Below, piece after piece: positions 1 through 64,000 of a DNA stretch of 64,000 bases. The DNA is taken from NCBI RefSeq assembly GCF_024757985.1, contig NZ_CP103289.1, forward strand, positions 2,170,001 through 2,234,000. Direction: 5' to 3'. Below the pieces are notes generated by a model. It was not told the DNA's origin. It searched no databases and saw only the letters and a list, made by a program, of their open reading frames with translations. How positions within the stretch are numbered: position 1 is the stretch's first letter; each line of letters starts with the position of its first letter. Position numbers and translations under genes: made by a program. Source of the stretch: Cellulomonas sp. NS3. GTDB taxonomy: Bacteria; Actinomycetota; Actinomycetes; Actinomycetales; Cellulomonadaceae.

Positions 1-2
1 AC

Positions 3-1472
3 TACGACGACGAGGACCCGCTGCACGACGCGCGCGGGTTCCGGCTGCAGCGGACCGCGGCCCACCCGTCGATGCTCACGGACGACCCCGAGCACGCCGC
101 GCCGTCCGCCGACGGCCCGCAGGAGCTCGCCCGCCCTCTGGTCGAGGAGTACGAGGACCCGGGCGCCGCGAACGTCATCCTGACCAATGGCGCCCGCCTG
201 TACGTCGACCACGCGCACCCCGAGTACTCCTCGCCCGAGGTCCGCGGCCCGCTCGACGCGGTGCGCTGGGACCGCGCGGGCGAGCTCGTGATGCTGGCCT
301 CGGTGCGCGCGCTCGCGTCGACCTCCGCCATGCCCGACGTGTCGCTCTACAAGAACAACGTCGACGGCAAGGGCGCGACGTACGGCACGCACGAGAACTA
401 CCTCGTCGACCGCGCGGTGCCGTTCGCGGAGCTCGCAGCCCGGCTCATCCCGTTCCTCGTGACCCGGCAGGTGTACACCGGCGCCGGGCGCGTCGGGATC
501 GGCCAGCGCGGCGAGGACCCCGGCTTCCAGCTGTCGCAGCGCGCGGACTACATCGAGGCCGAGGTCGGGCTCGAGACGACGCTGCGGCGCCCCATCGTCA
601 ACACGCGCGACGAGCCGCACGCCGACCCGGCCCGGTGGCGACGGCTGCACGTGATCATCGGCGACGCGAACCTGCTCGAGGTCGCGACCTACCTCAAGCT
701 CGGAACGACCTCGCTCGTGCTGTGGGTGCTCGAGCACGCCGCCGGGGAGGGGCCTGCGGCGGCCGCCGCGCGGGCAGCCGTCCACGCGTGGGACCACCTC
801 ACGCTGCGCGACCCGGTCGAGGCGGTCCACACCGTCAGCCACGACCTCACGCTGACCGTGCCGCTCGAGCTCGCCGACGGCCGGCGGCTCACGGCGCTCG
901 AGGTGCAGGGCGAGTACCTCGCGGCCGTCTCCGCGGTGCTCGAGGCCGTCGGGGGTGCGCCCGACGACGAGACGCAGGACGTCGTCGCGCGCTGGGGCTC
1001 GCTCCTCGGGCGCCTCGCCGACGACCCGGCGAGCTGCGCGCGCGAGGTCGAGTGGCTCGCGAAGCTGCGCCTGCTCGAGGGGATGCGCCGGCGCGACCAG
1101 CTGGACTGGGACCACCCGCGCCTCGCCGCCGTCGACCTCCAGTGGTCCGACGTCCGGCCCGAGCGCGGCCTCTACCACCGGCTGGCCGCGGCGGGCGCCG
1201 TCGAGCACCTGGTCCCCGCCGACGCCGTCGAGGAGGCCGTCGGGCACGCGCCGCACGACACCCGTGCCTACTTCCGGGGCGAGGTCATCGCTCGATTCGG
1301 GTCGCAGGTCTCCGCGGCGAGCTGGGACTCGGTGATCTTCGACGTGCCCGGCGCGCCGACGCTCCAGCGGGTGCCGATGAAGGACCCGACACGGGGGACC
1401 CGCGAGCACGTCGGCGGGCTGCTCGACCGCAGCGCCGACGCCGCGGAGCTCCTCCGCGCCCTCGGGGCCTGA
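3..1472 (+). CDS. dop: Pup deamidase/depupylase Dop (5' end missing)
   Basis: Dop deamidates the C-terminal Gln of Pup to Glu and removes Pup from conjugates; it belongs to the carboxylate-amine ligase fold shared with PafA. The frame is already open at base 3, so the N-terminus with the first nucleotide-binding Glu lies before the window; 489 residues are visible. Family marks include ARLYVDHAHPEYSSPE, which aligns with the catalytic Asp region of PafA, then KNNVDGKGATYGTHENYLV and [19 protein letters not shown]. It reads alongside PafA (9497-10858) over its length. Its partner pup follows 6 kb downstream, beyond a gene on the opposite strand. The Met codon at 72 is internal, not the start. 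Confidence 0.95.
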   Translation, partial: YDDEDPLHDARGFRLQRTAAHPSMLTDDPEHAAPSADGPQELARPLVEEYEDPGAANVILTNGARLYVDHAHPEYSSPEVRGPLDAVRWDRAGELVMLASVRALASTSAMPDVSLYKNNVDGKGATYGTHENYLVDRAVPFAELAARLIPFLVTRQVYTGAGRVGIGQRGEDPGFQLSQRADYIEAEVGLETTLRRPIVNTRDEPHADPARWRRLHVIIGDANLLEVATYLKLGTTSLVLWVLEHAAGEGPAAAAARAAVHAWDHLTLRDPVEAVHTVSHDLTLTVPLELADGRRLTALEVQGEYLAAVSAVLEAVGGAPDDETQDVVARWGSLLGRLADDPASCAREVEWLAKLRLLEGMRRRDQLDWDHPRLAAVDLQWSDVRPERGLYHRLAAAGAVEHLVPADAVEEAVGHAPHDTRAYFRGEVIARFGSQVSAASWDSVIFDVPGAPTLQRVPMKDPTRGTREHVGGLLDRSADAAELLRALGA

Positions 1473-1524
1473 GGCGCGGTCTGCCGCAGCGGGTCGGGTC
1501 GCATCGGTTCGGGTCGCCCCGGGG

Positions 1525-4500
1525 TCAGCGCATCGCGGCCACGAAGCGTGCGGCCTCCCGGGCCTCGCGCAGCCGCCGCTCGTAGGTCAGCCCGAGCCCG
1601 AGCAGCACCGCGCCGCCCAGCGCGAGCACGACCCACCACTCGACGACCTGCATCGCGGCGACCGCGGCGGGTGACGCCTGGACGACGGCGACGACGGCGA
1701 GCGCGGCGGCGCCGAGCACGAACGGCGCCTGCCAGCGTCGCACCGCGCCGACCACGACGGCGGCGGTGGCGCCCACGAGCACGAGCACGAGCCGCCACAT
1801 CGTGGGCTCCCACCACCCGGTCGTGACGGGGACGACGAGCGCGAGGAGCAGCCCGGGCGCGAGGCACGCCCACGAGCTGGCGCCGGCGTCGCTGCGGAGC
1901 GCGAGGACCCCGACCGCCAGCAGGGTCGCGCCGAGCAGCACGAGCGGCGCGTCGACCGGCACCGTCCCGCCGCGCACGGCGGCCAGGAGGGCCGCCGCCG
2001 TCGCGAGCACGACACCGACGGCGCGCACCTGGACGGCCGGCACACCCCAGAGGGCAGCGGCGGACGAGGACGCGCCGGCACCGGCGGACGCCGAGACGCC
2101 GCTCGACCGTCCGGTGGTGGACCCGGCGGTGACGGCACCGGATCGTGCGACGCTCGTGTCGGCGGTCGAGGCACCCGGGTTTGCGCCGCTCGCGTCGGCG
2201 GGAACGGAACCCTGCCCGGCGACACGTGCGCCGGCGGGAACCCCTCCCAGTTCTTCGGTGCCCACCCCGGGAACCACAGCACCCGCGCGGAGCCCAGCCC
2301 CACGGTCGGCTCCCGCGGGCGCCACCGGGGCCGCCACGACGCGGCGACCTCGGGCTGCACGGGCCGCGCCCACGACGGCGAGGCCGGACCCGACAGCGAG
2401 CACCGCACCCGGACGAGCGAGGTCAGCGGGGGCGTCGACCGCGGCGGCGAGGCTCGGGGCGGCTGCGGCGAGGGCCACCGGCCAGGCGCCCCACGAGCGG
2501 GGCGACGGACCGGCGAACGGCCAGGACCAGGCCAGGAGCGCCGCGGTCGCGGCGAGCACCAGGGCGGCGGCGAGCGCGAGCAGCTCGACCCGGGGACCCG
2601 GCGCGGCGCTCGCGGCGTCCCCGGTGTGCCGCAGCGCGACCGCGGCCGCGAGCAGACCGGCGACCGCGAGCGGCACCGCGCGAGCGCGAGCGGTGACGCC
2701 GGCCCGCGCCAGACCCCGGCCGGCACCGAGCGCGACGGTCGCGACGAGGAGCCCCGCCACTGGCCCACCCCACGGGGCGGGCGTGAGGACGAGCGGCAGG
2801 ACCAGGAACGCACCGAGGAACGCCCAGCTCGCGTCGCGGTCGGCGCGTGCCACGAGGACCGTCCCGACGCCGGTCACGAGCAGTCCTACCGCGGCGAGGA
2901 CCACGCTCGGCGGCGGGTCGGACGGCGCTGCGGCGGCGGACGCGAGCCACGCGAGCCCGGCGACCGTCAGGCCGAGCGGGACGAGCGAGGTGGCGAGGAC
3001 CCGACGGGGCGGGGCGGCGCCGGTCACGCCCACGACCGCGACGGTCGCGCCGACGGCGAGCAGGGCGAGCGTCCGGCCCAGCGACAGCGACGACGAGGTC
3101 GGTGCGGTGACGGCGACCGCGGTCGGTACGACGGCGACCGCGGTGACGAGCCAGACGCCGGGGCGGCGGGCGATGGCGGCGACGGGTGCCGCCTGGCGGG
3201 TGAGCTCACGCAGCGCTCCCGCGAGCAGCAGGGCCGCAGGCAGGGACCACATCTCGACGCCGGCGAGGGTCGCGCCCGGTCCGCCCGCAGCGGCCGTCGC
3301 CAACCGCGCCGGACCGAGCAGGGCCAGCGCGCCGGCGGTCGCGAGCAGGAGGACGTGGGTGTTCGGCGTGATTCCGCGCGACGACGTGCCCGGCGCCGCG
3401 GAGGCCGGGGCCGTCGGACCCGGTGTCCCGTCCGCTCCCGCCGGGTCGGCGCCTCCGGTGCGGACGAGCGCCGCGCACCCGACCAGCGCCGCCGCGACCC
3501 CGCCGGCCGTGACACCGCGCCAGACGTCGTCCTGGAGGGCGACGGGGAGCACCAGGAGCGCGCCGGCGCTGCCCCACCACGGGGCGGTCCCGGCGGCGGC
3601 GCGGCGTACCGCCACGGCGAGCGCCAGCAGGCCGAGCACCGCCACGAGCACGTCACCCGGCGGCTGGGTCAGTGTCGCCGCCCCGGCGAGGGTGGCGAGG
3701 CCGGCGATGACCAGACCGACGACGGCGAGATCGGCACGCTCGCGCGCCGCCGACGTCCGGCGGGCGGTCCCGAGCGCGAGCGCAGCGCCGACCGCGAGCA
3801 CCACGAGGGTGCGCACCAGACCGGCTCCGGAGTCGCGCACCGCCACGACGGTCGGGACGACGGCGGCCGCGGCCACGACCCAGGCGCCCCACGCCGCGAC
3901 GCGCAGGTGCGCGGCCGACGGGTCGCGTGCCAGACGCCAGGCGGCGGCCGCGACGACGGCTGCAGCGGGCAGCGACCACGCCTCGACGTCGACCATCAGC
4001 GGGTCGGCCGAGCCACCCACGGCGGGTGGCTGGGCGACGGCGAGGACGTGCCCCCACGGGCCCAGGAGGGCGAGCAGCGCGCCGAGGAGAGACAGGACGT
4101 GCCGGGGCTGCAGGGCCGCCGTCCCCGCCCCCGGTCGGCTCCGCACGGCAGGGACCTCCACGAGCCCGACGAGCACGGCGCCGACGAGCCCGGCGACGGC
4201 GTCCCGGGGGAGTCCGGCGGCGAGCTCGCCGCCGAGGAGCGCGCTCGGCACGCTCGCGAGCGCGAGCCCGGCACCCAGCAGCGCGACGTCACCGTCCGCA
4301 GCCGACCTCCAGCGCCGCGCGCCGACGACCGCGAGCACGAGTCCTGCCGGTGCGAGGTAGGCCTCGGGCGTCCCGACGTCCCCCGCGTCGAGGAGCACCC
4401 AGGACGCCACGGTGCCGAGCGCGAGCGTCCACCAGCGTGCCCATCGGCGGCCCGGCGCGAGGGACCAGGCACCGGCGGTGATCGCGGCGACCAGAAGCGC

Positions 4501-7452
4501 GAGCGCCGCCGTCGACGCCGACCCGGCCGGGGCAGGGCCGGACGCCGTCGCGACGGCGGCGGCCAGCACGGCCCACCCGCCGGCCTCGGCCGCGCGGCGC
4601 GCGTGCTCGTCGTGCCCGGACGCCTCGGCCGCCGCCCCGAGCCGCGGCGCGTCGTCCGCCGCAGCCCCCCGGGCGAGCACCGGGGCGAGCAGCACGCCGA
4701 CCGCGCCCGCCGCGGCGACCCCGACCGCGAGCGTGCTGCCCTGAGCTGCGGACCCGAGGGCACGCTCCAGACTCACGACGGCGAGCGCGCCGAGCGGCGC
4801 GACCGCCCCGGCGGCGACGCGCGCCGAGCGCGGCACCACCCGGCGGCCGCGCACGGCGACCAGCACGGAGCCGGCGACCGCGAGCACGGCGAGCAGCACG
4901 AGCAGCACGCGCCGCGGGCCCGAGCCGTCCGGTGTCGACGCGGTCCACGCCCACGGCCACGCCGTGACGAGGGCGACGGCCGCTGCCGCCAGCCACGCCA
5001 CCCGGTCCGCCGGCGCAGCCGCGTGCCGCCGCACGGCGAGCAGCGCGCAGCCCGCGACGACGACGCACGCCGTGGAGGTCCGCGCCACCGTCGGGTCGAG
5101 CCCGGCCGCGACGAGGGCGACGATCGCGGCGGACCAGCCGAGCAGCGCGCCCGCGGCGAGCGCGGCGGCGCGCAGGGCCACGGGGCGCGCGAGCCACCGC
5201 CGGGTCCCCACGCCGAGCGCCGCCGCCGCTGCGAGCGCCGCGGCGAGCGGCCCGAGCACCCCCTGGGACGCGGCGAGGGCGCCGAGCACCGCCACGACCA
5301 CCACCGTGCGCGCGGGGGCGCTCACGTCGAGCACAGGCCGCACACCCGCCGCGTCACCCGCGAACGCGAGCGCCGCCAGGGCCAGCAGCAGGACGACGAG
5401 ACCGGTGCCGACGAGTCCGGGCCACCCGCTCGCCAGCGCGACGGGGGTCGCGACGAGCACCACGACAGCGATCCACGACCCGGCCCGGGCCTGCCCGCCC
5501 GCAGCTCGTGCGAGGGCGACGGTCGCGCCCGCGCCGAGCACGAGCGCGACCACCGTCGCCGGCCCCGGGGAGACGTCCGGGTCGACGAGGAAGCCTGCGG
5601 TGACGAGGGGGAGCGCGAGGACCGTCGGGACGCTCGCGACCAGCGCGACCGCGTGCGCGCCCTGCACGGCCCACGGGCCGCCGCCGAGCCCGCCGCGAGC
5701 GAGGCGAGCGCGACGAGCGAGGCGCAGGCCGAGCGTGACCAGCGTCGGAGCCAGCGGCACCAGCGCCCACAGGGCCGCGGCCTCCACCACCCCGGCCCGG
5801 GCGAGCAGCACGACCACCGCGAGCGCGGCGACCGCCGCGAGGGCGCCCGACACCGTCGCCCAGGCGCGCGCCCCACCTCCGAAGCCGGCGAACGTGGGCG
5901 ACGCAGAGGACGCTGCCGCGACGGTCCACGGCCCGGAGCCCGGGTCCGCGACGGTCCACGGCCCGGAGCCCGGGTCCGGGGCGGACGGCGCCGTCGCGCG
6001 GGTCCCGTCGGCCGGCGTCGCCGCGGCCGGGTCGTGCGCCGGCTCGGTGGTCGAGCCGGCATCGGCTGTGGCTCGGTGCTCGGCGACCGAGGGTGCGGTC
6101 CCGAGCACCTCGTCGGCGAGTGCGGTCGGGGTGCCAGGCGCACCGGACCCGGCGCTCCCCGACTCCGTACCGACCGGCGCGACCGGCCTCGCGCCGGGGC
6201 TCGCGACCGGGTCGCCGTCCGCGTGCACGGTGACCCGGGTCGCCGCGAGGCGGGCCTGGACGGCGGCGAGCACCGAGGCAGCCACGAGGGCCGCGACGGA
6301 CCCCCACGCAGGGGCGTCCGGGGCGTCCCAGCCCGCGCCGTCGACGAGTGCTGCGACCGCGGCGACGAGTGCGACGACGGCGACGAGGGCCCAGGCCAGC
6401 GCGCCGAGGACCGCACGCTCGACCGCGTGGCGCTTCGAGGCGGTGGCCCGGCCCGCGAACCGGGCGGTGGTCAGCGCGAGCGCCACGCAGGCGAGCCCGG
6501 CGAACCCGGCCACCGAGGGCACGAGCGGTGCGAGCAGCAGCGGCGCGACCGGGACGAGGACCGCGCCGGAGAGCGTGCCGACCCGCAGCCGCGCGCGCAC
6601 GCCCCACACCCCGAGCGCGGTGCCGCACACGAGCGCCGAGACGCCCGCGTACGCGGCCGGCTCGGCCGGTCGCACGAGCCCGGTCGCCGGCACGGCCCAC
6701 GCGTCGAGCAGCAGCAGCACGGCGGCCAGCCCGCCGACGGCCTCGGCGCTCGACGTCAGGCCCGACCGGCGCAGCCGGCCGGCGACGGCGAAGACCACGA
6801 CGGTGGCGACGGCGACGGCGAGGGCGCGGCCCGCCAGCGGGATCCAGCCCCAGCTGAAGAGGAGGAACACGATGCTCGCCGCCGCGAGCAGGCTCGCGCC
6901 GAGCACCTGCAGCACGGTCTGCACCCGCCAGCGCGGGCGCGGTGCACGCGCCGGCGGGGCGGTCCGCCGTGGCGGCCCGGCGTCGGCGGCACGGACCGGC
7001 ACGCCCGCGGGCGCGGTGGGCCGGGGAGGGGCGGTCCGGGCGCGGGGTGGAGCGGGTGGTCCCGAGTACCCCAGGCGAGGCCCCGAGGGAGCGACCGAGG
7101 GCTGGTGCGCGGCGGACCGGGCCTGCGCCGCAGCGCCGCGACCCGCGGTCGCGTGCGCGGCCGCGGCTCGTCGCCGCGCGTCCGCCGCGGCCTGCTGCTG
7201 GCGGCCACGCATCCCGGCGAGGTGCGCCTGACGGGCGTCCAGCGCACCCACCGCACGCTGCGAGAGCGACCAGAGCTCGCGCGCGTCCGACCCCGCCAGG
7301 TCGAGCCCGCAGCCGCTGCAGCGCGCGGTCGTGAGCGTCGCGGCGCACGAGGGGCACGCGGTCGCGTCGGCCAGGAGGCGCCGGACGACGGCGTACGGGT
7401 CGGGGCTCGGGCTCGGGCCCTGCGCGAGAGGCATGGCGGCATCCTGGTCCAT
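1525..7452 (-). CDS. Giant multi-spanning membrane protein, SCO7613 C-terminal-like
   Basis: A predicted integral membrane protein of about 1975 residues, function unknown; the architecture resembles actinobacterial 'SCO7613 C-terminal domain' membrane proteins. The N-terminus has a zinc ribbon (CPSC-x8-CSGC), then a hydrophilic Ala/Arg/Pro-rich stretch, then dozens of hydrophobic Ala/Val/Leu segments to the C-terminus. Two hydrophilic linkers interrupt the membrane part, one holding a 10-residue tandem repeat. A module with the motifs VE-x-WSLPAA and VVPT-x-VAV occurs twice, so the protein grew by internal duplication. The Met at 7452 is chosen because the zinc ribbon starts soon after; Met at 7434 is possible. 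No strong ribosome binding site is visible. It is convergent with dop and divergent from pup. Confidence 0.75.
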   Translation of the reverse strand: MDQDAAMPLAQGPSPSPDPYAVVRRLLADATACPSCAATLTTARCSGCGLDLAGSDARELWSLSQRAVGALDARQAHLAGMRGRQQQAAADARRRAAAAHATAGRGAAAQARSAAHQPSVAPSGPRLGYSGPPAPPRARTAPPRPTAPAGVPVRAADAGPPRRTAPPARAPRPRWRVQTVLQVLGASLLAAASIVFLLFSWGWIPLAGRALAVAVATVVVFAVAGRLRRSGLTSSAEAVGGLAAVLLLLDAWAVPATGLVRPAEPAAYAGVSALVCGTALGVWGVRARLRVGTLSGAVLVPVAPLLLAPLVPSVAGFAGLACVALALTTARFAGRATASKRHAVERAVLGALAWALVAVVALVAAVAALVDGAGWDAPDAPAWGSVAALVAASVLAAVQARLAATRVTVHADGDPVASPGARPVAPVGTESGSAGSGAPGTPTALADEVLGTAPSVAEHRATADAGSTTEPAHDPAAATPADGTRATAPSAPDPGSGPWTVADPGSGPWTVAAASSASPTFAGFGGGARAWATVSGALAAVAALAVVVLLARAGVVEAAALWALVPLAPTLVTLGLRLARRARLARGGLGGGPWAVQGAHAVALVASVPTVLALPLVTAGFLVDPDVSPGPATVVALVLGAGATVALARAAGGQARAGSWIAVVVLVATPVALASGWPGLVGTGLVVLLLALAALAFAGDAAGVRPVLDVSAPARTVVVVAVLGALAASQGVLGPLAAALAAAAALGVGTRRWLARPVALRAAALAAGALLGWSAAIVALVAAGLDPTVARTSTACVVVAGCALLAVRRHAAAPADRVAWLAAAAVALVTAWPWAWTASTPDGSGPRRVLLVLLAVLAVAGSVLVAVRGRRVVPRSARVAAGAVAPLGALAVVSLERALGSAAQGSTLAVGVAAAGAVGVLLAPVLARGAAADDAPRLGAAAEASGHDEHARRAAEAGGWAVLAAAVATASGPAPAGSASTAALALLVAAITAGAWSLAPGRRWARWWTLALGTVASWVLLDAGDVGTPEAYLAPAGLVLAVVGARRWRSAADGDVALLGAGLALASVPSALLGGELAAGLPRDAVAGLVGAVLVGLVEVPAVRSRPGAGTAALQPRHVLSLLGALLALLGPWGHVLAVAQPPAVGGSADPLMVDVEAWSLPAAAVVAAAAWRLARDPSAAHLRVAAWGAWVVAAAAVVPTVVAVRDSGAGLVRTLVVLAVGAALALGTARRTSAARERADLAVVGLVIAGLATLAGAATLTQPPGDVLVAVLGLLALAVAVRRAAAGTAPWWGSAGALLVLPVALQDDVWRGVTAGGVAAALVGCAALVRTGGADPAGADGTPGPTAPASAAPGTSSRGITPNTHVLLLATAGALALLGPARLATAAAGGPGATLAGVEMWSLPAALLLAGALRELTRQAAPVAAIARRPGVWLVTAVAVVPTAVAVTAPTSSSLSLGRTLALLAVGATVAVVGVTGAAPPRRVLATSLVPLGLTVAGLAWLASAAAAPSDPPPSVVLAAVGLLVTGVGTVLVARADRDASWAFLGAFLVLPLVLTPAPWGGPVAGLLVATVALGAGRGLARAGVTARARAVPLAVAGLLAAAVALRHTGDAASAAPGPRVELLALAAALVLAATAALLAWSWPFAGPSPRSWGAWPVALAAAAPSLAAAVDAPADLARPGAVLAVGSGLAVVGAARAARGRRVVAAPVAPAGADRGAGLRAGAVVPGVGTEELGGVPAGARVAGQGSVPADASGANPGASTADTSVARSGAVTAGSTTGRSSGVSASAGAGASSSAAALWGVPAVQVRAVGVVLATAAALLAAVRGGTVPVDAPLVLLGATLLAVGVLALRSDAGASSWACLAPGLLLALVVPVTTGWWEPTMWRLVLVLVGATAAVVVGAVRRWQAPFVLGAAALAVVAVVQASPAAVAAMQVVEWWVVLALGGAVLLGLGLTYERRLREAREAARFVAAMR
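5918..5977. repeat. 30-bp perfect tandem repeat inside the membrane-protein gene
   Basis: Two identical 30-bp units (5918-5947 and 5948-5977) lie head to tail. They encode a duplicated 10-residue block, DPGSGPWTVA, in a hydrophilic linker of the giant membrane protein. The unit length keeps the frame. Confidence 0.9.
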
Positions 7453-7462
7453 GCCGGGTCGC

Positions 7463-7490
7463 CGCCCGCGCCTGTGCACAGGCGCGGGCG
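7463..7490. promoter_or_regulatory. 28-bp perfect palindrome, candidate operator
   Basis: A gapless self-complementary sequence centred on TGTGCACA lies in the divergent region between the giant membrane-protein gene (start 7452) and pup (start 7641). It begins 11 bases upstream of the membrane gene start. A perfect palindrome without a loop fits a dimeric repressor site better than a terminator, but the binding protein is unknown. Confidence 0.5.
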
Positions 7491-7548
7491 TGCGCGTCCC
7501 CCGTCCGTGCCGCGCTCCCTCGGTCGGCCGCGCGTCCGGGGCAGGGCC

Positions 7549-7554
7549 TAGGGT
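7549..7554 (+). promoter_or_regulatory. -10 element (TAGGGT) of the pup-prcBA operon
   Basis: TAGGGT fits the actinobacterial TANNNT -10 pattern and sits in a GGGCCTAGG context also found before pyk. It lies about 86 bases upstream of the pup start. No convincing -35 box is seen. Confidence 0.4.
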
Positions 7555-7640
7555 GGAGCGAGCGGGCCGCACGCGGGGCGCTTCGGCACCTGCACGCGCA
7601 CGACCCGTCCGAGCACGATCGAGACACACGGGAGGTCACG

Positions 7641-7835
7641 ATGGCTGGTCAGGAACACGGGCGGGCCCGTCGCGAGGACGACGAGCCGGTCGACGCCCCG
7701 GAGCCGGCGCCCGCGACGCCCGCCGCGCAGGCCCGCGACGCCGAGGTCGACGCGCTGCTCGAGGAGATCGACGAGGTCCTCGAGTCCAACGCGGAGCAGT
7801 TCGTGCGCGGGTTCGTGCAGAAGGGCGGTCAGTGA
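7641..7835 (+). CDS. pup: Prokaryotic ubiquitin-like protein Pup
   Basis: Pup is the 64-residue tag that PafA attaches to lysines to mark proteins for the proteasome. It is rich in Glu/Asp with a central helix (DALLEEIDEVLESNAEQFV) and ends FVQKGGQ. The terminal Gln means it is made as the inactive precursor and must be deamidated by Dop, whose gene lies upstream. A good ribosome binding site (GGGAGG) precedes the ATG. prcB starts 6 bases after the stop, so pup, prcB and prcA form one transcription unit. Confidence 0.97.
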   Translation: MAGQEHGRARREDDEPVDAPEPAPATPAAQARDAEVDALLEEIDEVLESNAEQFVRGFVQKGGQ

Positions 7836-7841
7836 GCCTCG

Positions 7842-8699
7842 ATGGGTCCGGATCACGCTGCCTCCCCGGGGCGGCTCCCGAGCGCGTTCCTCACGCCCGG
7901 GTCGCCGTCCTTCGTCGACTTCCTCGCGGGGCACGCCCCGTCGCTCCTCCCCGGTAACCGCCCGCTGCCGCCCGCGGACGTCCCCGCCGCCCCGCACGCG
8001 ACGACGATCGTCGCTCTGACGTTCGACGGCGGCGTCGTCATGGCGGGCGACCGTCGCGCCACGATGGGCCCGACGATCGCGAGCCGCGAGATCGAGAAGG
8101 TCTTCCCGGCCGACGAGTTCTCCGCCGTCGGCATCGCCGGCACCGCGGGGCTCGCGGTCGAGCTCGTCCGGCTCTTCCAGCTCGAGCTCGAGCACTACGA
8201 GAAGATCGAGGGCACGCTGCTCTCGCTCGACGGCAAGGCCAACCGCCTCGCGACGATGATCCGCAGCAACCTCGGCCTCGCGATGCAGGGGCTCGCGGTC
8301 GTCCCGCTGTTCTGCGGCTTCGACCTCGACCGCCTCCGTGGGCGGATCTTCTCCTACGACATCACGGGCGGGCGCTACGAGGAGCACGAGCACCACAGCG
8401 TCGGCTCGGGGTCCGTGTTCGCGCGCGGCTCGCTCAAGAAGCTGTGGCGCCCCGGGCTCGACGTCGCCGGCGGCGTGCGCGTCGCGGTCGAGGCGCTCGT
8501 CGACGCCGCGGACGACGACTCCGCGACGGGTGGGCCCGACGAGAGCCGGCGCATCTGGCCCGTCGTCGCGACCGTGACCGAGGCCGGCTACGTGCGGGTC
8601 CCGGACGACGAGCTCGCGCGTGTCGTGGCGGACGTGACCACCGCACGCCGGGCCGAGCACGACCGGAGCCGTCTCGCACGAGGAGGTGAGCAGCGATGA
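7842..8699 (+). CDS. prcB: Proteasome subunit beta
   Basis: Catalytic beta subunit of the 20S proteasome core. It is made with a propeptide of about 53 residues that is cleaved before Thr54 in HATTIVAL, giving the N-terminal Thr nucleophile. Downstream [14 protein letters not shown] is the usual beta-subunit signature. The length of 285 residues is normal. Its ribosome binding site is weak and the start follows the pup stop closely, suggesting coupled translation. Its stop overlaps the prcA start (ATGA). Confidence 0.97.
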
Positions 8700-9400
8700 G
8701 CATGCCGTTCTACGTCTCGCCCGAGCAGCTCATGAAGGACCGCGCGGACTACGCCCGCAAGGGCATCGCGCGCGGGCGGTCGGTCGTGGTGCTGCAGTAC
8801 GACGACGGCATCGCGTTCGCGACCGAGAACCCCTCGCGCGCGCTGCACAAGATCTCCGAGATCTACGACCGCATCGCGTTCGCGGCCGTGGGCAAGTACA
8901 ACGAGTTCGAGAACCTGCGGGTCGCTGGCGTGCGGTACGCCGACCTGCGCGGGTACTCCTACGACCGTCAGGACGTCAACGCGCGCGGGCTCGCGAACGC
9001 GTACGCGCAGACGCTCGGCACGGTCTTCACCACGGAGTCCAAGCCGCTCGAGGTCGAGCTCGTCGTCGCCGAGGTCGGCGACCGCGCCGAGGCCGACCAG
9101 GTGTACCGCCTGTCGTACGACGGGTCGGTCGCCGACGAGCACGGGTACGTCGTGATGGGCGGCGAGGCCGAGCGGCTGGGCGCGCTGCTCGCCGACGGCT
9201 GGCGTCCCGGGCTGCCGCTCGCCGAGGTGCTCGACCTCGCGGTGCGCGTCCTGGGCACCCCGGCCGAGGGAGAGCCCCGGCGCATCCCCGCGAGCCAGCT
9301 CGAGGTCGCGGTGCTCGACCGGACCCGCCCCCGCCGGGCGTTCCGCCGGCTGTCCGGCGTCGCGCTGGAGGACCTGCTCGGAGCGGTCACGCACCCCTGA
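8696..9400 (+). CDS. prcA: Proteasome subunit alpha
   Basis: Alpha subunit that forms the outer gating rings of the 20S proteasome and docks the Mpa/ARC ATPase. The start [20 protein letters not shown] is the typical N-terminal gate and H0 helix, and there is no catalytic Thr. The ATG overlaps the prcB stop by 4 bases and has a strong GAGGAGGT ribosome binding site. It has 234 residues; the extreme C-terminus lacks any long extension. Confidence 0.97.
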
Positions 9401-9415
9401 CCGGGCCGGCCGGGC

Positions 9416-9455
9416 ACGCCGTCCGCACGGCGTCCGGCGCCGCTCGCCGAGCGGC
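9416..9455 (+). terminator. Two tandem hairpins between prcA and pafA
   Basis: Stem 1 is ACGCCGT/ACGGCGT (9416-9433, 4-base loop). Stem 2 is GCCGCTC/GAGCGGC (9439-9455, 3-base loop). They begin 15 bases after the prcA stop and end about 30 bases before the pafA ribosome binding site. There is no U-tract, so they could attenuate rather than stop transcription, or protect the prcA 3' end. Confidence 0.4.
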
Positions 9456-9496
9456 TGCGGCGGACCCTGAGGGACACTGACGACGAGGAGGCACCC

Positions 9497-10858
9497 ATGG
9501 ACCGTCGCATCTTCGGTCTCGAGACCGAGTACGGCGTCACGTGCGCGTCGGACGACGGGCGCGGCCTGTCCGCGGACGAGGTCGCCCGGTACCTGTTCCG
9601 CAAGGTCGTGGCGTGGGGGCGCTCGTCGAACGTGTTCCTGCGCAACGGCTCGCGGCTCTACCTCGACGTGGGCTCGCACCCCGAGTACGCGACCGCCGAG
9701 TGCGACGACGTGCGCCAGCTCGTCACGCACGACCGCGGCGGCGAGCGCATCCTCGAGGGTCTCGTCGCGGACGCGCAGCAGCGGCTCGAGCACGAGGGCC
9801 TCGCGGGGCGCATCCACCTGTTCAAGAACAACACCGACTCGGCGGGCAACTCCTACGGCTGCCACGAGAACTACCTCGTGCGCCGCCAGGGCGACTTCTC
9901 GCGGCTGTCGGACGTGCTCGTGCCGTTCCTCATCACGCGCCAGGTCCTCACCGGCGCGGGCAAGGTCCTCTCGACGCCGCGCGGCGCCGTGTACTGCCTG
10001 TCGCAGCGCGCGGACCACATCTGGGAGGCCGTCTCGAGCGCGACGACCCGGTCCCGGCCGATCATCAACACGCGCGACGAGCCGCACGCCGACGCGGAGC
10101 ACTACCGGCGCCTGCACGTCATCGTCGGGGACTCGTCGATGTCGGAGACGACGACGATGCTCAAGGTCGGCTCGACCGACCTGATCCTGCGCATGATCGA
10201 GGCCGGGGTCCCCATGCGCGACATGGCGCTCGAGAACCCGATCCGCGCGATCCGCGAGATCTCCCACGACATGACGGGCACGCAGCCGGTCGCGATGGCC
10301 AACGGCCGGTCGATGACGGCGGTGGACCTGCAGGAGGAGTACCTCGCGCGCGTCAAGGAGTTCGTGGACGCCGAGGTCGACGCGACGCCGGTCGTCAAGC
10401 AGGTCCTCGACCTGTGGGAGCGCGGGCTCCGCGCGATCCGGACGGGCGACCTGTCGCTCGTCGAGCGCGAGCTGGACTGGGTGATCAAGTACCGGCTCAT
10501 CGAGCGGTACCGCGCGAAGCACGGGCTCGAGCTGTCGGACGTGCGGGTCGCGCGGATGGACCTGGCGTACCACGACATCTCGCGCACCGAGGGGCTGTAC
10601 AACCTGCTCGCGGCGCGCGGGCTCGTCGAGCGCGTGACGACGGACCTCGAGGTGTTCGAGGCGACGGCGGTCCCGCCGCAGACGACCCGCGCGAAGCTCC
10701 GGGGCGACTTCGTGCGGCGCGCGCAGGAGGCCCGGCGCGACTACACGGTCGACTGGGTGCACCTCAAGCTCAACGACCAGGCCCAGCGGACCGTGCTGTG
10801 CAAGGACCCGTTCCGCAGCGTCGACGACCGGGTCGAGAGGCTCATCGAGTCCATGTGA
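9497..10858 (+). CDS. pafA: Pup--protein ligase PafA
   Basis: PafA uses ATP to phosphorylate the C-terminal Glu of Pup and joins it to substrate lysines. The start [14 protein letters not shown] carries the metal/nucleotide-binding Glu9. [14 protein letters not shown] holds Asp57, the likely catalytic base. [19 protein letters not shown] and [19 protein letters not shown] match the Dop/PafA family. A GAGGAGG ribosome binding site precedes the ATG, and 453 residues is normal. It lies 96 bases after prcA, past two hairpins, so it may be transcribed at a different level from the core subunits. Confidence 0.97.
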
Positions 10859-10931
10859 GCGCCGGCGCCGTCGCGCCGACCCCGGGTGGGCCGTCCTGCA
10901 GCGCGCCCCCCGGGCCTGCCCCGGAGCCGTC

Positions 10932-10964
10932 GGAACGGGCGGTCCCGGGGCGCGAACCCGTTCC
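10932..10964 (+). terminator. Candidate terminator after pafA
   Basis: The perfect 8-bp inverted repeat GGAACGGG/CCCGTTCC with a 17-base GC-rich loop lies 74 bases after the pafA stop. No U-tract is seen. Confidence 0.3.
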
Positions 10965-11022
10965 CGGGCGCGCGGCGCGGCCCCGTACAGTGTGGGCCGA
11001 CATGCGAGCGGAGAGGAGCGTC

Positions 11023-11943
11023 GTGCGACGTCTGGGAGCCGTGGCGGTGGCGGTCGCGCTGCTGGTCACCGGGTGCACGGCACCCGAGGAGGAGACGCTC
11101 GACGTGGTCGTCTCGGGCGAGCCGGGGGAGCGCCCGACCGTCACCTACCGCACGCCGCTCAGCGTCGACGAGACCGTCTCGACGGTGATCTGGCCGGGGT
11201 CCGGCCCCGAGCTCGTCGAGGGCCGCCCCGCGCTGGTCGACTTCTGGCTCGAGGACGCGACGGACGCGACGGTCGTCAAGGAGAGCTACTCGACCAACCC
11301 GACGGCGCGCATCCTCTCGGCCGAGGACCTCGGGGAGGACCTCTACGAGACGCTGCGCGGCCAGCGGGTCGGGGCGCGGCTGCTGCAGGTCAGTCCGGCG
11401 CCGGGCAACGGCGCGGCGGACTTCCCCACGGTGACGGTCCTCGACGTGCTCCCGACGCGCGCCGCCGGCGAGGCCGTGCCGCCGCGCGAGGGTCTGCCGA
11501 CGGTCGCGCTCGCCGACGACGGCTCGCCGTCGATCACCCCGTCGGCCGCCGAGCCGCCCGCCGACCTCGTGACGCAGCAGCTGCTGCGGGGCACCGGCCG
11601 GCAGGTCGCCGAGGGCGACGTCATCACGGTCCAGTACACGGGGTTCTCGTGGACCACCGGCGCGCCGTTCGAGTCGACGTGGACGAGCGGCAGCCCGGTG
11701 TGGTTCTCGCTCGACAGCGTCCCGGCGTGGTCGGCTCTCGTCGAGCAGCCCGTCGGTAGCCAGGTCATGCTCGTCGTCCCGCCGTCCTACCCGCTCGGCG
11801 TCACGCAGAGCGAGGAGCTCCAGGGGCAGACCGTGGTGTTCGTGATCGACCTGCTCGCGAGCCGCGCGGCCACGACGCCCGAGGGGTCGGCACCCGACGC
11901 GACCGCTCCCGCCGGCGGCACCGACCCGACGACGGAGGGCTGA
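11023..11943 (+). CDS. FKBP-type peptidyl-prolyl isomerase, secreted lipoprotein
   Basis: Predicted extracellular lipoprotein that speeds cis-trans proline isomerisation. From the GTG at 11023 the protein begins with a short basic-hydrophobic signal ending LVTGC (lipobox, Cys18). The C-terminal part is an FKBP domain (GDVITVQYTGFSWTTGAPFEST through QTVVFVIDLL, with VMLVVPPSYPLG). A less certain, degenerate FKBP-like half precedes it. A GAGAGGAG site sits just before this GTG; an in-frame ATG at 11002 is the alternative start. The tail is Thr/Pro/Gly-rich. hisF starts 3 bases after its stop. Confidence 0.85.
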   Translation: MRRLGAVAVAVALLVTGCTAPEEETLDVVVSGEPGERPTVTYRTPLSVDETVSTVIWPGSGPELVEGRPALVDFWLEDATDATVVKESYSTNPTARILSAEDLGEDLYETLRGQRVGARLLQVSPAPGNGAADFPTVTVLDVLPTRAAGEAVPPREGLPTVALADDGSPSITPSAAEPPADLVTQQLLRGTGRQVAEGDVITVQYTGFSWTTGAPFESTWTSGSPVWFSLDSVPAWSALVEQPVGSQVMLVVPPSYPLGVTQSEELQGQTVVFVIDLLASRAATTPEGSAPDATAPAGGTDPTTEG

Positions 11944-11946
11944 GCC

Positions 11947-12717
11947 GTGACGCTCGCGCTGCGCGTGATCCCGTGCCTCGACGTCGACGCGGGCCGCGTC
12001 GTCAAGGGGGTCAACTTCGAGAACCTGCGCGACGCCGGCGACCCGGTCGAGCTCGCGCACCGGTACGACACCGAGGGCGCCGACGAGCTGACGTTCCTCG
12101 ACGTGTCGGCGTCGTCGGGCAACCGCGAGACCACGTACGACGTCGTGCGCCGGACCGCGGGGGAGGTCTTCGTGCCCCTGACGGTAGGCGGGGGCGTCCG
12201 GTCGACCGACGACGTCGACCGCCTGCTGCGCGCGGGCGCGGACAAGGTGGGGGTCAACACCGCCGCGATCGCCCGGCCGCAGCTCATCGCCGAGATCGCC
12301 GAGCGGTTCGGCAGCCAGGTCCTCGTGCTGTCGGTCGACGCCCGCCGGGTCACGGGCGGCACGCGCACCGACTCGGGGTACGAGGTGACGACGCACGGCG
12401 GCCGGCGGGGGACCGGGATCGACGCCGTCGCGTGGGCCGCGCAGGCGGCGGAGCTCGGCGCGGGGGAGATCCTGCTGAACTCCATGGACGCCGACGGGAC
12501 GACCGCCGGCTTCGACCTCGAGATGCTCGGGGACGTCCGCCGGGAGGTCCGGGTCCCGCTCGTGGCGAGCGGCGGCGCGGGGATGCCGGAGCACTTCGTC
12601 GAGGCGGCCCGGGCGGGCGCGGACGCGGTGCTGGCCGCGAGCGTCTTCCACTTCGGGACCCTCACGGTCGGCCAGGTCAAGCAGGCGCTGCGCGACGCGG
12701 GCGTGACCGTCCGCTGA
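11947..12717 (+). CDS. hisF: Imidazole glycerol phosphate synthase cyclase subunit HisF
   Basis: HisF joins ammonia from HisH with PRFAR to form imidazole glycerol phosphate and AICAR in histidine synthesis. It is a TIM barrel with catalytic Asp12 ([18 protein letters not shown]) and Asp131 (LSVDARR), and phosphate loops including VGGGVRS and [11 protein letters not shown]. The GTG start follows the FKBP gene stop by 3 bases, implying co-transcription. hisH and hisA are not beside it; hisI is 4.6 kb downstream. Confidence 0.96.
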
Positions 12718-12739
12718 ACGCCGCGCCCCGGCGTCGGAC

Positions 12740-12772
12740 GGGCCGCGCGAGCGCCCCGTCCCCCCGCGGCCC
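12740..12772. terminator. Candidate bidirectional terminator between convergent genes
   Basis: Arms GGGCCGCG (12740-12747) and CGCGGCCC (12765-12772) with a 17-base loop lie between the convergent hisF and TIGR03085-family genes. A smaller ACGCCG/CGGCGT hairpin directly follows the hisF stop. Confidence 0.35.
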
Positions 12773-12810
12773 GCGCCACCGGGCGCCGAGCGGCACGCTC
12801 CGCGGGACCG

Positions 12811-13458
12811 TCAGCGGAACGGCAGCGCCTCGCGCACGGCGTCGACGTCCTGCGCGGCCCCCTCGACCGTGACCTGCGTGGCGGTGCCCCGGCCGAAGCC
12901 GTGCAGCAGCAGGTCCGCGACCGACCCGCGCACGACGACCGTCCCGAACCCGCGCGCCGGCCGCTTGACGACCCGCCGCACGCCGTCGGGACGCACGAGC
13001 ACGACGCCGGCGGCGACCTTGCGGTAGGTCAGCCGGGCCGCGCGCAGCAGCTGCGACCACAGGGCGTGCTCGCGCTCGGGCTCGAGCTCGCGGTCCGTCA
13101 CGGTCCCGGACCCGCGCCGCACGTCCTCGGTGTGCACGAAGAACTCGACGAGGTTGGCCGCGTCGCCCGCCCACGTCATCGGGTGCCAGGCGGGCGGCTC
13201 GGCGGCGACGCGCGCGACGAGGTCACGGAACCCGCCCTCGCTCAGCCCGGCCTGCGCCAGGTCCTCGATGGCCCGCTCGGCGCGGCCGGCGAGCGGCGGC
13301 ACGGCGAGCCCGGCGGGCACGACGAGCGAGCTCTCGCGCAGCACCACGTGCGCGGCCAGGTGGCGCGCCTGCCACCCCTCGCACAGCGTCGGGGCGTCGG
13401 GACCCGCGTCGGTCAGGGCCTGCGCGAGCTCGCGTCGTTCGAGGGTGTGCCACGTCAT
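12811..13458 (-). CDS. TIGR03085-family metal-binding protein (DinB/maleylpyruvate isomerase-like)
   Basis: A 215-residue protein of an actinobacterial family related to the mycothiol-dependent maleylpyruvate isomerase/DinB helical fold. The N-terminus has LERRELAQALTDAGPDAPTLCEGW and RHLAAHVVLRE, where conserved His residues bind metal in the family, then AANLVEFFVHTEDVRRG. The C-terminal half (VVKRPARGFGTVVVRGSVADLLLHGFGR) resembles the usual second domain. The substrate is unknown; a mycothiol-linked transferase is only a guess. It is convergent with hisF and divergent from the ABC exporter. Confidence 0.75.
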   Translation of the reverse strand: MTWHTLERRELAQALTDAGPDAPTLCEGWQARHLAAHVVLRESSLVVPAGLAVPPLAGRAERAIEDLAQAGLSEGGFRDLVARVAAEPPAWHPMTWAGDAANLVEFFVHTEDVRRGSGTVTDRELEPEREHALWSQLLRAARLTYRKVAAGVVLVRPDGVRRVVKRPARGFGTVVVRGSVADLLLHGFGRGTATQVTVEGAAQDVDAVREALPFR

Positions 13459-13522
13459 CCGGGCATCGTCGCACGTGCGTGAGACGATGGTGCGATCCCC
13501 GCCCGCCCCGGAAGGACCTGCT

Positions 13523-15411
13523 GTGCCCACGCGTGCCCGACCCCCCGCCGGGGTCGCCCTGACCGGTTCCGTCGCGCGCCGGTCGGTCCAGCTCCTCGTC
13601 CGGGGCATGGTGTCCCAGCCCTGGACGTACACCTGGGCGGTCCTGCTGTCCGCCGCCTTCGGCACGCTGACCGTCATGGTGAGCCGGGTGCTCGGCTGGG
13701 TCACCGACGGCGTCGTCGTCCCGGCGATCGACGGCTCGGCGGACGCGCGCGGACGGATCTGGCAGGCGGGCCTCGCGCTCGCCGCGGTCGCCCTCGCCCT
13801 CGCCCTCGCGGTGGCGGGCCGGCGCATCTTCGCGGGGATGGGCGTCGCGGACCAGCAGGCGACCAGCGCGTGCGGGTCACGCGTCAGTACCTGCGCCTGC
13901 CGATGTCGTGGCACCGCCGCCACCCCACCGGCCAGCTCCTCGCGAACGCGAGCTCGGACGTCGAGGCCTCGACGTCGGTGTTCAACCCGCTGCCGTTCGC
14001 GCTCGGGGTCGTCGTGATGATCCTGGTCGCGGCCGTCGGGCTGCTGCGCACCGACGTGTGGCTCGCGCTCGCGGCGCTCGTCGTCATCCCGCTCGCGGTC
14101 GTCGCGAACGTCGTGTTCCAGCGCCGGATGTCGCCGGCGATCACGCGCGCGCAGCAGCTGCGCTCCGAGGTCTCCGACATCGCGCACGAGAGCTTCGAGG
14201 CGGGCGTGCTGGTCAAGTCGCTCGGGACCGAGGACCGCGAGGTCGTGCGGTTCGCCGAGCGCGCGGGGCAGCTGCGGGACGCGAACATCCGGGTCGGTGT
14301 GGTCCGGGCGCTGTTCGACCCGGTGATCGACGTGCTGCCCGGCATCGGGACGCTGCTCGTGCTGCTCGTCGGCGCGGTGCGCGTGGCCGACGGCGCGGTC
14401 GGCACGGGTGACGTCGTGGCCGCCGCGTACCTGCTCACGATGCTCGGGGTGCCGGTCCGCGCGTTCGGGTGGGTGCTCGGTGAGCTGCCGCGCTCGCTCG
14501 TCGGCTTCGACCGCGTCGCGCGCGTGCTCGACTCCTCGGCCGTGCCCGTCGACGGACGCACGGAGCTGCCCCGCGGGGCGGCGGGCGCCCACGCCCGGAT
14601 GCGGGGCGTCGGGGTCCGGGTCGGCTCGGGCGAGACCGCGGCCGACCTGCTCGTGGACGTCGACCTCGACGTCGCGCCCGGTCGGACGGTCGCGGTCGTC
14701 GGCTCGACGGGTGCGGGCAAGACGACGCTCGTGTCGCTGTTCAGCCGGCTGTCCGACCCGACGACGGGGACCGTGCTGCTCGACGGGCAGGACCTGCGCG
14801 ACGTGCGGCCCGCCGACATCGCGGCGCAGGTGGCCCTCGTCGCGCAGTCGACCTTCGTCTTCGAGGACTCGGTGCGCGCCAACGTCACCCTGTGCGACGA
14901 CGACGACCCCCAGGCGCCGACGGACGCGCAGGTCTGGGCGGCGCTCGCCGCCGCGCACGTCGACGACGTGGTGCGCGCGCTGCCCGGCGGGCTCGACGCC
15001 CGGCTCGGGGAGCGCGGGTCCAACCTCTCGGGCGGCCAGCGCCAGCGGATCGCCCTCGCGCGTGCCCTCGTGCGGTCCCCGCGCCTGCTCGTGCTCGACG
15101 ACGCGACGTCCGCGGTCGACCCCGGCATCGAGCAGGCGATCCTCACGGGCCTGCGCCCGCGGGAGGGCGGCGCGCCGGGGTCTGTGAGCGTGCTCATGGT
15201 GGCGTACCGCATGTCGTCGGTGCTGCTCGCCGACGAGGTGGTGCACCTCGAGAACGGCCGCGTCGTCGACCAGGGGACGCACGGGGAGCTGCTCGCGCGC
15301 GACCCCGGCTACCGGGCCCTGGCGACGGCGTACGAGCAGGAGTCGCTGCGCCGTGCGCGCGCGGCGGCCGACGCGCTCGACGACGAGGCCGACGCGGGGG
15401 TGGCCCGATGA
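13523..15411 (+). pseudogene. ABC exporter half-transporter A, interrupted by an apparent -1 frameshift
   Basis: Membrane domain plus nucleotide-binding domain of an ABC exporter. The N-terminal part (GTG 13523 after a GGAAGGA site) reads through VADQQA near 13860 and then goes out of register. The family sequence resumes as VRVTRQYLRLPMSWHRRHPTG in another frame from 13870. One extra base after about 13861 would restore one protein of about 629 residues. The NBD has Walker A GSTGAGKTT, signature LSGGQRQR, Walker B LLVLDDATSAVD (Asp for the catalytic Glu) and AYR in place of the H-loop His, so its own ATP site is degenerate. Either the gene is broken or the base call is wrong; if real, translation could restart at GTG 13870, giving 513 residues without the first membrane helices. 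The stop overlaps the partner gene. Confidence 0.8.
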
Positions 15412-17243
15412 GCCCGCGGGGGCGTGCGCCCGAGCCGGGCCCGCAGGCGTCGGCGCGCGGCATCTCCGCGACCGAGCTCGGCGTCCTCGCGACCCTGCGC
15501 CGCGGTGTCCAGGTCTCGCCGCAGCTGCTCGACGGCCTCGCGCTGACCGTCGTCCTCGCGGTCCTCGCCGCACTGGGCCGCGTGCTCGTGCCCGTGACCG
15601 TCCAGCAGACGATGGACACCGGGATCCTCGCCTCCGGCGGCCCCGACGTCCGGCGCGTCGTGATGCTCGTGGTCGTCGCCGCGACCGGCCTGCTGCTCGG
15701 CGCCGCGTGCTCGGCGCTGGTCAACGTGCGGCTCTTCCGCGCGAGCGAGCGGGGCCTCGTCGCGCTGCGCGTGCGTGCGTTCCGGCACGTGCACGACCTG
15801 TCGGCGCTCACGCTCGACGCCGAGCGGCGCGGTTCGCTCGTCTCGCGCGTGACGTCCGACGTCGACACCATCTCGATGTTCGTGCAGTGGGGCGGCATCA
15901 TGCTGCTCGTCTCGCTGCTGCAGATCTCGGTCGCGACGGTCCTCATGGCCGTCTACTCGTGGCAGCTCACGATCCTCGTGTGGCTGTCGTTCCTGCCGCT
16001 CGTGCTCGTCCTGCGCCCGCTGCAGAAGCGGGTCAACGCCGCGTACACGCTCGTGCGCGCGCGGGTCGGCGCGATGCTGGGTGCCGTGTCGGAGGCCGTC
16101 GTGGGCGCCGAGACCGTGCGGGCCTACGGGGTCCAGGAGCGCACCGGCCGGCGGATCGACGCGTCGGTCCGCGCCACGCGTCAGGCGATGGTGCGCGCGC
16201 AGAACGTCGTCGCCGTCGTGTTCTCGAGCGGGGTGCTCGTCGCCAACCTCGTGCTCGCGGTCGTCGTGGTGGCCGGCACGTACCTCGGCGTCGCGGGCGA
16301 CCTGACGGTCGGGCGGCTGCTCGCGTTCCTCTTCCTGGTCCAGCTCTTCACCGGCCCGGTCCAGATGGCGACGGAGATCCTCAACGAGCTGCAGAACGCC
16401 GTCGCCGGCTGGCGGCGGGTGCTCGCCGTGATCGAGACGCCGGTCCTCGTCCCCGACCCGGGCGAGGACGGCGTCGACTCCCCGCGCGGGCCGGCGACCG
16501 TCGAGCTGCGGGGCGTCGGCTTCGCCTACCCGGAGGGTCCGCCGGTGCTGCACGGCATCGACCTGACGATCCCCGCGCGCACCTCGGTCGCGGTCGTCGG
16601 TGCGACCGGCTCGGGCAAGACCACGGTCGCGAAGCTCGTCGCCCGCCTCATGGACCCGACGACCGGGCAGGTGCTGCTCGACGGCGTGGACCTGCGCCGG
16701 ATCCGGTCCGCGAGCCTGCGCGAGCGCGTCGTGATGGTGCCGCAGGAGGGCTTCCTGTTCGACGCGACGCTCGGGGAGAACCTCGCGTACGGCTGGCGCG
16801 GCGGCTCCGGGCCCGACGGCGTCGACGAGGTGCACCTGCTCACGGCGCTCGACGACCTCGGGCTGCGCGACTGGCTCGCGGAGCTCCCGCAGGGGCTGGC
16901 GACGCCGGTCGGCCAGCGCGGGGAGTCCCTCTCGGCGGGGGAGCGCCAGCTCGTCGCGCTCGCCCGCGCCTATCTCGCGGGCGCCGACCTGCTCGTGCTC
17001 GACGAGGCCACGTCGGCGGTCGACCCCGCGACCGAGGTCCGCATCGCGCGCGCGCTCGACTCGCTCACGCACGGGCGCAGCACCATCACGATCGCGCACC
17101 GGCTCTCGACCGCCGAGGCCTCCGACCTCGTCGTCGTGGTCGACGCGGGGCGCGTCGTGGAGACCGGGTCGCACGCCGAGCTGCTCGCGCTCGGGGGCGT
17201 CTACGCGGGCATGCACGGCTCCTGGGTGGCCCAGACGCGCTGA
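15408..17243 (+). CDS. ABC exporter half-transporter B (ATP-binding/permease)
   Basis: 611-residue half-transporter with an N-terminal six-helix membrane domain and a C-terminal NBD. Motifs are Walker [11 protein letters not shown]-loop VPQEGF, signature LSAGERQ (degenerate), Walker [14 protein letters not shown] with the catalytic Glu, and H-loop IAHRLST. Together with the upstream subunit this is a textbook asymmetric exporter: the consensus site is built from this Walker A/B and the partner's LSGGQ. The ATG overlaps the partner's stop (ATGA), implying translation coupling and a heterodimer. The substrate cannot be told from sequence. Confidence 0.9.
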
Positions 17244-17310
17244 CCGGGACGTGCGTCCGCAGGCGCGGCCGCTGCGGCGGCGTCGCGCGGCGTCGTGGGA
17301 GGATTCCGGC

Positions 17311-17745
17311 GTGGTCGCCTCGTCCGCGCCGTCCGTCGGCGCCCCCGTCCCCCCGTCCGCGCTGGACCCGCAGGTCGCCGCGCGCCTGAGCCGTGACGGC
17401 GCGGGTCTCGTCGCGGCGGTCGTGCAGCAGCACGACACCGGCGACGTCCTCATGGTCGGGTGGATGGACGACGAGGCGCTCGCCCGCACGCTGACGTCGG
17501 GCCGCGTGACGTTCTGGAGCCGGTCGCGCCAGGAGTACTGGCGCAAGGGCGACACGTCCGGCCACGCGCAGTACGTGAAGTCCGTCAGCCTCGACTGCGA
17601 CGGCGACGCCCTGCTCGTGCAGGTCGACCAGGTCGGCGCGGCCTGCCACACCGGGACCCGCACGTGCTTCGAGGCGGGCGGCCCGCTGCCCGCCGTCGTC
17701 GGCGTGCGCCCCGACACCACCCCGAGCACCGGAGGAGCGCGATGA
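17311..17745 (+). CDS. hisI: Phosphoribosyl-AMP cyclohydrolase HisI
   Basis: HisI opens the purine ring of phosphoribosyl-AMP, the third step of histidine synthesis. The 144-residue protein has [17 protein letters not shown], the metal-ligand region around Cys96 (LDCDGD) and Cys112/Cys119 ([10 protein letters not shown]). The GTG at 17311 is preferred because GGGAGG lies 8 bases upstream; an earlier in-frame start at 17251 has none. The stop overlaps the trpE start by 4 bases, tying a histidine gene to tryptophan synthesis as in many actinobacteria. Confidence 0.94.
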
Positions 17746-19313
17746 GCACCGCCACGACCCCGCCCCAGGCACCTGCGGTCCAGGTCCCGTGGGGCACGAC
17801 GTGGCCGGTGCTCGAGGAGTTCCGCGCGCTCGCCGCGGACCGGCGGGTCGTCCCGGTCGTGCGCCGCCTGCTCGCGGACGACGTCACGCCCGTAGGGCTG
17901 TACCGCACGCTCGCGCAGGGCCGCCCGGGCACGTTCGTGCTCGAGTCGGCCGAGTCCGACGGCACGTGGTCGCGCTACTCGTTCGTCGGGGTCCGCTCGC
18001 GCGCCACGCTCACCTCGCGCGACGGCCGTGCGGTGTGGACGGGTGACGTGCCCGTGGGCGTCCCGCTCGACGGCGCCCCCCTCGACGTCCTCGCCGGGAC
18101 GCTCGAGGTCCTGCGGACGCCCGCCGTCCCCGGCCTGCCGCCGCTCACGGGCGGGCTGGTCGGCGCGCTCGGCTGGGACATCGTCCGGCAGTGGGAGCCG
18201 ACGCTGCCCGCCGAGGCGCCCGACGAGCTGGGCGTCCCCGAGCTCACGCTGTGCCTCGCGAGCGACCTGGCGGTCGTCGACCACGTCGACGGGTCGGTCT
18301 GGCTCGTGGCGAACGCCATCAACTTCGACGACACCGACGAGCGCGTCGACGAGGCCCACGCCGACGCCGTCGCGCGCCTCGACGCGATGCAGGCCGCGCT
18401 GGCGACCCCCGCGCCCCCCGCGACCGCGGTGCTCGCCGACCTCGCCGAGCCCGAGCTCGAGTTCCGCTCGACCCGCGAGGAGTTCGAGCAGGCGGTGCGC
18501 GTGGGCCAGGAGGCGATCCGCGACGGCGAGGTCTTCCAGATCGTCCTCTCGCAGCGCCTCGACCTCGACTGCCCGGCGGCCCCGATCGACGTCTACCGGG
18601 TCCTGCGGACGATCAACCCGAGCCCCTACATGTACTACCTGCAGCTGCAGGACGCCGACGGCGGCGACTTCGCGGTCGTCGGCTCGAGCCCGGAGACTCT
18701 CGTCAAGGTCACGGAGGGGCGCGTCGTGACGTTCCCCATCGCCGGGTCCCGGCCCCGCGCCGCGACGCCCGAGGCGGACCGCGAGCTCGGCGAGGAGCTG
18801 CTCGCCGACCCGAAGGAGCGGGCCGAGCACATCATGCTCGTCGACCTGTCGCGCAACGACCTCGTGAAGGTGTGCGAGCCGTCGAGCGTCGAGGTCCTCG
18901 AGTTCATGGCGGTCAAGCGCTTCAGTCACATCATGCACATCTGCTCGACGGTCGTCGGGCAGCTCCGCGCGGGCGCCACGGCTCTGCAGACCCTCACGGC
19001 GACCTTCCCCGCCGGCACGCTCTCGGGGGCCCCGAAGCCCCGGGCGATCGCCCTCATCGACGAGATCGAGCCCGCGCGGCGCGGGATCTACGGCGGGACC
19101 GTCGGGTACTTCGACCTCGCGGGCGACATGGACATGGCGATCGCGATCCGCACCGCGCTCATCCGCGACGGCCGGGCCTCCGTCCAGGCCGGCGGTGGCA
19201 TCGTGGCCGACTCGGTGCCCGCGCTGGAGTACGAGGAGTCGCGCAACAAGGCCGCGGCTGCCGTCCGCGCCGTGCAGGTCGCGGCCCGGCTCCGGCCGGC
19301 GACCGGTGGCTGA
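17742..19313 (+). CDS. trpE: Anthranilate synthase component I
   Basis: TrpE converts chorismate to anthranilate with ammonia from TrpG, the committed step of tryptophan synthesis. The 523-residue protein has the feedback-binding LESAE motif near residue 70 and the chorismate-binding C-terminal domain ([67 protein letters not shown]). The ATG overlaps the hisI stop. No trpG lies in the window. Confidence 0.96.
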
Positions 19314-20031
19314 CGCGGGCCCCGGCGCGCCGGGGGGCACGGGGGACCGGGCGGGACGCGCGCCCGACGGCGCCACGCCCGACGCCGGCGCGCCCGCCGG
19401 GACGCCGTCCGGCGCGCACGAACCGGACCCGGCCACGACCGCGGCGAAGCCAGGGGCGCGACGGCGCGGGCGCACCGCGGGCCTGCTGGTCCTCGCCGCG
19501 CTCCTGACCGCCGCGTCGAGCGTGCCGGTCTGGTTGCGGGCGACCGGCTCGAGCGCCGTCCGGGGAGAGGTCGACGTCCCGGTGACGGGCACGCAGGCGG
19601 CCCCGGCGGTGCTGGCCGCCGCCGTCGCCCTGCTCGCGGCCGCCGCTGCGGTCGGGCTCGTCGGTCGCGTCGGCCGGTGGGTCGTCGCGGGCGTCGTCGC
19701 GGCGGCCGGGGCCACCGTGGTCGTCTCCGCGCTCACGGTGCTCGGCGACCCCCAGGGCGCCGCGCGCACGGTCGTCGCCGCGGTGACCGGCGTCGGTGCG
19801 CTCGCGGGCCCGGCGACCCCGACGCCCTGGCCCGTGGTCGCGGTCGTCGTCGGCGTCCTCGACCTGCTCGCCGCGGCCGTCGTCGTGGTGTCGTCGCGAC
19901 GCTGGGCCGCGCCGACGGCCCGGTACGGGACCGCCGAGGCGCGCGGCCGGGGGACCGCCGCCCCGCCGCCGGGCCCCGACGACGACCGCTCGGCGTGGGA
20001 CGCGCTCAGCCGGGGCGACGACCCGACCTGA
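19306..20031 (+). CDS. Trp biosynthesis-associated membrane protein (TIGR02234-like)
   Basis: Small membrane protein of about 241 residues found next to trpE in actinobacteria; its role is not established. After a hydrophilic Ala/Pro/Gly/Asp-rich N-terminus there are about four hydrophobic segments (from GLLVLAALLTAASSVPVWLR to VVAVVVGVLDLLAAAVVVV), then an acidic tail. The GTG at 19306 overlaps the trpE stop by 8 bases. WLRATG after the first helix is a typical family mark. Function is inferred only from position. Confidence 0.8.
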   Translation: MADAGPGAPGGTGDRAGRAPDGATPDAGAPAGTPSGAHEPDPATTAAKPGARRRGRTAGLLVLAALLTAASSVPVWLRATGSSAVRGEVDVPVTGTQAAPAVLAAAVALLAAAAAVGLVGRVGRWVVAGVVAAAGATVVVSALTVLGDPQGAARTVVAAVTGVGALAGPATPTPWPVVAVVVGVLDLLAAAVVVVSSRRWAAPTARYGTAEARGRGTAAPPPGPDDDRSAWDALSRGDDPT

Positions 20032-20149
20032 CGGGAGCCGTCGTCGGGCGGCCCCGGACCCCTGTCCCGCGGGTCACCCGGACGAGCGCCCGCGCACCGG
20101 CCCGCCCCGCCCGGGCACGCGTCCAGCCTGCTCAGCAGCGGCGTTCCGC

Positions 20150-20155
20150 TAGGGT
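20150..20155 (+). promoter_or_regulatory. -10 element (TAGGGT) before the HGxxPAAW gene
   Basis: TAGGGT lies 33 bases upstream of the ATG at 20188, the same hexamer as before pup. It could give the small membrane-protein genes their own promoter apart from trpE. Confidence 0.35.
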
Positions 20156-20187
20156 TGACCGCAGAAACACGATCGAAAGGCGCTGGC

Positions 20188-20505
20188 ATGGCCGAGCACT
20201 CCGTCGAACGCCGGCACACCGGCTCGACCCCCACCGGGACCCACTCCAACGAGGTCGCGTACCTCCCGCTGAGCAGCCCTCCGCGCAACCACGGCCACAC
20301 CACCGCAGCCTGGACGCTCGTCGTCCTCGTCCTGGTCGGCTTCACGATCTCGGCGCTCGCCGTGACGTTCGCCGTCGTCTGGCTCTTCTGGGCCGGCCTG
20401 GGCGTGTGCCTCCTCGGCATCATCGCCGGCAAGGTGCTCCAGGCCATGGGCCACGGGCAGGGCGGGGCAGCGACCCTCGCGAAGCAGTCCGGCTCCGGTC
20501 ACTGA
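20188..20505 (+). CDS. HGxxPAAW-family small membrane protein
   Basis: 105-residue protein of an actinobacterial family named for its motif; here the motif reads HGHTTAAW, with Thr in place of Pro. Two hydrophobic helices follow (WTLVVLVLVGFTISALAV and VVWLFWAGLGVCLLGII), then a short polar tail. A ribosome binding site (AAAGG) sits 7 bases before the ATG. The family usually lies between the Trp membrane protein and trpC, as here. Function unknown. Confidence 0.8.
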   Translation: MAEHSVERRHTGSTPTGTHSNEVAYLPLSSPPRNHGHTTAAWTLVVLVLVGFTISALAVTFAVVWLFWAGLGVCLLGIIAGKVLQAMGHGQGGAATLAKQSGSGH

Positions 20506-20574
20506 CACCCCTGAGCCCGCGCACGACCCCCGACCCGGCGGACCCCCCGCCCGGCCCGACCCCTGGAGAGAGCG

Positions 20575-21039
20575 ATGTCGACCCCGAACGAGCCGCAGGA
20601 CCCGTACGCCGCCGGCAACCAGCCCGAGCAGCCGACGACCCCCGGCTCGCCCCAGTACCCGTCCGCCCCGCAGTACGGCGCGCCGCAGTCCGGCGGCTAC
20701 CCGCAGGCGCCGCAGTACGGCAACGCGCCCGCGTACGGCGGCGGCTACGGCGGCACCTACCCGAAGAACAACCTCGGGGTGTGGGCGCTCGTCCTGGGCA
20801 TCGTCTCGTTCTTCCTCTGCTCGATCCTCACCGGCATCCCGGCGATCATCGTCGGCAACAAGGGCCGCAAGGCCGCCGCCGCCGGTGAGGCGAACAACGG
20901 CGGGCTCTCGCTCGCGGGCGTCATCCTCGGTTGGGTCTCGGTCGCGTTCTTCATCCTGACGCTCATCTGGCTCTTCGCGCTCGGCGGCTTCGCGGCGTAC
21001 ATGGAGAGCATCGACCAGCTCAGCACGAGCACCTACTGA
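20575..21039 (+). CDS. DUF4190 domain membrane protein (copy 1)
   Basis: 154-residue protein with a Pro/Gln/Tyr/Gly-rich N-terminus (repeated QYG and PQ motifs to about residue 65) and a DUF4190 core with two helices: YPKNNLGVWALVLGIVSFFL, LTGIPAIIVGNKGRKAAAAG and ILGWVSVAFFILTLIW. A GGAGAG site precedes the ATG. Closely similar to the protein at 21648-22247. The proline-rich cytosolic tail may bind other proteins; function unknown. Confidence 0.85.
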   Translation: MSTPNEPQDPYAAGNQPEQPTTPGSPQYPSAPQYGAPQSGGYPQAPQYGNAPAYGGGYGGTYPKNNLGVWALVLGIVSFFLCSILTGIPAIIVGNKGRKAAAAGEANNGGLSLAGVILGWVSVAFFILTLIWLFALGGFAAYMESIDQLSTSTY

Positions 21040-21053
21040 GCGAGGACCTGCCG

Positions 21054-21563
21054 GTGCACGGCACCGTCCGACCGCACGGCCCGGCTCTCCACGCAGGGCC
21101 GGGCCGTGCGTCGTCGTGGGGCGCGGGACGGTCCCGCGGCAGGGCGGTGCTCCCGCCGCTCGCCGTCGGGGGGCTCACGGCTGCGGCGGTGCTCGTCGTG
21201 GGGTCGGTGGACCCGCACCGGCCGGGCAGCTACGGGGTGTGCCCGGTGTACGCGCTCACGGGCATGCTCTGCGCCGGCTGCGGCGGGCTGCGGGCCACGC
21301 ACGACCTCGCGCACGGTGACCTCGCGGGCGCGTGGGCCATGAACCCGCTGTGGGTCCTGCTCGTCCCGGTGCTGGTCGCCGCCTGGGCGACGTGGCTCGC
21401 GCGGCGCTGGCGAGGCGTGCCGGACCCCGCACCGGGGCCGGCGGGCCCGGCCGGCGCGGCGCGGACGACCCGGCGCGCGGCACCCGGGGTCCTCCTCGTC
21501 GTCGTGCTCGTCTACTCGGTCGCGAGGAACGTCCCGGCGCTCGCTCCCTGGCTGGCGCCGTGA
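21054..21563 (+). CDS. DUF2752 domain membrane protein
   Basis: About 169 residues from the GTG at 21054, 14 bases after the upstream DUF4190 gene. The DUF2752 mark is CPVYALTGMLCAGCGGLRA followed by HDLAHGDLAGAWAMNPL. It has an N-terminal helix before the Cys-rich motif and two more after it. The family is often next to DUF4190 genes, as here; its role is unknown. The start is not certain, as the ribosome binding site is weak (AGGAC). Confidence 0.75.
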   Translation: MHGTVRPHGPALHAGPGRASSWGAGRSRGRAVLPPLAVGGLTAAAVLVVGSVDPHRPGSYGVCPVYALTGMLCAGCGGLRATHDLAHGDLAGAWAMNPLWVLLVPVLVAAWATWLARRWRGVPDPAPGPAGPAGAARTTRRAAPGVLLVVVLVYSVARNVPALAPWLAP

Positions 21564-21647
21564 CGAGCCCCGCCGAGCCGTGCCGGGGACCGCTCGGTGC
21601 GCCGGTAGAATCGCGCCGCCCCGTCCGCACCACCGTGAGGAACCACC

Positions 21648-22247
21648 ATGACGACGCCCGTTGAGCCGACGCCCGACGAGCGGGCGACAGGGCCGGCGGC
21701 TCCGTCCGGGCCGTCGGGCTCCGCTCCGGACGCCGCACCCGTGGACCTCTCGAAGCCGCGCGCGGCCGAGCAGCAGCCCGCCGCACCCGGCGCCGAGCCC
21801 GCCGCACCCGGCGTCCAGCCCGCGCCGTACGGCGCCGCCGCGCCGCCGTACCCCGCGCCGGCGCCCTACCCCGCGCAGCCGTACGCGGGTCAGCCCTACC
21901 CGGGTCAGCCGTACCCCGGCCAGCCCTACCCGGGCCAGCCGTACCCGCCGGCGTACGCGTACCCGAAGAACCAGCTCGGCGTCTGGTCGCTCGTGCTCGG
22001 GATCGTCGGCATCGTGGTGGGCTGCGTGTTCCTCACCGGCATCCCGGCGGTCATCCTGGGCAACAACGCCAAGCGGGCCGTCGCCGCGGGGGAGGCCAAC
22101 AACCTCGGCGTGGCCCAGGCGGGCATCGTGCTGGGCTGGATCTCGATCGCGCTCGGCGTGGTGGCCGTCGGCTTCTTCGTCCTCTACCTCGTCGGCATGG
22201 CGGGCGTCCTGGGGCTGTCCTTCCTGTCGACGGGGAGCGGGTACTGA
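21648..22247 (+). CDS. DUF4190 domain membrane protein (copy 2)
   Basis: 199 residues. The N-terminal half is Pro/Ala-rich and ends in five QPY(A/P)G-type repeats (about 21890-21950), followed by the DUF4190 core YPKNQLGVWSLVLGIVGIVV, LTGIPAVILGNNAKRAVAAG and IVLGWISIALGVVAVGFF. A GAGGAACC site precedes the ATG. It is a paralog of the gene at 20575-21039, with the DUF2752 gene between. Function unknown. Confidence 0.85.
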   Translation: MTTPVEPTPDERATGPAAPSGPSGSAPDAAPVDLSKPRAAEQQPAAPGAEPAAPGVQPAPYGAAAPPYPAPAPYPAQPYAGQPYPGQPYPGQPYPGQPYPPAYAYPKNQLGVWSLVLGIVGIVVGCVFLTGIPAVILGNNAKRAVAAGEANNLGVAQAGIVLGWISIALGVVAVGFFVLYLVGMAGVLGLSFLSTGSGY

Positions 22248-22270
22248 GCCTCCTGTCCGCCCGGTGACGT

Positions 22271-22328
22271 CGGGTCCTGGCTCGACGGTCGAGGACCCGC
22301 GCCGGCGGCCCGGCGGAGCCCCGCCGGG
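22271..22328 (+). terminator. Double hairpin upstream of trpC
   Basis: Hairpin 1: CGGGTCCT/AGGACCCG (22271-22299). Hairpin 2: CCCGGCGG/CCGCCGGG with loop AGCC (22309-22328), perfect. They follow the DUF4190 stop by 23 and 61 bases and likely end that unit before the trpC promoter. I see no Trp-rich leader peptide, so attenuation is not supported. Confidence 0.5.
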
Positions 22329-22394
22329 ACCGGTCGCGCGGTCCTGCACGGTCCCACGACCTGGCGCGTGGTCCTTTCGTCCCGTGTGCGCCCC

Positions 22395-22400
22395 TACGAT
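22395..22400 (+). promoter_or_regulatory. -10 element (TACGAT) of trpCBA-lgt
   Basis: TACGAT lies 57 bases upstream of the trpC ATG and just after the double hairpin. A clear -35 box is not seen. Confidence 0.4.
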
Positions 22401-22456
22401 GACCTGAAGACCACCGGTCGCCCCGGCGACGAGGCTCGAGGGAAGGTGACGAGACG

Positions 22457-23265
22457 ATGACCGTGCTCGACGACATCGTCGCCGGCGTCCGTGAGGACCT
22501 CGCCCAGCGCGAGGCGGCGACGCCCCTGGCCGCACTCAAGGAGCGGGCGGCACGTGCGCCCGAGGCCAAGGCGTGCGTGAACCGGCTGCGCGTCGCCGAC
22601 GCGGTGACCGTGATCGCCGAGGTGAAGCGCTCGAGCCCCAGCCGGGGAGCGCTCGCCTCGATCGCGGACCCCGCGAAGCTCGCGGCGGAGTACGAGAAGG
22701 GCGGCGCGTCCGTCATCTCGGTGCTCACCGAGCAGCGGCGGTTCAACGGCACGCTCGCGGACCTCGACTCCGTGCGCGCGGCGGTCGACATCCCGGTGCT
22801 GCGCAAGGACTTCGTCGTCACGCCGTACCAGGTGTGGGAGGCGCGGGCGCACGGCGCCGACCTCGTGCTGCTGATCGTGGCGGCGCTCGAGCAGACGGTG
22901 CTCGAGTCGCTCGTCGAGCGGGTGCACTCGCTCGGCATGACGGCCCTCGTCGAGGTGCACGACGCCGAGGAGGTCGCGCGGGCGGTCGACGCCGGGGCGA
23001 CGGTGATCGGCGTCAACTCCCGCGACCTCAAGACGCTCGACGTCGACCGCGGCACGTTCGCGCGCGTCGCGCCGTCGATCCCCGCCGGCATCGTCAAGAT
23101 CGCCGAGTCGGGCGTGCGCGGCCCGCACGACGTCATGGACTACGCCCGGGCCGGGGCCGACGCGGTGCTCGTAGGCGAGGCCCTCGTGACCGACGACGCA
23201 CCGCGCGAGTCGGTCGCCGACCTCGTCGCGGCGGGCTCGCACCCGTCGCTGCGGGCGGTGCGCCA

Positions 23266-23269
<4 letters not shown>
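22457..23269 (+). CDS. trpC: Indole-3-glycerol phosphate synthase
   Basis: Closes the indole ring in tryptophan synthesis. The 270-residue TIM barrel has [11 protein letters not shown] (Glu55, Lys57, phosphate-binding Ser-Pro-Ser), [23 protein letters not shown] and AESGVRG. It is monofunctional, with no TrpF fusion. The ATG is preceded by GAAGGTGAC. Its stop overlaps the trpB GTG, starting a chain of four genes joined by 4-base overlaps. Confidence 0.96.
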
Positions 23270-24617
<1,348 letters not shown>

Positions 24618-24621
<4 letters not shown>

Positions 24622-25454
24622 GCGAGACCACCGTCCGCGCGACGACGGGCCCGCTGCTCGATGGGCTCGCCGCAGGCTCGGCCGAGGCCCCGGGCCGGGC
24701 CGCGCTGATCGGCTACCTCCCGGTCGGCTACCCCGACGTACCCGGCTCGGTCGAGGCCGTGCGCACGCTGATCGACGCGGGCGCCGACGTGATCGAGCTC
24801 GGCATGCCGTACACGGACCCGGTGCTCGACGGCCCGCTGATCCAGCAGGCGGTCGGCCACGCGCTCGCGCAGGGGACCCGAGTGACGGACACGCTGCACG
24901 CGCTCGAGCAGGTCGCGGGACGCGGCGCACCGGTGCTCGTCATGACGTACTGGAACCTCGTGCTGCGCTACGGCGTCGAGGCGTTCGCCCGGGACCTCGC
25001 GTCCGCCGGGGGCGCCGGGCTCATCACGCCCGACCTGATCCCCGACGAGGCGGCCGACTGGAGGGCGGCGTCGCAGGCGCACGACCTCGACCGCGTGTTC
25101 CTCGTCGCGCCGAGCTCGACGCCCGAGCGGCTCGCCGCGACCGTCGGGGCGTCGCGCGGCTTCGTGTACGCGGCCTCGACGATGGGCGTCACCGGCGTGC
25201 GGGCGAGCGTCGGCTCGCAGGCCGAGCGGCTCGTCGCGGACACCCGAGCCGCGGGCGCCCGGCGCGTGTGCGTCGGTCTCGGGGTGTCGACCGCGGAGCA
25301 GGCCGCCGAGGTCGCGCGCTACGCCGACGGGGTGATCGTCGGGTCGGCCTTCGTCCGTCCGCTGGTCGAGGCCCCGGACCTCACCTCCGGCCTCGACGCG
25401 CTCGCCCGCGTCACGTCGACGATCGCGGCCGGGGTGCGCGGGGCGCGCGCGTGA
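24618..25454 (+). CDS. trpA: Tryptophan synthase alpha chain
   Basis: Cleaves indole-3-glycerol phosphate and passes indole to TrpB. Catalytic Glu60 ([16 protein letters not shown]) and Asp71 match Glu49/Asp60 of the enteric enzyme in spacing. [11 protein letters not shown] and STMGVTG are further family marks. 278 residues from a GTG overlapping the trpB stop; its own stop overlaps the lgt GTG. Confidence 0.96.
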
Positions 25455-26365
25455 CGTCAGTCGCGTCGGTGCTCGCCGCGGTCCCCGCGTCGGTGCTCCC
25501 CGCGTCGATCCCGAGCCCGCCGGCGTCCGTCTGGTACCTCGGTCCGTTCCCGCTGCGCGCGTACGCGCTCGCCATCCTCGCCGGGATCGTCGCCGCCGTC
25601 CTGATCACGCGGCGACGCTGGGTCGAGCGCGGCGGTGCCGCGGACGACGTGCTCGAGATCGCCTTCTGGGCCGTCCCGTTCGGGATCGTCGGCGGGCGGG
25701 TCTACCACGTGCTGAGCTCGCCGGACGCGTACTTCGGCCCCGGGGGGGACCCGTGGCGCGCCGTGGCGATCTGGGAGGGCGGCCTGGGGATCTGGGGCGC
25801 GGTCGCGCTCGGTGCGGTCGGTGCCTGGATCGGGTGCCGCCGGCAGGGCGTGCGCCTCGCGCCGTTCGCCGACGCGCTCGCGCCGGGCCTGCTCGTCGCG
25901 CAGGCGGTCGGACGGCTCGGCAACTGGTTCAACCAGGAGCTGTTCGGCGGCCCCACCACGCTGCCGTGGGGCCTGCAGATCGACGACGCGCACCTGCCCG
26001 CGGGCTACGACCCGGGGACGCTGTTCCACCCGACGTTCCTCTACGAGCTGCTCTGGAACCTCGCCGCCGCCGCGGTGCTCGTCGTGCTGGACCGCCGTCT
26101 GAGGCTCGGCCACGGTCGCGTATTCTGGCTCTACGTCGTCCTCTACACCGCAGGACGGCTCTGGATCGAGCTGCTGCGCATCGACCCCGCCGAGACGATC
26201 GGACCGTTCCGCCTCAACGTCTGGACGTCGATCATCGTGGGTCTCGGGGCGCTGGTAGCGTTCGTCGTGGTCGGACGCCGGCATCCCGGACGCGAGACGA
26301 CTCTCCTGCTGGATCCACCGGCGCCGCAGGAGCACGAGGAGAGCTCACCGACGACCGACCGCTGA
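25451..26365 (+). CDS. lgt: Prolipoprotein diacylglyceryl transferase
   Basis: Integral membrane enzyme that moves a diacylglyceryl group from phosphatidylglycerol to the lipobox Cys of prolipoproteins, the first step of lipoprotein maturation. The signature GRLGNWFNQELFG is at residues 154-166; YHVLSSPDAYF, WEGGLGIWGAV and HPTFLYELLWN are also typical. 304 residues with a polar C-terminal tail. The GTG overlaps the trpA stop. Lipoproteins that would need it are encoded in this window (FKBP at 11023, sugar-binding protein at 45234). Confidence 0.95.
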   Translation: MTSVASVLAAVPASVLPASIPSPPASVWYLGPFPLRAYALAILAGIVAAVLITRRRWVERGGAADDVLEIAFWAVPFGIVGGRVYHVLSSPDAYFGPGGDPWRAVAIWEGGLGIWGAVALGAVGAWIGCRRQGVRLAPFADALAPGLLVAQAVGRLGNWFNQELFGGPTTLPWGLQIDDAHLPAGYDPGTLFHPTFLYELLWNLAAAAVLVVLDRRLRLGHGRVFWLYVVLYTAGRLWIELLRIDPAETIGPFRLNVWTSIIVGLGALVAFVVVGRRHPGRETTLLLDPPAPQEHEESSPTTDR

Positions 26366-26377
26366 CCGCGGTCCGGT

Positions 26378-26395
26378 GTGTGAGCCACCTCACAC
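26378..26395. promoter_or_regulatory. Inverted repeat between lgt and gltB
   Basis: Perfect 7-bp arms GTGTGAG/CTCACAC with a 4-base spacer lie 12 bases after the lgt stop and about 125 bases before gltB. It could end the trp-lgt transcript or be an operator for gltB. No match to the GlnR box pattern is seen. Confidence 0.35.
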
Positions 26396-26518
26396 TGCGC
26401 GACGAGTCCGCCCGGAGAAGCGGCGGGTATCGTCGCCACGCGTTTGGGCCAACGACGTCCCACGTTTCCCCCATGTTCGTGCTACACCCCGGTTACGGGG
26501 TTCGTGAGGACGGTACTG

Positions 26519-29500
26519 ATGCCCACGTCGCCCGTGAGCCACGGCGCTCTTCGTGCGCCGTCGTCGCAGGGTCTGTACGACGCTGCCGCCGAGCGTGACG
26601 CCTGCGGTTTCGCGTTCGTCGCCACCCTGCGCGGCACGCCGGGGCGCGACATCGTCGACGCCGGCCTGACCGCCCTGCTCAACCTCGACCACCGTGGCGC
26701 GGTCGGCGCCGAGGAGAACAGCGGCGACGGCGCGGGGATCCTCACGCAGATCCCCGACGCGTTCCTGCGCGACGTCGTCGACGCCGAGCTGCCGCCCGCG
26801 GGTCACTACGCGATCGGCATGGCGTTCCTCCCGGTCGACGCCGACGAGCAGTCCGCCGCCGTGCGGGCCATCGAGGCGATCGCGGTCGAGGAGAAGCTCG
26901 ACGTCCTCGCGTGGCGCGACATCGCCGTGACGCCCGAGCTCGTGGGCCCCACGGCGCGCGGCTCCATGCCCGTGTTCCGTCAGCTCGTCGTCGCCGACCC
27001 GTCGCGTGAGCTCGCGGGCGTCGACCTCGACCGTCGTGCGTTCCGCCTGCGCAAGCGCGCCGAGCGCGAGGTCGACGTGTACTTCGCGTCGCTGTCCGCG
27101 CGCACGCTCGCGTACAAGGGCATGCTCACGCCCGGTCAGCTCGAGCCGTTCTTCGCGGACCTGTCCGACCCGCGCTACGCCTCCGAGCTCGCGCTCGTGC
27201 ACTCGCGCTTCTCGACGAACACGTTCCCGTCGTGGCCGCTCGCCCAGCCGTTCCGGCTGCTCGCGCACAACGGCGAGATCAACACGGTGCGCGGCAACCG
27301 CAACTGGATGGCCGCGCGCGAGGGCACGCTCGCGAGCGAGGCGCTCGGCGACCTCGCGCCGCTCCTGCCCATCTGCACCCCGGGCGGGAGCGACTCGGGC
27401 AGCTTCGACGAGGTGCTCGAGCTGCTGCACCTCGCGGGCCGCTCGCTGCCGCACGCGATCATGATGATGATCCCGGAGGCGTGGGAGAACCACGCCCAGA
27501 TGGACCCCGCACGGCGCGCGTTCTACGAGTACCACTCGACGCTGATGGAGCCGTGGGACGGCCCGGCGGCGATGACGTTCACCGACGGGACGCTCGTCGG
27601 CTCGGTCCAGGACCGCAACGGGCTGCGCCCGGGCCGCTTCTGGGTCACCGAGGACGGGCTCGTCGTGATGGCCAGCGAGGCCGGCGTGCTCGACATCGAC
27701 CCCGCGACGGTCGTCCGCAAGGGCCGCCTCGAGCCCGGCAAGATGTTCCTCGTCGACACCGGCCAGGGCCGGATCATCGAGGACTCGGAGATCAAGGCCC
27801 AGCTCGCCGCGCAGCGCCCGTACGACGAGTGGATGCGCGAGCACTCCGTGTCGCTCGACCAGCTGCCCGAGCGCGAGCACGTCGCGCACTCGGCCGCGTC
27901 GGTGCGCCGTCGCCAGCGGGCGTTCGGGTACACCGAGGAGGAGCTCAAGATCATCCTGTCGCCGATCGCGGCGACAGGCGCCGAGCCGCTCGGTGCGATG
28001 GGCTCCGACACGCCGGTCGCGGTGCTGTCCAGCCGTCCGCGCCTGCTGTTCGACTACTTCACGCAGATGTTCGCGCAGGTCACGAACCCGCCGCTGGACG
28101 CCATCCGCGAGGAGCTCGTGACGTCGATCGGCGGGGCGATCGGCCCCGAGCCGAACCTGCTCGACGACACCCCGCTGCACGCCCGCAAGCTCATGCTGCC
28201 GTTCCCCGTGATCGACAACGACGAGCTCGCGAAGATCGTGCGCATCGACAAGGACCCGCGCCTCGCGGGGATCTTCCGCGCGATCACCGTCCGGGGCCTG
28301 TACCGGGTCGACGGCGGGGGAGCGGCGCTCGAGGCGCGCCTCGAGGAGATCTTCGCGGAGGTCGACGCCGCGGTCGCGAACGGCGTGAGCTTCATCGTGC
28401 TGTCGGACCGTGACGGCGACGCCGACCTCGCGCCGATCCCGTCGCTGCTGCTGTCCAGCGCCGTCCACCACCACCTCCTGCGCCGGCACACGCGCACGCA
28501 GGTCTCGCTCGTCGTCGAGGCCGGCGACGTGCGCGAGGTGCACCACGTTGCGCTGCTCATCGGGTACGGCGCCGCCGCGGTCAACCCGTACCTCGCCATG
28601 GAGACCGTCGAGGACCTCGCGCGCAGCGCGTACGTGCCGGGCGTGGAGCCGGAGCAGGCGGTCAAGAACCTCATCAAGGCGCTCGGCAAGGGCGTCCTCA
28701 AGGTCATGTCGAAGATGGGCATCTCGACCATCGCGTCCTACCGCGGCGCGCAGGTCTTCGAGGCCATCGGCCTGTCGGCGGCGCTCGTCGACCGGTACTT
28801 CGCAGGCACGACGAGCCGGCTCGGCGGCATCGGCCTGGACGTCATCGCGGCCGAGGTCGCGGCGCGGCACGCCGACGCCTACCCGGCGAGCGGGAACCGT
28901 CTGCCGCACCAGCGCCTCGCGGTCGGGGGCGAGTACCAGTGGCGCCGCGACGGCGAGGACCACCTGTTCGACCCGGAGACGGTCTTCCGGCTCCAGCACG
29001 CGACCCGCACGCGCCAGTTCGACGTGTTCCGGCAGTACTCGGACCGCGTCAACGAGCAGGCGTCGCGCCTCATGACGATGCGCGGGCTCCTCACGTTCAA
29101 GGAGGGCGCGCGCCCGCCGGTGCCGCTCGAGGAGGTCGAGCCGGCGTCGGAGATCGTCAAGCGGTTCAGCACGGGCGCCATGTCCTACGGCTCGATCTCG
29201 GCCGAGGCGCACGAGACCCTCGCGGTCGCGATGAACCAGCTCGGTGCGAAGTCGAACACCGGTGAGGGCGGCGAGGACGCCGAGCGCCTGCACGACCCGG
29301 TGCGCCGCAGCGCGATCAAGCAGATCGCGTCGGGCCGGTTCGGCGTGACGTCGGAGTACCTGACCAACGCGGACGACATCCAGATCAAGCTCGCGCAGGG
29401 CGCCAAGCCCGGCGAGGGCGGGCAGCTGCCCGGTCACAAGGTGTACCCGTGGGTCGCCAAGACGCGGCACTCGACGCCCGGCGTCGGGCTCATCTCGCCG

Positions 29501-31090
29501 CCGCCGCACCACGACATCTACTCGATCGAGGACCTCGCGCAGCTGATCCACGACGCCAAGAACGCGAACCCGTCGGCGCGCGTGCACGTCAAGCTCGTGA
29601 GCGAGTTCGGCGTCGGCACGGTCGCGGCCGGTGTCGCGAAGGCGCACTCGGACGTCGTGCTGATCTCGGGCCACGACGGCGGCACGGGTGCCAGCCCGCT
29701 CACGTCGCTCAAGCACGCCGGGACGCCCTGGGAGATCGGCCTCGCCGAGACCCAGCAGACGCTCGTGCTCAACAACCTGCGCGACCGCGTGGTGGTGCAG
29801 GTCGACGGCCAGCTCAAGACGGGCCGCGACGTGCTCGTCGGCGCGCTGCTGGGCGCCGAGGAGTTCGGCTTCGCCACGGCCCCGCTCGTGGTCTCGGGCT
29901 GCATCATGATGCGCGTCTGCCACCTCGACACGTGCCCGGTCGGCGTCGCGACGCAGAACCCGGAGCTGCGTGCGCGGTTCAACGGCCGGCCGGAGTTCGT
30001 CGTCAACTTCTTCGAGTTCATCGCCGAGGAGGTCCGCGAGCTGCTCGCACGCCTGGGCTTCCGCACGCTGCTCGAGGCCGTCGGCCACGTCGAGATGCTC
30101 GACACCCGGCCGGTCATCGACCACTGGAAGGCCGCAGGGCTCGACCTGTCGCCCGTGCTGGCCGTCCCGGAGCCCGAGCCGGGCTCGGCGCTGCACAACA
30201 CGCAGGGCCAGGACCACGGCCTCGAGCGCGCGCTCGACAACCAGTTCATCGCGCTCGCCGGCGACGCCCTTGAGCGGGGCGAGCCGGTGCGCATCGCGCT
30301 GCCGGTCCGCAACGTCAACCGCACGGTCGGCACGATGCTCGGGCACGAGGTCACCAAGCGCTACCACGGTGCCGGACTGCCCGACGACACGATCGACGTG
30401 ACGCTCACGGGCTCGGCCGGCCAGTCGTTCGGCGCGTTCCTGCCACGCGGCATCACGCTGCGGCTCTTCGGCGACGCGAACGACTACGTCGGCAAGGGCC
30501 TGTCGGGCGGGCGGATCGTGGTGCGCCCCGACCGCAACGCGGTGCTCACCGGCGAGAACAACGTCGTCGCGGGCAACGTCATCGGGTACGGAGCCACCGG
30601 CGGGGAGATCTTCCTGCGCGGGCTCGTCGGCGAGCGCTTCGGCGTGCGCAACTCGGGTGCGTCGCTCGTCGTCGAGGGCGTGGGCGACCACGGCTGCGAG
30701 TACATGACGGGCGGCACCGTGCTCGTGCTCGGCACGACGGGCCGCAACTTCGCCGCGGGCATGTCCGGCGGCACGGCGTACGTCCTCGACCTCGAGCCGG
30801 CGCTCGTGAACACGGCCTCGGTCAAGAGCGGCGAGCTCACGCTCGCGCCGCTCGACGACGAGGACGCCGCGGTCGTCGAGACGCTGCTGCGCCGGCACCA
30901 CGCCGAGACGGACTCGCCGGTCGCGGCGGAGCTGCTCGCGGACCTCGACGCGACGCGCACCCGCTTCACGCGCGTCCTGCCGAGCGAGTACGCGCGGGTC
31001 CGCCGCGCGCTCGCGCAGGCCGAGGCCGACGGGCTCGACCCGGCGGCGCCGGGAGTGTGGGACCAGATCCTGGAGGTGGCACGTGGCTGA
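26519..31090 (+). CDS. gltB: Glutamate synthase (NADPH) large subunit
   Basis: GOGAT large subunit: takes the amide of glutamine and makes two glutamates from 2-oxoglutarate. From the ATG at 26519 (GAGGAC site 8 bases upstream) a 28-residue propeptide precedes Cys29 ([10 protein letters not shown]), the glutaminase nucleophile. The class II amidotransferase domain is followed by the central domain, the FMN-binding synthase domain ([27 protein letters not shown]), the 3Fe-4S ligands C-x5-C-x4-C in [15 protein letters not shown] and the C-terminal Gly-rich beta-helix. 1523 residues, full length. gltD overlaps its stop by 8 bases. Confidence 0.97.
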
Positions 31091-32573
31091 CCAGCGAGGC
31101 TTCCTCAAGGTCCGGGACCGCGAGCTCCCGCCGAGCCGCCCCGTCCCGGTCCGGCTCATGGACTGGCGCGAGGTGCACGAGCACCGCACCGCGGACGGCA
31201 CCGCCGTCGACGAGGCGATGCTGCACCGCCAGGCGGGCCGCTGCATGGACTGCGGCATCCCGTTCTGCCACAACGGCTGCCCGCTCGGGAACCTGATTCC
31301 CGAGTGGAACGACCTCGTGTGGCGGGGTCAGTGGGCCGACGCGTCCGAGCGCCTGCACGCGACGAACAACTTCCCGGAGTTCACGGGGCGCATCTGCCCG
31401 GCGCCGTGCGAGTCGAGCTGCGTGCTCGGCATCAACCAGCCGCCGGTCACGATCAAGAACGTCGAGGTCTCGATCATCGACGAGGCGTTCGACCGCGGCT
31501 ACGTGACACCGCAGGTGCCCCAGCGGCTCACGGGCTTCACGGTCGCGGTCGTCGGCTCGGGCCCCGCCGGGCTCGCCGCCGCGCAGCAGCTCACGCGCGC
31601 CGGCTACACGGTCGCGGTGTACGAGCGCGACGACGAGATCGGCGGGCTCCTGCGCTACGGCGTCCCCGACTTCAAGCTCGAGAAGCACCACATCGACCGC
31701 CGGCTCAAGCAGATGAAGGCCGAGGGCACGCGGTTCCGCCCGGGCGTCGAGATCGGTCGCGACATCACGTGGGACCAGCTGCACAGCCGGTTCGACGCGA
31801 TCGTCGTCGCGACCGGCGCGACCGTCCCGCGCGAGCTGTCGCTGCCCGGGCGCGAGCTCGAGGGCGTGCACGTCGCGATGGACTACCTGCACCAGGCCAA
31901 CGCCGTGGTCGCGGGCAAGGAGGTCACCGACCAGATCACGGCGACCGGCAAGCACGTCGTCATCATCGGCGGCGGCGACACCGGGTCCGACTGCCTCGGC
32001 ACGGCGCTGCGCCAGGGGGCGGCGTCGGTCACGACGCTCGCGATCGGCAAGCAGCCGCCCACCGAGCGCCCCGAGAACCAGCCGTGGCCCACGGACCCGC
32101 TGGTCTTCGAGGTCTCGAGCTCGCACGAGGAGGGCGGCGAGCGCACGTACCTCGCCTCGACCGTCGCGTTCGTGGGCGGCGAGGGCGACGACGCCCGGCA
32201 CGTGCGGGGGCTGCGCCTCGCGACGACCGAGTACCTGCCCGACGGCCGCCGCGTGCCGGCGTCCGGCACGGAGCGGGACGTCCCGGCCGACCTCGTGCTC
32301 ATCGCCATGGGCTTCACGGGCCCGGAGACCGACACGCTCGTCTCCCAGGCCGGGACCGAGCTGACGTCGCGTGGGCTCGTGCAGCGCACGGACGACTTCG
32401 CCTCGTCCGTGCCGGGCGTCTTCGTGGCCGGCGATGCCGGACGCGGGCAGTCGCTCATCGTGTGGGCCATCGCGGAGGGGCGCGCCGCGGCCGCGGCCGT
32501 CGACCGGTTCCTCTCGGGTGGCACGGAGCTCCACGCGCCGGTCACCGCGGGGACGGTGGCGCTGCGGCCCTGA
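31083..32573 (+). CDS. gltD: Glutamate synthase small subunit, copy 1
   Basis: GltD feeds electrons from NADPH through FAD and 4Fe-4S clusters to GltB. The N-terminal Cys motifs are [17 protein letters not shown] and [12 protein letters not shown], followed by FAD motif [17 protein letters not shown] motif [11 protein letters not shown] and C-terminal [20 protein letters not shown]. 496 residues. The GTG overlaps gltB by 8 bases, so this copy is translated together with the large subunit and is the likely stoichiometric partner. Confidence 0.95.
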
Positions 32574-32612
32574 AGTGCCTCCCACGTCGCCGCGGTGCTC
32601 ACGGAGCGGGCC

Positions 32613-32666
32613 CGGGACGTCGGTCCCCATCCCGTCCCCCACGAAGGGCCTAGGTTTCCCGATGCG
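32613..32666 (+). promoter_or_regulatory. Copy of the pyk promoter region, upstream of gltD copy 2
   Basis: This stretch matches the pyk promoter at 34321-34376 at roughly four of five positions by hand alignment, including GGCCTAGG and an ATGCG where pyk begins. The -10 is TAGGTT (32651-32656). It follows the first gltD stop by 40 bases, as the original follows the second gltD stop by 42. It likely drives gltD copy 2 with a leader of about 145 bases. Confidence 0.6.
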
Positions 32667-32806
32667 CGCTCACCGCTCGGCGACGCGCGCCTGCGTGACC
32701 CGTGAACCGTCCCCAGCGCGCGACCGGGCCACCGTGCCCGGCCGCACCGCCCGAGCGCGGCGACGGAGCCGTGCGGGGTGGGGGACCCGACCAGTGGAGG
32801 TGCACC

Positions 32807-34279
32807 GTGGCTGACCCCCGCGGCTTCATGAAGACGCGGGAGCGCGAGCTCCCGACGAACCGGCCGGTGCCCGTCCGGATCCTCGACTGGGCGGAGGTGC
32901 ACGAGCACCGCGCGGGCGACCCGGACGACCTCGCGATGCTGCACCGGCAGGCCGGGCGCTGCATGGACTGCGGGGTCCCGTTCTGCCACAACGGCTGCCC
33001 GCTCGGGAACCTGGTGCCGGACTGGAACGACCTGGTGTGGCGCGGGCGGTGGGAGGAGGCCGCGGAGCGCCTGCACGCGACGAACAACTTCCCCGACTTC
33101 ACCGGCCGCCTGTGCCCGGCGCCGTGTGAGTCGAGCTGCGTGCTCGGCATCAACCAGCCGCCCGTGACGATCAAGAACGTCGAGGTCGCGATCGCCGACG
33201 AGGCGTTCGACCGGGGGTACGTGGTCCCTCAGGTCCCGCAGTGGCTCACGGGCAAGACCGTCGCGGTCGTCGGCTCCGGCCCCGCCGGGCTCGCCGCCGC
33301 GCAGCAGCTGACCCGGGCCGGGCACACCGTCGCGGTGTACGAGCGGGCCGACCGCGTCGGTGGGCTGCTCCGCTACGGGATCCCCGAGTTCAAGATGGAG
33401 AAGAAGCACGTCGACCGTCGCCTGGCGCAGATGGAGGCCGAGGGCACGCGGTTCCGCCCGGGCGTCGAGGTCGGTGTCGACGTCACGGGCACCGAGCTGC
33501 GCGAGAGCTACGACGCGGTCGTGCTCGCGGTCGGCTCGACGACACCGCGCGACCTGCCCGTGCCCGGGCGGGCGCTGGGCGGGGTCCTGCAGGCGATGGA
33601 GTACCTGCCGCCCGCCAACCGGGCCGCCGTCGGCGACGCCGTCGAGGGCCAGGTGCTCGCGACGGACAAGGACGTCATCGTGATCGGCGGCGGGGACACC
33701 GGCGCCGACTGCGTCGGGACCGCGATCCGCCAGGGTGCCCGCTCGGTGACCCAGCTCGAGATCATGCCGCGCCCCCCGCACGAGCGCCCCGAGGCGCAGC
33801 CGTGGCCGACGTACCCGATGCTGTACCGGGTGGCGAGCGCGCACGAGGAGGGCGGCGAGCGCGTCTACGCGGTCAGCACCCAGGAGCTCGTGGGCGACGA
33901 CGCGGGCGACGTGCGCGCGATCCGGCTCGTCGACGTCGAGCTCGTCGACGGGCGGTTCGGGCCCGTCGAGGGCACCGAGCGCGAGGTCCCGGCGCAGCTC
34001 GTGCTCCTGGCGATGGGCTTCACCGGCCCGGAGCAGGGTCCGCTGCTCGACCAGCTCGGGGTCACGGTGACCCCGCGCGGCGTCGTCGGCCGGTCCGAGG
34101 ACTTCGCCACGGACGTCCCCGGCGTCTTCGTGGCCGGCGACGCGGGCCGCGGCCAGTCGCTCATCGTGTGGGCGATCGCCGAGGGCCGCGCCGCGGCCGC
34201 CGCGGTCGACGCCTACCTCTCGGGGAGCACCGAGCTCCCCGCCCCGGTCACCGCCAGCACGGTGGCGCTCCGCCCCTGA
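32807..34279 (+). CDS. Glutamate synthase small subunit, copy 2 (tandem paralog)
   Basis: A second full-length GltD of 490 residues with all cofactor motifs intact ([60 protein letters not shown]). It is strongly similar to copy 1 from end to end. The GTG has a GGAGG site 6 bases upstream and stands 233 bases after copy 1, with its own apparent promoter. There is no second gltB, so it may supply extra small subunit or donate electrons to another partner. Confidence 0.92.
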   Translation: MADPRGFMKTRERELPTNRPVPVRILDWAEVHEHRAGDPDDLAMLHRQAGRCMDCGVPFCHNGCPLGNLVPDWNDLVWRGRWEEAAERLHATNNFPDFTGRLCPAPCESSCVLGINQPPVTIKNVEVAIADEAFDRGYVVPQVPQWLTGKTVAVVGSGPAGLAAAQQLTRAGHTVAVYERADRVGGLLRYGIPEFKMEKKHVDRRLAQMEAEGTRFRPGVEVGVDVTGTELRESYDAVVLAVGSTTPRDLPVPGRALGGVLQAMEYLPPANRAAVGDAVEGQVLATDKDVIVIGGGDTGADCVGTAIRQGARSVTQLEIMPRPPHERPEAQPWPTYPMLYRVASAHEEGGERVYAVSTQELVGDDAGDVRAIRLVDVELVDGRFGPVEGTEREVPAQLVLLAMGFTGPEQGPLLDQLGVTVTPRGVVGRSEDFATDVPGVFVAGDAGRGQSLIVWAIAEGRAAAAAVDAYLSGSTELPAPVTASTVALRP

Positions 34280-34320
34280 CCCCTCCCGGACCGTCGCTAC
34301 CGCTGCTCCGTCCGGGGCTG

Positions 34321-34376
34321 CGGGACGTTCGGTCCACACCCTGTCCCGAAGGAAAGGCCTAGGCTTCACCCATGCG
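34321..34376 (+). promoter_or_regulatory. pyk promoter, probably giving a leaderless mRNA
   Basis: -10 TAGGCT (34360-34365) lies 6 bases before the pyk ATG, so the transcript should begin at or near the A of the start codon. A purine-rich GAAGGAAAGG sits too far upstream to act as a ribosome binding site. The block is shared with 32613-32666. Confidence 0.55.
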
Positions 34377-35808
34377 TAGAGCGAAGATCGTCTGCACCAT
34401 CGGTCCCGCGACCGAGTCCCCCGAGCAGATCCAGGCGTTGGTCGACGCCGGCATGGACGTGGCTCGGCTGAACCGGAGCCACGGTGACACCGAGGTGCAC
34501 CAGCGCGTGTACGACAACGTGCGTGCCGCCGCCCAGGCCTCCGGCCGGTCGGTCGCCGTGCTCGTCGACCTCCAGGGCCCCAAGATCCGCCTCGGCCGTT
34601 TCGCCGAGGGCAAGCACGAGCTCGCCGTCGGCGACACCTTCACCATCACGACCGAGGACGTCCCCGGCACCAAGGAGCTCGTCTCCACGACCCACAAGGG
34701 CCTGCCGAACGACGCGCGCGTCGGCGACCCGATCCTCATCGACGACGGCCGTGTGCTCGTCCGCATCACCGACGTCGACGGCCCCCGCGTCGTCACGCGC
34801 GTCGAGGTGGCCGGCCCGGTCTCCAACAACAAGGGCCTCAACCTCCCGGGCGTCGCCGTGTCGGTGCCCGCGATGAGCGACAAGGACGAGGCCGACCTGC
34901 GCTGGGCGCTGCGCACCGGCGCCGACATCATCGCGCTGTCGTTCGTCCGCAACGCCTCCGACTACGACGACGTCCGCCGCATCATGGAGGAGGAGGGCCG
35001 CGTCCTCCCCGTCATCGCCAAGATCGAGAAGCCGCAGGCCGTCGAGAACCTCGTCGAGATCATCGACGCGTTCGACGGGATCATGGTCGCCCGCGGCGAC
35101 CTGGGCGTCGAGCTCCCGCTCGAGCAGGTCCCGCTCGTCCAGAAGCGTGCGGTCGAGCTGGCCCGTCGCGCCGCGAAGCCGGTCATCGTCGCGACGCAGG
35201 TGCTCGAGTCGATGATCTCGGCCCCGCGTCCGACGCGCGCCGAGGCCTCGGACTGCGCCAACGCGGTGCTCGACGGCGCCGACGCGGTCATGCTCTCGGG
35301 CGAGACCAGCGTGGGCGACTACCCGATCGAGGCCGTGCGCACGATGGCGCGGATCATCGAGAACACCGAGGAGCTCGGCCGGGAGCGCATCGCGCCCCTC
35401 GGCTCGACGCCCCACACGCGCGGTGGCGCCATCACGCGTGCCGCCGCGGAGATCGGCGAGACGCTCGGGGTCAAGTACCTCGTGACGTTCACGCAGTCGG
35501 GCGACTCGGCGCGGCGCATGTCGCGCCTGCGCTCGGGCATCCCGCTGCTCGCGTTCACGCCCGAGACGCACGTGCGCAACGTCCTGTCGCTGAGCTGGGG
35601 CGTGCAGACGTACGAGGTCTCGCAGGTCGAGAGCACCGACGCGATGGTCAAGCTCGTCGACGCGACGCTGCGCGCCAACGGGCTCGCCGAGCTCGGTGAC
35701 TACGTGGTCGTCGTCGCGGGCGCGCCGGTCGGGGTCGTCGGCTCGACGAACTCGATCGTCGTGCACAAGATCGGCGACGAGGAGTCGACGTCGGGCCGCG
35801 TCGCCTGA
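34372..35808 (+). CDS. pyk: Pyruvate kinase
   Basis: Converts phosphoenolpyruvate and ADP to pyruvate and ATP. 478 residues. The TIM-barrel A domain has RRAKIVCTIGPA, RLNRSHG, LVDLQGPKIRLG, VIAKIEKPQAVEN and MVARGDLGVE; ATQVLESMISAPRPTRAE includes the K+/substrate-binding region. The C-terminal allosteric domain ends GSTNSIVVHKIGDEE. The ATG lies 93 bases after gltD copy 2 with no close ribosome binding site, matching leaderless translation. Confidence 0.96.
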   Translation: MRRAKIVCTIGPATESPEQIQALVDAGMDVARLNRSHGDTEVHQRVYDNVRAAAQASGRSVAVLVDLQGPKIRLGRFAEGKHELAVGDTFTITTEDVPGTKELVSTTHKGLPNDARVGDPILIDDGRVLVRITDVDGPRVVTRVEVAGPVSNNKGLNLPGVAVSVPAMSDKDEADLRWALRTGADIIALSFVRNASDYDDVRRIMEEEGRVLPVIAKIEKPQAVENLVEIIDAFDGIMVARGDLGVELPLEQVPLVQKRAVELARRAAKPVIVATQVLESMISAPRPTRAEASDCANAVLDGADAVMLSGETSVGDYPIEAVRTMARIIENTEELGRERIAPLGSTPHTRGGAITRAAAEIGETLGVKYLVTFTQSGDSARRMSRLRSGIPLLAFTPETHVRNVLSLSWGVQTYEVSQVESTDAMVKLVDATLRANGLAELGDYVVVVAGAPVGVVGSTNSIVVHKIGDEESTSGRVA

Positions 35809-35824
35809 CGCGCACGCACGCACG

Positions 35825-35860
35825 CCGCGGGCCCCGGAGGATCACCTCCGGGGCCCGCGG
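35825..35860. terminator. Bidirectional terminator, perfect 16-bp stem
   Basis: Arms at 35825-35840 and 35845-35860 are perfectly complementary, with a 4-base loop ATCA. It lies 16 bases after the pyk stop and 39 bases past the stop of the convergent prpC, so it can serve both. Confidence 0.85.
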
Positions 35861-35874
35861 TGCGTCCGGCGCCG

Positions 35875-35906
35875 GTCGGCCGGTCAGCGCGTCGGCCGGT
35901 CAGCGC
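35875..35906. repeat. 16-bp tandem repeat over the prpC stop codon
   Basis: GTCGGCCGGTCAGCGC occurs twice in a row (35875-35890 and 35891-35906). The second unit contains the prpC stop codon in reverse complement. It looks like a recent slippage duplication at the gene end. Confidence 0.8.
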
Positions 35907-37075
35907 GCGGGCACGTGCCGCAGCGCGGGGCCCGTGTAGTGGCTCAGCGGGCGGATGAGCGCGTTGTGCGCGAGCTGCTCGCGGACGTGCGCGGTCCAGC
36001 CGACGACGCGGCTCGCGGCGAACAGCGGCGTGAACGTCGGGGTGTCGAAGCCCATGAGGTGGAACGCCGGCCCGGTCGGGTAGTCGAGGTTCGGCAGGAT
36101 CCCGGTGCGGGTCCGCATCTGCTCCGCGAGGGCGTCGTAGAGCGCGAGCAGGTCGGGCCGGTCCGCGTGCGCGACGAGGCGGTCGAGCGCCTGCTTCATC
36201 GTCGGCACGCGGGAGTCGCCGTGGCGGTACACCCGGTGGCCGAACCCCATGACCTTGTGGTGCGCGCCGAGCAGCTCGTCGAGCCACGGCCCGACCCGGT
36301 CCGCGGTCCCGATCTCGGCGAACGTCGCCATGACGGCCTCGTTCGCGCCGCCGTGCAGGGGGCCCTTGAGCGCGCCCACCGCGCCGGTGACGGCCGAGTG
36401 CAGGTCGGACAGGGTCGAGGCGATGACGCGGGCGGCGAACGTCGAGGCGTTGAACGAGTGCTCGGCGTACAGGACCATCGACGTCTCGAAGGCGTCGACG
36501 ACGACGTCCTCGGGCACGTCGCCGAACGTCCGGGCGAGGAACGCGGCGGACCAGCCGAGGTCGTCGCGGGGGTCGAGCGGCTCCTCGCCCCGGCGGCGGC
36601 GCTGGTCGAGCGCGACGACGCCCGGGAGCTGGGCCAGCAGACGGACCGAGCGCCGCAGGTCGGCGTCGGGGGAGCGGTCGTCGGGCTCGGGGTCGTGCGC
36701 GCCGAGGACGCTCACCGCGGTGCGGACCACGTCCATCGGGTGGGCGCTCAGCGGGAGCGAGCGCACGGCGTCGACGAGGGCGCCGGGGAGCTCGCGGGCC
36801 GCCCGCTCCTGCGTCTCGAGCGCCGCGAGCTCCACGGCGTCCGGAAGCTCGCCGTGCCACAGCAGGTACGCGACCTCCTCGAACGAGCAGGACGCGGCGA
36901 GCTCCTGGACGGGGTAGCCGCGGTACAGCAGCGAGCTGCTCGCCTCGTCGACCGACGAGATCGCGGTCTCGTCGACCACGACGCCCGCGAGGCCACGGTG
37001 CAGCTCGGGCGGGGCGGGGTGGTCGGGCGCGGGCTGGTCGGGTGCCTGGTGGGCGGTGGTCGGGTCGCTCGTCAT
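35900..37075 (-). CDS. prpC: 2-methylcitrate synthase / citrate synthase
   Basis: Condenses propionyl-CoA with oxaloacetate, the entry step of the methylcitrate cycle; acetyl-CoA may also be used. 391 residues. The citrate-synthase triad is visible as His241 (LHGGANE), His280 (FGHRVYRHGDSR) and Asp331 (PNLDYPTGP), with AEHSFNAST earlier. The methylcitrate role rests on prpB and prpD directly upstream on the same strand. The N-terminus has a Pro/Ala-rich extension of about 25 residues. Confidence 0.92.
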   Translation of the reverse strand: MTSDPTTAHQAPDQPAPDHPAPPELHRGLAGVVVDETAISSVDEASSSLLYRGYPVQELAASCSFEEVAYLLWHGELPDAVELAALETQERAARELPGALVDAVRSLPLSAHPMDVVRTAVSVLGAHDPEPDDRSPDADLRRSVRLLAQLPGVVALDQRRRRGEEPLDPRDDLGWSAAFLARTFGDVPEDVVVDAFETSMVLYAEHSFNASTFAARVIASTLSDLHSAVTGAVGALKGPLHGGANEAVMATFAEIGTADRVGPWLDELLGAHHKVMGFGHRVYRHGDSRVPTMKQALDRLVAHADRPDLLALYDALAEQMRTRTGILPNLDYPTGPAFHLMGFDTPTFTPLFAASRVVGWTAHVREQLAHNALIRPLSHYTGPALRHVPAR

Positions 37076-37137
37076 CCGGGTGCCTCCATCGTCGTTGACG
37101 GGGTCGGGGTCGTGCGTGGCGCCGGGGTGTCCGGCCT

Positions 37138-37210
37138 GCCGGGTGGTGCGGGAGTGGTGCAGGGAGCGGTGGTGCGGGTGGTGCGGTGACGCGCCGTGCG
37201 GGTGGTGCCG
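37138..37210. repeat. Short GGTGGTGCGGG-type repeats between prpB and prpC
   Basis: The 150-base gap between prpB and prpC holds three near copies of a CGGGTGGTGCGG/GGTGGTGCCGG motif (near 37138, 37172 and 37197). No gene or clear hairpin is seen. It may be simple-sequence drift or a protein-binding cluster. Confidence 0.4.
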
Positions 37211-37225
37211 GTCGGCGGTGCGGTC

Positions 37226-38119
37226 CTAGAGCGTGAAGTCGTACACCCCCTCGTCGAAGCGTCCGTAGCCCGCGTAGTCGACGAGGTCGTAGAGCTCGGC
37301 GCGCGTCTGCATCGCGTGCACCACGCCGGCCTGGGTGCCGGTCGCGAGGATCTCGTCGAGCCCGCGCTCGGCGGCGCCCATCGCGAGGCGCAGGAGCGTC
37401 ACCGGGTAGAGCGCGATGGCGTACCCGAGCTCCGCGAGCCGGTCCGTGGTCAGGAGCTCGCCCTTGCCGAACTCGGTCAGGTTGGCGAGCAGCGGGACGT
37501 CGACCGCGGCGCGGAACGCCGCGAGCTCGTCCTCCCCGAGCAGCGCCTCGGGGAACAGCGCGTCCGCCCCCGCTTCGACGAGCGCCTGCCCCCGCTCGAT
37601 CGCGGCGTCGAGCCCGTGCACCGCGCGCACGTCGGTGCGGGCCATGATCAGGAAGTCGGGGTCGCGCCGGGCCTCGACGGCCGCGCGGATGCGCTGCACC
37701 GCCGTCGCCTCGTCGACCACCTGCTTGCCGTCGAGGTGGCCGCAGCGCTTCGGGTTGACCTGGTCCTCGATGTGGCAGCCGGCGACCCCTGCGTCCTCGA
37801 GCGCCTGCACGGTGCGCGCGACGTTCATCGGCTCGCCGAAGCCCGTGTCGGCGTCGACGAGCGTCGGCAGGTCGGTCACCCGCGCGATCTGGCCGGCGCG
37901 CTGGGCCACCTCGGTCGCGGTCGTCAGGCCGATGTCCGGCAGCCCGAGGTCGGCGGCGACGACGGCCCCCGAGACGTAGACGGCGTCGAAGCCCTTGGCC
38001 TCGATGAGCCGGGCCGAGAGCGGGTTGAACGCGCCGGGGACGCGCAGGACCTCCCCGCTCGCGAGCCGCTCGCGCAGCGCGACGCGCTTGTCGTGCGGCG
38101 ACCGGGTCGAGTAGAGCAT
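37226..38119 (-). CDS. prpB: Methylisocitrate lyase
   Basis: Splits 2-methylisocitrate into pyruvate and succinate. 297 residues of the isocitrate lyase/PEP mutase fold: VPGAFNPLSARLIEAKGFDAVYVSG, Mg-binding VDADTGFG (Asp89/Asp91), IEDQVNPKRCGH with catalytic Cys126, and IMARTDVRAV. Its ATG shares one base with the prpD stop, so the two are translationally coupled. Confidence 0.94.
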   Translation of the reverse strand: MLYSTRSPHDKRVALRERLASGEVLRVPGAFNPLSARLIEAKGFDAVYVSGAVVAADLGLPDIGLTTATEVAQRAGQIARVTDLPTLVDADTGFGEPMNVARTVQALEDAGVAGCHIEDQVNPKRCGHLDGKQVVDEATAVQRIRAAVEARRDPDFLIMARTDVRAVHGLDAAIERGQALVEAGADALFPEALLGEDELAAFRAAVDVPLLANLTEFGKGELLTTDRLAELGYAIALYPVTLLRLAMGAAERGLDEILATGTQAGVVHAMQTRAELYDLVDYAGYGRFDEGVYDFTL

Positions 38120-39648
38120 CAGAACAGCCCTCCGGGTGCGGGGACGGGGTCGAACAGGCCAGGTCGCGCCGTGAGGTGCACGGCGTCGAGCGCGCCGCCC
38201 GCGTCGAGCTCGGGCAGCGCGGTCGCCGCCGCGAGGAACCGGTCGAGCTCGGTCTCGCCGACGGCTTCCGTCGCGAGCGTGCGGAGCTTGGCGACGTACT
38301 GCGCGCGTCCGAACGGCCGGGCGCCGAGCGGGTGCGCGTCGGCGACGGCGATCTCCTCGACGAGCCGGGACCCGTCGACGAGCTCGACCTCGAGCCGCCC
38401 GCCGAACGCCTTCTCGGCCGGGTCGTCGGCGTGGTAGCGGCGGGTCCACCCCGGGTCCTCCTGCGTCGTGATCCGCTGCCAGAGCGCGACCGTGTCGGGG
38501 CGCGCCGCCCGCTCGGGGGCGTACGAGCGCTCGTGGTGCCACGTGCCGTCCTGCAGCGCGACCGCGAGGATGTACGGGATCGAGTGGTCGAGGGTCTCGC
38601 GGGTCGCGTGCGGGTCGTACTTCTGCGGGTCGTCCGCGCCCGTGCCGATCACGTGGTGCGTGTGGTGCGACGTGTGCAGGACGATCGCCCGCACGCGCTC
38701 GGGGTCCGCGAGCTCCGGGTGCTCGTGGTGCAGCCGCCGGGCCAGGTCGATGAGCGCCTGCGACTGGTACTCCGCCGAGTGCTCCTTGGTGTACGTCTCG
38801 AGGATCGCGCGCCGCGGCTCGCCCGGGCCGGGCAGGTCGACCTCGTAGCGCGCGTCGGGCCCGTCGAGCAGCCAGGCGATCACCCCGTCGGCCCCCTCGT
38901 AGATCGGGGTCGGGGACGTCTGGCCGCGCATCGCCCGGTCGACCGCCTCGATCGCGACCTTCCCCGCGAAGGCCGGGGCGTACGCCTTCCACGTCGAGAT
39001 CTCGCCCTTGCGCGACTGCCGCGTCGCTGTGGTCGTGTGCAGCGCCTGGCCGATCGCGTGGAAGACGACGTCCGCGTCGAGGTGCAGCAGGGTGCCGAGG
39101 CCGGCCGCGACGGCCGGGCCGAGGTGCGCCACGTGGTCGATCTTGTGCCGGTGCAGGCTGATCGCCCGCACGAGCGAGACCTGGACCTCGTACGCCGTGA
39201 CGACGGCGCGCACGAGGTCGGCGCCGCTCGCGCCGACGTGCTGCGCGACCGCGAGCAGCGGCGGGATCGTGTCGCCGGGGTGGGAGTAGTCGGCGGCGAG
39301 GTAGGTGTCGTGGAAGTCGAGCTCGCGGACCGCGACACCGTTCGCCCACGCGGCCCACTCCGGGCTCGTGCGGCGGGCCGACCCGACCCCGGTGACGAGC
39401 GAGCCCCGGCCCCCGCTCGAGGGTCCGTGCGCGAGCGCCTGGGCCCGCGCTGCGACGACGGGCGCCCGCACGAGCGACGCGGCGGCGACGGCGGCGTCGT
39501 CGAGGACGCGGTTGACCACCATGTCCGTCACGTCCGGGTCGACCGGCACGGGGTCGCAGGCGAGCTCGGCGAGGGCCCAGGCGAGCTGGTGCTCGCGGGG
39601 GAGGGGCGCGTCGCTCGGCTGGGGGCGCACCTCGTGGCGGACGCTCAT
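38119..39648 (-). CDS. prpD: 2-methylcitrate dehydratase
   Basis: Dehydrates 2-methylcitrate toward 2-methylisocitrate. 509 residues of the MmgE/PrpD family: [25 protein letters not shown] near residue 105, then [36 protein letters not shown] and the C-terminal Asp/Arg-rich lid ([23 protein letters not shown]). First gene of the minus-strand prp unit. Its ATG overlaps the stop of a possible 47-codon leader ORF. Confidence 0.94.
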
Positions 39649-39788
39649 GCGCGCACCCCCGCCGAGGTCCTTGTGGTGACCGTCGTCCGTCGGCCACCCC
39701 GGTGCGGGGCGCGCGCTCCGCCGGTGGCGGGGTGCGCCGGGCTCCGGCCTGTCGAGAGCTGCGGCGGTGTGGGCTGCGTCGTGCGCAC
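39645..39788 (-). CDS. Possible 47-codon leader ORF overlapping prpD
   Basis: A GTG at 39788 follows a strong AGGAGGT site by about 4 bases. The frame stays open for 47 codons, rich in Thr, Pro, Arg and Gly, and its TGA overlaps the prpD ATG (ATGA). Against it being a real protein: third-position GC is lower than in the neighbours and several rare codons occur (ACA, AGG, CGA, GGA). It could be a leader whose translation sets prpD expression, or chance. Confidence 0.3.
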
Positions 39789-39826
39789 GTGACCTCCTCG
39801 CGACCCGCCTCGTCGCGGGCCACGCC

Positions 39827-39832
39827 AGGCTA
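39827..39832 (-). promoter_or_regulatory. Candidate -10 (TAGCCT) of the prpDBC operon
   Basis: On the minus strand TAGCCT lies about 38 bases upstream of the leader ORF start and 179 bases upstream of prpD. The -35 region is not recognisable. Confidence 0.3.
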
Positions 39833-39873
39833 TCGCCGGGTCGGCTCCGCGCGCGGGGGCGGCGGTGGTTGCT

Positions 39874-39879
39874 TATGGT
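39874..39879 (+). promoter_or_regulatory. -10 (TATGGT) of the acyltransferase, leaderless start
   Basis: TATGGT ends 6 bases before the ATG at 39886, the same spacing as at pyk, so the mRNA likely starts at the ATG. Confidence 0.4.
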
Positions 39880-39885
39880 CGAACG

Positions 39886-41133
39886 ATGACCCGCGCACCC
39901 GCGACACCCCGCTCCGGCGCGCCCGGGGCCGGTCGTCGCCACGCGGGCGCCTCCCCGCACGAGGGGCGGTCGCCCGGCGCGGAGGCCGCACCGGCGCACG
40001 CACCGCGCCTGCGCGCGATGGACGCGCTGCGCCTGCTCGCGGCCCTGTCGGTCGTCCTCTTCCACTTCACGGCGCGCGAGCAGCACCGCTGGGGGATGGA
40101 TCCCGACGAGGCGTTCCCGCGCCTGTCGGAGGTCACGCCCTACGGGTACACCGGCGTGCACCTGTTCTTCGTGATCAGCGGGTTCGTCATCCTGATGTCG
40201 GCGTGGGGGCGCTCCGTGCCGCAGTTCGTCGCGTCGCGCGTGAGCCGGCTGTACCCCGCGTTCTGGGCCGCGGTGCTGCTCACGGCGGTGCTGCGCTGGG
40301 CCTGGCCGACGTTCGAGACCCGGACGCCCGGCGAGGTGCTCGCGAACCTCACCATGCTCTCGGAGCCGTTCGGGGTGCCCGCGGTCGACGGGGTCTACTG
40401 GACGCTCTGGGTCGAGATCCAGTTCTACGCCGCCGTGCTCCTGCTGCTGCTCGTCGGGATCACGCGGCGCCGCGTGCTGCTGCTCGCGGGCGCCGGGCCG
40501 CTCGTCTGCACGGCGCTCACGCTCGCGGTGCCCGAGGCGCGCGGCGTCCTGACCGGGCTGCCGTGGGCGTCGATGTTCGGCGCCGGGATGGTGCTGTTCG
40601 TGATCTACCGCGAGGGCCACTCGCGCGGGACGTGGGCGCTCGTCGCGCTCAACACGCTGCAGGGTGTCGTCGTCGCGGTCGACCAGAAGGCGCCGGCGAT
40701 CGACGCGCTCACGACGGGTGCGCCGGTGTGGCCCCCGCTGCTCGCGCTCGCGGTCGTCGGCGCGGTGGGGGCCGTCGCGGCCGTCGCGTTCGTGCCCGCG
40801 GTGCGCGACCTGGACCTGCCCGTGCTGACGACGGCCGGTGCGCTGACGTACCCGCTGTACCTCACGCACGAGTACTACGGCTGGGCGCTGATCCAGGCGC
40901 TGCACCCGGCGCTCGGGCGCGTCACGACGCTCCTCGTCGTGGTGAGCGTGTGCCTGGCCCTCGCCTGGGTGCTGCACCGGTGGGTCGAGCGGCCGCTGCA
41001 GCCGCCGCTGCGCCGCGCGGTCGCGCGCGCGCTGACGCGCCCCGGCCGGCGCGCCGCCGAGCCGGAGCGTGGTCCGGTGGCCGCGTCGCCCGTTCGGGCA
41101 CCGGTGCTGGTCAGCGCGGGCGACCGGCGCTGA
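39886..41133 (+). CDS. Acyltransferase 3 family membrane protein
   Basis: Integral membrane O-acyltransferase of about 415 residues. The family start is [20 protein letters not shown] with the catalytic His; then [31 protein letters not shown] and [11 protein letters not shown], with about ten hydrophobic helices and a basic tail. Such enzymes acetylate or succinylate exported sugars, peptidoglycan or antibiotics; the substrate is unknown here. The ATG at 39886 is preferred over an in-frame GTG at 39865 because of the promoter position. It is divergent from prpD. Confidence 0.88.
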
Positions 41134-41180
41134 GGGGAGCCCCGGCGAGCTCCGTCCGGCTCGGCCCGGGTCCGGTCCTG

Positions 41181-41210
41181 TTGACAGTCGATCTTCGCGC
41201 TGCCTAGTGT
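41181..41210 (+). promoter_or_regulatory. Galactoside operon promoter
   Basis: -35 TTGACA (41181-41186) and -10 TAGTGT (41205-41210) are 18 bases apart, the best consensus promoter in the window. The expected start, near 41217, falls within operator O1, and the leader to the GH42 gene is about 96 bases. Confidence 0.75.
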
Positions 41211-41223
41211 GTGCACGTTCACA
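41210..41223 (+). promoter_or_regulatory. LacI-type operator O1
   Basis: TGTGCACGTTCACA is a near-perfect palindrome of the LacI/GalR type with an ACGT centre. It overlaps the last base of the -10 and the transcription start, so binding would block initiation. Confidence 0.7.
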
Positions 41224-41255
41224 CATTCTCGACGGCGAGACGACCTGGCTCTCTA

Positions 41256-41269
41256 TGTGCACGTGCACA
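41256..41269 (+). promoter_or_regulatory. LacI-type operator O2
   Basis: TGTGCACGTGCACA is a perfect 14-bp palindrome, centred 46 bp downstream of O1, in the leader of the GH42 gene. Two sites suggest cooperative binding or roadblocking by the regulator encoded at 48748-49767. Confidence 0.7.
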
Positions 41270-41312
41270 CACCGACCGGACCGGCTCCCGCCGCACGACG
41301 GGCAGGGAGCAC

Positions 41313-43334
41313 ATGGACTCGCCGGACGCAGGTCTCCGCACGGAGGACGCGACGACGCGCACGATCGCGTACGGCTGCGACTACAACCCCGAGCAGTGGG
41401 ACCGCGACGTCTGGCGCGAGGACGTCGCCCTCATGCGCGAGGCCGGGGTCGACCTGGTGGCGGTGAACATCTTCGGCTGGTCCCACGTCGAGCCCCGGCC
41501 CGGCGAGCACGACTGGTCCGGTCTCGACGAGGTCGTCGATTTGCTCCACGCGCACGGCATCCGGGTCAACCTCGGGACCGGCACGTCGTCGCCGCCGCCG
41601 TGGCTCACGACCCTGCACCCCGAGATCCTGCCCGTGATGGCGGACGGCACGACGCGGTTCCCGGGCGGGCGCCAGGCGTGGTGCCCGAGCTCGGCCGAGT
41701 TCCGCCGCCGGGCCCTGGCGCTCGTCGAGCAGGTCGCGAAGCGCTACGGCGAGCACCCCGCGGTCGCCCTGTGGCACGTCTCCAACGAGCTCGGCTGCCA
41801 CAACGCGCTGTGCTACTGCGACGAGTCCGCCGCCGCGTTCCGGGTCTGGCTCGAGCGGCGCTACGGCACGGTCGACGCGCTGAACACCGCGTGGGGGACG
41901 AGCTTCTGGAGCCAGCGCTACACCGACTGGGCCGAGATCCTCCCGCCCCGCGCCACGATCTCGCTGGGGAACCCCGCGCAGGCCGTCGACTTCCACCGGT
42001 TCAGCTCCGACGCGCTGCTCGACCACTACCGCGCCGAGGCCGACGTGCTGCGCCGGCACTCGAGCGCGCCCGTCACCACCAACTTCATGGTCACCGCGCA
42101 CATCCGGAACCTCGACTACTGGTCGTGGGCGCCCGAGATGGACGTCGTCGCGAACGACCACTACCTCGACCACCGGCTCGACGACCCCCGCTCGGAGCTG
42201 TCCTTCGCGGCGGACCTGACGCGCGGGCTCGCCGGGGGCGCGCCCTGGCTGCTCATGGAGCAGTCGACGAGCGCCGTGAACTGGCAGCCGGTCAACGTCG
42301 CCAAGGAGCCGGGGCAGATGACCCGCAACTCCCTGACCCACGTCGCCCGCGGCGCCGACGGCGTGTGCTTCTTCCAGTGGCGCGCCTCGGTGCAGGGCTC
42401 CGAGAAGTTCCACTCGGCGCTCGTCCCGCACGCCGGCACCGACACGGCCGTGTGGCGCGAGGTCGTCGAGCTCGGCGCGACGCTCGACCGGCTCGACGAG
42501 GTCGCCGGCACGCGCGTCGTCGCGGACGCCGCGCTCGTCTTCAGCTGGGAGTCGTGGTGGGCCGCCGACGGCGAGGCACGCCCGTCGCACGCCGTCCGCT
42601 ACCTCGACCAGGTGCACACCGCGTACCGCGCGCTGCACGAGCTCGGCGTCACGGTCGACGTCGTCGGCCCCGACAGCGACCTGAGCGGCTACGGCCTCGT
42701 CGTCGTCCCCTCGCTCCACATGGTCACGGATGCGCAGGCGGCGCGGGTCGCCTCCTACGTCGAGGCCGGCGGGCACGCGCTCGTGACGTTCTGGTCCGGG
42801 ATCGTCGACCAGGACGACCGCGTGCGGCTCGGTGGCTACCCGGGCGCGTTCCGCGAGCTGCTCGGCGTCGTCGCCGAGGAGGTCGCACCGCTGCTGCCCG
42901 GCGTGCGGGTCACGCTCGACACCGGCGCGCACGCGTCGCTGTGGACGGAGCGGCTGCGCACGACCGATGCCGCCACGGTCGCGTCCTACGCCGACGGGCC
43001 GCTCGCCGGGGTCCCCGCGGTCACCCGTGCGGAGCGCGGCGACGGCGTCGCGTGGTACGTCGCGACCGCGCTCGACCCGGCCGACCTGCGCGACGTGCTG
43101 CGCTCCGCGGTGCTGGGCGCCGGTGTCACGCCGACCGGGCCCGAGGGCGACGGCTCGGTCGAGGTCGTCCGCCGCGCGGGGGACGGCCGCAGCTACCTCT
43201 TCGTCGTCAACCACGCGCACCGCGACCTCGAGCACCCGGCCACGGGGCACGAGCTCGTCACCGACCGGCCGGTCGCCGGCCACGTCCACGTGCCCGCCGG
43301 AAGCGTGCGGGTCGTCCGGGAGGACACACCATGA
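41313..43334 (+). CDS. Beta-galactosidase, GH42
   Basis: Glycoside hydrolase that removes terminal beta-galactose, probably inside the cell as no signal peptide is present. 673 residues from the ATG at 41313. The N-terminal TIM barrel starts [17 protein letters not shown]; the acid/base is Glu159 (LWHVSNELG) and the nucleophile Glu316 ([14 protein letters not shown]). Cys124, Cys162, Cys167 and Cys169 fit the zinc cluster seen in some GH42 enzymes. The trimerisation and C-terminal domains follow. The gene lies behind the two-operator promoter, and its stop overlaps the permease ATG. Confidence 0.93.
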
Positions 43335-44257
43335 CGAGCACCCAGGTCGTCGCGCCCGCACTCGTGCGGGGCGCACCGCCGGCGCGCCGGCTCCCCGTGC
43401 CGCACAAGCGAGCGATCGCGTTCTTCGTGCTGCCGTTCGGCGTGCTGTTCGCGCTGTTCTACGCGCTGCCCGTCGGCTACGCGGTGTGGCAGTCGCTGCT
43501 GGTCGTCGAGCGCGAGGGCACGTTCGGGCCGGCCCGGCAGGTGTTCGGCGGTCTGGCGCAGTACGAGCAGGTGTTCCAGAACGGGCCGTTCTGGGCCTCG
43601 GTCGGGCGGGTGCTGCTGTTCGGCGTCGTCCAGGTCCCCGTGATGCTGCTGCTCGCGCTCGTGTTCGCGCTGCTGCTGGACTCGCCCCTGCTGCGCGGCA
43701 AGCGGTTCTTCCGGCTCGCGTTCTTCGTGCCCTACGCGGTGCCCGGGGTCGTCGCGGCGATCATGTGGGGCTTCCTGTACTCGCCGAACCTCTCGCCGTT
43801 CACGGCCGTCACCGGCTCGGTCGACCTCCTCTCCGCCGACCTCGTGCTGTGGGCCATGGCGAACGTCGTGACGTGGGTCTACGTCGGCTACAACATGCTG
43901 ATCATCTACTCCTCGCTGCTCGCGATCCCGACCGAGGTGTACGAGGCTGCGCGGCTCGACGGCGCGGGCCAGCTCCGCATCGCGTGGTCGGTGAAGATCC
44001 CGCTCGTCCTGCCGGCGATCGTGCTGACGACCGTGTTCTCGATCATCGGGACGCTCCAGCTCCTCGCCGAGCCGCAGGTGTTCCGCTCGTTCAGCTCCGC
44101 GGTCACGAGCACCTTCACGCCGAACCTCACCGTCTACTCGACGTCGTCGGTGCCGAACTTCAACCTCGCCGCGGCCTTCTCCGTCGTCCTCGCGCTGGCG
44201 ACGTTCGTGCTGTCGTTCGCGTTCCTCAAGCTGACCCAGAAGAAGGGCGTCCAGTGA
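43331..44257 (+). CDS. Carbohydrate ABC transporter permease, MalF-type
   Basis: 308-residue membrane subunit of a CUT1 sugar importer. Six helices; the EAA loop EVYEAARLDGAGQLRIAWSV, which docks the ATPase, lies near residue 200. Overlaps of 4 bases join it to the GH42 gene upstream and the second permease downstream. With the binding protein at 45234 it should import a galactoside such as lacto- or raffinose-type sugars. No ATPase gene is in the operon, so a shared MsiK-like ATPase is expected. Confidence 0.92.
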   Translation: MTSTQVVAPALVRGAPPARRLPVPHKRAIAFFVLPFGVLFALFYALPVGYAVWQSLLVVEREGTFGPARQVFGGLAQYEQVFQNGPFWASVGRVLLFGVVQVPVMLLLALVFALLLDSPLLRGKRFFRLAFFVPYAVPGVVAAIMWGFLYSPNLSPFTAVTGSVDLLSADLVLWAMANVVTWVYVGYNMLIIYSSLLAIPTEVYEAARLDGAGQLRIAWSVKIPLVLPAIVLTTVFSIIGTLQLLAEPQVFRSFSSAVTSTFTPNLTVYSTSSVPNFNLAAAFSVVLALATFVLSFAFLKLTQKKGVQ

Positions 44258-45150
44258 GCGCCGCCGTCCGCACCGCCCCCGCCGCGACCGCCACCACGGG
44301 CACGCGCGGCGTCCGGGAGAACCCGCTGTCGCGCGTCGGCGCGATGCTCGTCATGGGCGTCTTCACGCTCTACTTCCTGGTCCCGATCTGGTGGCTGCTC
44401 GTCTCGGCGACGAAGGACCGCGGCCAGTTCACGAGCACGCACCCGCTGTGGTTCGCGGACATGAACCTGGTCGAGAACATCGGGGCGCTGCTGCGCTACG
44501 ACGGCGGGATCTTCGTGCGCTGGGTCGGCAACTCGATCGCGTACACCGCGGGCGGCGCGCTGCTCGGCACCGTGCTCGCTGCGATGTGCGGGTACGCGCT
44601 CGCGAAGTACCGGTTCGCGGGTCGCGACGTGCTGTTCAACGTCGTGCTCGGCGGCGTGCTGGTGCCGGCGACCGCGCTCGCGCTGCCGCTGTTCCTGATC
44701 TTCAGCCAGGTCAACCTGACGAACACGTTCTGGGCGGTGTTCCTGCCGAGCCTCGTGAGCCCGTTCGGGGTGTACCTGACGCGGATCTACGCGGCGGCGA
44801 GCGTGCCCGACGAGCTGCTCGAGGCCGCGCGCCTCGACGGGTCGAGCGAGGTCCGCACGTTCTTCACGGTCTCCGTCCGGCTCATGTTCCCGGCGCTCGT
44901 GACGGTGTTCCTGTTCCAGTTCGTCGCGATCTGGAACAACTTCTTCCTCCCGCTCATCATGCTCCGCGACGAGGCCGTCTTCCCCGTGACGCTCGGCCTC
45001 TACTCCTGGAACACCCAGGTGAACCAGATCCCCGAGCTGCGCGGCTACGTGCTCGTCGGGGCCCTCCTGTCGATCGTCCCGCTGATCCTCGTCTTCCTGC
45101 TGCTGCAGCGCTTCTGGCGCAACGGTCTGGGCGCCGGCTCGGTCAAGTGA
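44254..45150 (+). CDS. Carbohydrate ABC transporter permease, MalG-type
   Basis: 298-residue second permease subunit. Helices run from VGAMLVMGVFTLYFLVPIWWLL onwards; the EAA loop is DELLEAARLDGSSEVRTFF. The GTG overlaps the stop of the MalF-type gene. It ends 83 bases before the binding-protein gene, a gap holding a strong hairpin. Confidence 0.92.
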   Translation: MSAAVRTAPAATATTGTRGVRENPLSRVGAMLVMGVFTLYFLVPIWWLLVSATKDRGQFTSTHPLWFADMNLVENIGALLRYDGGIFVRWVGNSIAYTAGGALLGTVLAAMCGYALAKYRFAGRDVLFNVVLGGVLVPATALALPLFLIFSQVNLTNTFWAVFLPSLVSPFGVYLTRIYAAASVPDELLEAARLDGSSEVRTFFTVSVRLMFPALVTVFLFQFVAIWNNFFLPLIMLRDEAVFPVTLGLYSWNTQVNQIPELRGYVLVGALLSIVPLILVFLLLQRFWRNGLGAGSVK

Positions 45151-45186
45151 CCGCCGGCACGAGCACGCGTCGACCGACCCCCTCCC

Positions 45187-45208
45187 GCTCGGCAGCCCCC
45201 TGCCGAGC
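45187..45208 (+). terminator. Perfect 9-bp hairpin between permease and binding-protein genes
   Basis: GCTCGGCAG/CTGCCGAGC with a CCCC loop lies 36 bases after the permease stop and 25 bases before the binding-protein ATG. No U-tract. It may protect a processed mRNA end or attenuate, so the binding protein can be made at a different level from the permeases. Confidence 0.45.
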
Positions 45209-45233
45209 CGTCCCCCCACAGAAAAGGACAACC

Positions 45234-46571
45234 ATGCGTCTCACCTCGAAGGCTGCCAGCGTCGGCACCCTCACGGCGGTCGCCCTCCTCGTCGCCGGCT
45301 GCTCGTCGTCGGGCGACGACACCCCGGCCGGTGGCGACACCGCCGGTGCCTGCGAGCCGTCCGACGGCGCGGTCGAGCTCACGTTCACGACGTGGATCCC
45401 CGGGATCGAGGAGGTCGTCGACGTCTGGAACGAGGCGAACCCCGACATCCAGGTGACCGTGCAGACCGGCCCCAACGGCAACGGCGGCACGTACCAGAAC
45501 TTCTTCAACCAGCTCAAGGCCGGCAACGCCCCCGACCTCGGGCAGATCGAGTACGACGCGCTGCCGAACTTCCGCGTCCAGGACGGGCTGACGGACCTCG
45601 GCGCGTGCGCCGACGTGATGGCCGCGCAGGACGACTTCGTCGACTGGACCTGGGACCAGGTCAGCTTCGGCGAGGACGGCCACGCCTACGCGATCCCGCA
45701 GGACGCCGGCCCGATGGCGCTCTTCTACCGCAAGGACCTGTTCGAGGCGAACGGCATCGCGGTCCCCACGACGTGGGCCGAGTACGCCGCGGCAGCGGAG
45801 CAGGTCAAGGCCGCGGGCGGGTACATCACCAACTTCTCGCAGAGCGACGTCAACCAGTTCGCGGGCCTCGTGTGGCAGGCCGGGGGGACCTGGTTCACGA
45901 ACGACGGCGAGGCGTGGGGCGTCGACCTCGCGGGCGAGGAGTCGGCGGAGGTCGCCGAGTACTGGCAGGACCTCGTCGACCGCGACCTCGTCTCGAGCGT
46001 CCCGCCGTGGACGAGCGAGTGGGACAACGCCTACAACACCGGCGCCGCGTGGACCTGGGTCTCCGCGGTGTGGGGCGCCAACTCGATCGCGAGCGGCGCG
46101 CCCGACACCGCCGGGAAGTGGGCCGTCGCCCCGATGCCGCAGTGGGAGGCGGGCGACGAGGTCGCCGGCAACTGGGGCGGGTCGTCGACCGCGGTCTTCC
46201 GGGGCTCGGAGCACGTCTACGAGGCCACGAAGTTCGCGCTCTGGCTCAACACGTCCGACGAGGCGCTCACGCTGCTCAACGAGGGCGCGAACCTCTACCC
46301 CGCGACGAAGGCCGGCGCCGAGCTCCCCGCGCTCGCGGAGGGCGTCGAGTTCTACGGCGGCCAGGCCATCTATGACGTGTTCGCGGAGGCCTCGACGCAG
46401 GTCCCCGAGGGCTTCACGTGGGGCCCGACGATGACGCAGGTCTACGCCGACGTCTCGGACGGCTTCAAGGGCGCGGTCTCCGGCTCGGGGACGCTGCTCG
46501 AGTCGCTCGAGTCCGCGCAGGAGTCGACGGTCTCGACGCTCGAGTCGCAGTCGATCCCGGTCGCCGAGTGA
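45234..46571 (+). CDS. Sugar ABC transporter substrate-binding lipoprotein
   Basis: Extracellular solute-binding protein family 1, 445 residues. The signal peptide ends LLVAGC (lipobox, Cys23), followed by a Ser/Asp/Gly linker. Typical marks are LTFTTWIPGIEEVVDVWNEA, QLKAGNAPDLGQIEYDALP, VPTTWAEYAAAAEQVKAAGG and aromatic-rich binding segments (WTSEWDNAYNTGAAWTWV). An AAAAGGA site precedes the ATG. It should pass galactosides to the permeases encoded just upstream. Confidence 0.93.
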   Translation: MRLTSKAASVGTLTAVALLVAGCSSSGDDTPAGGDTAGACEPSDGAVELTFTTWIPGIEEVVDVWNEANPDIQVTVQTGPNGNGGTYQNFFNQLKAGNAPDLGQIEYDALPNFRVQDGLTDLGACADVMAAQDDFVDWTWDQVSFGEDGHAYAIPQDAGPMALFYRKDLFEANGIAVPTTWAEYAAAAEQVKAAGGYITNFSQSDVNQFAGLVWQAGGTWFTNDGEAWGVDLAGEESAEVAEYWQDLVDRDLVSSVPPWTSEWDNAYNTGAAWTWVSAVWGANSIASGAPDTAGKWAVAPMPQWEAGDEVAGNWGGSSTAVFRGSEHVYEATKFALWLNTSDEALTLLNEGANLYPATKAGAELPALAEGVEFYGGQAIYDVFAEASTQVPEGFTWGPTMTQVYADVSDGFKGAVSGSGTLLESLESAQESTVSTLESQSIPVAE

Positions 46572-48751
46572 CGCGTGGTCCTGCACCCGCGTGCGGCGGG
46601 GTGACCGTGCACCTGCGGGCGGCGGGTACGAGCCTGCTGCTCGACACCCCGGTGCAGGACGGTGGACTGCCCGCCGTCCTGCACTGGGGGCGTGACCTGG
46701 GGCCGCTCGACGACGACGCGCTCGCGGCGCTCGCCGGGGCGCTCGTGCCGGCCGTCCCGCCGAGCGCGATCGACACCCCGCTGCGCGTGTCGGCCCTGCC
46801 GACGCGCGAGCAGGGGTGGACCGGGCGGCCCGGGGTCGAGGGGTTCTGGTCGGGCTCGGGGGAGCCGGCAGCGGGCCTCGCGCTCACCGGGGTCGAGCAC
46901 GTGGGCGACCGCGCGGTCCGGCTGCACCTCACGGGCTCGGGCGGGCGGCTCGCGGTCGTGACGGACGTCGAGCTGTCCGAGCACGGCGTGCTCCGCGTGC
47001 GGCACGCGCTCGAGAACGGCGGGGCCGACACGTTCGTGGTGGGATCGCTCGACGCGACGCTGCCCGTGCCGGACCGCGCACGCGAGGTGCTCGACTTCAC
47101 CGGCCTGTGGGCGCACGAGCGGCGTCCGCAGCGCACGACGCTCGGCCACGGCGCCTGGACGCGCGAGACGCGGCACGGCCGCCCCGGCCACGACGACCCG
47201 TACCTCGTCGTGGCGGGGACGCCCGGCTTCGGCTTCCGGTCCGGCGAGGTCTGGGCGACGCACGTCGCGTGGAGCGGCGACAAGCGGCAGTGGGCCGAGC
47301 GTCAGCCGCTCGGCGCGGCGGTGCTCGGCGGCGGCGAGCTGCTCGCGCCCGGCGAGGTGCGCCTCGCGCCGGGGGAGCGGTACACCGCGCCGTGGCTCGT
47401 CGCGGCCTGGTCCGACGCCGGGCTCGACGGGCTGTCCGACCGCCTCCACCCGTGGGTCCGGTCCTGGTCGACGATCCGGCGCGCCCGCCCCGTCGTGCTC
47501 AACACGTGGGAGGCCGTCTACTTCGACCACGACGCGGCGACGCTCGACCGGCTCGTCGACCTCGCCGCCGACGTCGGCGTCGAGCGGTTCGTGCTCGACG
47601 ACGGCTGGTTCCGCGGCCGCACCGACGCCACGCGGGCGCTCGGCGACTGGACGGTCGACCCCGTCGCGTGGCCCGACGGCCTGCACCCGCTCGCCGCGCG
47701 CGTGCACGCGCGCGGCATGGAGCTCGGGCTGTGGGTCGAGCCGGAGATGGTCAGCCCCGACTCCGACCTCGCCCGCGCGCACCCGGAGTGGGTCGTCGGC
47801 GGGGACGCCCTGCCGACCTGGCGCGACCAGCGCACGCTCGACCTCGGTGACCCGGGCGCGTACGCGTGCGTGCGGGACGCGCTCGCGGCGCTGCTCGACG
47901 AGTACCCGGTCGCCTACCTCAAGTGGGACCACAACCGTGACCTGCTGCACGGCTCGGCGCACCGGCAGACGACGGCGCTGTACCGGCTCCTCGACGAGCT
48001 CCGCGCGCGGTTCCCCGGCGTCGAGATCGAGTCGTGCGCCTCGGGCGGGGCGCGCATCGACCTGGGGATCCTCGAGCGCGTCGACCGCGTGTGGACGTCC
48101 GACACCAACGACCCGCTCGAGCGCCAGCACATCCAGCGCTGGACCGGCGTGCTCGTGCCGCCCGAGTACCTCGGCGGGCACCTCGGAGCCCCGCGCGCCC
48201 ACACCACCGGTCGCACCGCGAGCACCGGCTTCCGGTGCGCGACCGCGATGTTCGGCAGCGCCGGCATCGAGTGGGACCTCACGACGGCGTCGCCGGACGA
48301 GCTCGCGGTCGTGCGCGACTGGGTCGCCGAGCACGTGGCCCGGCGCGGGCTGCTGCACACCGGGCGCGTGGTCCGCGCGGACACCGCCGACCCCGGCGTC
48401 CTGGTGCACGGCGTCGTCGCGCACGACGGCGTGGAGGCGCTGTTCGCGGTCGTCGCGCTCGCGGCGGCCGAGGCCGCGCTGCCCGCCCCGGTGCGGCTCC
48501 CGGGCCTCGACCCGGACCGCACGTACCGCGTGCGGACGGTCGGTCCTGCGCCGCTGCAGGTCCAGGCCGCGCCGCCGCCGTGGTTCGCGCGCGGCGAGGT
48601 CACGCTCCCCGGGCGGCTGCTCACCGACGTCGGCCTCGCGGCGCCGCTGCTCGCACCCGAGAACGCCGTGCTGCTCGCGGTCGAGGCCGTCGCGCCGCAC
48701 GGGGCGGCCGCGGCGGCGCGAGCGGGCGCCGCGGCTACATTCGGCGCATGA
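46568..48751 (+). CDS. Alpha-galactosidase, GH36
   Basis: Removes terminal alpha-galactose, for example from melibiose or raffinose. About 727 residues from a GTG that overlaps the binding-protein stop; a GTG at 46601 is an alternative start. It has an N-terminal beta-sandwich, then the TIM barrel with WEAVYFDHD, FVLDDGWFRGR and GLWVEPEMVSPDSDL; the nucleophile is Asp454 (YLKWDHNRD) and the acid/base Asp512 (WTSDTNDPLERQ). No signal peptide. With GH42 in the same operon, the cell can strip both alpha- and beta-galactosyl ends of imported sugars. Confidence 0.93.
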   Translation: MTRGPAPACGGVTVHLRAAGTSLLLDTPVQDGGLPAVLHWGRDLGPLDDDALAALAGALVPAVPPSAIDTPLRVSALPTREQGWTGRPGVEGFWSGSGEPAAGLALTGVEHVGDRAVRLHLTGSGGRLAVVTDVELSEHGVLRVRHALENGGADTFVVGSLDATLPVPDRAREVLDFTGLWAHERRPQRTTLGHGAWTRETRHGRPGHDDPYLVVAGTPGFGFRSGEVWATHVAWSGDKRQWAERQPLGAAVLGGGELLAPGEVRLAPGERYTAPWLVAAWSDAGLDGLSDRLHPWVRSWSTIRRARPVVLNTWEAVYFDHDAATLDRLVDLAADVGVERFVLDDGWFRGRTDATRALGDWTVDPVAWPDGLHPLAARVHARGMELGLWVEPEMVSPDSDLARAHPEWVVGGDALPTWRDQRTLDLGDPGAYACVRDALAALLDEYPVAYLKWDHNRDLLHGSAHRQTTALYRLLDELRARFPGVEIESCASGGARIDLGILERVDRVWTSDTNDPLERQHIQRWTGVLVPPEYLGGHLGAPRAHTTGRTASTGFRCATAMFGSAGIEWDLTTASPDELAVVRDWVAEHVARRGLLHTGRVVRADTADPGVLVHGVVAHDGVEALFAVVALAAAEAALPAPVRLPGLDPDRTYRVRTVGPAPLQVQAAPPPWFARGEVTLPGRLLTDVGLAAPLLAPENAVLLAVEAVAPHGAAAAARAGAAATFGA

Positions 48752-49767
48752 CTCCTCCTCCGGGCCGGCGCCGCGCCACGATCCACGACGTCGCGGCCGA
48801 GGCGGGCGTCTCGCGCGGCACCGTGTCGCGCCTGCTCAACGGCACCTCGTACGTCTCGTCGGACGCGCGCGAGGCCATCGAGAAGGCCATCGCCAAGGTC
48901 GGCTACGTGCAGAACACCGCCGCGCGCAACCTCGTGACGCGGCGCTCGCGGGCCGTCGGCTTCGTGGTGCATGAGCCGCACGAGCTGTTCCTCGACGACC
49001 CGAACATCGGCGCGATCCTGCTCGGCGCCAACGAGGTCGTCTCCGAGGCGGACTTCCAGCTCGTCGTGCTCGTGCTCGACTCGGAGCGCGACAGCCAGCG
49101 CGTCGCGGACTACCTCCAGGGCGGGTTCGTCGACGGCGCCGTGCTCGTCTCGGCCCGCCAGCACGACACGATCGCGGGTGCCGTCGAGCGGCTCGGGCTG
49201 CCCGCCGTGTTCATCGGCCACCCGCCGGGCCACCCCGCGATCCCGTACGTCGGCATCGACAACCGCTCGGCGGCGCGCTCGGTCACGGAGGAGCTCCTGC
49301 GGACCGGGCGGCGGCGGGTCGCCATGGTCGCGAGCGCGCTCGACCGCGACTCGGGCTCGGACCGGCTCGCCGGGTTCCGCGACGCGCTGGGCGAGCGCTT
49401 CGACCCGCGCCTCGTCGTCGACCACCCCCTGTACTCCTACGCCAGCGGGCTCGAGGGCGCGCGCGAGCTGCTGCGTCGGGAGCCGGCGATCGACGGCATC
49501 TTCGCGGCCTCGGACGCGGTCGCCGCCGGGGTGCTCGAGGCGCTGCGCCAGGCCGGGCGGTCCGTCCCGGGTGACGTCGGCGTGGTCGGGTTCGACGACT
49601 CCGCATGGGCGGTGCGCTGCGTCCCGGCCCTGTCCACCGTGCGCCAGCCCGCGCGGCTGATGGGGCGCCGGGCCGCGGAGATCGTGCTCGGGCAGATCGA
49701 GGGTGCCGAGGTCGTGCCCGGTGGGGCGCTGCTCGACACCGAGGTGGTGTGGCGGGCGTCCGCCTGA
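48748..49767 (+). CDS. LacI-family transcriptional regulator
   Basis: 339 residues with an N-terminal HTH (ATIHDVAAEAGVSRGTVSR and the hinge region to residue 60) and a periplasmic-binding-like sensor domain (GFVVHEPHELFLDDPNIG, GIDNRSAARSVTEELL, DGIFAASDAVAAGVLEAL, GVVGFDDSAW). The ATG overlaps the GH36 stop, so it is the last gene of the galactoside operon and probably represses it through the two operators near 41210 and 41256, releasing on a galactoside. The operator match is inferred. Confidence 0.92.
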   Translation: MTPPPGRRRATIHDVAAEAGVSRGTVSRLLNGTSYVSSDAREAIEKAIAKVGYVQNTAARNLVTRRSRAVGFVVHEPHELFLDDPNIGAILLGANEVVSEADFQLVVLVLDSERDSQRVADYLQGGFVDGAVLVSARQHDTIAGAVERLGLPAVFIGHPPGHPAIPYVGIDNRSAARSVTEELLRTGRRRVAMVASALDRDSGSDRLAGFRDALGERFDPRLVVDHPLYSYASGLEGARELLRREPAIDGIFAASDAVAAGVLEALRQAGRSVPGDVGVVGFDDSAWAVRCVPALSTVRQPARLMGRRAAEIVLGQIEGAEVVPGGALLDTEVVWRASA

Positions 49768-49784
49768 CCGCGTCCGGAGCCGCG

Positions 49785-50363
49785 TCAGCGGAGGGCAGGG
49801 CCGGCCAGGCGGAGCGACCCGTCGGCCACACGGCTGTCGATCACGTCGGCGACCGCGACCGGGTCCGCCGCAGCGTCCGTCAGGGGATGGCGGGCGGCGA
49901 TGCCGGACGTCGCGAGCTCCCGGTGCATCCGTCGGGCGGCTCCTGGGTCCGTGAAGCCGTGCCCGGTGCGGGCCGCGACCCGCGCGACGCACGTCTCCAC
50001 CGGCGGCAGCAGGACCGCGTAGTGCAGGTCCGGCACGACCTCGGCGAAGAGGTCGAGGAACCACGGCCCGACGACACCGTCGTAGACGACGTGCAGCCCG
50101 CCGGCGACCAGGTGCGTCGTGGCCGCTGCGGCGGCCTCGAGCACGACCCGGTTCTGCGTGTGCGCCTCGGGCCGCCACGGCGCGATCGCACCCCGGCGGA
50201 GGAACGCGAAGAAGGTGTCGCCGACGACGAGCGCCGAGGGGTCGCGGCGCTCGGCGAGGAGGGCGGCCACGGTCGACTTGCCCGCACCCGGCGGACCGGT
50301 CACGACGAGGAGCTCGGGCACGCACCGATACTGCCCGTCCGGGTGCGCGGCGGTCGCGCTCAT
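49785..50363 (-). CDS. P-loop ATPase/kinase-like protein
   Basis: About 192 residues (AAA_33/shikimate-kinase-like). Walker A is GPPGAGKS (residues 23-30), near the N-terminus, with VGDTFFAFLRRG after it and an Arg-rich lid-like stretch (TCVARVAARTGHGFTDPGAARRMH). Likely a small-molecule or nucleoside kinase; the substrate is unknown. The start is uncertain: ATG at 50363, or GTG at 50321 directly before PELLVVTGPPG. It follows the response regulator gene on the same strand and may share its transcript. Confidence 0.7.
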   Translation of the reverse strand: MSATAAHPDGQYRCVPELLVVTGPPGAGKSTVAALLAERRDPSALVVGDTFFAFLRRGAIAPWRPEAHTQNRVVLEAAAAATTHLVAGGLHVVYDGVVGPWFLDLFAEVVPDLHYAVLLPPVETCVARVAARTGHGFTDPGAARRMHRELATSGIAARHPLTDAAADPVAVADVIDSRVADGSLRLAGPALR

Positions 50364-50432
50364 TCTCGTGTCGGCGTCCAGACGCGCGGGCACGTCGGGG
50401 ACCGGGCGACCCGGCTCCCGTGCGCCTGCGCG

Positions 50433-51113
50433 TCAGCGCGTGCGCGAGTCGTGCGCGCGGATCGCGAGCTGGACGCGGTTCTCGAGCCCGAGCTTCGCGA
50501 GCGCGCTCGACAGGTGGACCTTCACGCTACCGACCGACAGGAACAGCCGCTCGGCGATCTCCGCGTTCCCGAGCCCCTCGGCGACCGCCATCGCCACCGC
50601 GTGCTCGCGCTCGGTCAGCCCCTCGGTGCGCAGGTCGGGCGCAGGGGTCGCCGGTGCGGGCGACTGCGCGGTGACGTGCTCGATGAGCTGGTGGAGCACG
50701 CTCGGGGAGACGGTGGGCTGACCGTCCGCTGCCGTGCGGACCGCCTCCACGATCGCGTCCGGGGCGGTGTGCTTGAGCAGGAAGCCCACGGCGCCGGCGC
50801 GCAGCGCGTCGAGGACGACCGCATCCGTGCGGAACGTCGTGAGCACGATGACCGCAGGGATGCCCCGGTCGGGCGCGCTGCGCAGCGCGCGCAACGCCGT
50901 GACGCCGTCTACGCGCGGCATCCGGACGTCGAGGAGGACGACGTCGGGACGGTGCTCGGCGACCGCGGCGCCGAGCTCGTCCCCGTCCGCGGCCTCCCCG
51001 ACGACCGTCAGGTCACCCGCACCGGCCAGCATCAGCCGCAGGCCGGCGCGCACGAGCGGGTCGTCGTCGACGAGCAGGACGCGGACCGTCTCGGGACGTG
51101 CGCGCGCCGTCAC
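50433..51113 (-). CDS. NarL/LuxR-type response regulator
   Basis: 226 residues. The receiver domain has the acidic pocket VDDDP (Asp16-18) and phosphoacceptor Asp62 (VVLLDVRMPRVDG); the C-terminal LuxR HTH runs LTEREHAVAMAVAEGLGNAEIA to VHLSSALAKLGL. The GTG overlaps the kinase stop (GTGA). Candidate DNA sites are the direct repeats at 52409-52442 in front of the divergent ABC exporter. Confidence 0.92.
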   Translation of the reverse strand: MTARARPETVRVLLVDDDPLVRAGLRLMLAGAGDLTVVGEAADGDELGAAVAEHRPDVVLLDVRMPRVDGVTALRALRSAPDRGIPAVIVLTTFRTDAVVLDALRAGAVGFLLKHTAPDAIVEAVRTAADGQPTVSPSVLHQLIEHVTAQSPAPATPAPDLRTEGLTEREHAVAMAVAEGLGNAEIAERLFLSVGSVKVHLSSALAKLGLENRVQLAIRAHDSRTR

Positions 51114-52354
51114 GGCCCGCCCGCCGGGAGCTCGACGACCAGGCAGAAGCGCCCGTCGTGGACGCCCGCGTCGAGGTGCCCGCCCTCGAGCCGCACCCGC
51201 TCGGCGAGGCCCACGAGGCCACGGCCGGTACCGGGGATCTCCGCGGAGGTGACCCCCACGGGGATCGGGTTGCTCACCTCGAGCCGCACCGTGCCGTCCG
51301 AGGACTCGACCGCGACGCTCACCTCGGCGCCCGGCGCGTGCTTGCGCGCGTTCGTCAGCCCCTCCTGCAGGCTGCGGTACACCGTGCGCTGCGTCGTGTC
51401 GCGGACCTCGCCCGCCGGGACGTCCACCCGCACCTCGACCGACTCGCCGGCCCCTGTGGCCTCCGCGACGAGCGCGTGGATGTCGTCGAGGCGCGGCTGC
51501 GGGCGCTGCGTCGCCGCGGACGGCGTCCCGGTCTCCTCCTCACGGAGGACCAGGAGCAGGTCCCGCAGGTCCTCGATCGCTCGGTGGGCGCTGTCCCGGA
51601 TCACGACGGCGGCGTCGTGGACCTCGGCGGCGGTCGGCGAGCGCTCCGGGGGCACCTCCGGTCGCGTGCGGTACTCGAGCGCCCCGGCGTGCACGGACAG
51701 CAGCGAGACCCGGTGCGCCAGCACGTCGTGCATCTCGCGGGCGATGCGCTCGCGCTCCTCCCGGCGTGTCTGGGTCAGACGTTCCTCGTACCGGTCGTGC
51801 TCGAGGACGGCCGCCGCGCGCAGGCCCTCGACGACCTGCGCGCGGGACCGGGCGAGCAGCCCCAGGCTCAGCACGAGCGCGTACAGGAGCGGGATCATGA
51901 TCAGCCACACGAGCCACGGCATGCCCGGCAGCGGGAAGAACGCGTGGTACGGCAGCGCGGCAGCAACGGTCGCCGCCGTGATGGTCACCGACGAGGAGGG
52001 GCGCGCGAGGCGACCCACGCGGTGCACGACGACGAGCGCCGCGAAGGTGGCCGAGACGGCGAGCGCACCCGGCACCGCGCCGAGGATCGCGGCCGCGCGG
52101 GGGAACCGGCGGGTCCACCACAGGAGCAGGCACGAGACGACCCCGAGCACCCGGTCGACCGGCCAGAACCAGTCGGGCACGCCCGTGTACTCGGGCGCGC
52201 TCGTGAACCCGAGCTCGAACCAGACGAGGACGGCGATCCCGAACAGGGTGCAGTCGGACGCCCACTCGGCGCGTGTCCGGGGCACCGCGAACGGGGACAG
52301 CCGCAGGACCGCGCGGCCGGCGCGCTCGCGCGTCGTCGCCCGGGTCGCGGCCAT
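51110..52354 (-). CDS. Two-component sensor histidine kinase (HisKA_3)
   Basis: 414 residues. The N-terminal half holds about five or six hydrophobic segments. The dimerisation/phosphoacceptor motif is ERERIAREMHDVLAHRVSLL with His209. The ATPase domain has NARKHAPGAEV (N box) and GRGLVGLAERVRLEGG. The ATG at 52354 lies 7 bases after a -10, suggesting a leaderless mRNA. The trigger is unknown; such NarL pairs beside ABC-2 exporters often sense cell-envelope stress or antimicrobial compounds. Confidence 0.92.
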   Translation of the reverse strand: MAATRATTRERAGRAVLRLSPFAVPRTRAEWASDCTLFGIAVLVWFELGFTSAPEYTGVPDWFWPVDRVLGVVSCLLLWWTRRFPRAAAILGAVPGALAVSATFAALVVVHRVGRLARPSSSVTITAATVAAALPYHAFFPLPGMPWLVWLIMIPLLYALVLSLGLLARSRAQVVEGLRAAAVLEHDRYEERLTQTRREERERIAREMHDVLAHRVSLLSVHAGALEYRTRPEVPPERSPTAAEVHDAAVVIRDSAHRAIEDLRDLLLVLREEETGTPSAATQRPQPRLDDIHALVAEATGAGESVEVRVDVPAGEVRDTTQRTVYRSLQEGLTNARKHAPGAEVSVAVESSDGTVRLEVSNPIPVGVTSAEIPGTGRGLVGLAERVRLEGGHLDAGVHDGRFCLVVELPAGGP

Positions 52355-52361
52355 GACGTCG

Positions 52362-52390
52362 ATCGTACGGACGCCTGGCCTACGGGTCAC
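52362..52390 (-). promoter_or_regulatory. Promoter of the two-component operon
   Basis: On the minus strand -35 GTGACC (52385-52390) and -10 TACGAT (52362-52367) are 17 bases apart. The kinase ATG follows the -10 by 7 bases. Confidence 0.5.
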
Positions 52391-52408
52391 CGGTCGCGGC
52401 ACGAGGTA

Positions 52409-52442
52409 TGGCCGGTCGGCAACGCGGGCTGGCCGATCGGCC
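52409..52442 (+). promoter_or_regulatory. 21-bp-spaced direct repeat, candidate response-regulator site
   Basis: TGGCCGGTCGGC (52409-52420) and TGGCCGATCGGC (52430-52441) start 21 bp apart, two helical turns. The second copy lies within a perfect 12-bp palindrome GGCCGATCGGCC (52431-52442). They sit 39 bases before the ABC ATPase ATG and upstream of the divergent kinase promoter, a usual place for a NarL-type regulator. Confidence 0.5.
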
Positions 52443-52479
52443 GAGGCGGCGGACGGCGTGGCAAGGTCACGCTGGGGCC

Positions 52480-53268
52480 ATGACGACGACGCACCCCGCA
52501 CCACCGGACGTCTGGGCGCTCGAGCTGCGCGGCCTGCGCCGCGAGTTCGGCGACAAGATCGCGGTCGACGACGTCGACCTCCGGGTCCCGCCCGGCGCCT
52601 TCTACGGCCTCGTCGGGCCGAACGGCGCCGGCAAGACCACGGCGTTGTCGATGGCGGTCGGCCTCCTGCGGCCCACGGCCGGCACCGCGTACGTCCAGGG
52701 GATCGACGTGTGGGCCGACCCGGTCGGCGCCAAGCAGCGCCTGGGCGTCCTGCCCGACGGTCTCGCGCTGCCCGAGCGCCTCACCGGCGGCGAGCTGCTC
52801 ACCTACTGGGGCCGGTTCCGCTCCCTGCCCCGGGACGTGGTCGCGGCCCGCACCGCGGAGCTGCTGCGCGTCCTCGAGCTCGAGGAGGCCGAGGAGCTCG
52901 GCACGCTCGTCGGGGAGTACTCGACCGGGATGCGCAAGAAGATCGGCCTCGCGACCGCGCTGCTGCACGCCCCGCGGGTGCTCGTCCTCGACGAACCGTA
53001 CGAGGCGGTCGACCCGGTCTCCGCGCGGGTCCTGACGCGCATCCTGCGCCGCTTCACGGAGGGGGGCGGCTCCGTCGTGATCTCGAGCCACGTCATGGCG
53101 ATGGTCGAGCAGCTCTGCGACCGCGTCGCGATCGTGGTCCGCGGCGCCGTCGTGGCCGACGGCACGCTCGACGAGGTGCGCCGGGGGAGCAGCCTCGACG
53201 ACCGCTTCGTGGAGCTCGCGGGCGGCGCCGACGCGGTCGAGGAGGAGCTGACGTGGATCGGGGGCTGA
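52480..53268 (+). CDS. ABC exporter ATP-binding protein
   Basis: 262-residue ATPase. Walker A GPNGAGKTT, signature YSTGMRKKIGLATALL (the usual deviant form in ABC-2 exporters), Walker B VLVLDEPYEAVDP and H-loop ISSHVM. It drives the membrane protein encoded by the overlapping next gene. Divergent from the two-component system, which probably controls it. The cargo is unknown. Confidence 0.92.
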   Translation: MTTTHPAPPDVWALELRGLRREFGDKIAVDDVDLRVPPGAFYGLVGPNGAGKTTALSMAVGLLRPTAGTAYVQGIDVWADPVGAKQRLGVLPDGLALPERLTGGELLTYWGRFRSLPRDVVAARTAELLRVLELEEAEELGTLVGEYSTGMRKKIGLATALLHAPRVLVLDEPYEAVDPVSARVLTRILRRFTEGGGSVVISSHVMAMVEQLCDRVAIVVRGAVVADGTLDEVRRGSSLDDRFVELAGGADAVEEELTWIGG

Positions 53269-54947
53269 TCTCGCTCAAGCTCACGCTGCTGCGCAACAGC
53301 TCCAGGACGCTGCGCCGGGTCGGGTGGGCCGCGGGTGCGCTGCTCGTCGTGGCGACCTGGGCCGGTGCCGCGCTCGCGGCCGACGACGGCGTACGGCACG
53401 AGGTCCTGGCGCTCGGGTTCGCGTGCTGGTGGCTCGGCGGCGCGATCGGTCCGGTGCTCATGAGCGGGGCCGGGAGCGTGCGGGCCGACTGGTTCGCCCT
53501 GCTCCCGATCACGCGCGCGACCCTGGGGCGGGGCCTGCTCGCCACGGTCTTCGTCAGCGTCGCGTCGGGCTTCGTCCTCCTCGCGCTCCTGGCGGCGGGA
53601 GTGCACGCGTTCGCCCTCGCGCCGACCGCCGTGGTCGTGGTGCTGATCGGCGCGCCCCTCGTGTGGGTCCTCGTCGTGGTCACCTCCCGCCTTGTGTACG
53701 GGCTGCTCGGGGCCGCGATGCGGACGCGGCTCGGCATCGAGATCGCGGGAGTCCAGTTCGGGCTGGTGTTCGCCGTCTGGTTCACGGGCTGGATCGTCGT
53801 CCAGGTCGTCGTGCAGAGCGTGCCGCGTCTGCTCCAGGACGGGCTGCCGGCCGGGCCGGTCACGAGCGTGCTCGACGCCCTGCCGAGCGCCTGGGTCCTC
53901 CACGCGGTCGACCGAGCGGCCAGCGGGGACTGGCGCGGCGCCGGCGGCGTGCTGCTCGCGCTCGCGGGCCTCGACCTCGTCGTCGTGGTCGCCGCGATCC
54001 CGCTGCTCACCCCCCGCAGCGCGGCGGTCTCCCGCCGCCGGGGCCGCCGGCGCTCGGCCCGCCTCGTCGCCGGCGCGGGCCTCCTGCCGGCGACCCCGAC
54101 CGGGGCGGTCGCCGCGAAGGAGGTGCGGCAGTGGCGCCGGGACCCGTGGCGTGCGCTCGAGAGCAGCACGGCCGTGTGGACCGGCGTGGCCATCGGCGGC
54201 TTCGCGCTCGTGGGGGAGGACACGGCACCGGTCGCGGCCTTCGCGGGCCTGATCGTCGCGTTCATGCTCGGGCTCAGCGGGTGCAACGTGTACGGCCAGG
54301 ACGGCTCGGCGGTCTGGCAGAACGTCGTCGGTGAGAGCTCCGGCTCAGTCCGCGCCGACGTACGCGGGCGGCAGTGGGCGATGCTCCTCGTGTTCGTGCC
54401 GCGCGCCCTGGTGGTCAGCGTGGTGTTCGTGCTGCTGGCCCGGAGCTGGTGGGTGATCCCGGTCCTCGTGGCGGCGATGCCCGCCGTCTTCGGTGCGGCC
54501 GTCGGGTCCGCGATCCTCGTCTCGGCGGTGGGCGTCTCGCCCGGTGTCGACCCGCGGCGCCGCGTCGGACCCAACGACGCGAACGGGAACATCTCGCTGC
54601 ACGTCTGGGTCGTCCTGCTGCTCGTCGTCGTCGCCGTCGCGCCGACCGTCGCGGTGATCGTGTGGGCCGTCACCGCGGGCGGGCCGGGACCCCTCGCCGT
54701 GGCCGTCGCGACCGGCGTGGTGAACGGGGTGGCGGCGTCGTGGCTCCTCGGGCGGGTCGCGATCGGGTACCTGGAGCCCCGGATGGTCGACGTGTTCAGC
54801 CGGATCCGCTACGGCCAGGTCTTCCGGACGCCGGACGCGCGCGGGCCGCTGACCTGGGTCGAGCAGGCGACGCTCAAGGGCGAGCAGCAGATGCACGCCC
54901 AGAAGCAGAAGGCGCGCGAGGAGCGGCTCGCCCGCGCGCGCCGGTGA
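53253..54947 (+). CDS. ABC exporter membrane subunit
   Basis: 564-residue integral membrane protein with roughly twelve hydrophobic segments in two halves, split by a basic stretch (SRRRGRRRSARL) and a soluble patch (AAKEVRQWRRDPWRALESS). The polar C-terminus ends in a charged helix (QMHAQKQKAREERLARARR). The GTG at 53253 has a GGAGGAG site and overlaps the ATPase gene by 16 bases. It is the transport partner of that ATPase; the substrate is unknown. Confidence 0.85.
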   Translation: MDRGLISLKLTLLRNSSRTLRRVGWAAGALLVVATWAGAALAADDGVRHEVLALGFACWWLGGAIGPVLMSGAGSVRADWFALLPITRATLGRGLLATVFVSVASGFVLLALLAAGVHAFALAPTAVVVVLIGAPLVWVLVVVTSRLVYGLLGAAMRTRLGIEIAGVQFGLVFAVWFTGWIVVQVVVQSVPRLLQDGLPAGPVTSVLDALPSAWVLHAVDRAASGDWRGAGGVLLALAGLDLVVVVAAIPLLTPRSAAVSRRRGRRRSARLVAGAGLLPATPTGAVAAKEVRQWRRDPWRALESSTAVWTGVAIGGFALVGEDTAPVAAFAGLIVAFMLGLSGCNVYGQDGSAVWQNVVGESSGSVRADVRGRQWAMLLVFVPRALVVSVVFVLLARSWWVIPVLVAAMPAVFGAAVGSAILVSAVGVSPGVDPRRRVGPNDANGNISLHVWVVLLLVVVAVAPTVAVIVWAVTAGGPGPLAVAVATGVVNGVAASWLLGRVAIGYLEPRMVDVFSRIRYGQVFRTPDARGPLTWVEQATLKGEQQMHAQKQKAREERLARARR

Positions 54948-54953
54948 GCGGCC

Positions 54954-54991
54954 CGCGGGTCGACGTCCGACGATATTGACGTCGACCCGCG
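54954..54991. terminator. 13-bp perfect inverted repeat between exporter and rtcB
   Basis: Arms CGCGGGTCGACGT (54954-54966) and ACGTCGACCCGCG (54979-54991) with a 12-base AT-containing loop lie 6 bases after the exporter stop. Probably a terminator; an operator for rtcB, which starts 40 bases further on, is also possible. Confidence 0.6.
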
Positions 54992-55031
54992 TGGGCGCCC
55001 GCCCCTACCGTCGGCCTCTCCCGAGGAGGTC

Positions 55032-56258
55032 ATGATGTCCAGCCCGTTCCCGGTCGCCCTGGCCGGAGCCGCCGCACCCACCCTGATGTGGGCCCACGAG
55101 CACGAGGTCGAGCCGCAGGCTCTCCAGCAGCTGCGCAACATCGCGTCGCTGCCGTGGGTCGAGGGCCTGCGCGTGATGCCCGACGTGCACCTCGGCAAGG
55201 GGGCCACCGTCGGCAGCGTCATCGCGATGCGCGACGCGGTCAGCCCCAACGCCGTCGGCGTCGACATCGGCTGCGGGATGATCGGCGTCCGCACGAGCCT
55301 CACGGCGGCGGATCTGCCCGACGACCTGCACGCGATCCGCACGCGCATCGAGCAGGCCGTCCCGGTGGGCTTCCACGCGCACGACGAGCCCGTCGACCTG
55401 CGCCGGCTCCGCCCGGTCAACGGACCGGCGGGTCGTGAGCGGCTCAAGGGCGCGGACGCGTTCTGGGACCGCTTCGGCGGGCTGCACCGCACGGTCCAGC
55501 AGCTCGAGGCCCGGGCCCGCAAGCAGCTCGGGACCCTCGGCGGCGGCAACCACTTCATCGAGCTCTGCCTCGACGAGTCCGACCAGGTGTGGCTGCAGCT
55601 GCACAGCGGCTCGCGCAACATCGGCAAGGAGCTCGCAGAGCGGCACGTCGCGATCGCGAAGACGCTCGAGCACAACCAGCGCATCGTCGACCGCGAGCTC
55701 GCGGTGTTCCTCGCCGGGACCCCGGAGATGGACGCGTACCTGAACGACCTGTGGTGGGCGCAGGAGTACGCCGCGCGCTCGCGTGCGGTGATGATGGCGC
55801 TCGTCGTGCAGGCCGTGCGGGACTCGTTCCCGGACAGGGACATCACGTTCGACGAGGCGACCAACTGCCACCACAACTACGTCAAGAAGGAGATCATCGA
55901 CGGCGCCGAGCTCATCGTGACCCGCAAGGGCGCGATCCGAGCCGGGTCCGGCGAGATGGGGCTGATCCCCGGGTCGATGGGGACGGGCTCGTACGTGGTG
56001 CGTGGTCTCGGCAACCCGGCGTCGTTCCAGTCGGCGTCGCACGGGGCCGGGCGGCGGATGTCGCGGACCGCGGCGAAGAAGCGGTTCACGGTCGAGGACC
56101 TCGCGGCCCAGACCGCGGGCGTCGAGTGCCGCAAGGACGCCGGGGTGGTCGACGAGATCCCGGGGGCCTACAAGGACCTCGAGTCCGTGATCGCGGCGCA
56201 GACCGACCTCGTCGAGGTCGTCGCCCGGTTGCGGACGATCGTCTGCGTCAAGGGCTGA
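55032..56258 (+). CDS. rtcB: RNA-splicing ligase RtcB
   Basis: Mn/GTP-dependent ligase that joins 2',3'-cyclic phosphate or 3'-phosphate RNA ends to 5'-OH ends in tRNA and mRNA repair. 408 residues. Metal ligands include Cys81 (GVDIGCGMIG), His174 (GGGNHFIE), His191 (LHSGSRNIG) and the HHNYV pair near 280; the guanylated residue is His337 (SASHGAGRRMSR). A GAGGAGGT site precedes the ATG. No archease or rtcA is next to it. A duplicated piece of its 3' end lies at 57320-57424. Confidence 0.96.
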   Translation: MMSSPFPVALAGAAAPTLMWAHEHEVEPQALQQLRNIASLPWVEGLRVMPDVHLGKGATVGSVIAMRDAVSPNAVGVDIGCGMIGVRTSLTAADLPDDLHAIRTRIEQAVPVGFHAHDEPVDLRRLRPVNGPAGRERLKGADAFWDRFGGLHRTVQQLEARARKQLGTLGGGNHFIELCLDESDQVWLQLHSGSRNIGKELAERHVAIAKTLEHNQRIVDRELAVFLAGTPEMDAYLNDLWWAQEYAARSRAVMMALVVQAVRDSFPDRDITFDEATNCHHNYVKKEIIDGAELIVTRKGAIRAGSGEMGLIPGSMGTGSYVVRGLGNPASFQSASHGAGRRMSRTAAKKRFTVEDLAAQTAGVECRKDAGVVDEIPGAYKDLESVIAAQTDLVEVVARLRTIVCVKG

Positions 56259-56276
56259 GGCGGCACGCAGCATCGT

Positions 56277-56314
56277 GAGGGGGCCCGGCGCGCACAGGTG
56301 CGCCGGGCCCCCTC
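56277..56314. terminator. rtcB terminator, perfect 15-bp stem
   Basis: Arms at 56277-56291 and 56300-56314 are perfectly complementary with an 8-base loop. It follows the rtcB stop by 18 bases and faces the end of the convergent DUF1028 gene. A decayed copy lies at about 57398-57430. Confidence 0.85.
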
Positions 56315-56377
56315 GAGCCGCGCCACCCGCACGCAACCGCAGACGGGCGCGCGGCTCGCCGGCAATGGCGGAGTCGA

Positions 56378-57265
56378 TCAGCCGGCCACCTCGGGCGACG
56401 TCCTCACCAGCGAGATCAGCTGTTCGGTCGCGGCCTCCTCCAGAGCGCCGTTGCCCGCCGAGCGGCGGAGACGCCCGATCGCGGCGGGTTCCAGACGGAC
56501 CAGCACCCGTGCCGGGGCGACGGCCTCGTCGACGCGGCCGGCGCGCAGCAACGCCAGCACCTGGGCTCCGAGACAGACGGGGTCCTCGGGCGCCATGCGG
56601 AGCGCCTCCCCGACGGCCACGAGGTCCGCGTAGGAGCCGTGCTCCCGGAGGGTGCGCGCGAGCACCGCGTGGGCTCGGTGCGCGCGGTGCAGCGAGCTGA
56701 GCCTCTCGATCGGCGCCCGGTCCTGGTCCACGCGCAGATCCTGGAGCTCGTCGCGTTCTGCGACCAGCAGCGCAGCCGACATCCGGCCCCGCACGTCACC
56801 GCCGAGCTCGTCCGAGCGGGTCAACGCGTCGAGCAGTGCGGGTGCCAGCGGTCCACGCGCCATGCTGTCCACGAACGCGGTGACGCTCGCCTCCGGCACG
56901 TGCTCGCGTTCCATCAGGTTCGCCACCGCGCACACCCCGACGCCGTGCACGGCTTCGACGTACGGCTCGAGATCGGCACCGGAGTGGCTCGCGGTGCGGC
57001 CTTGTGCGTCGACGACCGCGACCTGCGCATCAGGTGGGAGACCGGCGGCCTCCAGGCCGTCGATGAGCTCCTGCGCCGACACACCCTGCTCGAGGCGACG
57101 GCGGATCGTCGGCCGGAGGCTCTGCGGTGCCCCGCCCTGGACGACGGCTGCACCGGCGCCCGGCACGACGACCGGCACGCGGGCCCCTACTGCCAGGACG
57201 AAGCTCGCGGTCGCGACCCCGACCGCGCCCGTCCGGTCGTCCCGGGCCACGATCGAGAACGTCAT
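56378..57265 (-). CDS. DUF1028 domain protein
   Basis: 295 residues. The N-terminal DUF1028 domain (MTFSIVARDDRTGAVGVATASF, VPGAGAAVVQGGAP, VVDAQGRTASHSG, CAVANLM) belongs to an Ntn-hydrolase-like family of unknown activity. The C-terminal part, rich in Arg/Leu/Ala helices (ALRMAPEDPVCLGAQVLALLRAG), resembles a peptidoglycan-binding/TPR-like tail. A very good GGAGGT site precedes the ATG at 57265. It lies alone on the minus strand, flanked by two direct copies of the rtcB 3' end, which suggests it was inserted here. Confidence 0.85.
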   Translation of the reverse strand: MTFSIVARDDRTGAVGVATASFVLAVGARVPVVVPGAGAAVVQGGAPQSLRPTIRRRLEQGVSAQELIDGLEAAGLPPDAQVAVVDAQGRTASHSGADLEPYVEAVHGVGVCAVANLMEREHVPEASVTAFVDSMARGPLAPALLDALTRSDELGGDVRGRMSAALLVAERDELQDLRVDQDRAPIERLSSLHRAHRAHAVLARTLREHGSYADLVAVGEALRMAPEDPVCLGAQVLALLRAGRVDEAVAPARVLVRLEPAAIGRLRRSAGNGALEEAATEQLISLVRTSPEVAG

Positions 57266-57319
57266 CGAGCACCTCCCTGCAGTCGGGTCGTCATGCCAGA
57301 GGACGATGCCACGTGCCCG

Positions 57320-57424
57320 CAGACGGACCGCGTCGACGTGGTGTCCGGGCTGGGGATGGTCGTCTGTGTCCAGGGATGAGCCGGCACGCACCATCATGGG
57401 AGGCCCGGCGCGCGCAGGTGCGCC
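57320..57424 (+). pseudogene. Remnant of a second rtcB 3' end plus terminator
   Basis: This stretch aligns with 56199-56304 at about 80 percent by hand count, with one single-base gap. It encodes PQTDRVDVVSGLGMVVCVQG and a stop, against AQTDLVEVVARLRTIVCVKG and a stop in rtcB, and continues into the terminator, which has lost part of its right arm. There is no further rtcB sequence upstream; the DUF1028 gene stands there instead. Confidence 0.75.
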
Positions 57425-57518
57425 CCCTCACCCGTCCACTACCCGCGGTAGGCGCACCGAACCGCCGCCCTTCGACCCACCCGCGCCGGTCCGTCCGGCC
57501 CCACCGCCGGAGGCACCC

Positions 57519-58424
57519 GTGCGTGAGCTCGTCGTCCTCGGCACGTCGTCCAACGTGCCGACCCGGACCCGCAACCACAACGGCTACCTGCTGCGCTGGG
57601 ACGGCGCGCCGCACGGGGACGGCATCCTGTTCGACCCGGGTGAGGGCACCCAGCGCCAACTCACGCACGCGGGCGTCCCGGCCACGGCGATCACCCGCAT
57701 CTGCCTCACGCACGTGCACGGCGACCACTGCTACGGCCTGCCGGGCGTGCTCTCGCGCATGGTCCTCGACGGGGTGCAGCGTCCCGTCGAGCTGCACTAC
57801 CCGGCGTCGGGCGAGGACGTGGTCCGAGCGCTCGTCGGGCTCGCGACGCCCGGGCTCGACCTGCGGCTGCGCCCGCACGGCGGGCCCGGCGAGGTGGCCG
57901 CGGGGCTCGAGGTCGTCGCGCTGCGGCACCGGATCGAGACGTACGGGTACCGGCTCGTCGAGCCCGACGGGCGCTCGCTCGTCCCGGAACGGCTCGCCGC
58001 CGCGGGGATCACCGGGCCGGACGTCGGCCGGCTGCAGCGCGAGGGCGAGCTGCGCAGCGTGCGCCTGGCGGACGTGAGCGTGCCGCGGCGCGGGCAGAGC
58101 GTCGCCGTCGTGATGGACACCGCGGAGTGCGCGGGCGCCGAGCAGCTGTCCGACGGCGTGGACCTGCTGCTCGTCGAGAGCACGTTCGGGGCGGACACCG
58201 CGGAGCTCGCCGAGACGTACCTGCACCTCACGGCGGCGCAGGCGGGTGCCCTCGCGGCGCGGTCCGGCGCGCGGACGACCGTGCTCACGCACTTCTCGTC
58301 GCGGTACGTGGACGTCGCGCCGCTGCTGGAGCAGGCCCGGGCGGCTGCTCCCGGGGCGCAGATCACGGCCGCCGACGACCTCGACCGCGTGCCGCTCCCG
58401 CCCCGGCGCCCGCACGACGCCTGA
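57519..58424 (+). CDS. rnz: Ribonuclease Z (metallo-beta-lactamase fold)
   Basis: Zinc endonuclease that trims tRNA 3' ends. 301 residues, the usual short form. The start VRELVVLGTSSNVPTRTRN and the metal motif LTHVHGDH (His65, His67, Asp69, His70) followed by CYGLPGVLSR are RNase Z marks; AVVMDTAE and VLTHFSSRY supply later ligands. The GTG has a GGAGG site 5 bases upstream. Another metal-dependent hydrolase of the same fold cannot be fully excluded. Convergent with the DksA-like gene, 6 bases apart. Confidence 0.88.
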   Translation: MRELVVLGTSSNVPTRTRNHNGYLLRWDGAPHGDGILFDPGEGTQRQLTHAGVPATAITRICLTHVHGDHCYGLPGVLSRMVLDGVQRPVELHYPASGEDVVRALVGLATPGLDLRLRPHGGPGEVAAGLEVVALRHRIETYGYRLVEPDGRSLVPERLAAAGITGPDVGRLQREGELRSVRLADVSVPRRGQSVAVVMDTAECAGAEQLSDGVDLLLVESTFGADTAELAETYLHLTAAQAGALAARSGARTTVLTHFSSRYVDVAPLLEQARAAAPGAQITAADDLDRVPLPPRRPHDA

Positions 58425-58430
58425 CGGAGC

Positions 58431-58832
58431 TCAGGCCGCGCACCCTACGCACGTCCGGGCCACCGGGCGCGCCTCGAGCCGGGCCACCGGGACGCGCCGT
58501 CCGCAGACCTCGCACACGCCGTAGGTCCCCGCCTCGACGCGTCCGAGCGCGGCGTCGGTCTCGGCGAGCTGGTGACGCACGTGCCGGACGATCGTGTCGA
58601 GCTGCGAGCGCTCGAACGCGATCGTCGCGCCCTCGGGGTCGTGCTCGTCGTCCGCGTTGGAGTCCGCCGAGGCGGCGACGAGCTCGTCGAACGAGCCCGT
58701 GAGCTCGCCGAGCCGCCCGACGAGCCCGGCGCGCAGGACGGTGAGCACCGCGCGGGCGTCGAACGGCTCGGACGACGCGGGTGCGCCGGCCGCCGCGCCG
58801 TGCGCCCCGGTCCGTGCCGCGTCGTCGGTCAT
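58431..58832 (-). CDS. DksA/TraR-type C4 zinc-finger protein
   Basis: 133 residues. An acidic coiled-coil-like helical part (SSDELVAASADSNADDEHDPEGATIAF-type region, with its DDEHDPEGATIAFER stretch) leads to a C-terminal zinc finger of C-x2-C-x17-C-x2-C form (CEVCG to CVGC). Such proteins bind in the secondary channel of RNA polymerase; in actinobacteria the small forms are poorly studied. A 9-bp inverted repeat lies just upstream of its start. Confidence 0.82.
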   Translation of the reverse strand: MTDDAARTGAHGAAAGAPASSEPFDARAVLTVLRAGLVGRLGELTGSFDELVAASADSNADDEHDPEGATIAFERSQLDTIVRHVRHQLAETDAALGRVEAGTYGVCEVCGRRVPVARLEARPVARTCVGCAA

Positions 58833-58848
58833 CGACCCATCGTCACAC

Positions 58849-58875
58849 CCGCCACCCACTCGGCCCGGGTGGCGG
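58849..58875. promoter_or_regulatory. 9-bp inverted repeat upstream of the DksA-like gene
   Basis: CCGCCACCC/GGGTGGCGG with a 9-base spacer lies 16 bases upstream of the minus-strand ATG at 58832, in the divergent gap before chaB. It could be a 5' leader hairpin or an operator. Confidence 0.35.
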
Positions 58876-58989
58876 TCCGCCGGGTGCTCCGCCCCGCCGC
58901 GCGGATCGACGGCGCGCGCGGCACGCTGGGACGAGACGGACGCACGCCACGCGGTCCCGACGACCGGGACCCGACGAGAGGAGACCGGG

Positions 58990-59418
58990 ATGCCGAAGAC
59001 GACCCGCGCGGGCAAGCCCAAGCAGAGCGAGCTCCCCGAGACGCTCAAGCGCTCCGACGCGAAGGCCCAGCGCACGTTCACCAAGACCTACGACTCGGCC
59101 GCCGAGGAGTACGACGGCGACGAGGAGCGCGCGCACCGCGTCGCGTACGCCGCGCTCAAGCACACGCACGAGAAGGTCGGCGACCACTGGGATCCCAAGG
59201 ACGAGCACGGGCCGTCCGACCCGCAGGCCGAGGGCGGCGCTGGTACGGACCGGCCGACCGCGGGTGGTGTCGACGCGAACGCGAGCAAGCAGCACCTGTA
59301 CGACCTCGCGAAGCGGCTCGACGTGCCCGGGCGCTCGTCGATGACCAAGGCCGAGCTCGTCGAGGCGATCCAGAAGGCGAACGACCGCGCGTCCCGACGC
59401 GCCCGTGAGGGTTCGTGA
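58990..59418 (+). CDS. ChaB-family protein with C-terminal Rho N-terminal-like domain
   Basis: 142 residues. The N-terminal ChaB domain (SELPETLKRSDAKAQRTFTK through RVAYAALKHTHEKVGDHW) is followed by a polar linker and a Rho_N/SAP-like helix pair (QHLYDLAKRLDVPGRSSMTK, LVEAIQKAN). ChaB is named as a cation-transport regulator in E. coli but its mechanism is unclear; the added domain suggests nucleic-acid binding. A GAGAGGAG site precedes the ATG. The stop overlaps the NADH dehydrogenase GTG. Confidence 0.88.
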   Translation: MPKTTRAGKPKQSELPETLKRSDAKAQRTFTKTYDSAAEEYDGDEERAHRVAYAALKHTHEKVGDHWDPKDEHGPSDPQAEGGAGTDRPTAGGVDANASKQHLYDLAKRLDVPGRSSMTKAELVEAIQKANDRASRRAREGS

Positions 59419-60800
59419 CCGCCGCGGGCCGCCCCGCGCCCCACCACGTCGTCGTGATCGGCTCCGGCTTCGGCGGGCTGTTCGCCACGAAGGGGCTCGC
59501 GCACGACCCCGTGAAGGTCACGGTGCTCGCGAGCACCGGCCACCACCTGTTCCAGCCGCTGCTCTACCAGGTCGCCACCGGCGTGCTGTCGCAGGGCGAG
59601 ATCGCCCCGGCCACGCGCGACGTGCTGCGTCGCCAGCGCAACGCCCGGGTGCTGCTCGGCACGGTCACCGACATCGACCTGCAGAGCCGGGTCGTGACGT
59701 CCCGCTCACCGGGCGGCACGACCACGACGTCCTACGACAGCCTCGTCGTCGCGGCCGGCGCCGGGCAGTCGTACTTCGGGAACGACGAGTTCGCGGCGCA
59801 CGCGCCCGGGCTCAAGAGCATCGACGACGCGCTCGAGCTGCGCGGGCGGATCTTCGGCGCGTTCGAGCTCGCGGAGCTCAGCCGCGACCCCGCGGAGGTG
59901 CGCCGCCTGCTGACCTTCGTCGTCGTGGGCGCCGGCCCGACCGGCGTCGAGATGGCCGGGCAGATCGCGGAGCTCGCGCACCGCGCGCTCGCGGACAGCT
60001 TCCGGCACATCGACCCGCGGCACGCGCGCATCGTGCTCGCCGACGCGGCGCCCGCCGTGCTGCCGACGTTCCCGGAGAAGCTCGGGCGCGCCGCGGCCCG
60101 GCGGCTCGAGGACCTGGGCGTCGAGGTGATGCTCGACGCGAAGGTCGTGGGCCTCGACGGGACGGGCGTCGACCTCGAGGCCCCGGACGGCTCCCGCAGC
60201 CGGGTCGAGGGGCGCTGCACGGTCTGGGCCGCCGGGGTCGCGGCCTCGCCGCTCGGCGCCCGGCTCGCGGAGCAGAGCGGTGCGGAGACCGACCGGGCCG
60301 GACGCGTGCGCGTCGAGCCCGACTGCACGCTGCCGGGCCACCCGGAGGTGTTCGTCGTCGGCGACCTCATGGCCCTGGACCTGCCCGGGGTCGCGCAGGT
60401 GGCGATGCAGAGCGGCGAGCACGCCGCGGGGCAGATCCGCCGCCGGCTGCGCGGTGAGCCGACCGGGCAGCCGTTCGCGTACCGCGACAAGGGCAGCATG
60501 GCGACGGTCTCGCGGTTCCACGCCGTCGCGCAGGTCGGGTCGTTCCAGACCGCCGGGTTCGTCGCGTGGGTGCTGTGGCTGGCCGTGCACCTCGTGTACC
60601 TCGTCGGGTTCAAGAACCGGCTCACGACGCTGCTGCACTGGACGGTGAGCTTCGTCGGGCGGGGCCGCTCCGAGCGCACCGCGACGCTGCAGCAGGTGCT
60701 CGGACGGCGGGCGCTCGGCGAGCACGAGCGGGCGCTCGGCGACCAGCAGCCCGCGACCACGCCGCGGCCGGGCGGTCCCGGCGCTGCGGGGGAGACGTGA
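59415..60800 (+). CDS. ndh: Type II NADH dehydrogenase (NAD(P)/FAD oxidoreductase)
   Basis: Single-subunit, non-proton-pumping NADH:quinone oxidoreductase at the inner face of the membrane. 461 residues. FAD motif GSGFGG (16-21), FQPLLYQVATGVLS (quinone-site region of NDH-2), NADH motif VVGAGPTGVEMAGQIAEL, FVVGDLM and a C-terminal hydrophobic anchor (FVAWVLWLAVHLVYLVGF) as in NDH-2. The GTG overlaps the chaB stop. Confidence 0.9.
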   Translation: MTAAGRPAPHHVVVIGSGFGGLFATKGLAHDPVKVTVLASTGHHLFQPLLYQVATGVLSQGEIAPATRDVLRRQRNARVLLGTVTDIDLQSRVVTSRSPGGTTTTSYDSLVVAAGAGQSYFGNDEFAAHAPGLKSIDDALELRGRIFGAFELAELSRDPAEVRRLLTFVVVGAGPTGVEMAGQIAELAHRALADSFRHIDPRHARIVLADAAPAVLPTFPEKLGRAAARRLEDLGVEVMLDAKVVGLDGTGVDLEAPDGSRSRVEGRCTVWAAGVAASPLGARLAEQSGAETDRAGRVRVEPDCTLPGHPEVFVVGDLMALDLPGVAQVAMQSGEHAAGQIRRRLRGEPTGQPFAYRDKGSMATVSRFHAVAQVGSFQTAGFVAWVLWLAVHLVYLVGFKNRLTTLLHWTVSFVGRGRSERTATLQQVLGRRALGEHERALGDQQPATTPRPGGPGAAGET

Positions 60801-60810
60801 GCGCGCCCCG

Positions 60811-61539
60811 ATGACGGTGCACGTCGGTACCTCGGGGTGGAGCTACGACCACTGGGAGGGCGAGGTCTACCCGCCGGGGACCCCGAGCCGCGACCGGCTC
60901 GGGTACTACGTCCGGCGGTTCTCGACCGTCGAGCTCAACGCGAGCTTCTACCGCTGGCCGCGGACCGCGACGTTCGCGGGGTGGCGCGAGCGGCTGCCGC
61001 CCGGCTTCCTCATGACGGTCAAGGCCCCGCGCGGGCTGACGCACGCGAAGAAGCTGTACGACCCCGAGGTGTGGATCGAGCGCATCTCGGCCGGGTGGCA
61101 CGAGCTGGGCGACAAGCGCGCGGTGCTGCTCGTGCAGACCTCGCCGCTGCACGCGCGCGACGACGCCCGGCTCGACTGGTTCCTCGCCCACGTCCCGCCG
61201 TGGATCCGCGTCTGCGTCGAGCTCCGGCACCCCTCCTGGGAGCACGAGGACGTGCTGCGCCTCCTCGAGCGGCACGGCGCGGCGTACTGCGTGATGAGCG
61301 GCGCGGGACTGCCGTGCCGGCTGCGCGTGACCGCGCCGTTCGCGTACGTGCGCCTGCACGGCCCCGACCACGAGCACCTGTACGCCGGCTCCTACTCCGA
61401 CGACGACCTGCGCTGGTGGGCCGACCGGATCCGGGAGTGGGAGTCCGCGGGTACCGAGGTGTTCGCGTACTTCAACAACGACGGCCACGCGCACGCCGTC
61501 CGCAACGCCGAGACCCTGCGGCGCTTCCTCACCACCTGA
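60811..61539 (+). CDS. DUF72 domain protein (YecE-like)
   Basis: 242 residues of the DUF72 TIM-barrel family, function unknown. Marks are VHVGTSGWSYDHWEGEVYP, FSTVELNASFYRWP, MTVKAPRGLTHAKKL, VCVELRHPSW, AYVRLHGP and VFAYFNNDGHAHAV. The ATG is 10 bases after the NDH-2 stop, so the chaB-ndh-DUF72 genes likely form one unit. Full length for the family. Confidence 0.88.
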   Translation: MTVHVGTSGWSYDHWEGEVYPPGTPSRDRLGYYVRRFSTVELNASFYRWPRTATFAGWRERLPPGFLMTVKAPRGLTHAKKLYDPEVWIERISAGWHELGDKRAVLLVQTSPLHARDDARLDWFLAHVPPWIRVCVELRHPSWEHEDVLRLLERHGAAYCVMSGAGLPCRLRVTAPFAYVRLHGPDHEHLYAGSYSDDDLRWWADRIREWESAGTEVFAYFNNDGHAHAVRNAETLRRFLTT

Positions 61540-61540
61540 G

Positions 61541-61556
61541 GCGCCGGCGCCGGCGC
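61541..61556 (+). terminator. Candidate hairpin after the DUF72 gene
   Basis: GCGCCGGCGCCGGCGC, a 16-bp self-complementary run, directly follows the DUF72 stop. It may help end the chaB-ndh-DUF72 transcript; no U-tract. Confidence 0.35.
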
Positions 61557-61607
61557 ACCGCGTGCTCCCAGGTCAACGCGGCGCGCTGTGAGACGGCCTG
61601 GGTCGAA

Positions 61608-61624
61608 GGGCCCGGACCGGGCCC
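61608..61624. promoter_or_regulatory. Inverted repeat upstream of nirB
   Basis: GGGCCCGG/CCGGGCCC around a single base lies 66 bases before the nirB ATG. Could be an operator or part of the leader. I found no GlnR-box pattern in this gap. Confidence 0.3.
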
Positions 61625-61689
61625 GGAGCCGGCCGGGATCATGGCTCGTGCGGGTCCACCACGCCCGCGACCCGAGCGAAAGACCCACC

Positions 61690-64000
61690 ATGAGCCTGAC
61701 TTCTCCCGGCCGCGTCCTCGTCGTCGGCGCCGGCATGGTCGCCCACCACCTCGTCGAGCAGCTCGTCGCCCGCTCGCCCGAGGGCGAGTGGCAGCTGACC
61801 GTGCTCGGCAAGGAGGACGCCGCCCCGTACGACCGCGTGCACCTCTCCGAGTTCTTCACCGGGCGGGACGGGAGCGCCCTGACCCTGTCGGGGACGCCGT
61901 GGCTCGACCCGCGGGTGCAGCTGCGCACGGGCGACCCGGTGCGCAGCATCGACCGCGACGCGCGCACGGTCACGACCCGCTCCGGGCGCGTCGAGGCGTA
62001 CGACCACCTCGTGCTCGCGACCGGCTCGTGGGCCTGGACCCCGCGCACCGAGGGCACCGACCTGCCCGGCGTGTTCACGTACCGCACTCTCGGGGACGTC
62101 GAGGCGCTGCGCGACTGGGTCGCCCGGCGCACCGAGGAGCTCGGCCGGCCGCTCGCGGGTGCGGTCGTCGGCGGCGGGGTGCTCGGGCTCGAAGCGGCAG
62201 CCGCGCTGCAGACGCTCGGCACGAGCGCGACGGTCGTCGAGTTCGCCGACCGGCTCATGAACGTCCAGCTCGACGACGGCGGCGGCGAGGCCCTGCGCGT
62301 CCTGGTCACCGGGCTCGGCATGGACGTGCGCACCTCGACGGGCGCGACGCGGCTCGGGGCCGCGGACGACGGCGCGGTCGCGACGATGGACCTGTCCGAC
62401 GGCTCGTCCGTCCCCGCGGACGTCGTGGTGTTCTCGACCGGCGTGCGCCCGCGCGACCGGGTGGCCCGCGAGTCGGGGCTCGCGATCGGCGAGCGGGGCG
62501 GCGTCGTCGTCGGCCCCACGTGCCGCACGTCCGACCCGTCGATCTGGGCCGTGGGGGAGTGCGCGTCGTTCGAGGGTGAGTGCACCGGGCTCGTCGCGCC
62601 GGGCAACGCGATGGCCGACGTCGTCGTCGACCAGCTGCTCGGCGGGTCCGCGACCTACCGGCCCGCGGCGGACGGCACGAAGCTCAAGGGCGTCGGGGTC
62701 GACGCCGCGAGCTTCGGCGACGTGTTCGCGCTGACCCCGGGCGCGCTCGAGGTCATGTTCGCCGACCCGGTCGCCCAGACGTACCGCAAGCTCGTCGTGT
62801 CGGACGACGCGCGCACCCTGCTCGGCGGGGTGTTCGTCGGCGACACGTCGCTGTACTCCTCGCTGCGACCGATGCTCGGCCGCCCGCTCGGCGCCGACCC
62901 GTCCGCGTTCCTCGCACCCGAGGGCGGCGCGCCCGCGCCCGGCCCGGACCTGCCCGACGACGTCGTCGTCTGCTCGTGCTCCAACGTCTCGGCGGGCACC
63001 GTGCGCGCCGCGGTCACCGAGCACGGCTGCACGAGCGTCGGCGAGGTCAAGACGTGCACCCGCGCCGGCACCGTCTGCGGCTCGTGCGTCCCGCTGCTGA
63101 CCAAGATCGTGAGCTCGACGCTCGAGAGCGCGGGCGTCACCGTCTCGAACGCGATGTGCGAGCACTTCGCGATGCCGCGCGCCGAGCTGTTCGCGCTCGT
63201 GCGCCGCGACGGGCTGCGCACGTTCACCCAGGTCGTCGAGGCGCACGGCACCGGCCGCGGCTGCGCGGTCTGCAAGCCCGCCGTCGCCTCGATGCTGTCC
63301 TCGACGAACGCGGGGCACGTGCTCGAGCGTGAGCACGCGGCGCTGCAGGACACCAACGACCACGTGCTCGCGAACATGCAGAAGGACGGCACGTACTCGG
63401 TGGTCCCGCGCGTGCGGGGCGGGGAGATCACCCCCGAGAAGCTCGTCGTGCTCGGCCGGGTCGCCGCCGAGTTCGGGCTCGCGACCCGCATCACGGGCGC
63501 GCAGCGCATCGCGATGTTCGGTGCACGCATCGACCAGCTGCCCGCGATCTGGCGTCGCCTCGTCGACGCCGGCTTCGAGTCGGGCCAGGCGTACGGCAAG
63601 TCGCTGCGCGCGGTGAAGTCGTGCGTCGGTCAGGCCTGGTGCCGGTTCGGGGTGCAGGACTCCGCGAGCATGGCGGTGCGCCTCGAGCTCCGCTACCGGG
63701 GCCTGCGCTCGCCGCACAAGTTCAAGGTCGGCGTCTCGGGCTGCGCGCGCGAGTGCGCCGAGGCGCGCGGCAAGGACGTCGGCGTCATCGCGACCGAGAA
63801 GGGCTGGAACGTCTACGTCGGCGGCAACGGCGGCTTCACGCCGCGGCACGCCGAGCTTCTCGCGGAGGACCTCGACGACGACCGGCTGGTCCAGGTGATC
63901 GACCGGTTCCTCGCGCACTACATCCAGTCCGCGGACCGGGTGCAGCGGACCGCGCCGTGGGTCGCGGAGTACCCGGGCGGGCTCGCCGAGCTGCGCCGGG
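61690..64000 (+). CDS. nirB: Assimilatory nitrite reductase large subunit (3' end missing)
   Basis: Reduces nitrite to ammonia with NAD(P)H, FAD, Fe-S and siroheme. The frame is open from the ATG at 61690 to the window end, 770 codons, so roughly the last tenth is missing. In order: FAD/NADH domain (RVLVVGAGMVAHHLVEQL, LVLATGSWAWTPR, AVVGGGVLGLEAA), BFD-like 2Fe-2S domain (VVCSCSNVSAGTVR, KTCTRAGTVCGSC), a second Cys pair (GRGCAVCKPAV), ferredoxin-like repeat, then siroheme/4Fe-4S ligands in SCVGQAWCRFG and SGCARECAEARGKD. Ammonia from this step would feed the glutamate synthase genes earlier in the window. Confidence 0.95.
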   Translation, partial: MSLTSPGRVLVVGAGMVAHHLVEQLVARSPEGEWQLTVLGKEDAAPYDRVHLSEFFTGRDGSALTLSGTPWLDPRVQLRTGDPVRSIDRDARTVTTRSGRVEAYDHLVLATGSWAWTPRTEGTDLPGVFTYRTLGDVEALRDWVARRTEELGRPLAGAVVGGGVLGLEAAAALQTLGTSATVVEFADRLMNVQLDDGGGEALRVLVTGLGMDVRTSTGATRLGAADDGAVATMDLSDGSSVPADVVVFSTGVRPRDRVARESGLAIGERGGVVVGPTCRTSDPSIWAVGECASFEGECTGLVAPGNAMADVVVDQLLGGSATYRPAADGTKLKGVGVDAASFGDVFALTPGALEVMFADPVAQTYRKLVVSDDARTLLGGVFVGDTSLYSSLRPMLGRPLGADPSAFLAPEGGAPAPGPDLPDDVVVCSCSNVSAGTVRAAVTEHGCTSVGEVKTCTRAGTVCGSCVPLLTKIVSSTLESAGVTVSNAMCEHFAMPRAELFALVRRDGLRTFTQVVEAHGTGRGCAVCKPAVASMLSSTNAGHVLEREHAALQDTNDHVLANMQKDGTYSVVPRVRGGEITPEKLVVLGRVAAEFGLATRITGAQRIAMFGARIDQLPAIWRRLVDAGFESGQAYGKSLRAVKSCVGQAWCRFGVQDSASMAVRLELRYRGLRSPHKFKVGVSGCARECAEARGKDVGVIATEKGWNVYVGGNGGFTPRHAELLAEDLDDDRLVQVIDRFLAHYIQSADRVQRTAPWVAEYPGGLAELRR

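Follow-up and report, generated by a model that had tools for sequence, protein, structure and literature searches.

Of 60 clones from conjugation experiments in Escherichia coli, 56 gave the product diagnostic of a duplicated lacZ end. Sequencing of 14 clones revealed duplications of 109–950 bp, which were attributed to a circular molecule integrating by single crossover (PMC3240628). Homology-facilitated illegitimate recombination has been proposed for the T6SS immunity arrays of Vibrio cholerae (PMC5361080). Variable segments flanked by repeats are common in E. coli, S. aureus, and S. pyogenes, with 66–94% of the repeats shorter than 30 bp (PMC2884548). Transposed Arabidopsis genes can also have flanking repeats, which were explained by integration of a circle; for 13 of the 18 genes whose repeats exceed 30 bp, the orthologous target region contained the repeat (PMC2869330).

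We analyzed a 64,000-nucleotide stretch of the Cellulomonas sp. NS3 genome (hereafter the window), in which a DUF1028 gene lies between rtcB and rnz, with a copy of the rtcB 3' end on either side. The features are as follows:

55032..56258, plus strand: rtcB, intact, 408 aa, tRNA-splicing ligase RtcB family (PF01139, 419 bits)
56197..56304, plus strand: repeat copy 1, the last 19 codons of rtcB, its stop, and most of the hairpin (81.5% to 57318–57424)
56305..57317, no strand: segment missing from C. cellasea, about 1.0 kb with one gene (alignment gap from 56311 to 57318)
56312..56377, minus strand: short sequence downstream of DUF1028, foldable as a minus-strand hairpin (from folding)
56378..57265, minus strand: DUF1028 gene, 295 aa, with its own ribosome binding site, GC3 0.878 (PF06267, 155.1 bits)
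57318..57424, plus strand: repeat copy 2, a relic of the 3' end of rtcB with its hairpin, decayed (15 private substitutions)
57425..57518, no strand: repeat–rnz spacer, colinear with the C. cellasea spacer (score 45.5, reached by 0 of 1000 shuffles)
57519..58424, plus strand: rnz, ribonuclease Z (NF000805, 439.8 bits, cut-off 416)

As in the E. coli account (PMC3240628), the insert is flanked by a direct duplication of a homologous gene end, and the outcome at the rtcB end fits a single crossover or homology-facilitated illegitimate recombination. In contrast to that system of laboratory plasmid and lacZ, the insert here is a natural single gene, and our searches found no donor carrying rtcB next to DUF1028. 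The T6SS arrays (PMC5361080) are similar in that a new module joins a homologous anchor and older parts are shifted downstream, but those modules are effector–immunity sets whereas this is a lone DUF1028 gene. The repeat-flanked segments of PMC2884548 share with this locus a small variable segment between direct repeats and an empty site in a relative, although most of their repeats are far shorter than the 108 positions of the rtcB-end repeat. The Arabidopsis genes (PMC2869330) are likewise flanked by repeats of the target region, the difference being the plant genome. The event looks like an old single-gene insertion of an ordinary, already known kind. Our best reading, in which we place about half of our confidence, is that roughly 1 kb of foreign DNA was added through the rtcB 3' end near the time of the split from C. 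cellasea.

The direct repeat is real, and lies beyond the DUF1028 gene in the same orientation as the rtcB 3' end, as the first-pass annotation had reported at about 80% identity. Gapped blastn aligned 56197–56304 with 57318–57424 at 81.5% over 108 columns (102 bits), and the ungapped match of 56197–56285 to 57318–57406 is 78% over 89 nt at a spacing of 1121. Local alignment of the pair scores 66.5, while none of 1000 shuffles that preserve dinucleotides exceeded 23.5, and the segment is bordered by direct repeats as an insertion of this type predicts. The repeat contains the last 19 sense codons of rtcB (20 had been counted), the stop, and the 3' hairpin. What had been called a terminator is a strong hairpin (−46.2 kcal/mol) lacking a T run, and promoter and terminator scans found nothing. 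An apparent extension of copy 1 past the hairpin into the rtcB–rnz spacer was dismissed as chance, its score being reached by 766 of 1000 shuffles. The DUF1028 gene was correctly placed on the opposite strand with its own ribosome binding site: GGGAGGTG is plain in the minus-strand sequence 4 nt upstream of the ATG. Downstream of this gene, the predicted fold of 56305–56377 has an energy of −43.4 kcal/mol, matched by 10 of 200 shuffles (z −1.7), and the first 7 nt of the missing segment still align with the C. cellasea hairpin. The remainder, 56312–56377, has no significant likeness to the rtcB–rnz spacer.

Within 1.064 Mb of the genome, 32 direct-repeat pairs lying 0.3–6 kb apart reach 55 bits. 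The rtcB-end repeat ranks 15th of these by score, and only four pairs, this one included, are at least 80% identical. Many of the pairs that outscore it are long and less alike, as tandem paralogs would be. Five of the 31 other pairs were read by hand, three of them falling in coding sequence, two with a clear common frame and one with a weak one, and two being non-coding. When searched for in C. cellasea, the two non-coding pairs gave scattered matches and no simple empty site. One non-coding direct repeat, L209:1760–2672 (G000:C1:41760–42672), is 82% over 153 columns with its copies 762 bp apart; it has hairpin-like inverted stretches, and C. cellasea has a 92% match to 86 bp of it at G001:C13:74055. 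Another, L213:13928–18701 (G000:C1:133928–138701), is 82% over 107 columns with its copies 4.7 kb apart, begins with GGTTGACAGC, and may represent copied promoters.

Information on the site before or without DUF1028 comes from one sister species, Cellulomonas cellasea. In strain NBRC 3753 (locus L046; taken to be genome G001, whose rtcB coordinates agree) there is no DUF1028 gene, rtcB lies directly before rnz, and the segment is present once: rtcB ends at about 7174 and is followed by one hairpin, and rnz starts at 7331. The alignment of the window to C. cellasea stops at 56311 and restarts at 57318, both ends falling on one C. cellasea stretch. There is no break between rtcB and copy 1, nor between copy 2 and the common rnz spacer, which is homologous between the two species (0 of 1000 shuffles). 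The first-pass annotation had predicted a single 105-bp segment in a strain lacking DUF1028, and C. cellasea has that arrangement; the proposed insertion with target duplication gains support from this single-copy, DUF1028-free rtcB–rnz site. The rtcB product is 97–98% identical to the two extein parts of C. cellasea RtcB, and copy 1, which is the copy in use, differs from C. cellasea at 6 of 108 aligned sites. Apart from this genome, C. cellasea alone was seen to have rtcB and rnz as neighbors. Among 28 other rnz loci, none of the 26 with upstream sequence has rtcB there; among 80 rtcB loci with 0.5–5 kb downstream each, only the C. cellasea locus has rnz, and a further set of rtcB loci with short flanks showed rnz nearby in 0 of 29.

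Under the favored reading, a foreign fragment of about 1 kb with one DUF1028 gene would have been added between rtcB and rnz about when this lineage parted from C. cellasea. Whether small and circular or linear with homology at one end, the incoming DNA would have used the 3' end of rtcB as its way in, through a single crossover or illegitimate recombination assisted by homology, either bringing a copy of the last 19 codons and hairpin or joining the chromosome inside that stretch. In this way rtcB would have retained its whole 3' end as copy 1, leaving a second 3' end, copy 2, on the rnz side, where, having no job, it would decay at about the neutral rate while DUF1028 remained intact. No junction homology is visible at the insertion. 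The same flanking repeat would also result from a plain target duplication, in which Ku-dependent end joining ligated the foreign piece after fill-in of a break staggered by about 108 nt, and the genome does encode Ku (PF02735, 174.5 bits). However, a stagger of about 108 nt is in our judgment long and no junction feature points to end joining, making this route improbable. If the favored insertion is correct, the locus is a clean and roughly datable case in which one gene came to lie next to an RNA-ligase gene and no mobile element is apparent.

Copy 2 carries most of the change. A three-way comparison assigns 15 private substitutions to copy 2, four to copy 1, and two to C. cellasea with no three-state sites, although three sequences give branch lengths only and the pattern does not decide whether C. 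cellasea is a hybrid produced by loss. The 15 substitutions of copy 2 fall in 107 sites, and the 12 coding ones are distributed 5/2/5 by codon position, with 8 of the 12 altered codons changing the amino acid. The terminal VCVKG reads VCVQG, replacing with Gln a Lys that we take to matter in RtcB. Copy 2 has proportionally more changes in its coding part (12/62) than in the rest (3/45), a difference that is not significant (Fisher P 0.09). There are also two indels in the 107 nt, and the hairpin z score is −5.8 in copy 1 and −3.4 in C. cellasea compared with −0.3 in copy 2. With its hairpin broken and little codon-position bias, copy 2 is a decaying relic that has drifted as non-coding DNA. 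At four sites C. cellasea shares the state of copy 2 against copy 1, which we counted against the insertion reading.

The age of the duplication was gauged against four-fold sites pooled over 17 gene frames, picked partly by an automatic composition filter instead of annotation, in the region colinear between the window and C. cellasea. Of 4921 such sites, 1049 have diverged (JC 0.25, or 0.125 per lineage), giving a neutral expectation of 13.4 changes in 107 sites since the split, compared with 15 observed (P of at least 15, 0.37). Four-fold divergence of single genes ranges from 0.079 to 0.297, corresponding to 4.5 to 20.2 expected changes, and the dating is loose. Among local yardsticks, rnz predicts 13.2 changes and the C part of rtcB 11.5, while the rnz spacer (10.9; P of at least 15, 0.14) and the N part of rtcB (7.4; P of at least 15, 0.009) would place the duplication before the split. 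On these figures the duplication dates from around the species split, or possibly from earlier.

An older event would be compatible with a different history, in which the insertion predates the split and C. cellasea subsequently lost DUF1028 cleanly by recombination between the copies. The 15 private substitutions of copy 2 exceed the pooled, spacer, and rtcB N part expectations, and direct repeats favor such deletions; of the three species surveyed, E. coli and S. pyogenes, but not S. aureus, have an excess of empty loci at repeat-flanked variable segments (PMC2884548). We gave this history more weight because the local yardsticks lean towards an older event. C. cellasea, however, has the copy-1 state at 15 sites together with the whole hairpin, so that the crossover would have had to occur at or beyond the hairpin end, or before copy 2 decayed. 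DUF1028 is also absent from five other genomes of the genus, though these are without this rtcB and rnz. Parsimony does not separate insertion from loss because no outgroup locus has rtcB beside rnz. The suggestion made at first pass that the repeat would permit loss by recombination stands as one way to read C. cellasea, the direction being unproven from one sister species. We consider loss in the sister species less likely than insertion and, taken by itself, doubtful while still deserving consideration.

The retention in copy 2 of an rtcB 3' end, in the right orientation and before rnz, could also be accounted for by tandem duplication of a unit of rtcB and DUF1028 followed by deletion of most of the second rtcB. 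The left end of copy 2 is nevertheless sharp at 57318 with no more rtcB sequence upstream, and no such intermediate occurs in the loci examined, apart from a partial second rtcB match (50 residues, 54%) in Nocardia araoensis (L054:9994–10140), 3.8 kb downstream of a full rtcB; this course of events seems to us highly improbable. The sharp end and the non-coding drift of copy 2 lend no support to the earlier idea that DUF1028 replaced most of a second rtcB. Two neighboring full rtcB genes were found at none of the loci examined, and a second rtcB was rejected as the main reading on the grounds of the sharp end and this absence of paired genes.

Repeats spanning a gene 3' end and hairpin resemble integrase attachment sites. 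The segment might accordingly be viewed as the remnant of a site-specific mobile element that used the rtcB 3' end as its attachment site, with the repeats as attL and attR. The 1.0-kb segment, however, holds no Pfam family besides DUF1028: it contains no integrase, and the five other ORFs overlapping it are without a Pfam family. No rtcB 3'-end duplicate comparable to this one was found at 109 rtcB loci, the best match scoring 35.6 bits compared with 102 here, in scans of about 0.4–4.9 kb downstream that would miss longer islands (the loci include C. cellasea, and some species are probably represented twice). DUF1028 has no relative in phage records and no close one in viral contigs, and no tRNA lies within the window. 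Having found no integrase, phage relative, tRNA, or reuse of the site within the flanks, we rejected a mobile element and think it very unlikely to be the source.

The DUF1028 protein scores 155.1 bits against a Pfam gathering threshold of 26.2, placing it in the family, and has one PDB relative by sequence, 2imh (E 1.3e-11). Its gene, with a GC3 of 0.878, is atypical in composition, the 5th percentile being 0.889 among 138 local ORFs chosen by a composition filter, and is probably foreign in origin. Among seven genomes of the genus it occurs only in its own, with no match in the other six. In the family sample it is found in 18 of 221 genomes including its own, at no more than 46% identity elsewhere. 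The order sample has matches at E ≤ 0.001 in 81 of 396 genomes (best full-length match 44%, in G273), and the class sample at ≤ 1e-20 in 44 of 394 (best full-length match 42%). Plasmid relatives, in 49 records, are all below 60% identity. A literature search on DUF1028 found no paper. The relative in G273 has C-terminal TPR-like repeats just below the Pfam cut-off, and its gene follows cobN.

The DUF1028 reading frame is intact over 888 nt. At the rate indicated by the two indels in copy 2, neutral DNA of this length and equal age would escape a frameshift with a probability of about 0.004, a rough figure. Neutral simulations under two mutation models (0.125 changes per site) left 14% or 28% of runs free of stops, so that substitutions alone do not prove selection. 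The absence of frameshifts is the stronger argument and argues for selection on DUF1028 if copy 2 is of the same age. The spare rtcB end serves as a built-in clock, having decayed about as neutral DNA does since the split while DUF1028 kept its frame, which suggests that the DUF1028 protein is useful to the host.

We place very little belief in the idea that single foreign genes preferentially enter this lineage at the rtcB 3' end and hairpin. Were that the case, genes could be added without an integrase and without harm to rtcB, and the variable 5 kb upstream and the C. cellasea rtcB intein would likewise point to a locus of unusual mobility. Immediately upstream of rtcB, about 5.2 kb (49783–54948) with histidine kinase and ABC transporter ORFs is without a C. 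cellasea counterpart, about 0.9 kb of other sequence lying there instead, and is a second variable segment adjoining rtcB. About 40 bp before rtcB, two 14-bp arms separated by 10 bp form a perfect inverted repeat (CGCGGGTCGACGTC / GACGTCGACCCGCG; 54954–54991) that is possibly an operator; in C. cellasea its left arm is degenerate and its right arm mostly retained.

The C. cellasea rtcB itself has an in-frame insert after about residue 279 (L046:5838–6780) that is missing from the rtcB of the window. The insert has a LAGLIDADG_3 match and an intein-splicing Pfam match below its cut-off, and NCBIfam already includes intein-containing RtcB families. In three relatives, rtcB is seemingly interrupted, split, or internally deleted (G105:C1:14215–17347, G106:C1:13668–14887, and G100:C8:364122–364558).
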